Source: Syntrophaceae bacterium
GTDB lineage: Bacteria; Desulfobacterota; BSN033; UBA1163
NCBI GenBank assembly: GCA_013388635.1
Contig: JACAEX010000059.1
Location: 1 to 39,312, forward strand
Direction: 5' to 3'
DNA length: 39,312 nucleotides
Shown: in pieces, positions 1-39,312 of the stretch
Numbering within the stretch: the stretch's first letter is position 1
How the letters are laid out: each line of letters begins with the position of its first letter
Notes under the pieces: model-generated
What the model saw: the letters and a program-made list of their open reading frames with translations, nothing else
Told to the model about the DNA's origin: nothing
Databases searched by the model: none
Position numbers and translations under genes: made by a program

Positions 1-42
1 AACGCCGGGGCAGTGCCTCCGTCTCCGTTCCTGCCGAGCTAA
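1..42 (+). CDS. possible 3' end of an off-window gene
   Basis: Frame 1 is open from the left edge and ends at a TAA at 40-42, giving 13 residues that end in PFLPS. A rho-independent terminator follows 28 nt later on the same strand, which is why a gene end is suspected. The peptide is too short to assign to any family. The same stretch could equally be the end of a structured RNA, since CCGAGC (34-39) can pair with GCTCGG (58-63). Confidence 0.2.
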   Translation, partial: NAGAVPPSPFLPS

Positions 43-70
43 TCATCCGGGCTGGGCGGCTCGGATCAAA

Positions 71-111
71 GCCCCTGCATCTACTTTTGAGGTGCAGGGG
101 CTTTTTCTTTT
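71..111 (+). terminator. rho-independent terminator
   Basis: The stem GCCCCTGCA (71-79) pairs with TGCAGGGGC (93-101) around a 13-nt loop and is followed by a T-rich tract (102-112). The T-tract is only on the plus-strand side, so it ends a transcript entering from the left edge. Confidence 0.8.
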
Positions 112-490
112 TACGGGGAGACCTGCTCCGTTTCCTCTCCGATTATGTTCCAAAGAGGGAGCCCCTTGAGGGACGGACGGGTGCGGGCGCATCAAGGGTG
201 CAAGCGTAAGACCGCAAAGCGGGCTGAAGCCGCCCGACTGCGACCGCAAAGGGTGGGTGGGGTAAATAGAGCGGAGGGCTTTGGGTCATCCTTTTGGGGT
301 CAGGCTTAAATAATTAAGTATTTTGGCTTTCACTCGTGATGGGCTTCGCCAAGTTCTCGATCGGAAGGATGTTCGTGGCCCTGATTTCCGCGGGGAACCT
401 TCCGCGTCCTAAAGGAGAAGGGACTTCGTCGATTCGCCGAATACCGCACCCGCCGCCTGGTTTTGGAGGCATGTCCCCTTCTCCCTTACG
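112..490. other. gene-free stretch with inverted repeats
   Basis: No convincing gene is seen here. Frames stay open by chance in GC-rich sequence but give proline- and arginine-rich peptides with no family resemblance. Two long-range inverted repeats are visible. CGGAAGG (about 361-367) pairs with CCTTCCG (about 398-404), and GGAGAAGGGAC (about 414-424) pairs imperfectly with GTCCCCTTCTCC near 474-485. An unrecognised structured RNA is possible but not supported further. Confidence 0.4.
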
Positions 491-517
491 AAAAGACCCG
501 TGCCTCTGGCACGGGCC
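491..517 (-). terminator. terminator-like hairpin behind a tRNA-Asn 3' fragment
   Basis: Read on the minus strand, GGCCCGTGCC pairs with GGCACGGGTC around an AGA loop and is followed by TTTT. It lies directly behind the 3' fragment of tRNA-Asn at 515-548. It corresponds in position to the terminator behind the intact tRNA at 690-717, but its stem sequence has diverged. Confidence 0.6.
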
Positions 518-548
518 CTTTGTTTGCTGGCTCCCCGGGCAGGACTCG
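515..548 (-). repeat. 34-bp copy of the tRNA-Asn 3' end and its flank
   Basis: These 34 bases are identical to 715-748. They contain the tRNA-Asn acceptor 3' strand, part of the T-arm, the CCA and the first part of the downstream flank. The rest of the tRNA is missing; beyond CGAGTCC of the T-loop the sequence is unrelated. It is a tRNA fragment left by duplication, recombination or insertion. Confidence 0.85.
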
Positions 549-689
549 GTCACTACGGTCGAAAGCTTCTGTTTCTCCCTGCGTAACCTCCCCTTCGGAT
601 TCCTGACGCAGCACGTTCGTGTGGCTTTTCCTCCCATCTGGTCGGCGGAATCTTCGCTTCTCGTCCTGCAAGGGGGAATCTTAGCAAAC
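549..689. other. spacer between tRNA-Asn copies, no gene seen
   Basis: This stretch separates the 3' tRNA fragment from the intact tRNA-Asn terminator. It contains the pair CTGCGT/ACGCAG (about 579-612). No start codon with a ribosome binding site and no recognisable protein were found on either strand. Confidence 0.4.
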
Positions 690-717
690 AAAAAGGCCCA
701 TGCTTTTGGCATGAGCC
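690..717 (-). terminator. terminator of tRNA-Asn
   Basis: On the minus strand GGCTCATGC (717-709) pairs with GCATGGGCC (703-695) around a 5-nt loop and is followed by TTTTT. It begins 11 nt after the CCA of tRNA-Asn, so it should end that transcript. Confidence 0.8.
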
Positions 718-727
718 CTTTGTTTGC

Positions 728-804
728 TGGCTCCCCGGGCAGGACTCGAACCTGCAACCTAGTGGTTAACAGCCACCCGCTACTACCGGTTGAGCTACCG
801 GGGA
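728..804 (-). tRNA. tRNA-Asn (anticodon GTT), CCA encoded
   Basis: The 77-nt minus-strand sequence folds as a full cloverleaf. The acceptor is TCCCCGG/CCGGGGA with discriminator G and an encoded CCA. The D-arm follows GCTC, and the anticodon arm is GGTGG-CTGTTAA-CCACT with anticodon GTT. The T-arm is GCAGG-TTCGAGT-CCTGC. Its first 39 nt also serve as the last codons of the GIY-YIG gene (766-1044), whose stop TAA is formed by bases of the anticodon loop. No promoter of its own is obvious directly upstream, because the nuclease gene lies there, so it may depend on read-through. Confidence 0.95.
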
Positions 805-1044
805 AACTATATTCTTTAATATTTCTCTCCCGAAGCCTGATTTGTAATATTTCTCTTTTTCCCTGGCCTCTCTAATTGATTTACATCCTTCCTTAAAAAT
901 CAAGATAAATGGCCTTCTGGATCTTGTGCAGCTTGTGGCTCCCCTGTTGTGTGCCCGAAGTCTTTTTTCTGGATCTTTTGAAATTCCGATATAAAGATTG
1001 CCATCCTTGAGACTTCGGAGAGCATAAACGAACCATTCCCGCAT
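766..1044 (-). CDS. GIY-YIG nuclease (UPF0213/homing-like) running into tRNA-Asn
   Basis: This 92-residue protein has the GIY-YIG nuclease pattern. The first tyrosine motif is WFVYALRS (residues 4-11), followed by the YIG motif NLYIGIS, the arginine-helix RLRAHNRG, and the late glutamate segment REAREKEKYYKSGFGREIL. Such single-domain GIY-YIG proteins are widespread in deltaproteobacteria. The start ATG sits at the junction with a degenerate tRNA-Asn 5' half (1045-1125). A GGTGG of that tRNA half, 9 nt upstream, could act as ribosome binding site. The last 12 residues and the stop are encoded by the 5' half of the intact tRNA-Asn. The arrangement suggests a homing-type insertion into the tRNA anticodon arm. 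The family call is firm; activity and target are inference. Confidence 0.85.
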   Translation of the reverse strand: MREWFVYALRSLKDGNLYIGISKDPEKRLRAHNRGATSCTRSRRPFILIFKEGCKSIREAREKEKYYKSGFGREILKNIVSPVAQPVVAGGC

Positions 1045-1058
1045 GGTTAACAGCCACC

Positions 1059-1078
1059 CCTGCCTACCGGCAGGCAGG
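1059..1078. repeat. 20-nt palindromic insertion, copy 1
   Basis: The insertion CCTGCCTACCGGCAGGCAGG has 7-bp perfect arms (CCTGCCT/AGGCAGG on the opposite strand). It interrupts the tRNA-Asn half between its D-arm and anticodon arm. Confidence 0.85.
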
Positions 1079-1093
1079 CGCTACTACCGGTTG

Positions 1094-1113
1094 CCTGCCT
1101 ACCGTCAGGCAGG
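1094..1113. repeat. 20-nt palindromic insertion, copy 2
   Basis: This is the same 20-mer as at 1059-1078 with one base changed in the loop (G to T at its 12th base). It interrupts the start of the D-arm of the same dead tRNA half. Confidence 0.85.
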
Positions 1114-1137
1114 AGCTACCGGGGAATCTGTGGAAAA

Positions 1138-1192
1138 ACGAAAATTCAAAATCCAAAATTCAAAATCCAAATCCAAATCCAAAGTAACTCTA
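1138..1192. repeat. low-complexity AAATCCAAA-type repeat
   Basis: This A/C/T-rich stretch repeats the words AAAATTC and AAATCC in short tandem-like series. It is one member of the phrase-like intergenic sequences that recur through the window (see 4962, 6192, 32793). Confidence 0.6.
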
Positions 1193-1227
1193 CAAGAAAA
1201 TTTCGGCAATGGCAAGGGGAATTTGCC

Positions 1228-2007
1228 TTAACCACGGACCAGGAGATCCTCCTCGGGAACGGGCTCCATCCTCCTCAAGGTCCTCTTCCGATGCCACGCC
1301 ATGAGCATATTGACCGGGCCTGAGGAGACATAGAGGAGGACAAAACCAAAGAGCACAATCACAGGCTCCATCAGGATCACGACCATCGAAAGGATGACGA
1401 AGATAAAGATGTTAAAAGGTTTTCTTCTCGAGAGGTCGAATTCTTTAAAGCTGAAGTACCGAATGTTCGAGACCATCAGAAAGGCCAGGATGTAGATCAT
1501 CACCAGAATGACGACGTCCTTGACCAATCCCGTCTCGATCAACCGGAGATAGAGCAGGATCGTCAGGGCGATCATCGAAGCGGCTGCAGGGATGGGGAGG
1601 CCTTTGAAGTATTTAACTTCTCCAGAGGAAGTCTGAACGTTGAATCTGGCCAACCGCAGGGCTCCGCAGGCGACGAAGAGGAACGCCGCCAGCCAACCGA
1701 ATCGGCCGTAAGGTCTGAGAGCCCAGCTGAAGGCAAGGACAGCCGGCGCAACCCCAAAGGAGACGAGGTCGGCAAGCGAATCGTACTGGATTCCGAATTT
1801 GCTTGTGGCACCCGAGAGTCGAGCCACCTTTCCATCCAGGACATCGAAGACCGATGCCAGAAGGATGGCAACGGCCGCATAGAAAAATCTCTCCTGGAAT
1901 ACAGAGATGATGGCCCAGAATCCGCAGAATAGGTTCCCCGTAGTAAAGAGATTGGGGAGGACATAGATCCCTTTCCTCATTTTGATTGGTGGTCTTTTTC
2001 TTTTCAT
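1228..2007 (-). CDS. pssA: CDP-diacylglycerol--serine O-phosphatidyltransferase
   Basis: PssA joins CDP-diacylglycerol and L-serine to give phosphatidylserine at the inner membrane. The 259-residue protein carries the CDP-alcohol phosphatidyltransferase signature. It reads D55-V-L-D58-G59, A62-R63, then G72, D76 and D80, which are the metal- and CDP-binding aspartates. Several hydrophobic segments follow (about 17-37, 40-55, 80-130, 145-165, 195-235), as expected for this integral membrane enzyme. The start ATG overlaps the stop of psd in an ATGA junction, so the two are translationally coupled and carry out successive steps of phosphatidylethanolamine synthesis. The length is normal for the short subclass of the family. 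Confidence 0.95.
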   Translation of the reverse strand: MKRKRPPIKMRKGIYVLPNLFTTGNLFCGFWAIISVFQERFFYAAVAILLASVFDVLDGKVARLSGATSKFGIQYDSLADLVSFGVAPAVLAFSWALRPYGRFGWLAAFLFVACGALRLARFNVQTSSGEVKYFKGLPIPAAASMIALTILLYLRLIETGLVKDVVILVMIYILAFLMVSNIRYFSFKEFDLSRRKPFNIFIFVILSMVVILMEPVIVLFGFVLLYVSSGPVNMLMAWHRKRTLRRMEPVPEEDLLVRG

Positions 2008-2651
2008 ATTCGAAACCCGATGATCGACTCCCCTCCCTTGACATGCTGCCCGATTCTGACAGCCGGCTTCACCTGGGTCGGGAGGTAGAGGTCGACCCTC
2101 GATCCAAAACGGATCAAGCCAAAGATTTCTCCCTTCCTCAAGAGATCGCCTGCCTTGGCATAGCAGACGATCCTTCTGGCCACGATGCCTGCAATCTGGA
2201 TCAGGAGGATTTTAAACCGGTCCTCAGTTTCCAGGATCATGGCATTCTGTTCGTTGAGGAGGGACGACTTCTCCAGATTCGCCGGCAGAAATCGCCCTGG
2301 GAAATACTTTCGTGCAATAATCGTTCCAGAAACAGGTGCCCGATTGAGATGGACATCAAAGAGAGACATAAAAATGCTTATTTTCAAACTTTTTTCCTTC
2401 AAAAAACGGTCTTCTTCACATTCGCCGATATAAACGATCTTGCCATCGGCCGGAGAGAGGATGGCGTTTTCAAGAGGGGGGGTCTTTCTTCTGGGGTTTC
2501 TGAAGAAGAAAGCGATGAACAGGGTTACGAGAATGCCCAGAAGGGTTAAGGCCCTCCACCCGATGCCTCCAAAGAGAATGGTCAACACAGCACTCGGAAT
2601 GAGGAAAGGAAACGCCTCTCTGGCGATTGGCCACTGGTCTTTTTGTGTCAT
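2004..2651 (-). CDS. psd: phosphatidylserine decarboxylase, short type
   Basis: Psd removes CO2 from phosphatidylserine to make phosphatidylethanolamine. This 215-residue form belongs to the short, archaeal-type subclass. It shows SPADG (66-70), DVHLNRAP with H101, and the self-cleavage site F182-G183-S184, where serine becomes the pyruvoyl cofactor. A hydrophobic segment at about 16-50 anchors it. The self-processing site is FGSR rather than LGST, which is usual in this subclass. It lies 9 nt downstream of ilvN and overlaps pssA by 4 nt, giving an ilvB-ilvN-psd-pssA gene run. Confidence 0.95.
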   Translation of the reverse strand: MTQKDQWPIAREAFPFLIPSAVLTILFGGIGWRALTLLGILVTLFIAFFFRNPRRKTPPLENAILSPADGKIVYIGECEEDRFLKEKSLKISIFMSLFDVHLNRAPVSGTIIARKYFPGRFLPANLEKSSLLNEQNAMILETEDRFKILLIQIAGIVARRIVCYAKAGDLLRKGEIFGLIRFGSRVDLYLPTQVKPAVRIGQHVKGGESIIGFRI

Positions 2652-2660
2652 CTTTATAGC

Positions 2661-3161
2661 TTAAACTCCGGGCTCCGTCGTCACCTTACTCCCTCTGAGC
2701 ATGGCCACACGACCGGTCCTGACCAGTTCCTTGATCCCGAGGGGTTTGAGCAAAGCCAGGAGCGCATCGATCTTCTTCTCATCTCCGGTCACCTCGATCG
2801 TGTAGGTTTTGGATCCGACGTCGATCACCTTCCCCCTGAAGATCTCGGCGATCCTGAGGATTTCAGCCCGGGTGTCCGCATTGGCCGCAACCTTGACCAA
2901 TACCATCTCCCTCTCCACGAAATCCTTGTCCATGAGGTCCACCACCTTGATCACGGAGACCAGTTTATTGAGCTGCTTCATCACCTGTTCCATGATCTGG
3001 TCGTCTCCGCGGGTGACGATGGTCATGGTCGAGACCGTGGGGTCGAGCGTTTCAGCCACCCCCAGGCTTTCGATGTTGAAACCCCTGCCGCTGAAAAGGC
3101 CTGCGATCCGGGCCAGGACTCCGAATTCGTTCTCAACTAAGAGCGTGATGACGTGACGCAT
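2661..3161 (-). CDS. ilvN: acetolactate synthase small (regulatory) subunit
   Basis: This is the regulatory subunit of acetohydroxyacid synthase, which binds branched-chain amino acids and activates the catalytic subunit. The 166-residue protein opens with an ACT domain ([20 protein letters not shown], residues about 3-22, and [10 protein letters not shown]). The C-terminal small-subunit domain follows from about residue 80. The start is the ATG at 3161, preceded at 7 nt by CAGGAG; an in-frame TTG one codon earlier is less likely. It follows ilvB after a roughly 100-nt spacer that contains an inverted repeat (3182-3256). The symbol ilvH is also used for this family. Confidence 0.95.
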
Positions 3162-3181
3162 CAAAAAACTCCTGAAATGCT

Positions 3182-3256
3182 GGAATGTTGGAATAATGGG
3201 ATAGTGGGTAAAAATTTCTTTCGATGAAAACCATTATTCCATTCTTCCAATATTCC
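3182..3256. repeat. intergenic inverted repeat between ilvB and ilvN
   Basis: GGAATAATGG (3190-3199) pairs perfectly with CCATTATTCC (3231-3240). Outer GGAAT/ATTCC segments extend the match imperfectly. It is made of the same GGAAT/ATTCC words as the repeats at 6192 and 32793, and lies inside the ilvBN transcript. Confidence 0.7.
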
Positions 3257-3262
3257 GTTTTT

Positions 3263-4951
3263 TTATACCAGTCTCATCTGGTTGAGGGGTTCTCCCGCTG
3301 GCACCATGGGATAGACATTCTCCTCCGAGTCGACCACGAAGTCGATGATGACAGGCCTGGAGATTGAGAACGCCTTCTTCAGAGCAGGGACGACCTCCCC
3401 TGGTTCGGTCACCTTCAGACCGACCGCTCCATATGCCTCTGCGAGTTTGACGAAGTCCGGGCAAGCCCCTTCGAGACAGGACGAGGTGTAGCGTTTCTCG
3501 TAGAAGAATTCCTGCCACTGTCTGATCATCCCGAGGTAACCATTGTTCAGGATGGCAACCTTGACGGGCAGCTGGTACTGGACCGCTGTGGCCAGCTCCT
3601 GGGAATTCATCTGGAAACTCCCGTCGCCCGCAATGTCGATTACCAGTCTGTTCGGGAAGGCGGCCTGTGCTCCGATGGCGGCTGGAAATCCATATCCCAT
3701 CGTCCCCAACCCTCCTGAGGTGAGCAGGGTCCTCGGTTTGACAAATCGGTAGTACTGAGCGGTCCACATCTGGTTTTGGCCAACCTCTGTGGTGATGATC
3801 GCCTCCCCTTTGGTCAGATCGCAAATCCTTTCGATGACGAATTGGGGCTTGATCTTCCCCTCCTGATGGTACTCCATATTGTAGAGGCCTTTCCATTTCT
3901 CGATCTGTTGGCACCACCTATGAAGGCCGTCTTTGAAGGTGCCGATCTCTTCCTCCTCGAGAAGAGAAAGGATCTTCCCGAGGACACGTTTGCAATCCCC
4001 GACGATGGGAAGATCCACCTTCACACTCTTGCTGATGGATGTGGGATCGATATCGATGTGGATGATCTTGGCTTGAGGGGCAAAGGATTCAATCCTGCCT
4101 GTCACCCGATCGTCGAATCGGGCGCCGACAGCGATCAGGAGATCGGATTCCATCACCGCCATGTTGGCATGATAGGTTCCGTGCATTCCCAACATCCCTA
4201 AGAATAATGGATGATCTCCGGGGAAGCCACCCAATCCCATCAAGGTTGTGGTCACGGGAATGCCCAGCCTCTCCGCCAAAAGGGTGAGCTCTTTTGAGGC
4301 GTTCGAGGAGATGATGCCGCCACCGGCGTAGAGGACCGGCCTCTTCGATTTCATGATCACCTTGACAGCCCTCTGGACCTGACCGGGATGTCCGTCATAG
4401 GTGGGCTGATACCCGCGGATAGAGACCTTTTCCGGATATTTGAAATCCGCGGAGTTCACCAGGACATCTTTGGGCAGATCGACAAGGATCGGCCCGGGCC
4501 TTCCACTTCGGGCGAGGTAGAAGGCCTCCTTCATGATCCGTCCTAAATCGCTCACATCTTTTACGAGATAGTTATGTTTGGTGCAGGGCCTTGTGATGCC
4601 GATAATGTCGACTTCCTGAAAGGCATCGTTTCCGATCAGAAGGGTGGGCACCTGACCGGTGAGGACGACGATAGGAATGGAGTCCATAAAAGCGGTGGCG
4701 ATCCCTGTCACAGTATTGGTTGCACCTGGTCCGGAGGTCACCAGGGCCACGCCGACCTTTCCTGTGGCCCGGGCATACCCATCTGCAGCATGGACCGCGG
4801 CCTGCTCGTGTCGAACTAAGATCTGCCGGAACGGACCACCCTGGAGTTCGTCGAAGAGGGGGAGCACCGCTCCTCCTGGGTAGTTGAAGATGGTCTCCAC
4901 TCCCTCTTTCTTCAAAGATTCGACAACGATCTGAGCACCGGTTTTTTTCAT
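3263..4951 (-). CDS. ilvB: acetolactate synthase large (catalytic) subunit
   Basis: IlvB condenses two pyruvates, or pyruvate and 2-oxobutyrate, in a thiamine-diphosphate-dependent step of valine, leucine and isoleucine synthesis. The 562-residue protein has the three-domain layout. An N-terminal ThDP-binding Pyr domain carries the catalytic E49 in [19 protein letters not shown] central domain contains [10 protein letters not shown]. The C-terminal PP domain carries the ThDP motif [12 protein letters not shown]...LNN. The start is ATG at 4951. An in-frame TTG at 5002 would add residues encoded by an inverted-repeat spacer and is rejected. No clear ribosome binding site precedes 4951. Confidence 0.95.
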
Positions 4952-4961
4952 AATCAATTCG

Positions 4962-5099
4962 AAGCACGAAATCCGAAATTCGAAACAAGCACGAATATCC
5001 AAAATACAAATGTCCCAAAGAAACCAGAATAGTCCTTAATTTGCAATTTTGAATTTTGGGTTTGTTTCGGATTTCGATATTCGGATTTCGGACTTCATT
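4962..5099. repeat. long imperfect inverted repeat upstream of ilvB
   Basis: The left half is rich in CGAAATCCGAAATTCGAAAC-type words. The right half carries the complementary words in reverse order (GTTTCGGATTTCGATATTCGG). The two halves could form a long imperfect hairpin in the ilvB leader. No T-box, leader peptide or Val/Leu/Ile codon run was recognised. Confidence 0.7.
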
Positions 5100-5107
5100 T
5101 CGTTTCC

Positions 5108-5326
5108 TTATCGATATTGCATTAGAATCTTTTCCATCTGGTCTTTGTAGGCCAATTTCTTCTTTTTCAAAATCTTGATCTCGATCTCTTCCGGAGGTGT
5201 GAGAAAGGGTTTCTTTTCCAGTTCTTCCAGTTGCCTGGCGAGTTCGGCATGAGCCTGTTTCGCCTTCAAGAAATCTTCATTCTCTCTCATCAACCTCTCG
5301 ATCAGTTCCTCCTCTTTCATTGCCAT
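5108..5326 (-). CDS. DUF465/YdcH-family small coiled-coil protein
   Basis: This 72-residue highly charged helical protein has the DUF465 pattern. A heptad-like stretch over residues 4-40 (EEELIERLMRENEDFLKAKQ) is followed by LTPPEEIEIKILKKKKLAYKDQME, ending about ten residues later. Family members are small cytoplasmic proteins of unknown function, common in proteobacteria. The start ATG at 5326 is chosen because GGGGGC lies about 6 nt upstream; two residues later another ATG follows. It sits between tsaB and ilvB on the same strand. Confidence 0.85.
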   Translation of the reverse strand: MAMKEEELIERLMRENEDFLKAKQAHAELARQLEELEKKPFLTPPEEIEIKILKKKKLAYKDQMEKILMQYR

Positions 5327-5478
5327 CCCAGCCCCCAATCTAAGGAATTGAAATTCCAACTGGTTTTATCAAAAAAACATAATATAAACTCTGGCGTTTG
5401 TCAAATTAGCCAACCCAGACTTTCCAATCTAATAGATCTCTCCGAGGCAGCCAACCATCTGGAATCCAGAGCCCCCCG

Positions 5479-6189
5479 TCAAGAAGGTCTGTCTCCGCTT
5501 TGGCGGGGAATGAACTTCAACTCAGCCTCTGAAGGCCGGACATAGAGAGGAGCGAAGGTGGCAAGGTCTAAGTATTCTCCTTTCCGGATAAGCTGAAGTC
5601 CTATCCTGGCTACGGCCGAACCATGGGGGAGATGGATCGGTGAAGATGGGATGATCGCTAAGGAGGGAAGGGAATTCATGAGATAGTCTCCGAAGGTGGT
5701 TACTCCACTGCCGACGAAGATGGTTCGTTCTTCTATCTTTCTGATGAGGTCTTCTGGTTTGATCGCCAAATAGTCCGATGCTCTTTTGAGACCGGCTGAT
5801 CCCTCATACCGGTAAAATGCGGTGTAGACCTCTCCTTTTCTTGCGTCGAGGATCGGGCAGATCAGATAGGGGGTGAACGAAACCTGGTAGGCTAAAACGT
5901 CGAGGGTGGGGACGCCTGCCACAGGCTTCTGGGTGGCAAGGGCCAATCCCTTTACCGTGCTCACGCCGATTCTCAACCCCGTAAAGGAGCCTGGGCCGAG
6001 GGAGATTGCCCATCCGTCCAGATCCTCCACGGCGATACGAGCTTCTCGAAGAACGAGTTGGATCGCTCCGAGGAGCCTCTCAGAGTGGGTGACCGATATA
6101 TTGAGGAGGTATTCAGAGATGATCGATTCGTCATCGATCAATCCCACACTGCCACAGGATGTCGAGGTGTCGATGCCCAGAACTTTCAT
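5479..6189 (-). CDS. tsaB: tRNA N6-threonylcarbamoyladenosine synthesis protein TsaB
   Basis: TsaB is the inactive ASKHA-fold partner of TsaD and supports t6A modification of tRNAs that read ANN codons. The 236-residue protein begins with the typical MKVLGIDTSTSCGSVGL phosphate-loop segment. It continues with the conserved GPGSFTGLRIGVSTVKGLA (about 70-88) and GVPTLDVLA. The C-terminal half is shorter and variable, as usual. It lies downstream of rseP across a repeat-rich spacer (6192-6345) and upstream of the DUF465 gene. Confidence 0.93.
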   Translation of the reverse strand: MKVLGIDTSTSCGSVGLIDDESIISEYLLNISVTHSERLLGAIQLVLREARIAVEDLDGWAISLGPGSFTGLRIGVSTVKGLALATQKPVAGVPTLDVLAYQVSFTPYLICPILDARKGEVYTAFYRYEGSAGLKRASDYLAIKPEDLIRKIEERTIFVGSGVTTFGDYLMNSLPSLAIIPSSPIHLPHGSAVARIGLQLIRKGEYLDLATFAPLYVRPSEAELKFIPRQSGDRPS

Positions 6190-6191
6190 TT

Positions 6192-6345
6192 GAAAATTCC
6201 AATCACCAAATCACAAATTCCAAATAAATTCCAAGCTCCAATATCCAAATAACCAAATAAAAGTCTCAATTTGTTTCGGTCATTGGAATTTTGGTATTGA
6301 TGATTATTTTGGTAATTGGTCCTTGAAATTTGGTTATTTTTACGA
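6192..6345. repeat. phrase-like imperfect inverted repeat between rseP and tsaB
   Basis: The left part is built of CCAAATCACAAATTCCAAAT-like words. The right part is built of the complementary words (TTGGAATTTTGGTATTGATG, GGTAATTGG). Together they form a long, imperfect, AT-rich inverted repeat in a transcribed spacer. Confidence 0.7.
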
Positions 6346-6405
6346 TTCATTAATCTGCCTGGATAGAAATTAATGAGTCATATCTTAACCATACTCTGGG
6401 TCGAT

Positions 6406-7485
6406 TCAGAAGCTGAATCCTCCAGGGGAGAAGATCCGGATCAGATCATTATAGAAGGCAAAGAGCATCAGGAGGATGATAAAGATCAGGCCGATCTGCT
6501 GGGCAATCTCCATCTTCTTGATGCTGATCGGTCTTCGCAGCACCGCCTCCAGAGCGAGAAATAGGAAATGGCCGCCATCGAGAACCGGTATGGGAAAAAG
6601 GTTGATGACCCCGAGGTTGATGCTGAGGATGGCTGTAAAGAGGATCAGGCTTAACAGCCCTCTCTTAGCCTGTTCTCCGGCCAGCTGGGCGATCAGGATC
6701 GGGCCGCCGATCGTCTTTGCGGGGATCACCCTTTCGATCAGCTTCACGATGGTGACCACGGTCAGTTGGATCCCGTACGCTGTTTGCGCAAGGCCCTTGC
6801 CGATAGCCCCGAAGGGCCCGACTCTCTGAATGAGGATTTCATCCGAAGGGGTGATGCCGATGACAAAGGTTTCGATCCTCTCACCGAAGATATTTCTTTG
6901 TGTGGAGGGCTTTGGGGTTGCTCTGATCTCAAGGATCTCCCCGTTCCTCTTCACCTTAAGCACAATCTCCTTTCCCTTGCTCGAACGGATCATCTTGGAG
7001 AGTTCTTCCCATCTCGAAACGTCCACTCCGTCAACGGACAGGATCGCATCCCCTTTTTTCAAACCCGCGGCCTCAGCTGGCAGCCCTGGGCTCACCTCTC
7101 CCACCTTGGAGGGGTAATACGGGATACCAAAAAGGTTGACGCCGGAAAAGAGCACGGCTGCGAGAAAGAAGTTGAAGAACGGGCCTGCGCTGACGATCAG
7201 CGCCCGTTTCCATATCGGTTGGGCTGAGTAGGAACGATGGCGATCCTCCTCCTTCACCTCCTCTTCAGGATTCTCTCCGATCAGTTTGACAAATCCTCCA
7301 AGAGGGAAGACAGCGATCTGGTAGTCTGTTTCTCCGACCTTCTTTCCAATGAGCTTGGGCCCAAAACCCAAAGAGAATTTCAGGACCCCTACGCCCAACC
7401 TCTTGGCCAGTAAGAAGTGGCCCAGTTCATGGACGAAGACGAGGATCCCCAAGACGATGATCGTTGAAATGATCGTGGTCAGCAC
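6406..7485 (-). CDS. rseP: RIP metalloprotease RseP (site-2 protease)
   Basis: RseP is the inner-membrane zinc protease that cuts anti-sigma factors and leftover signal peptides within the membrane. The 359-residue protein has HELGH at residues 19-23 in the first membrane helix. A PDZ domain lies in the middle (VGEVSPGLPAEAAGLKKGDA and following), and the second catalytic motif is PVLDGGH in a late helix. It has one clear PDZ domain rather than the two of the E. coli protein. The start is GTG at 7485, with GGAAGGGAG 8 nt upstream. This start overlaps the end of dxr by 7 nt, indicating coupling. Confidence 0.95.
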   Translation of the reverse strand: MLTTIISTIIVLGILVFVHELGHFLLAKRLGVGVLKFSLGFGPKLIGKKVGETDYQIAVFPLGGFVKLIGENPEEEVKEEDRHRSYSAQPIWKRALIVSAGPFFNFFLAAVLFSGVNLFGIPYYPSKVGEVSPGLPAEAAGLKKGDAILSVDGVDVSRWEELSKMIRSSKGKEIVLKVKRNGEILEIRATPKPSTQRNIFGERIETFVIGITPSDEILIQRVGPFGAIGKGLAQTAYGIQLTVVTIVKLIERVIPAKTIGGPILIAQLAGEQAKRGLLSLILFTAILSINLGVINLFPIPVLDGGHFLFLALEAVLRRPISIKKMEIAQQIGLIFIILLMLFAFYNDLIRIFSPGGFSF

Positions 7486-8642
7486 AGTTTTCTCCCTTCC
7501 AAGATGGCCTTCGATCTTTCCCTGGCCCACTGGTCTGCCTTCAGAATGTCTTCGACCGTGCGGACCGGTTTTACTTCATGGTCTTCCATCACCCTCCGGA
7601 GAAGGACGGGGACGTCCGTAAATCTGAGAGATCCCTCCAGGAAGGCGTTCACTGCAATCTCATTGGCCGCGTTGAGAATGGCGGGCATGGTCTCTCCGAT
7701 CTCAATGGAGCGATAAGCCAATTGCAGGCAGGGGAACCTTTCCGCATCCGGGGGGAAGAAGGTGAGTCCCCCGACCTGAGAGAGATCTAAGGGGGGAAGT
7801 TTCAAAGGGAGGCGATGAGGGAAAGAGAGGGCATAGGAGATCGGAATCCGCATATCCGCGATCCCCATCTGGGCAACGATCGATCCGTCAATATATTCCA
7901 CCATCGAATGGACGACACTCTGAGGATGGATCTGGACGACGATCTTTTCAACCGGGATATCGAAGAGCCAATGGGCCTCGATCACTTCCAGACCCTTGTT
8001 CATGAGGGAGGCGGAGTCGATCGTAATCTTTTTCCCCATCTCCCAGTGGGGGTGATTGAGGGCGTCGCTCACGGTCACATCACGGAGTCTGTGCAGGGGA
8101 AGGTTGAGGAAAGGGCCGCCGGATGCCGTGAGGATGAGGCGACGGACCTCGTCCTTCTGGTGGCCAAGCAGGGCCTGAAAGATGGCGCTGTGTTCGCTGT
8201 CCACGGGGAGGATGGGGACATGGTTTCGCCTCGCCTCCTCCATCATAATCTTTCCCGCCATCACCAGGGACTCCTTATTGGCCAGGGCAATCGCCTTTCC
8301 GGTTTTGATCGCCGAAAGGGTGGGGATGAGGCCCACCGCGCCCACGATGGCAGAGACCACCTGATTTACCTCAGGGTGGGTGGCCACCTGAATCAGTCCT
8401 TCTACTCCATGAACGATCTCAACCGACATACCGTTGAGTTCCCTTCGGAGGGCTTCTGATAATTCTTTATTGAGGACGGAGACCAGCTTCGGCCGAAATT
8501 GGAGGATCTGTTTCTTGAGGAGCTCGATATTGACACCGGCGGAGAGACTCACGACCTCGAATCTTTCTGGAAACTGGCCGACGATGTCCAGGGTGTTGAC
8601 GCCAATCGAGCCGGTTGATCCCAGGATGGCCAGACGTTTCAT
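7479..8642 (-). CDS. dxr: 1-deoxy-D-xylulose 5-phosphate reductoisomerase
   Basis: Dxr performs the NADPH-dependent rearrangement of DXP to MEP, the committed step of the non-mevalonate isoprenoid pathway. The 387-residue protein has the NADPH-binding loop GSTGSIG (8-14), the ALANKESLV segment, and the metal and substrate motifs LPVDSEHSAIFQ and SLMNKGLE. The order cdsA-dxr-rseP with overlapping ends is the standard bacterial arrangement. The start ATG overlaps the cdsA stop by 4 nt. Confidence 0.97.
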   Translation of the reverse strand: MKRLAILGSTGSIGVNTLDIVGQFPERFEVVSLSAGVNIELLKKQILQFRPKLVSVLNKELSEALRRELNGMSVEIVHGVEGLIQVATHPEVNQVVSAIVGAVGLIPTLSAIKTGKAIALANKESLVMAGKIMMEEARRNHVPILPVDSEHSAIFQALLGHQKDEVRRLILTASGGPFLNLPLHRLRDVTVSDALNHPHWEMGKKITIDSASLMNKGLEVIEAHWLFDIPVEKIVVQIHPQSVVHSMVEYIDGSIVAQMGIADMRIPISYALSFPHRLPLKLPPLDLSQVGGLTFFPPDAERFPCLQLAYRSIEIGETMPAILNAANEIAVNAFLEGSLRFTDVPVLLRRVMEDHEVKPVRTVEDILKADQWARERSKAILEGRKLC

Positions 8643-9457
8643 GGGGTCTCCTTCATCAGATAGAGGAGGGAGTAATGAAGGAAAGGGGCTGAGAAGAGGA
8701 AGCTGTCCAGTCGATCCAGCATGCCTCCATGGCCGGGGATGAGGGAGCCGGAGTCCTTGACCTGGGCACTTCGCTTTAACATCGACTCGGTGAAGTCTCC
8801 TGCCTGGCCCAGAAGCCCGATGCCGATCGCAAGAAAGATGGTGCTGCTCTTTGAAACTCGCGGGAGAAAGAGGGACGTAAAGACCAGGGCCGTAAGGACA
8901 GATCCACCGATTGCGCCCGCCAGCCCCTCACAGGTTTTCTTCGGACTGATCTTGGGATAGAGCTTATGCCTTCCGAGGAAGGAGCCTGTCAGGAAGGCAG
9001 AGATATCGCCTGCCCAAACTGTTGCGATCAGGAAGAGGACCCATTGCCTTCCGTCCGCCAGGTTTCGAATCAGGGAGATATGGGAGAGCAGAAAGCCTAT
9101 ATAAAAGATTCCAAAGAATGCGATTCCCACGCCGGAGATGGCTGACGAGAGATTTTTTGAAGTGACCATAAAGAGGATGGAGAGGCCGAGGAGGAGAAGA
9201 ACAAAAAAAGGGAAGACGATCCTCACATCTCCCCGTGAGATGAGCAAGGAGAGGATCAACCCGAGCGTGATGGGCATCCATCGTTCGACCCTGATGGAAT
9301 CCGGAAGGGCCAGTTTGTAAAACTCGCAGAGGCCCAAATAGGTGGCCAGAAGCACCATCAAGATCACGACACCGGGCGGTCCCATGGCAATGAGAAAGAT
9401 CAAGGGAGGCACGATGACGATCGCTGTCACGATCTTCCTTTTTTCGATACTTCCCAT
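8639..9457 (-). CDS. cdsA: phosphatidate cytidylyltransferase
   Basis: CdsA makes CDP-diacylglycerol from phosphatidate and CTP, supplying PssA encoded further downstream. The 272-residue protein has about eight hydrophobic helices. Near the C-terminus lies the family signature S-M-L-K-R...K-D-S-G-S-L-I-P-G-H-G-G-M-L-D-R-L-D, with the metal-binding aspartates. Its end overlaps dxr by 4 nt. It is separated from uppS by a 93-nt spacer with an inverted repeat. Confidence 0.96.
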   Translation of the reverse strand: MGSIEKRKIVTAIVIVPPLIFLIAMGPPGVVILMVLLATYLGLCEFYKLALPDSIRVERWMPITLGLILSLLISRGDVRIVFPFFVLLLLGLSILFMVTSKNLSSAISGVGIAFFGIFYIGFLLSHISLIRNLADGRQWVLFLIATVWAGDISAFLTGSFLGRHKLYPKISPKKTCEGLAGAIGGSVLTALVFTSLFLPRVSKSSTIFLAIGIGLLGQAGDFTESMLKRSAQVKDSGSLIPGHGGMLDRLDSFLFSAPFLHYSLLYLMKETP

Positions 9458-9466
9458 ACTCGCCCT

Positions 9467-9545
9467 TAGAAGTTTGGAGCAATTTGTTCGGAGGGTTCAA
9501 TGGTCAGCTCTGGTTCTTGACTCCGAACTCTGAACTCCGAACCCA
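9467..9545. repeat. inverted repeat between uppS and cdsA
   Basis: GTTCGGAGGGTTC on the left is mirrored by GAACTCCGAAC on the right, with further GTCAG/CTTGAC pairing inside. It is made of TTCGGAG/CTCCGAA words, like the spacer at 10655. Confidence 0.6.
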
Positions 9546-9550
9546 TAACT

Positions 9551-10294
9551 TTATTCCTCTCTCCCGTTGAGCTGCTCGCTCGTCAGCCCAAACCTCCTCT
9601 CCCTGGATTGATAATCTGCGATCGCCTTGAGAAGTTCCTTTCGATCAAAATCGGGCCAATGCGTCTCGGTGACATAGAGCTCCGTGTAAGCGATCTGCCA
9701 CAGAAGGAAGTTGGAGATGCGAAATTCGCCACTCGTCCGGATGAGAAGATCCGGGTCTGGGATTCCATGCGTCCACAGATACTGGGAGAATCGCTGGACG
9801 TTAATCTCCTCCGGTCTGACCCTCCCATTTTGGTAATCGGAAAGGATCTCCTGGACCGCATGGAGGATCTCTGAGCGCCCTCCGTAACTCAATGCCAGGT
9901 TGAGGATCATTCCGTCACAATGTCCCGTTTTCTTCATGGTTTCTCTCAAGGTATTCTGGACATCGAGCGGAAGGTCCTCCAATCTGCCAATGGCAGAGAG
10001 GCGGATGTTGTTCCGGATCATCTCCTCGGTCTCCTTGACAAGATATTCCTTGAGCAAAGCCATCAGCGCGGTCACCTCTTCCTTCGGCCTTCTCCAGTTC
10101 TCAACGGAAAAGGCGTACAGGGTCAGAACCTTGATCCCCAATTCGCGGCAGGCGGTGACGACCTCTCTGACGGCATCGACGCCCTTGATATGACCGCTGA
10201 TCCGGCTGAGGTTCTTCTTTTTCGCCCACCGGCCATTGCCATCCATGATGATCGCAATATGGTGAGGGAGCTTTTCGCGATCGATCTCTTTCAT
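9551..10294 (-). CDS. uppS: isoprenyl transferase (undecaprenyl diphosphate synthase)
   Basis: UppS extends FPP with isopentenyl units in cis to give the C55 carrier lipid for cell wall synthesis. The 247-residue protein has the signature HIAIIMDGNGRWAK with catalytic D18. It continues with RISGHIKGVDAVREVV, TLYAFSVENWRRP, and the C-terminal DLLIRTSGEFRISNFLLWQ. The position directly before cdsA is typical. The start ATG at 10294 has no strong ribosome binding site but matches the family N-terminus. Confidence 0.96.
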   Translation of the reverse strand: MKEIDREKLPHHIAIIMDGNGRWAKKKNLSRISGHIKGVDAVREVVTACRELGIKVLTLYAFSVENWRRPKEEVTALMALLKEYLVKETEEMIRNNIRLSAIGRLEDLPLDVQNTLRETMKKTGHCDGMILNLALSYGGRSEILHAVQEILSDYQNGRVRPEEINVQRFSQYLWTHGIPDPDLLIRTSGEFRISNFLLWQIAYTELYVTETHWPDFDRKELLKAIADYQSRERRFGLTSEQLNGREE

Positions 10295-10468
10295 CGTTCA
10301 AAGGATCTTTCCAAATGGTGCAGGGATGATGGGACCTGCGTCATGCATTAACGTTACCATATCAGGTATTGATTTTCAATGAGGCATCAGGGAGGATTGA
10401 TCAGATTGGAGAGAAGGGGGATGAGATGGGCTGGAGAGGGGCAGGAGACATCCCCTCCTCCTCCCTCT

Positions 10469-10636
10469 CTATTTTTCTATGATCGCTTCGACAGGACATA
10501 CCTCCGAACAGTTTCCACACTCCGTACATTTCTCCTCGTTGATCACATAAGGCTCGCCCTCTTCAATGGCTTCCGCAGGACATTCTTCAGCACACGTCCC
10601 GCACGCCACACACTCTTCCGTAATCACATAGGCCAC
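10469..10636 (-). CDS. small 2[4Fe-4S] ferredoxin
   Basis: This 55-residue protein has two CxxCxxCxxxCP clusters. They are C9-x2-C12-x2-C15-x3-C19-P, and the same pattern with C37-x2-C40-x2-C43-x3-C47-P. This is the classical clostridial-type ferredoxin carrying two [4Fe-4S] centres, an electron carrier in the cytoplasm. The start is GTG at 10636, preceded by AGGGGGTG at about 6 nt. The family N-terminus AYVITEEC supports this choice. It lies between frr and uppS on the same strand. Its electron partners cannot be told from the context; it may serve the late Fe-S enzymes of the isoprenoid pathway, but that is a guess. Confidence 0.93.
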   Translation of the reverse strand: MAYVITEECVACGTCAEECPAEAIEEGEPYVINEEKCTECGNCSEVCPVEAIIEK

Positions 10637-10654
10637 CGATATCACCCCCTTTTA

Positions 10655-10735
10655 GAACTCGGATTTCGGAATTCAAGTTTCGGCATCTGCGATCTCAGAT
10701 CCACGATCTATAATCGGGATTCGGAGCTTAGATTT
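10655..10735. repeat. phrase-like repeat between frr and the ferredoxin gene
   Basis: This spacer repeats the words CGGATTTCGG, GATCTCAGATC and CGGGATTCGG. These are related to those of 4962-5099. It forms only short imperfect pairings and appears non-coding. Confidence 0.5.
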
Positions 10736-11285
10736 CAAGGATCTCTTTCTCTTTCGCTGCCAGGATCTCATCCACTTTTTTAATGGATTTGTCTGTGGAG
10801 ACCTGAATTTTATCGATCCACTGCCGGAGTTGATCCTGAGAGATCTTCTTGTTCTTCTCCAGGGCCTTCAGTTGGTCGTTCGCCTCTCGACGGATGTTTC
10901 GGATCGCTACCTTGGCGGCTTCGGACATCTTCTTTACCACCTTGACCAGCTCTTTTCGGCGTTCCTCTGTCAGACGTGGAATGGTGATACGAATCAGTTT
11001 CCCATCACTTGCTGGCGTCAGGCCGAGTTCCGATTTGAGGATCGCCTTCTCAATCTCACCGATGATGGAGGTATCCCAAGGCTGGATGGTGATCAGCCTG
11101 GGCTCGGGGACAGACAGCGTGGCCACCTGGTGAAGAGGGGTGGACGTGCCGTAATAATCGATTCGAATGTCATCGAAAAGGGCCAGGGAGGCCCTGCCTG
11201 TCCTCACCTTGTTTAAGTCGGTCTTCAGGCTGGAAAGGGTCTTCTCCATCTTGGTCTCCGCCTCTTTAAAGATCTTCTCCTCCAT
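10728..11285 (-). CDS. frr: ribosome recycling factor
   Basis: Frr splits post-termination ribosomes together with EF-G. The 185-residue protein is full length and shows the family features. These are [21 protein letters not shown] at the N-terminus, then [20 protein letters not shown] and [19 protein letters not shown]. The C-terminal helical segment includes [12 protein letters not shown]. It starts 3 nt after pyrH, in the standard rpsB-tsf-pyrH-frr order. Confidence 0.97.
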
Positions 11286-11288
11286 CGT

Positions 11289-12005
11289 TCATCCTCTCAC
11301 TTTCGTTCCTGTTTTCTCTCCGGACACGACCCGTCGGATATTGCCTTTTTTCTTCAAGTTAAAGACGATGATAGGGATCTGATCCTCCATGCAGAGGGAG
11401 ATAGCAGTGGCATCCATGACCTTGAGCCTCTTCCTCAACACATCGAGATAGGTGAGTTCATCATACTTCCGAGCCCGTTTATTGAGCAGAGGATCTGCAT
11501 CATAGACGCCGTCTACCTTTGTCCCTTTGAGGATCACATCCGCCCCTATCTCCATCGCCCGAAGGGAAGCGGTCGTATCGGTGGTGAAGTAAGGGTTTCC
11601 TGTTCCGCCGGCAAAGATGACGACCCGACCCTTCTCGAGGTGCCGGATAGCCCGCCGCCGAATATAGGGTTCTGCAATCGCCCGCATCTCAATGGCTGTT
11701 TGAACTCGGGTATGGACATCGATCTTTTCCAGGGCATCCTGCAAGGCAAGGCCGTTGATCACCGTCGCCAACATCCCCATATAATCGGCTGAGGCGCGGT
11801 CCATCCCTTTTGCGCTTGCCGCGAGCCCCCGGAAGAGATTGCCCCCGCCGATGACGATGGCGACCTCCACCCCGAGGGCCTTCACCTCCTTGATCTCCTG
11901 GGCGATCTGACGAATCACCCTGGAATTAATTCCATAGCCTTCTTCGCCTGTCAAAACCTCGCCGCTGATCTTCAGGAGGATTCTTTTGTATCGGGCTCTC
12001 TTCAT
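11289..12005 (-). CDS. pyrH: uridylate kinase
   Basis: PyrH phosphorylates UMP to UDP for nucleic acid and sugar nucleotide synthesis. The 238-residue protein is of normal length. It has the amino-acid-kinase fold motifs [23 protein letters not shown], the [20 protein letters not shown] stretch and [16 protein letters not shown]. The start ATG at 12005 agrees with the family N-terminus. A 115-nt spacer separates it from tsf. Confidence 0.97.
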
Positions 12006-12120
12006 GGGGAGTTGAAGGTCTCTCTGTCAATCGACCGGTTCCAAATCCCGGTTCAATCCCACCTTAATTAAAGCCGCGGCCTGATCTTACCCTGTTTGAA
12101 ACCGTACCCCTTCAGCGGGG

Positions 12121-12759
12121 CTACTCCGTCGAGGGAGAGCCTGCAGGTTGTGATTTGGGCTGAAGTCCTTCGCCCAGTTGAAATCGGGCGAACCGGCGGA
12201 TGGTGATGTTCTCTCCGAGCTTGGCGATCATCGCATCCAGGACCTCCCTGACCGTCAGATCGGCATCCTTGAAATAGGTCTGTTCCAGGAGGCACACCTC
12301 GGAATAAAACCGCTCCATTTTGCCTTCGACAATCTTATCGATCACCTTTTCGGGTTTCCCCGCGTCTGCAGCCTGGGATCGATAGATTCTCCTTTCCCTC
12401 TCCAAGACCTCGGGTGGGACATCTTCCCTTCTGATGTACTGGGGATTTGTGGCGGCGATGTGCATGGCCATGTTCTTTACGAAGTTCTGGAAATCTTCTG
12501 TCTTGGCGACGAAATCGGTTTCACAGTTGACCTCCACCAGAACTCCCATCTTTCCACCGGCATGGATGTAGGAGGAGACCAGACCATCGGTGGCGATCCG
12601 GCCCGCCTTCTTGGCAGCGCTGGCCAGCCCCTTCCGCCTGAGATATTCGATGGCCGCCTCCATATCCCCACGGGCCTCCTGAAGGGCGGTTTTGCAATCG
12701 ATCACCCCAGCTCCTGTCCTCTGTCTCAGATCTTTTACCAGTTCGATGGAGATGTCCAT
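12121..12759 (-). CDS. tsf: elongation factor Ts
   Basis: EF-Ts exchanges GDP for GTP on EF-Tu. The 212-residue protein is the short form common outside the gammaproteobacteria. The N-terminal UBA-like domain reads VKDLRQRTGAGVIDCKTALQ, followed by the core VEVNCETDFVAKTEDF and the C-terminal ENITIRRFARFQLGEG. It begins 6 nt after rpsB and ends with a short basic and proline-rich tail. Confidence 0.97.
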   Translation of the reverse strand: MDISIELVKDLRQRTGAGVIDCKTALQEARGDMEAAIEYLRRKGLASAAKKAGRIATDGLVSSYIHAGGKMGVLVEVNCETDFVAKTEDFQNFVKNMAMHIAATNPQYIRREDVPPEVLERERRIYRSQAADAGKPEKVIDKIVEGKMERFYSEVCLLEQTYFKDADLTVREVLDAMIAKLGENITIRRFARFQLGEGLQPKSQPAGSPSTE

Positions 12760-12765
12760 TCCGTT

Positions 12766-13578
12766 CTATTCCTCCTCCATTTCCTCGATCACTTCTTCTG
12801 TCTCCTCTATTTCTTTCGAGACCTCTCCAGGCGGTTCGGCTGGTGCAGCTGTGATCCCCTCCTCTTTTGGCCCCTCCATCTGGAGCTGTTTTTCATAGAG
12901 CTGTCTGCCTTCAATGGCCGCATCCGCGATCTTCGTGGTGAAGAGCTGGATGGCCCGAATGGCGTCATCGTTGCCCGGGATGATGTGGTCTAATTCTTCC
13001 GGATTGCAGTTCGTGTCGACAATCCCGATAGAGGGGATGCCGATCTTTCGAGCCTCCCTGACCGCTATCTTCTCCTTCTTAGGATCGATCACAAAAATCG
13101 CCCCCGGGAGGCGGTCCATGTTCTTGATCCCTCCGAGGAATTTCTCCAATCGATTCCTCTCCTTCTCTAATTCCATGGCCTCCTTCTTGGGCAGGAGATT
13201 GTAAATCTCTTCATTTTTCATGGCCTCGAGTTTTTTCAGGCGGTCGATCGATCGCTTGATCGTCTGAAAATTGGTCAACATTCCTCCCAGCCATCGGTGA
13301 TTCACATAGAACATGTTACACCGAGTCGCCTGCTCCTGAATCGTCTCCTGGGCCTGTTTCTTGGTGCCGACGAAGAGGATATACTCTCCCCTGGCCACAG
13401 TATCCCGGACGAATTGATAGGCTTCTTTGAAAAGCTGGACGGTCTTCTGGAGATCGATGATGTAGATCCCGTTCCTCGCACCGAAGATGAAGGGTTTCAT
13501 CTTCGGATCCCAGCGTTTCGTCTCATGGCCAAAGTGGACCCCAGCCTCCAGAAGCTCTTTCATCGTTACCGTTGACAT
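12766..13578 (-). CDS. rpsB: 30S ribosomal protein S2
   Basis: S2 is a late-assembling small-subunit protein needed for S1 binding. The 270-residue protein has the family start [19 protein letters not shown], followed by [36 protein letters not shown] and [21 protein letters not shown]. The acidic C-terminal extension, rich in E and P, is common. It is the first gene of the long minus-strand cluster, with a likely promoter at 13637-13665. Confidence 0.97.
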
Positions 13579-13636
13579 CGAGCCCCCCGTTTCTTTTCCA
13601 TTTTTCCCCCTTTAAACATGATAATTTAAACGAAAT

Positions 13637-13665
13637 TTTCTAACACATGATCGAATATTTTGCAA
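13637..13665 (-). promoter_or_regulatory. candidate sigma-70 promoter for rpsB
   Basis: On the minus strand TTGCAA (13665-13660) and TAGAAA (13642-13637) are 17 bp apart, about 60 nt before the rpsB start. A second weak candidate starts with TTGACA at 13709-13704. Confidence 0.45.
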
Positions 13666-13824
13666 GGGAAAAAATTCCCAAACCGTATTTGAGCTACTTG
13701 GCTTGTCAATACTGAGAAGAGATGGGAATCTAAAACGACCGGGAAAAGGTGGAGCAGGCGACTAAAAGTAAAAGGTGTTTGGAACCATTGCTGGAAGGCG
13801 ATTGGCAGAAGAGATTTATCTCAC

Positions 13825-14085
13825 CTAAGCATTTAAGGCGTTCGCAGGCTGTTCCTGGTGAACCAGCTCTTTCTCTCTTTTGCCCAGCACAAAGTGAACT
13901 TCTTGTTGGGAGGAAAGGGGTGGGGTATTACCATAACAAGTGGTGTAGGTTTCGAGCAGTATCCATCCCTCTTTGAGGAGCCTGTTCACCTCGGCCTCAG
14001 CATTTTGAGCACCCGGCCGGGTATATCCTGTGGTGACAATCCTGACTTCAACACAATCAGTCAAATCGATTCTATCCTTTTTCAT
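13825..14085 (-). CDS. 86-aa protein of unknown function, sigma-54 promoter upstream
   Basis: I do not recognise a characterised family. The 86-residue soluble protein begins MKKDRIDLTDCVEVRIVTTG. Its core AEAEVNRLLKEGWILLETY, followed by a late QEVHFVLGK, resembles the layout of DUF4177/DUF1737-type small proteins (a helix, a GW turn and a final beta strand). The ATG is preceded by GGAGGAG at 5 nt. A near-consensus -24/-12 promoter lies 36 nt upstream of the start (14120-14135), almost identical to that of the ZraP-like gene at 20275. It is therefore a likely target of the NtrC-type regulator encoded at 15874-17274. There is no signal peptide, so it probably acts in the cytoplasm. Confidence 0.75.
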   Translation of the reverse strand: MKKDRIDLTDCVEVRIVTTGYTRPGAQNAEAEVNRLLKEGWILLETYTTCYGNTPPLSSQQEVHFVLGKREKELVHQEQPANALNA

Positions 14086-14119
14086 CGATCCTCCTCCAGA
14101 AGGTAACGTATTAAGCTAA

Positions 14120-14135
14120 CGCAAGAACCATACCA
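14120..14135 (-). promoter_or_regulatory. sigma-54 (-24/-12) promoter of the 86-aa protein gene
   Basis: The minus-strand sequence TGGTATGGTTCTTGCG has GG and GC separated by exactly 10 bp, matching the TGGCAC-N5-TTGC consensus at all but one of the key positions. It differs from the promoter at 20319-20334 at only two bases. Confidence 0.8.
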
Positions 14136-14287
14136 TACCCTTTCCTTTTTTAACTTGTTGAAAGCAAAAGGAGATTTAGAAAGCCTGTTTCCAATTCAGG
14201 ATCTTAGATTGCCTATTTTTTTGCCATCTGCTTACTCATTTTCGATCCAATTGGAGAGATTGGAGAACGCAACAGAGGTCGAACTTC

Positions 14288-15040
14288 CTAAATGCTGGGA
14301 TGAGAGGAGACGAATCTTTTGAGGGTGAGGGCGTTCTTGACAGCAAAGCCATAGGCGTCATTGTTGAAATAGACAAATACGGTTTTGCCTTTCTTCCTCC
14401 AATCCCTGATTTTTTCAGACCATTCCCTTAACTCATTGTTGGAGTAGTTAGAGCCATAGAGCACCTCTCCTCCGTGGAAGCGGAGATAGGTAAAGTCCGA
14501 TGTCAAAACCTCCTTCAAAGGGAGGCCAGAGCCGTGTGCGATGCAGAGGCTGAATCCAAATTCCTCCAGTATCTGAAATGCCTCTTGGCAGAACCAGGAT
14601 TCGTCTCTGAACTCAAAGGCGTGGCGAAGGACCTTCGAACGGGGAAGCGTGGAGAGAAGGACACAGAACTCCTCCAACCTCTCCTTCTGGAACTTAAACC
14701 GGGGAGGAAGCTGCCAGAGGACCGCGCCTAACTTCTCTTTCAAGGCCGAGGCATGATCCAGAAGAAGGGAGAGGGGTTCCCTGCAATCCTTCAATCGTTT
14801 GACATGGGTGATGAACCGGCTCCCCTTGACGGCAAAGGAAAACCTCTTCGGTGTTCGTTTATACCAGCCTTCAAACATCTCCCTTCTGGGCAACCGATAG
14901 AAGGATACATTGAGCTCTACCGTGTCGAAGTATTCGGCATAGAATTCGAGCCACCTTTTCTGAGGGAGATCAGATGGGTAGAAGACCCCATTCCACCAAT
15001 GAGGATAATTATAGCCGCTTGTACCGATGAGAATCATCAT
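14288..15040 (-). CDS. DUF72 (YecE-like) TIM-barrel protein
   Basis: The 250-residue protein matches the DUF72 family. The N-terminus is ILIGTSGYNYPHWWNGVFYP, then YFDTVELNVSFYRLP, FSFAVKGSRFITH and LWQLPPRFKF. Late strands read FEFRDESWF and YLRFHG, and the end is FVYFNNDAYGFAVKNA. The family adopts a TIM-barrel fold; its reaction is not known to me. Two consecutive ATGs (15040 and 15037) fit the family N-terminus. An upstream in-frame TTG at 15055 is less likely. Confidence 0.9.
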   Translation of the reverse strand: MMILIGTSGYNYPHWWNGVFYPSDLPQKRWLEFYAEYFDTVELNVSFYRLPRREMFEGWYKRTPKRFSFAVKGSRFITHVKRLKDCREPLSLLLDHASALKEKLGAVLWQLPPRFKFQKERLEEFCVLLSTLPRSKVLRHAFEFRDESWFCQEAFQILEEFGFSLCIAHGSGLPLKEVLTSDFTYLRFHGGEVLYGSNYSNNELREWSEKIRDWRKKGKTVFVYFNNDAYGFAVKNALTLKRFVSSHPSI

Positions 15041-15046
15041 TGACCC

Positions 15047-15103
15047 AGGGCTCAAGGGTTGAAGAGTCTGTTTTATAAGATTTCTCTCGACCCTTGACCC
15101 CTA
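15047..15103. repeat. inverted repeat between rhomboid and DUF72 genes
   Basis: GGGCTCAAGGGTTGAAGAG pairs imperfectly with CTCTCGACCCTTGACCCC across a 17-nt AT-rich loop. No T-tract follows on the minus strand, so it is not a plain terminator. Confidence 0.6.
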
Positions 15104-15112
15104 AGTAACCTC

Positions 15113-15814
15113 CTAATGGTAATAGTCTCTATTCCCAGGCCCTTTTTGAGACCACCTCCGTTTATAATATTGCCGCCGAATCTTTTGCCGGATCAGGGGA
15201 TAAGCCATATAGAAAAAACCGAAGGCCAGCCCCCCGAGATGGGTGAGATGGGAAACGCCTCCTCCAGGGCCTTCGATCGAGGAGAAGAATTCGATCAGAC
15301 CGAAGAAGATGACGAAATATTTGGCGGGGATGGGGAAGAGGAAGTAGAGGTAGATGGGCCGATTGGGGAAGAGCCAACCGAAAGCGAAAAGGATGCCGTA
15401 GATCGCGCCCGAGGCCCCGATCACTGGGATGCGTTGATAGAGCGACGGGGTGAAGAGGACTGTGCAGATCCCCGCACCGATCCCGCAGAATAGAAAATAT
15501 CGGAGGAACCGCCGCGATCCCATATAATTTTCCAACTCTCCACCAAACATCCAGAGGGCAAGAAGATTGAAGAGGAGATGGAAAAGCCCGCCGTGAAGAA
15601 AGATGTAGGTAACCAATTGCCAGAGAAAATATTTCTTCCAGACGAAGGCAGGGACAAGGGCAAAGTAGTAGACCAGGTGGTAATGGTAGGTCTCGGGCAG
15701 GCCGACCTCTGTTAGTTTTTGGATCAGGTAGACCGTGACCAAGACAATGATCAGCTTCTTCATGATCGGCGTCAGCCCATATCCGAATGAGAACTGGTAA
15801 CGGTAATAGGTCAT
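15113..15814 (-). CDS. rhomboid family intramembrane serine protease
   Basis: The 233-residue protein has about six membrane helices and the full rhomboid active site. H79-x3-N83 lies in the motif LFHLLFNLLALWMFG, the nucleophile is S135 in GASGAIYG, and the histidine is H192 in HLTHLGGLAFG. Rhomboids cut membrane-anchored substrates within the bilayer. The start ATG at 15814 has GAGGAG 8 nt upstream. It follows the response regulator gene after 59 nt on the same strand, so it may be co-transcribed with the sensor operon. Confidence 0.93.
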   Translation of the reverse strand: MTYYRYQFSFGYGLTPIMKKLIIVLVTVYLIQKLTEVGLPETYHYHLVYYFALVPAFVWKKYFLWQLVTYIFLHGGLFHLLFNLLALWMFGGELENYMGSRRFLRYFLFCGIGAGICTVLFTPSLYQRIPVIGASGAIYGILFAFGWLFPNRPIYLYFLFPIPAKYFVIFFGLIEFFSSIEGPGGGVSHLTHLGGLAFGFFYMAYPLIRQKIRRQYYKRRWSQKGPGNRDYYH

Positions 15815-15873
15815 ATCAGACTCCTCTGAACTCTGATTTCAGATCTCGAAAGGTTTCGTCCCTCATCCTAATT

Positions 15874-17274
15874 TTAATCTTTGTCATTCGTCAACGGTCT
15901 GGTCTGATCAAGACGGATCTGATACTTCTTGATCTTATACCGGAGAACCCTCTCGCTGATGCCGAGGCTCTGAGCAGCCTTTGTCTGGACCCCCTGATAT
16001 TGATGGAGGGCCTTGAGGATCGCCTCTCTTTCGATCTCCTCCAGAGATTCGGGGAGGGTCTTCTCCTTCCTGAAAGGTTCCCACAGCTTTTCAGACCTTT
16101 CCTCTTTCAGATGGAAGGGAAGGTCCTGAGTCGTGATCACCTCGCCGCGGCAGAGGACCACTGCCCGCTCGATCACGTTCTCCAGTTCCCTGACATTTCC
16201 CGGGTAGGGATAGCGAAGGAGCAAGGCCCTTGCCTCTTTGGAGATATCGGAGATCGACTTCCGATTCTCTTTCGAATATTTTTTTAAAAAGTGGTCGATC
16301 AGCAGGGGGATATCCTCCTTCCTCTCCCTTAAGGGTGGAAGGGGGACGGAGATCACATTGAGGCGGTAGTAGAGATCCTCCCGGAAGAGGCCTTTCTTCA
16401 CGGCCTCCTCGAGATCTTGATGAGTGGCGGCGATCACCCTCACATCGGTCCTGAGACTGAGGTTTGATCCCAGGCGTTGAAACTCCTTTTCCTGAAGGAC
16501 CCTCAAAAGCTTCACCTGGGTTCCGGGGGAGAGGTCCCCAATCTCATCGAGAAAGATGGAACCCCCCTCAGCCTCCTCGAACCGACCGATCCTCCTCTGG
16601 GCAGCCCCTGTGAACGCTCCCTTCTCATGGCCGAAGAGCTCACTTTCGAGGAGGGTCTCTGGGATTGCGGCACAATTGACCTTCACCCAGGGTTTTTCGG
16701 CGCGAGGGCTCGCATAATGAATCGCATTGGCGATCAGCTCCTTTCCTGTGCCGCTCTCCCCCCGGATGAGGACCGTGGCCTGGCTGGGTGCGACACGGGC
16801 CACCAGGCCCATGACCTCTTCCATCTTTGGACTTGCATAGATGATATGGGTAAAGGCATAGCGCTCCTGGAGGCGGGCTTTCAGCTCTTTATTCTCCCGG
16901 ATCAGGGCAGACCTCTCAATCACTTTCTCGATCATGAGGAGGAGTTCATCCAGATCGATGGGTTTGGTGAGGTAGTCGAGCGCCCCTTCTTTCATCGAAG
17001 CCACGGCAGTCTCCACGGTGCCATAGGCCGTCATCATCACCACAGGAAGCTCGGGGTAGAGCTTCCGGATTTCACGAAGCGTCTGGAGGCCGTCAAGTTC
17101 AGGCATCTTATAATCGATGAGGGCGATATCGAAGAGGGCCTCCTCAAGTTTCCGGAGGGCTTCGCGGCCATTGGCGGCAGCCTCGACAGAGAAACCTTCC
17201 TTTTTCAAAAAGCCCTCCAGAAGATCCCTTTGGGCCTTCTCGTCCTCGGCAATCAGTATTTTCGCCTTCTCCAT
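15874..17274 (-). CDS. sigma-54-dependent response regulator (NtrC/ZraR type)
   Basis: This 466-residue enhancer-binding protein has three domains. The receiver (1-120) has D10/D11, phospho-acceptor D54 and K104. The AAA+ domain (about 145-375) has Walker A GESGTGKE (172-179), the sigma-54 contact loop GAFTGA (219-224) and Walker B FLDEIG (241-246). A Fis-type helix-turn-helix lies at about 428-455 (AAQSLGISERVLRYKIKK). The intact GAFTGA loop means it should activate sigma-54 promoters; three candidates lie nearby (14120, 20319, 22134). The start ATG at 17274 has CAGGGG 6 nt upstream. It follows the kinase gene after 55 nt. Confidence 0.95.
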   Translation of the reverse strand: MEKAKILIAEDEKAQRDLLEGFLKKEGFSVEAAANGREALRKLEEALFDIALIDYKMPELDGLQTLREIRKLYPELPVVMMTAYGTVETAVASMKEGALDYLTKPIDLDELLLMIEKVIERSALIRENKELKARLQERYAFTHIIYASPKMEEVMGLVARVAPSQATVLIRGESGTGKELIANAIHYASPRAEKPWVKVNCAAIPETLLESELFGHEKGAFTGAAQRRIGRFEEAEGGSIFLDEIGDLSPGTQVKLLRVLQEKEFQRLGSNLSLRTDVRVIAATHQDLEEAVKKGLFREDLYYRLNVISVPLPPLRERKEDIPLLIDHFLKKYSKENRKSISDISKEARALLLRYPYPGNVRELENVIERAVVLCRGEVITTQDLPFHLKEERSEKLWEPFRKEKTLPESLEEIEREAILKALHQYQGVQTKAAQSLGISERVLRYKIKKYQIRLDQTRPLTNDKD

Positions 17275-17329
17275 TGGCCCCTGCATAATAGAGATATCCG
17301 ACTGACGTTCTGCGCAGAGCACTCACGTC

Positions 17330-19069
17330 TTATTCGATGGGCAGCGTAATCATGACCCTTGTTCCCGCGCCCACCTGACTTTCTATTTTCAACTGGCCGC
17401 CATGGGCCTCAATGATCCGATGGGCGATGGGGAGTCCCAGCCCCACCCCATCCTCTTTTGTCGTATAGTAATAATTGAAGATCTTCTCCATCTGGTCTTC
17501 TGGAATCCCGGGGCCAGAGTCCGAGATCGAGATCTCCACCCGGTCTTTAAAGGGGTGGGCTTGAAGACGAAGCACGCCTCCTCGTTCCATCGCCTGAATC
17601 CCATTTTTCATAATATTGATCAATGCCTGTGTCAACTTCTCATCGTCCATTTTAATTAGGGGCAGGCGAGGGCTGATTTCGGATTGAATCTCAATTCCCT
17701 GGGAAGAGGCCTCTTCGTGAAGGAGGGTGACCAGGTTCCTGAGGAGGTCTTGGAGGGAGGAAGGTTTCACGTTAAGTTCGAAAGGTCGTGAGAGGCTGAG
17801 AAATTGTTGAATGATCCCGTCGAGCCTCCTGATCTCTTTGGACATCAGCTCTGCAAAGGAGAGATACTCCTCCCTCTTCGATTCTTCCCGGGGAAGAAAT
17901 TCCCTTTTCAGCCTCTGGAGGCCCATGGCAATGGCGTTGAGAGGGTTCCGAATCTCGTGGGCCACCCCAGCAGCCAGGTGGCCAAGTGAAGAGAGCCGTT
18001 CCGCCAGATGGACACGATCCTCCATCTCCTTCATTCTTCTGAGGTGACGGTTCTGATTCACCCAGATCAGGGTGATCGCTAAAAGACCCAGAAGCAGAAA
18101 GAAGAAGATCGAAAGCACCACGTTCTCCTTGATCTGACCGAGGAGGGGATCGATCTCTTTTGAAGAGTATCCGACCCGGATCAACCCCATGGGTCGATCT
18201 CCCACGGAGATGGATTTTAGGACTTCGAAAACCTCCTCTCCTTTTTGAGTTTGGAGAAGGCGAGAAAGGGATTGGGTTCTCAGAAGCGAATCTCTCAAAA
18301 AGGCATCTTCTTGCTTTTTCCCGATCAGAGCGGGGTCGGTGTGGCTGAGGATGTTGAGATTGGCATCCTGAACAGCGAGATACAGGATCCCTTCCCTATG
18401 ACCGATGTCCGAGACCGCTCTTTGAACCGCAAATTGGCGAAGGAGGCCTTTCATCTGCTCTCCGTTGAGATGAAGAGCAATGATTCCCGGAGCGGCTTTT
18501 CGCCAGACGGCGACAGAAAACCGATATTCCTCTGCGAGGGGTTTGCCGAAGAGATCGATCACCACCAGTCGTCTCCCTTCAACCAGGTCTTTCAGAACCC
18601 TTTTTCTATCGGAGGACGGGATTGGAGAGGGCCAGCCCGTGATCGGATTTCCCTTCGGGTCATCGATCTCAATCGAGGCGATCGGATATTGATCGATGAG
18701 GGATTGGAAATCCGAAGGGGTGAGAGGTCGTTCTCTATCGAGTCGATCCAGCTGATAGGCGATCCCCACGAGATATTCTGCTACGGATTCCTCCAGGCCG
18801 AATAGAATTCCCGAAATCGGCGACCTGGGCAGATCTCTCCCCGGGAGGCTCTCCATCCATTGAAGCGAAGAGATCACCTCCTGGATATCTTTTTCGAGGG
18901 ACTGGATGAGGACCATGGCTTCCCTTTCCAATAACCGATAGAATCCGTTCCTCGTCCTTTTGATTTCTAAGAGGCCATTGATGATGAGGATGATAAGGAT
19001 GACCGCGGAGAAGATCGCAAGATAGATGGGTGAGAAGGTTCGTTTAATCTTATTCCCTTTTTTGAACAA
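17330..19069 (-). CDS. membrane sensor histidine kinase (ZraS/AtoS-like)
   Basis: The 579-residue kinase has a first membrane helix at about 15-35, a periplasmic sensor region of about 280 residues with no named domain that I can assign, and a second helix at about 317-337. The HisKA domain carries H371 in GVAHEIRNPLNA. The ATPase domain has the N-box NIMKNGIQAMERGG, DSGPGIPE and GVGLGLPIAHRI. The layout resembles ZraS/AtoS-type partners of NtrC-family regulators. The start is TTG, and the gene lies 14 nt after the Spy/CpxP-like gene. The signal sensed is unknown; the neighbouring Spy/ZraP-like proteins point to metal or envelope stress. Confidence 0.93.
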   Translation of the reverse strand: MFKKGNKIKRTFSPIYLAIFSAVILIILIINGLLEIKRTRNGFYRLLEREAMVLIQSLEKDIQEVISSLQWMESLPGRDLPRSPISGILFGLEESVAEYLVGIAYQLDRLDRERPLTPSDFQSLIDQYPIASIEIDDPKGNPITGWPSPIPSSDRKRVLKDLVEGRRLVVIDLFGKPLAEEYRFSVAVWRKAAPGIIALHLNGEQMKGLLRQFAVQRAVSDIGHREGILYLAVQDANLNILSHTDPALIGKKQEDAFLRDSLLRTQSLSRLLQTQKGEEVFEVLKSISVGDRPMGLIRVGYSSKEIDPLLGQIKENVVLSIFFFLLLGLLAITLIWVNQNRHLRRMKEMEDRVHLAERLSSLGHLAAGVAHEIRNPLNAIAMGLQRLKREFLPREESKREEYLSFAELMSKEIRRLDGIIQQFLSLSRPFELNVKPSSLQDLLRNLVTLLHEEASSQGIEIQSEISPRLPLIKMDDEKLTQALINIMKNGIQAMERGGVLRLQAHPFKDRVEISISDSGPGIPEDQMEKIFNYYYTTKEDGVGLGLPIAHRIIEAHGGQLKIESQVGAGTRVMITLPIE

Positions 19070-19083
19070 GATAATTCCCGGCC

Positions 19084-19599
19084 TTACTCTTCTCTCAATC
19101 TCTCCGTGGAGGGTTGGTTCTTTCTCAGTCGGGGGCCCGTCGAGTCAGGTCCAGACATGATCCGGCGGAAGAAGGGAAACTCCTCCTCCGGATTCCAGGT
19201 TTTCAGTTGTTCCGGTGTGAGAAGATGCCTTACCTTGATCAGATATTCAAGTGCCCTCTCTTCAAATCTGGATTGGATTTCATTGATTTCGGAGTATTTT
19301 GAACGGATGGACTCTGTGTTTGCATTCGGATTCGTCAGTATCTCTCGGAGCTCCAGCCGTTTTGAGAAGAGCTGAGCCCGGAGAAGTTGCGTTTCTCGAT
19401 AGTAGGCCTGTTGAATTGATTCTAATTCCTTGATCTGCGCGGAAGAGAGGTTCATTTCGGACGCCCGGCATCCCCGATCCGCTGCCCTCCAGTGTCTCAT
19501 CCCCATCCCAGGCCCCATCTTCATTCCTGAAGGTTGTGAAAAGGCAGAAGAGAGCGGCAAAAGCAGAAGGAAGAGATATAGGCAAACCTTAAAGTTCAC
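19084..19599 (-). CDS. Spy/CpxP-like periplasmic protein, first gene of the sensor operon
   Basis: The 171-residue protein has a signal peptide (about 1-21, ending SSAFS). A Met/His-rich stretch follows (MKMGPGMGMRHW), then a long helical region with LRAQLFSKRLELREILTNP (73-91) and an LTPEQL motif (127-132). These are marks of the Spy/CpxP/ZraP superfamily of periplasmic chaperones and metal-responsive regulators. It is clearly paralogous to the protein at 19775-20275, sharing LR-x3-L-x-KR-x-EL and TNP-x-A. Being first in the operon with the kinase and regulator, it may act as a periplasmic partner of the sensor. No characterised orthologue can be named. Confidence 0.88.
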   Translation of the reverse strand: MNFKVCLYLFLLLLPLSSAFSQPSGMKMGPGMGMRHWRAADRGCRASEMNLSSAQIKELESIQQAYYRETQLLRAQLFSKRLELREILTNPNANTESIRSKYSEINEIQSRFEERALEYLIKVRHLLTPEQLKTWNPEEEFPFFRRIMSGPDSTGPRLRKNQPSTERLREE

Positions 19600-19658
19600 G
19601 ATGAGACCTCGTCCTGATTACCGGTTCTGAATCACTTCTCCGTTTCGCTTCTTTTTAA

Positions 19659-19687
19659 AAGATATCGGAAGGAGGATGAAAAGTCAA
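19659..19687 (-). promoter_or_regulatory. sigma-70 promoter of the Spy-kinase-regulator operon
   Basis: On the minus strand TTGACT (19687-19682) and TATCTT (19664-19659) are 17 bp apart, about 60 nt upstream of the start at 19599. It lies downstream of the terminator at 19721-19758, so the operon has its own promoter. Confidence 0.7.
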
Positions 19688-19720
19688 CCCTTAGACCGAT
19701 CTGGTCGGACAGATTAAAAT

Positions 19721-19759
19721 AAAAGGGGAAGGAGGTTAAATCATCTCCTTCCCCTTTTT
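19721..19759 (-). terminator. terminator behind the ZraP-like gene
   Basis: A perfect 14-bp stem, AAAAGGGGAAGGAG (721-734) with CTCCTTCCCCTTTT (745-758), encloses a 10-nt loop. T-rich sequence follows on both sides, so it could work in either direction. It separates the ZraP-like gene from the sensor operon. Confidence 0.85.
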
Positions 19760-19774
19760 GTCAGTGGTTTCTGA

Positions 19775-20275
19775 TCACCGCCACATTCCCCAGCCACCAC
19801 CATGATAGCCTTTACCATGGCCGTAGCCCATCATGGAACCCCGACCAAAGCCAGGGCCCAATCCACAAGTAGCCCCAAATTCAGCAATCTGTTCGGGCGA
19901 AAGGATCTTGCGAGCTTCCAATTTCGATTGAAGAACTTTCTCTCTAATCTGATTCTGAAGATCTCTCAGTTCCTTCTCCTTATCCAGAATGGCCTTGGGA
20001 TCAGCCTTTGGGTTTGTCCAGAGGGATTGGAGCTCCACTCTTTTGGTGAGGATGGCTCCTCTTAATTGAGCGGTCTCTTCATTAAGCCTCTGGCGCAACT
20101 CCTGGAGCTTTGTCCTCTGCTCTGGAGTCAGGGTGGACCATCTTCCCGGGTTTGAAGACTCCCAGCATGGCCCGCCTTTTGCTCCCGGGCCAACCCCCCG
20201 GCCCTGGGCATAGGCGTATGTGACACCAAAGAGGATCAGGGTCACCAACCCCAGCGCGATCATCGTCTTTTTCAT
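19775..20275 (-). CDS. ZraP/Spy-like periplasmic metal-responsive protein, sigma-54 controlled
   Basis: The 166-residue protein has a signal peptide (1-23, ending AYAQ). An LTPEQRTKLQELRQRLNEE helix follows (49-67), then LRGAILTKRVELQSLWTNP (71-89), LSPEQI (125-130) and a Gly/His/Met-rich tail (about 140-166) likely to bind metal. This is the ZraP/Spy/CpxP superfamily layout. The start ATG at 20275 is chosen for its strong GGAGGTGA; a longer reading to 20323 would run into the promoter. A sigma-54 promoter lies 45 nt upstream and a strong terminator follows. By analogy with E. coli ZraPSR, its expression should depend on the NtrC-type regulator at 15874-17274. Confidence 0.88.
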   Translation of the reverse strand: MKKTMIALGLVTLILFGVTYAYAQGRGVGPGAKGGPCWESSNPGRWSTLTPEQRTKLQELRQRLNEETAQLRGAILTKRVELQSLWTNPKADPKAILDKEKELRDLQNQIREKVLQSKLEARKILSPEQIAEFGATCGLGPGFGRGSMMGYGHGKGYHGGGWGMWR

Positions 20276-20318
20276 CGATCTCACCTCCTTTCCTTCAGTT
20301 CTGTTTGAGCGTAGGAAA

Positions 20319-20334
20319 CGCAAGAGCCATGCCA
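20319..20334 (-). promoter_or_regulatory. sigma-54 (-24/-12) promoter of the ZraP-like gene
   Basis: The minus-strand sequence TGGCATGGCTCTTGCG has GG and GC spaced by 10 bp. Transcription would start near 20308, giving a leader of about 33 nt that includes the ribosome binding site. Confidence 0.85.
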
Positions 20335-20339
20335 GTTTC

Positions 20340-20720
20340 AGCTGCCTGGAATAATATTTTTTGTGTCAAATTGATTTTCCCTGATTTTTTAAGGTATTAA
20401 GTCTTTTTGGGAGCCAGGTTTCTTGAGCGGTTTGGTAAGAGGTTCTTTGAGAGGCCTCTCTTCGAGGAGGAAAGATTTGTCGAGGTCTTTCCGGCTGGAA
20501 CGAGATTTCTTCTTAGATTTCAATCAACCGTCCACTTCGACAATCTTGACGATTGGTTCGACAGAATTTTCCTCTGCGATGAGACTGAGAATGAGTCAGT
20601 TCGCCCTTATCGCCTCAGGTTATCGAAGCCTATCTTTTCGCTTGAAAAAAGGAGATAGAAGAGTTAGGAAAAAGCTGCGACAGAGAGATGAAGAAGCGAG
20701 AGAGAGGAGGTACCGTTTCG
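20340..20720. other. regulatory gap between the ZraP-like gene and the dehydrogenase
   Basis: No convincing gene is found. The part next to 20334 is AT-rich and is the expected enhancer region of the sigma-54 promoter. A plus-strand promoter-like pair, TTGATT (20371-20376) with TATTAA (20395-20400, 18-bp spacing), could serve the dehydrogenase. On the minus strand one frame between about 20620 and 20400 reads protein-like in two pieces (IAEENSVEPIVKIVEVDG, then a Lys/Pro-rich piece) but is cut by two TGA codons and lacks a start. Confidence 0.4.
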
Positions 20721-21983
20721 ATGAAGGCACCGGGCGAGAAGATCAACTCTTTCGAGGTGGCGAGGAAGCAGATCGATATTGCTGGAGAGCACTTAAATTT
20801 GGCCCATGGATTGTTGGAGAAGCTGAAACACACCAAGAGGGAGTTGATCGTTCATTTTCCAGTCAAGATGGACGATGGGACGGTCCAGGTCTTTACGGGA
20901 TACCGGGTTCAGCACGATGTTTCAAGGGGGCCTGCGAAGGGAGGGATCCGGTACCATCCTGATGTCGATCTCGATGAGGTGAGGGCATTGGCGATGTGGA
21001 TGACCTGGAAATCGGCAGTGGTCAACATTCCCTTTGGAGGGGCGAAGGGTGGGGTGCAGTGCAATCCCAAGCAGATGTCCTTGTGCGAAATCGAAAATCT
21101 GACGCGGCGCTTCACATGGGAGATCTCGAGCATGTTGGGTCCGGAACAGGATATCCCTGCTCCGGATGTCTATACCAATCCACAGGTGATGGCCTGGATC
21201 ATGGATACTTACAGCATCCTCAAGGGGTATTCGGTTCCGGGTGTGGTGACCGGTAAGCCCATTGAATTAGGAGGCTCTCTTGGAAGGCTCGAAGCGACAG
21301 GCAGGGGAGTGGTGATCACGGCCGTTGAGGCGTTGAGGCATCTGGAAAAGAGTATGGAAGGGATTAGAGTCGCAATCCAGGGCTGCGGCAATGTCGGGGG
21401 AGTGGCGGCAGAACAGTTCCAGCGACTGGGCGCAAAGGTGATCGCCTTGAGCTGCTCCTCCAATGCGATCTATAGCGAAAAGGGACTTGACGTGAAGAGA
21501 GTCCTGGATCGGAAGGCCAGGTATGGATGTTTTGTCTGTGAGACTCAAGAGGAGAGGGAGATCACGAACCAGGAGTTACTGGAGCTGGATTGCGATATCC
21601 TGGTTCCGGCTGCGATAGAGAATCAGATCACCGAGGAGAACGCCCCGCGGATCAAGGCGAGGATTATCGTTGAAGGAGCAAATGGGCCAACGACCCCAGA
21701 GGCAGATGAGATTCTGAACGATAAAGGGATCTTCATCGTCCCTGATATACTGGCTAATGCGGGTGGGGTGACGGTCTCCTATTTCGAATGGGTTCAGAAT
21801 CTTCAGGAATTGATCTGGAGCGAAGAGGAGGTTCTGGAGCGGTTGACCCGTATCATGCAACGAAGCTTTAAAGAGGTTTTGGAAATCTCTCTTTCGAAGA
21901 AGATTCCAATGAGGACGGCTGCGCTCGTCCTCGGAATCGGAAGGGTGGCGGAGGCCACAAGACTGAGAGGGATCTATCCATAA
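20721..21983 (+). CDS. Glu/Leu/Phe/Val dehydrogenase (glutamate dehydrogenase type)
   Basis: The 420-residue protein matches the amino-acid dehydrogenase family that interconverts glutamate and 2-oxoglutarate plus ammonia. It has GPAKGGIRYHPDVDLDEV, the active-site lysine segment NIPFGGAKGGV, DIPAPDV, TGRGVVI and the NAD(P) loop QGCGNVGG. The conserved C-terminal reads VPDILANAGGVTVSYFEWVQN. The start is ATG at 20721 with GAGGAGG about 10 nt upstream; an earlier ATG at 20688 would add a basic, unconserved stretch. Substrate (Glu versus Leu/Val/Phe) and cofactor cannot be settled by eye, although the overall sequence suggests glutamate. Confidence 0.92.
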   Translation: MKAPGEKINSFEVARKQIDIAGEHLNLAHGLLEKLKHTKRELIVHFPVKMDDGTVQVFTGYRVQHDVSRGPAKGGIRYHPDVDLDEVRALAMWMTWKSAVVNIPFGGAKGGVQCNPKQMSLCEIENLTRRFTWEISSMLGPEQDIPAPDVYTNPQVMAWIMDTYSILKGYSVPGVVTGKPIELGGSLGRLEATGRGVVITAVEALRHLEKSMEGIRVAIQGCGNVGGVAAEQFQRLGAKVIALSCSSNAIYSEKGLDVKRVLDRKARYGCFVCETQEEREITNQELLELDCDILVPAAIENQITEENAPRIKARIIVEGANGPTTPEADEILNDKGIFIVPDILANAGGVTVSYFEWVQNLQELIWSEEEVLERLTRIMQRSFKEVLEISLSKKIPMRTAALVLGIGRVAEATRLRGIYP

Positions 21984-22036
21984 AATCTAAAATCTCGTCC
22001 CTTCGCAAATTCCGCAATCCCACTGAACTTTTTACA

Positions 22037-22051
22037 AAAATGTTACATTTT
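22037..22051. promoter_or_regulatory. inverted repeat upstream of a sigma-54 promoter
   Basis: AAAATGT-T-ACATTTT is a perfect 7-bp inverted repeat centred about 90 bp upstream of the -24 element at 22134. That is where an NtrC-type activator would be expected to bind. Whether it is a true site is inference. Confidence 0.4.
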
Positions 22052-22133
22052 ATGTGATATCCGACCAGATTATTAACTATTCGAAATTCAAATTCTCCCT
22101 TAATTTCAATAAGTTTGTATTTTTATTTATTTT

Positions 22134-22149
22134 TGGCACAACTCTTGCT
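22134..22149 (+). promoter_or_regulatory. sigma-54 (-24/-12) promoter of the 86-aa membrane protein gene
   Basis: TGGCACAACTCTTGCT fits the consensus TGGCAC-N5-TTGCT exactly, with GG and GC 10 bp apart. The downstream start codon at 22180 lies 32 nt beyond the -12 element. Confidence 0.88.
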
Positions 22150-22179
22150 CCTATTAAAAGACGGCAAGGGAAAGTGTAC

Positions 22180-22440
22180 ATGGGCATGATCATAAAAGAC
22201 CTGGCATCGATTCAGCTATTTGTGATCTTTGCGCTTATCGTCATGGGTTTTGGCATCATCCGGATTGTTAAGAGGAGGTTCGAAGATTATGTGAACGGCA
22301 ATCAACTCCTCGGCATCTGTGAAATGGACGGCGTAAGAAGGATCGAGATCAGTTTTAAGCGGGTGGCGACCTGGACGCTAATATTTACGAACGCATTCTT
22401 TGTGCCTTATTTCTTTGCCCGATTGCTTAGATTGGTGTAA
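22180..22440 (+). CDS. 86-aa membrane protein of unknown function, sigma-54 promoter
   Basis: I do not recognise this family. The 86-residue protein has one hydrophobic helix at about 10-29 (SIQLFVIFALIVMGFGIIRI). A charged middle follows (KRRFEDYVNGNQLLGICEMDGVRRIEISFKR), and a second hydrophobic segment at about 62-82 ends near a basic C-terminus. It is probably a two-helix inner-membrane protein with a short soluble loop. The start ATG at 22180 is set by the sigma-54 promoter at 22134-22149, since longer readings of the frame begin upstream of it. AAGGG lies 9 nt before the ATG. A strong terminator follows 43 nt after the stop, so it is a single-gene unit. Confidence 0.75.
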   Translation: MGMIIKDLASIQLFVIFALIVMGFGIIRIVKRRFEDYVNGNQLLGICEMDGVRRIEISFKRVATWTLIFTNAFFVPYFFARLLRLV

Positions 22441-22482
22441 CAGGAAATAACTCCTCCATCCCAGCCTCCTTCACCCCTTGAC

Positions 22483-22516
22483 AGGCGATGGCCAAGCGGT
22501 CATCGCCTCTTTTTTT
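22483..22516 (+). terminator. rho-independent terminator of the small membrane protein gene
   Basis: An 11-bp stem, AGGCGATGGCC with GGTCATCGCCT (one G-U pair), surrounds an AAGC loop and is followed by CTTTTTTT. Confidence 0.9.
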
Positions 22517-22526
22517 GTCCCACTGA

Positions 22527-22545
22527 GGTCAGAATATACCTGACC
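22527..22545. repeat. short perfect inverted repeat
   Basis: GGTCAG and CTGACC are separated by 7 nt. It lies in the gap between the terminator at 22516 and the VapC-type gene and has no evident promoter nearby. The rest of 22546-22708 shows no gene. Confidence 0.5.
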
Positions 22546-22611
22546 GAGCTTCCTACCCAAAACTGTCTCTACAGGGCTCTCTCGTTTAACATCCAACTTG
22601 TCAGACCTCAG

Positions 22612-22671
22612 GGCCAGACAACGGAAACACGGTGTTTTCTTTTCCTTCCCCTAACTAAATTTTCTTCCATG
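22612..22671. repeat. degenerate direct repeat, left copy
   Basis: It shares the core AACGGAAACACGGTNTTTTC and the following TCCTTCCCCT...TTC-CATG with 23524-23579. Read on the minus strand both copies look like the tail of the same coding sequence; this copy is frameshifted. The pair flanks the toxin-antitoxin genes. Confidence 0.6.
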
Positions 22672-22708
22672 TACCTAATTTACGTTGATTGGCACTATTG
22701 TGCGAGAT

Positions 22709-23116
22709 TCAGGGCAGGCGGCTGATGCCTTCGAGTTGTTCAAAGTGTTTGTCAAAGGCGAAGGCGTTTTTCAGTTTGAGAGACCTCATGATGGAGAAGC
22801 TCGTGCAGTCTGTAAAGCTGAAATCCCTGTCGGTGTATCGTTTAAAAATAGTAAAAGCCGCGTCCTCAATAGAAGGGGTGACTGTGACAATTTCAATGAG
22901 GCCGCTTTTCTTCAGGTTCTCCCGAAAAAGAACAGCGATATGATGTGAAACCCTCGCCCTGAGGTAATGCATCGTCTCGCAGACAACGAAGTTTGTGGTG
23001 ACAAACCGCGTCCCCTTTTCCTTTGCATTTCTGTAAAAGTCAGCAGCCGCCTTGTGGTTTTCATCATCCGCATCTGTGAGGGCTATGAATGCCCCCGTGT
23101 CTACAAACAACTTCAT
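22709..23116 (-). CDS. PIN-domain ribonuclease toxin (VapC-like)
   Basis: The 135-residue protein is a full PIN domain. The acidic metal-binding residues are D6 in KLFVDTGAFIAL, E47 in VVCETMHYL, and D97/D103 in YTDRDFSFTDCTSFSIM, with D122 near the end. VapC-type toxins cut tRNA or rRNA in the cytoplasm. The ATG overlaps the stop of the upstream antitoxin gene by 4 nt, the standard vapBC order. All catalytic residues are present, so it appears intact. The exact target cannot be read from sequence. Confidence 0.9.
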   Translation of the reverse strand: MKLFVDTGAFIALTDADDENHKAAADFYRNAKEKGTRFVTTNFVVCETMHYLRARVSHHIAVLFRENLKKSGLIEIVTVTPSIEDAAFTIFKRYTDRDFSFTDCTSFSIMRSLKLKNAFAFDKHFEQLEGISRLP

Positions 23117-23364
23117 CGCTTTCTCCCGTAGAGGTAGCGGTCATGCTTTGAAGACGCATCTTTGATGCCTGATCTTGCGATTCCGATGACGTCTTCAAAA
23201 GGATCCTTTTTGCGTTCTTTAGGCTGTGGAACAGCGGCGAGAGACATCTCGATCGCTTCGCGGATAATCTGGTTCACGCTCTTTTTCTCCTCGATGGCTC
23301 TGTACTTGAGGGCCTTCAAGAGATCTTCAGGAAGCCGTATATTCGTTGCTATCGTTCCAGACAT
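23113..23364 (-). CDS. ribbon-helix-helix-type antitoxin (VapB-like)
   Basis: This 83-residue protein has an N-terminal DNA-binding part of the ribbon-helix-helix/CopG kind (TIATNIRLPEDLLKALKYRA, then SVNQIIREAIEMSL). Its charged C-terminal tail would wrap the toxin. Such antitoxins neutralise the PIN toxin and repress their own operon. A promoter with an overlapping palindrome lies upstream (23462-23490), consistent with autoregulation. It is translationally coupled to the toxin gene. Confidence 0.85.
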   Translation of the reverse strand: MSGTIATNIRLPEDLLKALKYRAIEEKKSVNQIIREAIEMSLAAVPQPKERKKDPFEDVIGIARSGIKDASSKHDRYLYGRKR

Positions 23365-23461
23365 AATGATGAACCTACTTTATTGTCCCACTCGGGAGCC
23401 GACTTCAGTCGGTAGAGAATCCACCCGCTTGTAGCTGGCGGTAGTCCAATTACTTGATGAT

Positions 23462-23490
23462 ACCATAGCATCATAGTGCTATTGTGTCAA
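23462..23490 (-). promoter_or_regulatory. promoter and likely operator of the toxin-antitoxin genes
   Basis: On the minus strand TTGACA (23490-23485) and TATGGT (23467-23462) are 17 bp apart. The spacer holds the inverted repeat ATAGCA-N6-TGCTAT (23465-23482), a fitting operator for the ribbon-helix-helix antitoxin. The 97-nt leader also contains CCGACT/AGTCGG hairpin arms (about 23399-23412). Confidence 0.7.
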
Positions 23491-23506
23491 GGTAGATTCC
23501 TAACCC

Positions 23507-23686
23507 TTAAAGTGAAAGAATTTGGTCAGGTAACGGAAACACGGTATTTTCCTTCCCCTTGGCCAGATTTTTTTTCATGCGGTTTAATGCCTCTTCGAGC
23601 GATTTATCCCTCTTGAGAAGGTCTTCAATCTTCTCGATTTCTTCCGATTCAGTAAAGTTGTGCCGGCAATTCCCAATATTTAAGTA
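23507..23686 (-). pseudogene. C-terminal remnant of an unidentified coding sequence
   Basis: A minus-strand frame ending at TAA (23507-23509) is open for about 60 codons and reads like a genuine protein end (FTESEEIEKIEDLLKRDKSL, then NRMKKNLAKGKENTVFPLP). It has no usable start codon and dissolves upstream into a GTGTCTGACCCC-type phrase. The last third is repeated, frameshifted, at 22612-22671. I suspect the tail of a transposase or similar mobile gene, but cannot name it. Confidence 0.45.
23524..23579. repeat. degenerate direct repeat, right copy
   Basis: This is the counterpart of 22612-22671. Here the minus-strand frame is intact and forms the end of the remnant at 23507-23686. Confidence 0.6.
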
Positions 23687-23721
23687 TCTGTGTCTGACCC
23701 CGCACCTCCTGACAGAAAGGG

Positions 23722-23749
23722 TTGACTTTTTCTACAAATCATTTACTCT
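23722..23749 (+). promoter_or_regulatory. candidate sigma-70 promoter for purN-purL
   Basis: TTGACT (23722-23727) and TACTCT (23744-23749) are 16 bp apart, about 40 nt before the purN start. No purine riboswitch was recognised in the leader. Confidence 0.45.
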
Positions 23750-23788
23750 GCGTATAGGCAGATCGCTCATGATGCAGGTGAGGTTGAG

Positions 23789-24454
23789 ATGGAGCCAAAC
23801 GCCGGAAGGATCAGGGTCTTAGTTTTTGCAAGTGGTGATGCAAAGGGAGGGGGATCCGGGTTTCAGGAACTGGTTGAATTTTCCCGGACGGATCCGCCAG
23901 TACTGGATGCTCAAATCGTCGCGGTCGTCTCAAACCATCGACACGGAGGGGTTCGTAAAAGGGCGGACGCACTTCAGGTCCCTTTTGAGCATTGGCCCGG
24001 ACCTTTCGATGCCAAAGGGTACCGCTCATTCGTTGAAAAATACCGGGCTGACTATGTGATGTGCTCCGGGTGGTTAAAGTTTGTAAGGGGGCTCGATCCT
24101 GCAAGAACAGTCAATATCCATCCCGGCCCCCTGCCGAGGTTTGGAGGGCCAGGGATGTATGGACATCATGTGCACGAAGCCGTCATGGCTGCTTATCATC
24201 GGGGAGAGATAAAGCAGAGCGCTGTGACCATGCATTTTGTTGACGAGACCGCCTATGACCACGGCCCCATCATCTTTCAGATGCCCGTCTTGATCAGGCC
24301 TGACGATGATGCCGAGACACTGGCTAAAAGAGTGAATGAAAAGGAACGTGCCTGGCAGAGTTACATTTTAAACCTGGTCATTCATCGCCATATTTATCTC
24401 GAAGATGGGCAGGTCCTTTATAAAGGCGTTCCACCGAAAAGGCTTTTTTACTGA
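23789..24454 (+). CDS. purN: phosphoribosylglycinamide formyltransferase
   Basis: PurN transfers a formyl group from 10-formyl-THF to GAR in purine synthesis. The 221-residue protein keeps the catalytic triad N109-H111-D157. These residues lie in VNIHPGPLPRFGGPGMYG and, further on, AYDHGPII. The N-terminal VLVFASGD replaces the usual VLISGNGSN loop, and a Lys/Gly-rich insertion follows it, so this is a divergent branch of the formyltransferase family. The ATG follows GAGG by about 6 nt. It is 13 nt upstream of purL and obviously co-transcribed, which supports the purine role. Confidence 0.85.
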   Translation: MEPNAGRIRVLVFASGDAKGGGSGFQELVEFSRTDPPVLDAQIVAVVSNHRHGGVRKRADALQVPFEHWPGPFDAKGYRSFVEKYRADYVMCSGWLKFVRGLDPARTVNIHPGPLPRFGGPGMYGHHVHEAVMAAYHRGEIKQSAVTMHFVDETAYDHGPIIFQMPVLIRPDDDAETLAKRVNEKERAWQSYILNLVIHRHIYLEDGQVLYKGVPPKRLFY

Positions 24455-24467
24455 GAAGGCAGGGGGT

Positions 24468-27400
24468 ATGTACCACTTTTTCTTGCCCAAAGATGAACAT
24501 CTGGAATACTGCTTCAATGTGGAGACGTCGGCCCCATTGAGTTCCGATGAGCTTTCGATTTTAAGGCAGATCCTGGCCGATGGGTTTGTGTTGGAAAGCA
24601 TTTCCACCCAACCGATTCAGCCTGAGGGATGCGAGGTTGTGGAGCTCGGTCCCCGCATGAATTTTGCGACCGCCTATTCAACCAATATCGTCGCCATTTG
24701 TCATACCTGCGGGCTTGACAAGGTGTTGCGCATCGAACGTTCCCGGCGGTACTACCTTCGTGAGGGGGTGGACAAGGACCGTTTCATTCAGGAGCATCAC
24801 GATCGAATGACCGAATGCCTCTATGATCGTCCCTTGGAGACTTTCGAACCCGAAATCCTGCCAGAACCTGTTTTTGAGGTCCCCTTGAAGGAAAAGGGGC
24901 TGAGCGCCTTTCTGGAAATCCCGGGTCTTGCAATGGATGAGTGGGATCGAAATCTCTACTACGATTACTTTGTCAAGGAAGAGGGAAGGAATCCCACGAT
25001 CGTCGAGATCAGGGACCTGGACAACGCCAACAGCGAGCATTCACGGCATGGGTATTTCAAGGGAAGACAGATCATCAACGGCGTGGCCATGCCCGAGACG
25101 CTTTTGGAGATCGTTAAATCGACCTTAAGGGCGAACCCATCCAACAGCATCATTGCCTTCAAGGACAATTCAAGCGGGATCCAGGGGTATGACTGCTGGA
25201 CGATCCTTCCTGAAAAGCCTGGGAAGCCATCCGCCTTCGAGAAAGAAAGGGTCCATTACCATATCATTTTTACTGCGGAGACGCACAATTTTCCGACCGG
25301 AGTCGCTCCTTTCCCGGGCGCGGAAACCGGCACGGGCGGACGAATTCGTGATGTCCACGCCACAGGGAAGGGAGGGCTTGTGGTGGCCGGGACAGCGGCA
25401 TACTGTGTCGCCAACTTACTCATCCCCGGCTACGATCTGCCCTGGGAAGACAAGAGGTCTGTCTATCTCTCAAATCTAGCCTCTCCTCTCACCATCGAAA
25501 TCAGGGCCAGCGATGGCGCAAGCGATTATGGGAATAAGTTCGGAGAGCCGGTGATTTTAGGTTTTACCCGTTCATTTGACCAGAGGCTTGAGAACGGAGA
25601 GCGCTGGGCCTGGATCAAGCCGATTATGTTCACAGGAGGGATCGGACAGATCGATGACAGGCATGTCGAGAAGGGTGAGGCGAAGAAGGGGATGCTGATT
25701 GTCCAGGTGGGCGGCCCTGCTTATGGCATTGGGGTGAGCGGAGGCTCGGCCTCGAGCAAGCTCCAGGGAGAGAATGTGGAGGAGCTCGATTTTAATGCGG
25801 TTCAACGTGGCGATGCGGAGATGGAGCAGAAGCTGAACCGGGTCATTCGAGCTTGCGTGGAGATGGGAGATCGCAATCCCATCGTCAGCGTCCATGATCA
25901 AGGGGCGGGCGGCCCTGCCAATGTTCTAAAGGAGCTTGTCGAGAAGGCCGGAGGCAGAATCGAGCTCAGGCGTATTAAACTTGGAGATCCGACCCTATCC
26001 GTGCTTAAGATCTGGATCGCCGAATATCAGGAGCGATGTGGCTTCTTGATCCCTCCCGAAAGGATCGAGGAGTTCAAGTCGATCTGCGAAAGGGAAAAGG
26101 TCAATTGCGAAATTCTCGGGGAGGTGACCGGAGATGGCCGATTCGTGGTTCATGACGAACGAGACGGTTCGACGCCGGTCAATCTCAATCTCGCAAAGGT
26201 CCTGGGCAACATGCCACAGAAGACGTTCACGGACCAAAGGATCGATCCACTGCTTAAACCTCTTGAACTACCGGATCCCCTGTCCGTGGAAGAGGCCCTG
26301 TCCCGTGTTCTTCGCAATCTGGCGGTCGGGTCAAAGAGATTCCTGACCAACAAGGTGGACCGGAGTGTGACGGGGTTGATCGTAAGACAACAATGCTGCG
26401 GTCCGCTCCAATTAACGGTCGGCGATGTGGGGGTGATCGCCCAGAGCCATTTCGGATTGACCGGAGCTGCCACCTCGATTGGCGAGCAACCGATTAAGAT
26501 GTTGGTCGATCCGAAGGCAGGGGCTCGGATGGCGGTTGGAGAGGCGCTGACCAATATGGTATGGGCCCAAATCAGTCGATTGGAGGATATCAAGTGTTCG
26601 GCCAACTGGATGTGGGCCCCGAAGCTTCCGGGCGAAGGAGCCGCACTTTATGATGCGGCCTGTGCGATGAGGGATCTGATGATCCAGTTGGGGATTGCGG
26701 TGGATGGAGGAAAGGACAGTCTCTCCATGGCAACCCGTGTGGGAGAGGAGGTTGTGAAATCCCCCCGTGAGCTCGTGATTTCTGCCTATGCGACGATGCC
26801 TGATATCACTCGGGTGGTCACTCCGGATATCAAAAACCCAGGGCGGAGCCAGCTGATCTTCATCGATATCAGCAAGGGTCAGGCTCGGCTTGGAGGGTCG
26901 GCCTTGGCGCAGGTTTACGGACAGATCGGAAACGATCCTCCGGACGTGGACGATCCTGAGATGCTTAAACGTGCCTTTCGGGCAATCCAGAAGTTGATTT
27001 CAGAAAATCTCGTTCTCGCAGGACATGACATCAGCGATGGAGGCCTGATCACGACGCTTCTTGAGATGGCCTTTTCTGGAAACTGCGGATTGAAGATCGA
27101 AATGGAGGGCCCGTGGAAACCCTTTGAGAGGTTTTTTGCGGAGGAGTTAGGGGCGGTGATCGAATGTCACAACAAAGATGTTCGGAGGGTTTTGGAGATT
27201 CTCGACTCTTTTCATCTCCGCTCGACCCTGATCGGTGAGACGATTGAGGAGAAGAAGATCCATGTGACCTATAATGGGCAAGATATCCTTGAATCGGACA
27301 TGCGCATCCTTCGCCAGTGGTGGGAGGAAACGTCCTATCAGATCGAGCGCCTTCAGATGAACTCCCAGTGCGCTGATCAGGAGAGGAAGAATATCTTCGA

Positions 27401-28286
27401 TCGGAAAGGTCCGGCCTATATCATCCCTTTTGACCCCCGGCCAACGCCAATCCATCTTCTCGAGGCGAGAGAAAAGCTAGAGGTAGCGATCCTCAGGGAA
27501 GAGGGAAGCAACGGGGATCGAGAGATGACCTCTGCCTTCTATCAGGCAGGCTTCAGACCGTGGGATGTCACCATGACCGATCTGATCCGTGGAAGGGTGA
27601 CGCTGGAACGTTTCAGAGGACTGGTTGCAGTCGGAGGGTTCTCTTACGCCGATGTCCCGGAGAGTGCGAAAGGGTGGGCGGCAGCGATCCGATTCAATGA
27701 AAGATTGAAAAGGATGTTTGACGATTTTTACAATCGTTCGGACACGTTTACTCTGGGGGTGTGCAACGGCTGCCAGCTCTTCGCACTCTTAGGATGGGTC
27801 CCCTGGACGGGAATCCCTGACCGGCAGCAGCCCCGGTTCGTCCAGAATCTGTCCGGTCGGTTTGAATCCCGGTGGGTGACAGTCAAGATTTTGGACAGCC
27901 CGGCGATCATGTTCAAAGGCATGGCCGATTCCATACTCGGAATCTGGGTGGCTCATGGTGAGGGAAGGCTTCACCTTCCCGACCCAAGGCTGATGGATGA
28001 GATCATCGCCAAGAGACTTGTCCCAATCGTCTTTGTGGATGATGAAGGCCGGGTGGATGGAAAGGTTTCACAGAGCTATCCGTTTAATCCGAATGGATCC
28101 CCTTATGGGATAGCAGGGCTCTGTTCCCCTGATGGACGGCATCTGGCCATGATGCCCCATCCAGAGCGGTCGTTTCTGAAGTGGCAGTGGCCGTGGATGC
28201 CTAAGGATCTCAACGATCGGCTGAAGGCATCGCCCTGGATTCGGATGTTCCAGAACGCAAGAGAGTGGTGCGATGGGGTGAAATAA
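24468..28286 (+). CDS. purL: phosphoribosylformylglycinamidine synthase, large single-chain form
   Basis: PurL converts FGAR, glutamine and ATP to FGAM. This 1272-residue protein is the single-chain type usual in gammaproteobacteria and eukaryotes. An N-terminal PurS-like part is followed by a linker and two AIRS-type ATPase halves, including NSEHSRHGYFKG, FTAETHNFPTGVAPFPGA and GRIRDVHATGKGG, with HDISDGGL in the second half. The C-terminal glutaminase has nucleophile C1099 in GVCNGCQLFALLG, HGEGRL and the late MMPHPERSF. The start is ATG at 24468; a longer frame from 24405 would overlap purN by 50 nt and lacks support. The ribosome binding site GAAGG lies 9 nt upstream. Confidence 0.95.
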   Translation: MYHFFLPKDEHLEYCFNVETSAPLSSDELSILRQILADGFVLESISTQPIQPEGCEVVELGPRMNFATAYSTNIVAICHTCGLDKVLRIERSRRYYLREGVDKDRFIQEHHDRMTECLYDRPLETFEPEILPEPVFEVPLKEKGLSAFLEIPGLAMDEWDRNLYYDYFVKEEGRNPTIVEIRDLDNANSEHSRHGYFKGRQIINGVAMPETLLEIVKSTLRANPSNSIIAFKDNSSGIQGYDCWTILPEKPGKPSAFEKERVHYHIIFTAETHNFPTGVAPFPGAETGTGGRIRDVHATGKGGLVVAGTAAYCVANLLIPGYDLPWEDKRSVYLSNLASPLTIEIRASDGASDYGNKFGEPVILGFTRSFDQRLENGERWAWIKPIMFTGGIGQIDDRHVEKGEAKKGMLIVQVGGPAYGIGVSGGSASSKLQGENVEELDFNAVQRGDAEMEQKLNRVIRACVEMGDRNPIVSVHDQGAGGPANVLKELVEKAGGRIELRRIKLGDPTLSVLKIWIAEYQERCGFLIPPERIEEFKSICEREKVNCEILGEVTGDGRFVVHDERDGSTPVNLNLAKVLGNMPQKTFTDQRIDPLLKPLELPDPLSVEEALSRVLRNLAVGSKRFLTNKVDRSVTGLIVRQQCCGPLQLTVGDVGVIAQSHFGLTGAATSIGEQPIKMLVDPKAGARMAVGEALTNMVWAQISRLEDIKCSANWMWAPKLPGEGAALYDAACAMRDLMIQLGIAVDGGKDSLSMATRVGEEVVKSPRELVISAYATMPDITRVVTPDIKNPGRSQLIFIDISKGQARLGGSALAQVYGQIGNDPPDVDDPEMLKRAFRAIQKLISENLVLAGHDISDGGLITTLLEMAFSGNCGLKIEMEGPWKPFERFFAEELGAVIECHNKDVRRVLEILDSFHLRSTLIGETIEEKKIHVTYNGQDILESDMRILRQWWEETSYQIERLQMNSQCADQERKNIFDRKGPAYIIPFDPRPTPIHLLEAREKLEVAILREEGSNGDREMTSAFYQAGFRPWDVTMTDLIRGRVTLERFRGLVAVGGFSYADVPESAKGWAAAIRFNERLKRMFDDFYNRSDTFTLGVCNGCQLFALLGWVPWTGIPDRQQPRFVQNLSGRFESRWVTVKILDSPAIMFKGMADSILGIWVAHGEGRLHLPDPRLMDEIIAKRLVPIVFVDDEGRVDGKVSQSYPFNPNGSPYGIAGLCSPDGRHLAMMPHPERSFLKWQWPWMPKDLNDRLKASPWIRMFQNAREWCDGVK

Positions 28287-28452
28287 ACGTCATTGTCCCG
28301 CGCCCTGTTGCGACCGCCGTCCTGGAGATCACGCTGAGGCCGGTTGCGAAAAGGCGGGGAGGAAAATTTCAGAAATCTACGGCCTCTGAAAGAGCAGAGA
28401 CCCCTGCCATGCGAAATTCGATCAATGCCTGAGGTTATGTTATATGAAAAAA

Positions 28453-28495
28453 GAGTCACCCCGGTTCACCCGAGGTGTCTCTTCTGAGACTTTTT
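28453..28495 (+). promoter_or_regulatory. possible attenuator hairpins upstream of the aldolase gene
   Basis: GTCTC (28477-28481) can pair with GAGAC (28486-28490) just before TTTTT, a small terminator. The same GTCTC is also part of GGTGTCTC (28474-28481), which can pair 7 of 8 with GAGTCACC (28453-28460), so the two folds exclude each other. The terminator stem is only 5 bp. The rest of the gap 28287-28515 has no gene. Confidence 0.3.
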
Positions 28496-28515
28496 CCATC
28501 AAGGAGGTATCCTCG

Positions 28516-29412
28516 ATGTTTAAGCTTCACGGAATTTATGCACCCATCGCAACACCGTTCGCAGGTGGGAAGATCGCCTATGACAAACTGGAGAAGAATT
28601 TGAGATTCTGGCTGGGATCCGATCTCACCGGTATCGTGGTCATGGGTTCCAATGGGGAGTTCGTTCTGCTTTCACCTGAGGAAAAGGAAGAGCTGATGCG
28701 TTTTGTCTGTGGCTATGTGAAGGGAAGGAAACCGGTCATCGCAGGGACCGGCGCCGAGTCCACGGTGGAGACCATCCGCCTGAATAAAGTGGCGGCCGAG
28801 GCAGGGGCCCAGGCAGTGCTCGTCGTAACCCCGAACTACTACAAAGGAGAGATGACCGAGCAGGCACTGGGGCGATTCTACCAGGATGTGGCCGATGCCT
28901 CCCCGCTGCCGGTGATCCTCTACAACATGCCTCGCAACACAGGAGTCAACATCTCCGCCAAACTCGCTGTGGAGCTATCGAAACACCCGAACATCATCGG
29001 GATCAAGGACAGCGGTGGTAATATCGTCCAGATCGCGGAGATCATTCGCAATGCCGCGGAGGGTTTTTCCGTATTTGCCGGATCGGCCAGTTATCTCTAT
29101 CCGACCCTTGCCCTCGGCGGGGCTGGCGGGACGCTGGCCTTGGCCAATATCTTTCCGGACGAGTGCACCCGCCTGCAGACGCTTTTCGAGGCTGGAAAGA
29201 TGAAGGAGGCCCGTGATCTGCAGATAAGGCTCATCGAGAGCAACCATGCGGTCACAGCCAGGTGGGGCATCCCTGGGCTTAAAGCTGCCCTGGATATGAT
29301 CGGTCTCTACGGGGGAGACCCGCGTCCGCCCTTGATGCCCCTGGAAGAAGCGGACCGGGAGGAGCTCCGAAAAATCTTGATTCGGACAGGATTTTTCCCG
29401 AAGAAGACTTAG
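28516..29412 (+). CDS. DHDPS-superfamily aldolase, resembling 4-hydroxy-2-oxoglutarate aldolase
   Basis: The 298-residue TIM-barrel protein has the Schiff-base lysine K164 in IGIKDSGGN and tyrosine Y136 in ILYNMPRNTG. Canonical DapA has GTTGES and YNVPSRTG. This protein has GSNGEF (44-49) and YNMPRNTG, and its C-terminal half, with VTPNYYKGEM and GIPGLKAALDMIGLYGG, recalls the 4-hydroxy-2-oxoglutarate aldolase (HOGA) branch. It therefore probably splits or forms a 2-keto acid rather than making dihydrodipicolinate, though a DapA role is not excluded. The start ATG is set by AAGGAGGT 8 nt upstream; the frame continues upstream to 28444 without a ribosome binding site. Confidence 0.85.
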   Translation: MFKLHGIYAPIATPFAGGKIAYDKLEKNLRFWLGSDLTGIVVMGSNGEFVLLSPEEKEELMRFVCGYVKGRKPVIAGTGAESTVETIRLNKVAAEAGAQAVLVVTPNYYKGEMTEQALGRFYQDVADASPLPVILYNMPRNTGVNISAKLAVELSKHPNIIGIKDSGGNIVQIAEIIRNAAEGFSVFAGSASYLYPTLALGGAGGTLALANIFPDECTRLQTLFEAGKMKEARDLQIRLIESNHAVTARWGIPGLKAALDMIGLYGGDPRPPLMPLEEADREELRKILIRTGFFPKKT

Positions 29413-29498
29413 GGTTTGTCTTTAAGGTGATACCGAAAGAGGTGGGATAGGCTCTTTCAGATGATCTATTCTGATTCCGTTCGGAACAAGGATTTGGA

Positions 29499-30443
29499 TT
29501 GAAGAAATTGGGCACTTACTTGGCTGCATGGTGGAGGCTCTCCAGAGTTCCATTTCTTTCGGTAGGGATCCTTCCATTGATTTTGGGATTTGTACTGGCC
29601 TGGCGATGGGGTTATAAAGGCCCGTTCGGACTCTACCTCCTCTCATCGATGTCAGTCATCCTCATCATGTGGATGACCTATTATCTTGGCGAGCGGAACG
29701 ATTTGGAGGGAGATCGGATCAACCAGGATTTTAATCGGTTTTCAGGCGGATCGAGGGTTTTGGTGAAGGGGTTTGTCCCTCCTTGGTTTTCATCCCTTCT
29801 GGGATATGCGTCCATGGTTGGAGCAGTCCTGACCGGTTTCTATATCTATTGGCGATATCAGACGGGTTTCTGGACCCTCCTCCTTGGAGGGATCGGCATC
29901 TCTTCTGGATTTTTCTATTCAAACAAGCCTTTTCGATGGTCTTACCGCGGGGTGGGAGAGATGCTCATCGGGTTCTGTTACGGATGGCTGCCGATCGCTA
30001 CGGGATTCTATCTCTTTACAGGCTTCTTCAGCCACCAGATCTTATTGCTTTCCATCCCCGTCGGCCTCTCCATCTTTAATGTGATCCTGATCAATGAATT
30101 TCCAGATGAAGAGGCGGACCGGGCGATCGGCAAGAGGAATTTGGTAGTCCGGTTCGGGAAGGAGAGGATGGGCGATCTCTATATGGGGCTCTCCATATTG
30201 GTCGCTCTCTCTTTTGTTAAGGTGTTGGGGATCTTCGGCCAAACCCCGGCCTGGCCCATCCTTCTCTCAGCCTTTCCGTTGGCCCTCATCCTCTCCAGCC
30301 TCATCCGGGTCTGGCGGGAGGATTTCCGAGATCCCAAAAGGCTTGAAGGTCTCTGCCGGAATACCCTACTGATCAATCTTTCGATCACGATGATCTTGAC
30401 GGTTCAACAGACACTCATCTCCTCGATCGCAAGGAGACCCTAA
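29499..30443 (+). CDS. UbiA-family prenyltransferase (MenA-like)
   Basis: This 314-residue integral membrane protein has about eight helices and both aspartate motifs of the family. These are N67-D68-x3-D72 (NDLEGDRINQD) and the second motif NEFPDEEAD (199-207). SNKPFRWSYRGVGE is like MenA. UbiA enzymes attach prenyl chains to aromatic or other acceptors for quinones, haem O or lipids. The start is TTG at 29499 with AAGGA 6 nt upstream. The neighbours (an unknown protein, an AsmA-like protein, a hydrolase) do not name the acceptor, so menaquinone synthesis is only one possibility. Confidence 0.88.
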   Translation: MKKLGTYLAAWWRLSRVPFLSVGILPLILGFVLAWRWGYKGPFGLYLLSSMSVILIMWMTYYLGERNDLEGDRINQDFNRFSGGSRVLVKGFVPPWFSSLLGYASMVGAVLTGFYIYWRYQTGFWTLLLGGIGISSGFFYSNKPFRWSYRGVGEMLIGFCYGWLPIATGFYLFTGFFSHQILLLSIPVGLSIFNVILINEFPDEEADRAIGKRNLVVRFGKERMGDLYMGLSILVALSFVKVLGIFGQTPAWPILLSAFPLALILSSLIRVWREDFRDPKRLEGLCRNTLLINLSITMILTVQQTLISSIARRP

Positions 30444-30447
30444 TACG

Positions 30448-31587
30448 ATGGAAGATATTCAATCCCTCATTGACCAGATCAGGACCGACATCTTGCAGGG
30501 GAGGTCAGAGGATGAGATCCTTGAGGCCCTTTTTCCTCTTTTTGAAAAAGATCGGGAGACCGGTGAGAGATTGGTCGAGTTGATGACAAGGATTTCCCAT
30601 CCGAAGATTGCCAAGGTTCTTCATCGCATGCTTCAGGTTTCTCCGGAAAAGAGGGTCAGGAAACTGATCAAACGTTCGCTCTACCGGTTGAAGGCTAAGG
30701 GGATCGCAGTCGAGGAGGTCTCTCCGGAAAAGAGGATCTCCGTTCTGCGGCCATTACAGACAGAATCTCCCAAAGGGTTCGGTGGAGGGATAGATTTTCT
30801 TGGCCAGCGCCTCCTTCTCCTGGCCATTCCCCATGCGGGTCGAGGGTTGACCGTCATGCAGGGGGTGATCAGTGATACAGAAGGCCTTGTCGATTTCTCT
30901 GGAGGGGAGATGACGCGGAAAGAGCTCAGGGCATTTCTGAAAGAGGTTCAGGAAGAGAGTCCATTCCCATTGGTTGAGATGGAGCCTTCTTATGCGGGAT
31001 TCCTTTTTCATAAGGCCTATCAGTTGACCCTTGAGAGGAAGAAGGCTCTCCCTCACGGTTACCTCCGCTTTAAAAGTGAGATCGAGGGAATCAAGAAGGA
31101 TTATGAGAGACCTCTGATCTACGCTCTTTTGCCATCGGACGAACTGACGGAAGATGACCGGATGTTACAAAGGGGAGGGGAACTTCTTCTGTCGCGTGAG
31201 ATCTCCAGCTGGAGAGTTGAGGAAGAGATCCGACCCTATGCGGAGGAGGTGTGGGAGGCGGAGGAGTCGAAGATCGTTCTTACACAATCCCAGAAGGAGG
31301 CTCGGTTTCAGGGAATCTATCAAAAGGCACTGTCCGGGATCTTCACGGACGAGCGGAGACTCCTCTATCAGCGGAGGCTGGAAGAGATGGCCTATATCTT
31401 CTTCAAATTGGGAAAGCAGGAAGAGGCGAGGATCTCTCTGGCTGTAGCGATCGATCTCCAGAAGCCGTTGAATCCAATTCAGCCCAATCCTTTCCTGTTG
31501 CAGCTTGTAGTGAAATCGATCTTCGCCTTTTTAAAAGACGCTTATGAGAGGAAGGCAGCGGAGCCTTCTCTAATTGTGAGACCGTAA
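30448..31587 (+). CDS. uncharacterised 379-aa protein next to the prenyltransferase
   Basis: I do not recognise this family. The protein has no signal peptide or membrane helix. The N-terminal 95 residues are helical and charged, with HEAT-like pairs (HPKIAKVLHRMLQVSPEKRV, then RKLIKRSLYRLKAKGI). A central region (about 105-200) with IDFLGQRLLLLAIPHAGRGL and SDTEGLVDFSGGEM looks like an alpha/beta domain. The C-terminal 130 residues are helical. It starts 4 nt after the prenyltransferase stop, so the two are coupled. The tight spacing suggests a shared process, possibly as a partner or chaperone of the membrane enzyme, but nothing in the sequence proves it. Confidence 0.8.
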   Translation: MEDIQSLIDQIRTDILQGRSEDEILEALFPLFEKDRETGERLVELMTRISHPKIAKVLHRMLQVSPEKRVRKLIKRSLYRLKAKGIAVEEVSPEKRISVLRPLQTESPKGFGGGIDFLGQRLLLLAIPHAGRGLTVMQGVISDTEGLVDFSGGEMTRKELRAFLKEVQEESPFPLVEMEPSYAGFLFHKAYQLTLERKKALPHGYLRFKSEIEGIKKDYERPLIYALLPSDELTEDDRMLQRGGELLLSREISSWRVEEEIRPYAEEVWEAEESKIVLTQSQKEARFQGIYQKALSGIFTDERRLLYQRRLEEMAYIFFKLGKQEEARISLAVAIDLQKPLNPIQPNPFLLQLVVKSIFAFLKDAYERKAAEPSLIVRP

Positions 31588-31653
31588 TAAGAGCATAGGG
31601 CATAGCGTGCGCCTGGCGCTATCCGCTCTGCAATTTATATAGGGGTAAAAAGA

Positions 31654-32778
31654 ATGAAGAAGTGGTTAATCATCGTGGGGATCATCGCTCTCTTTTTCAT
31701 AGGGGGATACTTCGTCGTCTCCTTTTATGCCGTGAAATTCATCGAGGCTCGGCTTCAGCGAGTGGTGGGCCCTGGATTCACGATGGCCGAGATCAAAATC
31801 CGACCGACCTACCTCTCCGCCAGAGGTATTCGATATGAAGACCCGCTCTCAAAAAGGAGATTTTTTTCAATTGAGGAGATGAGAATCTATCCTGCTCTCC
31901 TCTCTTTTTTGAAAGGGACCTTACTGGAGGTTCGGGAATGTGCGATCTTGGGCCCCTCTGCCATCTTCTATCGATCGCAAGAGGGTCACTTCATCGGTCC
32001 CTGGACGGCAATGGGGAAGAAGGAGAAGGCCGGAGAGATTCCGGATAAGAAAGAGAAGAAGGAGAAGGAATCCGTTCGCATCAAGATCGATCGGTTTCGA
32101 ATCAAGAAGGGGTCGGTCGATTTTGAGGATGAAAAGGTGGGGGGGAGACCCCCGCAGATCAGACTGAGAGACGTCGATTTAGAGATAAAGAACGTTCAGT
32201 ATCCCTTCCTCTCGATCCATTCTCCCATCGAATTGAAAGGGAAGATGAAAGGGAGAGAAAAAGACGGGAGTTTTTCTATAAAAGGCTGGATCGATCTGAG
32301 AACCATGGATATGGCGACCTGGTTCAAGCTTCAGGAGATCGAAGTGAAGACCTTCGAACCCTACTATCGAAAGAAGGTCTCCGCAGAGATCGAATCGGGC
32401 CGACTCGACCTGGAGGCGAAGATCGACGTAAAACAGAAGATGATCGATGCCCCTGGTCAGTTGGAACTGATCGATCTCCGTATCAAGGAGGAAGGGACGG
32501 TCCTTTGGATCCCGGCGAAAGCCCTCCTCTCTCTTTTGAAGCAGAGGGACAATCGGATTCAACTCCGGTTCCACGTAAAAGGGAATATTGATGACCCCCA
32601 GTTCAGCCTTCAGGAGACCTTCTTCACACGGATCGCCCTTTCCCTGGCGGAGACCCTGGGAATTCCGATCAAGGTCGTGGGCGAGACAGTTCTTGAGGGG
32701 ACGACAAAAGGTATCGGAGGGATCGTCGAAGGATTGAAGTCGTTCGAAAAGATGTTCAAGAAGAAGAAGGAGAGGTGA
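31654..32778 (+). CDS. AsmA-like (DUF748-type) membrane-anchored protein
   Basis: The 374-residue protein has one N-terminal membrane helix (about 4-24) and a long periplasmic part built of repeated beta strands (IRPTYLSARGIRYED, LRDVDLEIKNVQYPF, LELIDLRIKEEG). The charged KKEKKEKE linker lies at about 130-145 and the end is basic. This resembles AsmA/DUF748 proteins, thought to bridge the inner and outer membranes and move phospholipid. A ribosome binding site AGGGG precedes the ATG. It is short for the family and may be a one-domain version. Confidence 0.75.
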   Translation: MKKWLIIVGIIALFFIGGYFVVSFYAVKFIEARLQRVVGPGFTMAEIKIRPTYLSARGIRYEDPLSKRRFFSIEEMRIYPALLSFLKGTLLEVRECAILGPSAIFYRSQEGHFIGPWTAMGKKEKAGEIPDKKEKKEKESVRIKIDRFRIKKGSVDFEDEKVGGRPPQIRLRDVDLEIKNVQYPFLSIHSPIELKGKMKGREKDGSFSIKGWIDLRTMDMATWFKLQEIEVKTFEPYYRKKVSAEIESGRLDLEAKIDVKQKMIDAPGQLELIDLRIKEEGTVLWIPAKALLSLLKQRDNRIQLRFHVKGNIDDPQFSLQETFFTRIALSLAETLGIPIKVVGETVLEGTTKGIGGIVEGLKSFEKMFKKKKER

Positions 32779-32792
32779 TAACCGTTCCCCAA

Positions 32793-32915
32793 AAAATGGA
32801 ATGATGGAATAATGCCTGTCGACGAACAGGGAATCTTGGAATGATGGGTAACCAGATAATAACCGATTTCCAAATACCAATATCCCAATAAATTCCAATT
32901 TCCAATGACCATATT
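32793..32915. repeat. phrase-like inverted repeat before the hydrolase gene
   Basis: GGAATGATGGAATAATG words on the left face TTCCAAATACCAATATCCC and ATTCCAATTTCCAATG words on the right. These are the same words as at 3182 and 6192. It is non-coding. Confidence 0.65.
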
Positions 32916-32949
32916 TTTATCGGAGCGATTTACAAGGTAGTGAGATTCG

Positions 32950-33876
32950 ATGCCTCCTTTTCGATGGATTCTCTCTATTTTGATGATGCCATTTTTATGG
33001 GGATGCAGCATCCCCCTGGTCCGGCCAACCTGGATCGACTGGAATCCTTCTCTCACACCGAATACGATTGACATAAATGGCCACACGATTTTTTATACGG
33101 TAAAGGGAGAGGGGAAACCGATAATATTACTTCACGGCTACGGAGCCGGGATCTGGGTATGGGAGAAGCAGATCGATCCCCTTTCTCAATCTTACAGGGT
33201 TTATGCTTTAGATCTGATCGGCCACGGTTTCTCAGACCGTCCAAAGATTCCTTATACCCCGGAGACGTATATCCATTTTTTAAAGGACTTTATGGATCGA
33301 TTGGGGATTGAAAAGGCCACCCTGATTGGAAATTCAATGGGCGGTGGAATTGCCTGGGCCATGGCGATCTTCTTTCCTCAACGGGTGGATCGACTCGTTT
33401 TAATCAATTGCGTCCCTCCGGATGTCCTCCGGCAGGTCAGGAATGAATCCTTCCGAACGTTGGTGGCCATCAAAGACATCCCCTTACTCCCTTATCTGGT
33501 CATTGCCAGCCGAAGCAGGAATTCTATCAGGTGGGTCCTGTTAGAGTGTGTCTCAGATATTAAACTCATCACTCCCGAGATATTGGATAGACAGTATCAG
33601 ATTTCCAGGATCAAAGGGACCACATGGGTCCTCTACTCAACTCTCAAACATGCAGAAAAAGCCATGAGGCTTAAAGACCAGCTTTCCCTGATTCATCATC
33701 CCACTCTACTCATCTGGGGTGAGAGGGATCTCATCTTTCCTCTCCATGTGGGAGAGGGCCTCCATCAGGCGATCAAGGACTCGAAGTTCCTCAGGATTGA
33801 AAAGGGCGGCCATATCCCGATGTGGGAAACGCCCGAAGAGGTCAATCCAGCCATCCTCTCCTTTCTTCAGGAATGA
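32950..33876 (+). CDS. alpha/beta-hydrolase lipoprotein
   Basis: The 308-residue protein has a lipoprotein signal with lipobox LWGC (C19), so it should be anchored on the periplasmic face. The alpha/beta hydrolase core follows: oxyanion loop LLHGYGAG, nucleophile S129 in GNSMGGG, acid D260 in WGERDLIFP and base H288 in KGGHIPMWE. An esterase or lipase-like function is likely; the substrate is unknown. Its gene follows the AsmA-like gene after a repeat-rich gap of 171 nt. Confidence 0.88.
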   Translation: MPPFRWILSILMMPFLWGCSIPLVRPTWIDWNPSLTPNTIDINGHTIFYTVKGEGKPIILLHGYGAGIWVWEKQIDPLSQSYRVYALDLIGHGFSDRPKIPYTPETYIHFLKDFMDRLGIEKATLIGNSMGGGIAWAMAIFFPQRVDRLVLINCVPPDVLRQVRNESFRTLVAIKDIPLLPYLVIASRSRNSIRWVLLECVSDIKLITPEILDRQYQISRIKGTTWVLYSTLKHAEKAMRLKDQLSLIHHPTLLIWGERDLIFPLHVGEGLHQAIKDSKFLRIEKGGHIPMWETPEEVNPAILSFLQE

Positions 33877-34038
33877 GAACCAAGTGGAATAAAACCCGCT
33901 GCGGAGAGGTCAGCCCATCATTTGACCGAACCAATCACGCCCAAATTGTTCTTCTTCACCGGCAAATGTTGATCCGAGTGTGAACCTTGGGAGCGAGGAT
34001 TACGGGTTAGAAGAGAGCGTCAACCCAGGATTCAATTG

Positions 34039-34335
34039 CTAAGGTTTTCTAATCGCGGCACGAATGATCTCAACGGTTGGGACATTGGTGAGTCTTCCAG
34101 ACTCGTCTCTGAACAACCTTCAGGAAATCCCGACCGACCCCTGGGGCTGCAACTCCTTTCCGTTGATGAAGACTGAAGGTGACCCGGTCACGCCAAGAGC
34201 CATAGCCTTCTCCTCATCTATTCTGTGAAAAGTCACCTCCGCTTCAATCCTTTCGATGGCCAGGGCCCTTCTGATATTCTCCCGCAAGCCCTCTTCTGAG
34301 GCACATTCTGGAGAGAGATAACAGTCAATTCTCAT
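34039..34335 (-). CDS. thioredoxin-like protein with in-frame UGA (probable selenoprotein)
   Basis: From ATG 34335 the frame gives 71 residues, a TGA (34122-34120), then 26 further codons to TAG at 34039. The first part has thioredoxin-fold marks: C5 and C11 near the N-terminus and GVTGSPSVFINGKELQP (48-64). The part after the TGA (RLFRDESGRLTNVPTVEIIR) matches the remembered C-terminal pattern G-x-S-C-R-x-Y/F...VP..E.IR.AI of small thioredoxin-like proteins, with the TGA exactly at the conserved Cys (residue 72). A hairpin fitting a bacterial SECIS follows (34075-34118). It is therefore probably read as selenocysteine. A nonsense mutation is the alternative. GGGAGGA precedes the ATG. Confidence 0.8.
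34075..34118 (-). promoter_or_regulatory. SECIS-like hairpin directly after the UGA codon
   Basis: On the minus strand the apical stem GAGTCT/AGACTC (34104-34099 with 34095-34090) closes a GGA loop about 21 nt after the UGA. GAC/GTC and GGTTG/CAACC pairs nest outside it. Loop distance, stem length and a G at the first loop position agree with known bacterial SECIS elements. Confidence 0.7.
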
Positions 34336-34405
34336 AATCCTCCCTCATCATGACGCATCCTTGATAATATATACAAATTTCAAAAACAAGGGAAGACAAA
34401 GCACC

Positions 34406-34426
34406 AGGAAGAAGCCGATGGGCGGT
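34406..34426. repeat. 21-bp direct repeat, left copy
   Basis: AGGAAGAAGCCGATGGGCGG followed by T matches 35409-35429 with one difference. Each copy lies just downstream of a minus-strand stop codon (34431 and 35435). The two copies bracket the genes at 34431-35178. Confidence 0.7.
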
Positions 34427-34430
34427 TTTT

Positions 34431-34946
34431 TTACGGGTTTTCTGCTAAATAGGCATTGATAAATTTATCGACCTGGGTTTTCACAATCTGTCGGATATTG
34501 TCTGAGCTAAAATCAATGCCCCATCCACCCGTTGACCAGGTGACAGCAGATAACTTGGTGCCAGGCGTTCGGACCAGGGTGACCTCTTGATTGAGCTCCA
34601 CTCTGATATAGAAGAGATATCTCGTAATTTGCGTTTTGAGGATAGAAATGTTCATATCCACATAAAGAAAAGGGTGTCCACTTGCCTTAAGAAATTCTTC
34701 CGCTGTCAGTACATTGATACCTGCTGATTTAAGGTTTAACGCTGTATCCGTTTGGATCTGATCCTTAGTCAGCCCGCTCTTTTCTATCTGAGGATCGAGT
34801 GATCCCACGTAAAGAAAGACTCCTTGAAGACCTCGTAATGTCAGACGAGTATCCTCATTATCTTGAGCTAAAACATACGGAGTCAAGCTTAAAAACCCTG
34901 TAAGCATGACCGCCACGAAGAGACATCTTTTCTTATTCTTCACCAT
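34431..34946 (-). CDS. exported protein of unknown function
   Basis: I do not recognise the family by name. The 171-residue protein has a signal peptide (about 1-27, ending VLA). A mature part follows with LTLRGLQGVFLYVGSLDPQIE, LNVTAEEFL-like helix segments and a C-terminal helix (NIRQIVKTQVDKFINAYLAE). It has no cysteines after the signal and no membrane helix, so it should be periplasmic. The start has AGGAGAGG 5 nt upstream. It lies in the stretch bracketed by a 21-bp direct repeat, next to a truncated gene, which hints at a later arrival at this locus. Confidence 0.75.
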   Translation of the reverse strand: MVKNKKRCLFVAVMLTGFLSLTPYVLAQDNEDTRLTLRGLQGVFLYVGSLDPQIEKSGLTKDQIQTDTALNLKSAGINVLTAEEFLKASGHPFLYVDMNISILKTQITRYLFYIRVELNQEVTLVRTPGTKLSAVTWSTGGWGIDFSSDNIRQIVKTQVDKFINAYLAENP

Positions 34947-34968
34947 CTAACCTCTCCTTTATCTCCGT

Positions 34969-35178
34969 TCAGTAAATAGAGACGTCCCCTTTACTTCTAT
35001 ATAATGTGTAACGGCGATGGTTTCTGTGACAGCAGTTTCTGGCATAGGAAAATAGGATATATTTATGTTCATCATCACAAATCCAATTTCCGCAGCACTC
35101 CGTCTTCGTGAGATTCTTAGTCCTCCCGCACAGGCCACCTCTTGGTTTGTCAGCAGAAGATCTACGCGTTTTCATCAT
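34969..35178 (-). pseudogene. truncated zinc-ribbon-like gene (CCGNWICDDE family)
   Basis: The 69-residue frame starts MMKTRRSSADKPRGGLCGRT and contains CCGNWICDDEHKYILFSYAR followed by NCCHRNHRRYTL. From memory this cysteine/histidine-rich block begins a widespread family in which it is followed by C-x-x-H-H-x-E-G-H and further cysteines, also seen joined to pRiA4b ORF-3-type domains. Here the frame leaves the family after RYTL and ends within 11 unrelated residues, so the metal site cannot be complete. It is best read as a 3'-truncated copy. The break lies in an AAAGGGGACGTCTCTATTT phrase. Confidence 0.6.
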
Positions 35179-35434
35179 TTTCCCTTTCTTTCGTTGAACA
35201 TTATTTTTTATGCTGGAGCAATGTTTATCCTGAAAACTGGAACCTTGAACTCCTTAAAGAGTCATTTTGAGGTCTCATTAGGTCAGCAATCCGCCTATTT
35301 GCGCTATAGTAATTGGAGAAATTAACCCAGCCTTGGGGACAAAATTATCAACCGCGAAATACGGCTCCCAATCTATATCCTTTTCAAACTTTTTGCAACC
35401 GAAAGTAAAGGAAGAAGCCAATGGGCGGTGTGTT
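35179..35434. other. gap between the truncated gene and dctM
   Basis: No gene is seen. The stretch is AT-rich and holds the right copy of the 21-bp direct repeat (35409-35429). No terminator with a T-tract was recognised for the TRAP operon. Confidence 0.4.
35409..35429. repeat. 21-bp direct repeat, right copy
   Basis: This is the counterpart of 34406-34426 with one base difference. It lies 6 nt beyond the dctM stop. Confidence 0.7.
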
Positions 35435-36691
35435 CTATTTGAGGAGGGCGAGGCTGAGCCAGGGGAGATAGGTGATGATCGCCAGGGCGAAGAGGAGAAC
35501 ACCAATGAAGGGAAGGGAGGCCCAGTAGAGCCTCAAGACCGTCTTTTCAAAACGGATGCTCGAGATGAAGAGGTTGATGCCCAGCGGTGGAATGGAGGCC
35601 CCGATCTCCAGGTTTGCAAGGGTAATGATACCGATGTGGATCGGATCGATTCCATAAGCCTGGGCGATGGGAGGGATAAGGGGAATGACCACGATCAGGG
35701 CAGAGAACGTGCCCATAATGCAGCCCACAGCGAGAAGAAAGAGATTCAAGACCACCAGAAAGAGGAAGGGGCTGGTGATGTGGCCCCTGATGAATTCCAT
35801 GATCTTCATGGGGACCTCTTCATCGATCAGATAGTTGGTCAGGCCAAGGGCAGCGCCCAGGATGATCAGGATCCCACCCACCAAGACCATGCTTTTCCGC
35901 ATCACCTTCGGCAGTTCCCTCCATTTGATGTCCTGGTAGATGACCACCTCGATCAAGAGGACGTAGACTGCGGTGATCGCAGCGGCCTCGCTGACAGCGA
36001 AATAGCCACTGTAGATTCCACCGAGGACGACGATGGGAAGAGGCAGTTCCCAAGCCATTCCTTTTAAGGCCGAGAGCACCTCGATCAGATTGAAACGCTT
36101 GCGAGGGACACCGCTTACCGATGCTTTATAGATGCTGTAGGAGGAGAGCAGGATGACCAGAAGGGTGCCGGGTAGAACGCCCGCAACAAATAGCTGATCG
36201 ATCCTCACCTTTGCCACGATGGCGTAGATGATTAAGGGAAGGCTGGGCGGAAAGAGGAGGCCCAGGGTCCCGGAGGTCGTTAGCAATCCGAGGGAGAACT
36301 TTTCAGAGTATCCTCCTTTCAACATCGCGGGGAAGAGGATCCCTCCCAGGGCGATGATCGTGAGCCCTGTGGCGCCTGTCAGTGCCGTGAAGATGGCGCA
36401 GGAGACCAGGGCGATGATCGACAGCCCCCCTGGCAACCAACCTAAGATCGCATCGGAAAGCCTGATCAACCTCCTCGGGGCTCCGCTCTCTGAAAGGAGA
36501 TATCCGGCAAAGGTGAAGAGGGGGATGGCGACGAGGATGGGCGTGGTGGCCATCCGATACATCTCGATGATCAGCGCGGAAGAGTCGATCCCAACGGAGA
36601 AGAGTAGAATCAGGGTTAAACCACAGATCACAGCAAAGAGAGGTGCACCGAAGAACATCAGGAGGAGGCTGACCGACAATGGAAGGATCAA
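35435..36691 (-). CDS. dctM: TRAP transporter large permease subunit
   Basis: DctM is the ion-coupled transport subunit of a TRAP uptake system. The 418-residue protein is almost entirely hydrophobic with 11 or 12 helices. It shows family motifs such as PLFTFAGYLLSESGAPRRLI, GATGLTIIALGGILFPAMLK, LLFPPSLPLIIYA and VIPLIPPIAQAYGIDPIH, with IPPLGINLFISS near the end. The start is TTG at 36691 overlapping the dctQ stop (TTGA), with GGAGGA upstream. Substrate class cannot be read from the permease. Confidence 0.95.
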   Translation of the reverse strand: MILPLSVSLLLMFFGAPLFAVICGLTLILLFSVGIDSSALIIEMYRMATTPILVAIPLFTFAGYLLSESGAPRRLIRLSDAILGWLPGGLSIIALVSCAIFTALTGATGLTIIALGGILFPAMLKGGYSEKFSLGLLTTSGTLGLLFPPSLPLIIYAIVAKVRIDQLFVAGVLPGTLLVILLSSYSIYKASVSGVPRKRFNLIEVLSALKGMAWELPLPIVVLGGIYSGYFAVSEAAAITAVYVLLIEVVIYQDIKWRELPKVMRKSMVLVGGILIILGAALGLTNYLIDEEVPMKIMEFIRGHITSPFLFLVVLNLFLLAVGCIMGTFSALIVVIPLIPPIAQAYGIDPIHIGIITLANLEIGASIPPLGINLFISSIRFEKTVLRLYWASLPFIGVLLFALAIITYLPWLSLALLK

Positions 36692-37206
36692 GGTCTTCCT
36701 CCTCGCTCAGAACTCTTGCCTGCTTTTAGGATCGCGGCCGCTTCCCTGAGCGCATGGAATCCGAATCGGAGGGCCATCAATCCGAAGACGATCGGGAGGA
36801 TGGCCTCAGGGATCCAGGCGGGTATCCCTAAAAAGGTGATGTTTCCCATCTGCGCCTCGTTTCTGATGAACTTCGATGCGGCAAACATGAGAAAACCGCA
36901 GATGAAGAAGGAAAAGAGTTGGGTCACAAAATCGGCAAGATGCTTTCCCAGCGGAGGCATCCATCGGGAGAGGACGTCGATGTTGATATGCCTCCCCTCC
37001 TTTGTCGCAAGGGCTGCACCGATGAAGCCGACCCAGAGGACGAGATTTCGGACCAGTGGATCACCCCAGCTCAGACCGGTGGAGAAGAGGTTTCGGAGGA
37101 CGATCTGGAGGAAGGCGATCACGATCATGGAACTCAAGAGGATGACGAGAAGACCCTGCTCCACCCGATCGATCCTCTCGTTGATTCGTTCCCATCCGTC
37201 CATCAT
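36688..37206 (-). CDS. dctQ: TRAP transporter small permease subunit
   Basis: The 172-residue protein has four membrane helices and the DctQ features. These are VEQGLLVILLSSMIVIAFLQ and the GLSWGDPLVRNLVLWVGFIG stretch, then LATKEGRHINIDVL and the C-terminal LMALRFGFHALREAA. It pairs with DctM in the membrane. Its ATG overlaps the dctP stop and its end overlaps dctM, so the three are translationally coupled. Confidence 0.94.
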   Translation of the reverse strand: MMDGWERINERIDRVEQGLLVILLSSMIVIAFLQIVLRNLFSTGLSWGDPLVRNLVLWVGFIGAALATKEGRHINIDVLSRWMPPLGKHLADFVTQLFSFFICGFLMFAASKFIRNEAQMGNITFLGIPAWIPEAILPIVFGLMALRFGFHALREAAAILKAGKSSERGGRP

Positions 37207-38225
37207 CTTCCTCCTTTGCGATGACCCTCGAGAAGCGAGTTCACATCCTCCCAGACCTTCCTCGAGAAGGATTGACCACTGATATGGCCCATCGCTTTGT
37301 TGGATAACCTCTTAAATTCCTCAACCTGGTCTTTTGAGGGCGTGATGATCTTCACCCCTTGCTTCGTCATCACCTTGATCGCCTCCCGGTTTTCGTTGCG
37401 GGTGACGGCCTTGAGCTGATCGAGATGGCGTTGAAAGATTTCGATGATAGAATCCTGATAGGAGGGGGAGATCTGTCTGAACGTATCCTTCTTCACCAGA
37501 ATGCCTCCGGCCAGGTACGCCAGGGGAACATCGGTCAAATATTTTACCCTTGTGAACCACTGCAGCGAGATGGCTCCTGTGGGAGGGGCATAGACGACAT
37601 CGACCAGCCCTGTCTGGAGACCGACCAGGACATCAGGGACAGAGAGGGGGATGGCTTTCACCCCGGCCTCATCGAAGATGGCTTTGGACATGGGTGATTC
37701 CTCCCAGATCCAAACCTTTGCCTTTTTGAGATCGGCCACACTGGCGACCGGAAGGATCGACATCAAGTAGATGAACCCTGCCTCTGACCACCCCAGGAGG
37801 ATGTAGCCGCTCTCCTCAAAACCCTTCCTGAAGAAGGGATCCATTTTTTTCAGAACGGTATCGACCTCTTCATAGTTCTGGAATAGAAAGGGGACCTGCA
37901 AAACATCCATCTCCCTAAAAAGGGAAGAGAGCCCTCCTGAGGTGAGGGCTGCCCCTTGAATCTGGCCGATCTTCATCTTCCGGAGCATGTCCATCTCATC
38001 GCCCAGCACGCCGCCCGGATAGATTCGAAACTGGACCCTGTTCTCGGTCTTCTTCATCACCTCGGAATTCAATTGGTTGAAGGCCTTCATCCAGGAGCTC
38101 CCCTCCGGAGCCAGCGTTGCCAATTTAATGGTGAGATTTCTTTCAGCGGCCATGGCTGATGAATCGAAGAGAAAGAGGAACGATAAGATGAGCACTGAGA
38201 TTTTGGTGGCATTGCTACAGTTCAT
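37203..38225 (-). CDS. dctP: TRAP transporter substrate-binding protein
   Basis: This is the periplasmic solute receptor of the TRAP system. The 340-residue protein has a signal peptide (about 1-27, ending AMAA). The DctP fold follows: IKLATLAPEGSSWMKAFNQL, VQFRIYPGGVLGDEMDMLRK, LPVASVADLKKAKVWIWEES and GLVDVVYAPPTGAISLQWF. It belongs to the DctP branch that occurs with TatT lipoproteins, whose ligands are mostly unknown. The start is ATG at 38225 with AGGGGG 5 nt upstream; an in-frame GTG two codons earlier is less likely. Confidence 0.94.
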   Translation of the reverse strand: MNCSNATKISVLILSFLFLFDSSAMAAERNLTIKLATLAPEGSSWMKAFNQLNSEVMKKTENRVQFRIYPGGVLGDEMDMLRKMKIGQIQGAALTSGGLSSLFREMDVLQVPFLFQNYEEVDTVLKKMDPFFRKGFEESGYILLGWSEAGFIYLMSILPVASVADLKKAKVWIWEESPMSKAIFDEAGVKAIPLSVPDVLVGLQTGLVDVVYAPPTGAISLQWFTRVKYLTDVPLAYLAGGILVKKDTFRQISPSYQDSIIEIFQRHLDQLKAVTRNENREAIKVMTKQGVKIITPSKDQVEEFKRLSNKAMGHISGQSFSRKVWEDVNSLLEGHRKGGR

Positions 38226-38234
38226 GGTCACCCC

Positions 38235-39116
38235 CTATTCAAAGTACTCCTCCACGCGGTCCAGGAGTTCTTTTGCCTTCTTTTTGGCCAGGGTGTTGAG
38301 AAGAATTAAGTCCGGTGAGATCTCCGCAGGGGTCTCTAAGACTTTACGAAGGGTCGATGTGAAAAGGTCCCTGTCCAATGCTTGGCGGGCATAATGATCT
38401 GCGTAATAGACGTAGGCCATCAAGAATTTTCCCTCTCCAAGTTCGAGGGCCTTCAGAAAGTGTTCCCGGGATTTTTTGAGGTCTCCTCCTGCGATTTTGG
38501 GCCTGGAGGAGAACCATATCCCCATGAAGAGGTGAGGCCCCCCGAAGTAGAATCCCTCGTCAATCTCCAAAACCCTCCTCATCATCGCCTCCACCTTAGG
38601 AAGCTGGGCCAAGGCCTCCATCGACTCTAAACTCAACCTGATCCAATTCGCCCAGCAGGTAGCACCCCAGAAGAGGTAGGGGACATCCCTCTTCCCGAGA
38701 TCCCTCACGCCCTTCTCGAACTCCTCAAGGGTGCTCTCGAGAGGCTTTTTTAACCCCCTCCTCTCCAACGATCGGAGGGCATAGTCCCTTGCCTTTCCGA
38801 AGAGGGACTTTGCATACTCCCCGTCCTGATCCTCCACGAAGATGGAGGCATAGGAGGAATAGCTCTGGGCAGCCGCGATCAATAACTGCTCATTCTCTGG
38901 CCAGGCCTCGACCATCCCGTCCATCAACATCAAGTAGGCTGGCATTCCCTCGCGGATCATTCTCAGGTCTGACTGTCTGTAGGAAGATCTTGCCACATCT
39001 TCCAATAACGTCGCTGTGGCACCGACGGTCAACTTCTTGCTCGGAAGGCAGGCAGACAGAAGACAGAGAAGAAACATAGGAAAGAAGACCAAGCCCCTTT
39101 TTAGAGAATCGAGCAT
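38235..39116 (-). CDS. TatT-type TRAP-associated lipoprotein
   Basis: The 293-residue protein has a lipoprotein signal (MFLLCLLSAC, C23) and an all-helical body of TPR-like repeats, for example ENEQLLIAAAQSYSSYASIF, VEAMMRRVLEIDEGFYFGGP and KSREHFLKALELGEGKF. TatT proteins (first described in Treponema pallidum) form trimers with a pore and bind the DctP receptor, perhaps handing over hydrophobic ligands. It is the first gene of tatT-dctP-dctQ-dctM, 9 nt before dctP. A strong promoter lies at 39166-39194. The ribosome binding site is AGGAGA. Confidence 0.9.
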   Translation of the reverse strand: MLDSLKRGLVFFPMFLLCLLSACLPSKKLTVGATATLLEDVARSSYRQSDLRMIREGMPAYLMLMDGMVEAWPENEQLLIAAAQSYSSYASIFVEDQDGEYAKSLFGKARDYALRSLERRGLKKPLESTLEEFEKGVRDLGKRDVPYLFWGATCWANWIRLSLESMEALAQLPKVEAMMRRVLEIDEGFYFGGPHLFMGIWFSSRPKIAGGDLKKSREHFLKALELGEGKFLMAYVYYADHYARQALDRDLFTSTLRKVLETPAEISPDLILLNTLAKKKAKELLDRVEEYFE

Positions 39117-39165
39117 CTCTCTATCTCCTGATAGAGCAGAAGGAGGATTGAGGACTTAAAAAACA

Positions 39166-39194
39166 TTTATATTTCTAAAAGGGATGCCTGTCAA
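39166..39194 (-). promoter_or_regulatory. sigma-70 promoter of the tatT-dctPQM operon
   Basis: On the minus strand a perfect TTGACA (39194-39189) and TATAAA (39171-39166) are 17 bp apart, about 50 nt upstream of the start at 39116. Confidence 0.85.
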
Positions 39195-39219
39195 CCTTTA
39201 TTGTTGGTCATAATTCGCC

Positions 39220-39248
39220 TTGACAAATTGGACAGCAATCGATAAGAA
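39220..39248 (+). promoter_or_regulatory. sigma-70 promoter of the gene at the right edge
   Basis: TTGACA (39220-39225) and TAAGAA (39243-39248) are 17 bp apart, about 30 nt before the start at 39279. It is divergent from the TRAP promoter, with 25 bp between the two -35 boxes. Confidence 0.75.
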
Positions 39249-39278
39249 TACGAAAACAACGCCGAAAGGAGATGAGGC

Positions 39279-39312
39279 TTGAAGAGGGAGAGGAAAAGGG
39301 TGGTGATCACAG
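39279..39312 (+). CDS. 5' end of a gene cut by the window edge
   Basis: A TTG start with AAGGAG about 10 nt upstream opens a frame reading KRERKRVVIT before the edge. KRVVIT is how many beta-ketoacyl-ACP synthases (FabF type) begin, but 11 residues are not enough to decide. An ATG at 39272 in another frame is the alternative. Confidence 0.4.
   Translation, partial: MKRERKRVVIT

Follow-up and report, generated by a model that had tools for sequence, protein, structure and literature searches.

The closest described relative of the protein reported here is DF ('hypothetical protein DF'), which was predicted in 2025 by deep-Sep as a selenoprotein of Desulfosediminicola flagellatus, for which Cys homologues but no other bacterial homologues with TGA were reported (PMC12013277), and which also appears in Table 1 of a 2026 inventory (PMC13188914). 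Other small thioredoxin-fold selenoproteins, Sec.1/Sec.2 (PF13192) and TsoX, are listed with CxU, UxC and UxxC motifs (PMC13188914), and transporter-associated selenoproteins have mostly been implicated in mercury and arsenic resistance (2026 review, PMC13188914). The gene analysed here lies on the minus strand of the window, by which we mean the whole 39,312-nucleotide stretch of DNA under study; a preliminary description had left the strand unstated. Its product shares with DF the GSP loop, the Sec/Cys column followed by Arg, and the length. While DF was reported as lacking TGA homologues elsewhere, we found many, so that a wider DF family with numerous Sec members replaces the single species of the original paper. 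The window protein is also matched by PF13192, but its Sec lies about 60 residues past a single N-terminal Cys, unlike the closely spaced motifs listed for Sec.1/Sec.2 and TsoX. It has the fold in common with the MTH895/ArsE-family thioredoxins (TIGR00412), and ArsE-type proteins are often encoded by the next gene in arsenic-type clusters of relatives; these, however, are CxxC proteins, and the window protein reaches only 17.8 bits against their cut-off of 62. A further likeness exists to the N-terminal, thioredoxin-like domain of actinobacterial proteins annotated as MerB or 'alkylmercury lyase family' (plasmid homologues H1, H2 and H6), with about 33-37% identity over the full length, an N-terminal Cys and S-C-R, and with a MerB fusion that recurs in our loci L059-L061. 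In contrast to the window protein, which stands alone, these domains have Cys for Sec and usually lie beside merR-type regulators. Identity with TsoX was rejected on a weak profile match (E 0.08), as were DsbA and MJ0307, whose profiles likewise matched weakly.

The NCBIfam profile NF049942, 'DF family (seleno)protein', aligned over practically its whole length to the window protein (E 3.3e-13, residues 5-94 on profile positions 3-96 of 96), with the Sec/Cys columns in register, but the score of 49.5 bits remained below the cut-off of 70; L066, also of the clade, scored 50.9 bits. The profile matched every one of the 15 proteins in the clade alignment, the best with an E of 1.2e-14. A 40-row tree places the window protein in a clade of 17 Sec rows without any Cys row (support 96/97), outside the adjoining clade of 13 Sec and 4 Cys rows (99/99), which contains the DF members scoring over the cut-off. 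Judged by profile and tree, the window protein is of the same kind as DF, in a separate, supported sister clade. The preliminary description had called it a probable new selenoprotein; the reading as a selenoprotein is supported, whereas 'new' holds only in part, given its proximity to the predicted DF, from which it differs as a divergent sister clade. In the literature covered, on selenoproteins of Nitrospirota and on selenoproteins linked to arsenic genes, we found no description of the clade, although an earlier mention elsewhere may exist. In two DF-type relatives (L027, 1501-1821, and L033, 1501-1827), TGA takes the place of Cys11 as well as standing at the Sec72 position, which makes them candidate double selenoproteins.

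Translated with TGA as U from 34335 to 34039, the gene reads MRIDCYLSPECASEEGLRENIRRALAIERIEAEVTFHRIDEEKAMALGVTGSPSVFINGKELQPQGSVGIS-U-RLFRDESGRLTNVPTVEIIRAAIRKP*, with codon 72 as its sole in-frame TGA and TAG as its end (Table 1). The sequence GAGGGAGG, a strong ribosome-binding site, ends 3 nt 5' of the ATG. In the standard ORF listing the same gene is given as 34120-34335, ending after residue 71. Both the in-frame TGA within a 98-residue protein and its curtailment by ordinary annotation had been anticipated, and the remaining details of the preliminary description hold as well. Standard annotation cuts clade members short before their probable active residue, and searches of annotated genomes can therefore readily overlook the clade. 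Elsewhere in the window TGA is an ordinary stop, closing 8 of the 19 large ORFs, and there is therefore no genome-wide code change. An Rfam scan of the window at the gathering threshold returned a single tRNA only.

Table 1. Positions of the selenoprotein gene and its elements in the window.
Feature	Position	Strand	Detail	Basis
Predicted selenoprotein CDS	34039..34335	-	98 aa; ATG 34335-34333, TAG 34041-34039	TGA=U translation and full-length homologues
UGA codon 72, predicted selenocysteine codon	34120..34122	-		TGA column conserved, Cys in outer relatives
Cys11 codon	34303..34305	-	thioredoxin active-site position, probable partner of Sec72	invariant column, U11 relatives
GSPS motif, residues 51-54	34174..34185	-	presumed cis-Pro loop of thioredoxin fold	invariant G51 S52 P53
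Shine-Dalgarno-like GAGGGAGG	34339..34346	-		sequence
SECIS-like hairpin	34090..34104	-	5' arm 34104-34099 GAGUCU, loop 34098-34096 GGA, 3' arm 34095-34090 AGACUC	

The UGA is a constant feature of the clade. The 14 close members that were aligned all have it in the identical column, and it is found at the codon-72 site in every one of the 41 distinct stretches of the clade. Among 59 genomes searched, the window's own included, two homologues were found elsewhere, each with one internal TGA, and a GTDB scan yielded 16 loci, the 14 close members of which all have TGA (the titles of their records include Nitrospirae, Deltaproteobacteria and Syntrophaceae); this contig scan for relatives used the closer alignment A2, the broad alignment A1 being too diverse. 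When 395 genomes of the window's phylum were searched with a profile, the family was located in 38, most with TGA and several without. Of 396 genomes taken as a sample of the phylum to which the Nitrospirae record L061 belongs, 53 have the family; nearly all of these show a single TGA, and G423 departs from this most clearly. Both Nitrospirota and the window's phylum have members of the subfamily, with Syntrophaceae and Syntrophorhabdaceae among the close relatives. In the TGA-less sequences that were read, Cys takes its place: it occupies site 72 in four loci of the profile search (L042, L046, L049 and L051) and in the distant L071 (Sandaracinaceae), and is part of the S-C-R motif in all three actinobacterial plasmid homologues read, for example SVSCRLYRD in Streptomyces and SLSCRLYPS in Gordonia. 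The Cys of a G-x-S-C-R-like motif, which the preliminary description gave for this family, has in this way been found opposite the UGA.

Similarity also continues past the UGA to the end of the protein, as had been expected. For 14 gap-free sequences, mean pN/pS was 0.25/0.73 over codons 73-95, compared to 0.28/0.82 over codons 1-71; purifying selection is equally strong on both sides of the UGA. An in-frame UGA opposite a Cys of homologues, followed by conserved coding sequence, is the pattern by which selenoprotein genes are recognized. One could nevertheless suppose that the UGA is a true stop, yielding a 71-residue protein, and that the remainder reflects recent pseudogene formation or faulty sequencing; standard ORF finding indeed ends there, and this genome otherwise uses UGA as an ordinary stop. 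However, the same column holds UGA in dozens of species from at least two phyla and in separate assemblies, with coding constraint beyond it, and this recurrence in effect refutes termination at codon 72, which we regard as very improbable.

Downstream of the UGA, the mRNA can form a perfect 6-bp stem, GAGUCU/AGACUC, that begins 15 nt past the codon and presents a GGA loop starting 22 nt past it, close to the approximately 21 nt given in the preliminary description. Taken alone, the window hairpin stands out only slightly, with a z of -1.0 against dinucleotide shuffles in RNA folding and a P of about 0.05 when the protein is recoded synonymously. Over the TGA-bearing relatives, the synonymous-recoding null gives a combined P of about 1e-19, an inexact value given that the members are related, while four Cys members have no unusual hairpin under the same null (P 0.2 to 1). 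The recurrence of the hairpin over TGA-bearing relatives is not due to chance. Relatives with other peptides have a stem at the same distance made of different bases (for example GAGGCA/UGCCUC, GAAGCG/CGCUUC, GGAGGAC/GUUCUCC), and the loop starts with GG in all 41 distinct members. With respect to covariation, 88% of cells are paired in 21 aligned members, compared to 24-46% in slid registers; five of the seven pairs have changed on both sides, and 17 cells show two-sided changes where 6 were expected, a number reached in none of 500 shuffles. In a stricter test on 41 members with the peptide held fixed, pairing was 80.5% versus 78.2%, with 17 of 2000 shuffles as high, and slid registers gave similar double-change counts. 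We therefore base the SECIS reading on where the hairpin lies, on its loop and on its recurrence, and not on covariation alone. A hairpin right after the UGA with a G among the two leading bases of its loop, as in bacterial SECIS elements, is a weak sign for the window alone and a strong one for the family, and the element is best described as SECIS-like, with a sequence that is shaped also by the conserved peptide DESGRL.

The components needed to decode such a codon are encoded in the same genome (3.4 Mb, 95% complete), where a search for selA, selB, selC and selD had been recommended: selA (622 bits), selB (373 bits), selD (391 bits) and tRNA-Sec (81 bits) all score above their family cut-offs. 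In the genomes that carry the wider family, SelB exceeds its cut-off in 36 of 39, and draft gaps may account for the other three. The residue inserted at a UGA is not identifiable from sequence alone, which leaves room for the view that an ordinary tRNA reads it, for instance as Trp, or that it is passed by low-level read-through. Against this speak the residue of relatives at the site, which is Cys and not Trp, the full Sec machinery, and a hairpin whose placement and G-leading loop are those of bacterial SECIS elements, and we consider decoding other than as Sec highly improbable. Codon 72 almost certainly specifies selenocysteine: SelB and Sec-tRNA-Sec would read the UGA as such, aided by the hairpin 15 nt downstream. 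As a side observation, the selD match of this genome (L009, G000:C44:47699-48625) itself has one in-frame TGA, and SelD is probably a selenoprotein too.

Several lines of evidence assign a thioredoxin fold, with its alternating beta/alpha core and cis-Pro loop, to the protein. Pfam Thioredoxin_3 (PF13192) scores above its cut-off, an AlphaFold2 model built from the clade alignment has a mean pLDDT of 91.8, and the matches among solved structures are led by thioredoxins, with modest but consistent agreement (Foldseek E 2e-3, TM about 0.5; Z up to 8.7). KaiB-like rows tied with thioredoxins in the structural comparison and were put down to the shared fold. Invariant residues include Cys11, Gly51-Ser52-Pro53 and Sec72-Arg73; from general knowledge of the thioredoxin fold, we take the GSPS motif to be the cis-Pro loop. 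The protein is not a two-Cys thioredoxin of the CxxC type, since only Cys11, in the sequence CASE, is conserved. The replacement of Cys11 by a second TGA in L027 and L033 points to residues 11 and 72 as the working pair.

Hints to the function of the clade come from its gene neighbourhoods, which we counted over 37 distinct loci after removal of duplicate fetches. Detoxification genes lie beside 19 of them, a raw count without a matched random-gene control: arsR, arsP, acr3 or an ArsE-family thioredoxin gene at 13 loci, and merA, merB or merR at six. A cluster of arsP, the selenoprotein gene, an ArsE-like thioredoxin gene, arsR and acr3 recurs in L065, L068, L069, L088, L094, L098 and others, and is probably an arsenic operon that includes the selenoprotein. 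In L059, L060, L061 and L079 the reading frame of the selenoprotein runs on into a MerB-like domain; in L061 (3045-6984) this fusion follows merR and a MerA that scores above its equivalog cut-off. In the annotated MerB of a Streptomyces plasmid the Cys homologue forms the N-terminal domain. The window copy has other neighbours: directly upstream an uncharacterised 171-aa protein (34431-34946, minus strand), which begins like a signal peptide and matches no Pfam family, and an alpha/beta hydrolase in convergent orientation. Arsenic and mercury genes of the kinds tested are absent from the window. The MerB catalytic domain (PF03243), found in relatives only as a fusion partner, is absent from the window's protein, and a MerB search of the window's genome, run without a positive control, gave no match.

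Based on these results, we propose that the gene product is a 98-residue thioredoxin-fold selenoprotein with one conserved Cys, Cys11, placed where thioredoxins usually have their active site, no second Cys, and Sec72 beyond the cis-Pro loop. Cys11 and Sec72 would constitute a thiol/selenol pair, which may bind or reduce soft metal(loid) species, arsenical or mercurial, or pass electrons for their detoxification. Since the window's own neighbours include no detoxification genes, we infer the metal(loid)-handling role from the neighbourhoods and fusions of relatives, and rate its chances as roughly even; in the window's own host, where the copy stands alone, the role is likewise presumed. More specifically, but also more doubtfully, the nearly obligate-Sec subfamily might serve arsenic and mercury detoxification specifically, as a domain that provides a thiol/selenol ligand and hands on metal(loid) or electrons to a partner protein, for instance a MerB-like lyase, MerA or ArsP. 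It is quite conceivable, if somewhat short of an even chance, that the selenoprotein is instead a general thiol-disulfide or peroxide oxidoreductase, the proximity to metal genes being incidental in some lineages. The 18 of 37 clade loci that have none of the tested arsenic or mercury genes, in mostly short stretches and with the window copy among them, would fit such a function, as would L063 and L066, which adjoin a predicted membrane protein that is thioredoxin-like in part. Yet accident can hardly explain the 13 arsenic and six mercury loci together with the MerB fusions.

With metal(loid) handling as the working proposal, recognition of the gene adds a widespread, almost all-Sec clade of thioredoxin-fold proteins and links the DF family to arsenic and mercury detoxification; why metal(loid) detoxification should use selenocysteine becomes testable on a protein of only 98 residues. 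Fusion is not limited to MerB-like partners: in L057 (2217-3215), the selenoprotein is joined in frame to a methyltransferase domain that most resembles the selenoprotein MduS (285 bits, cut-off 380).
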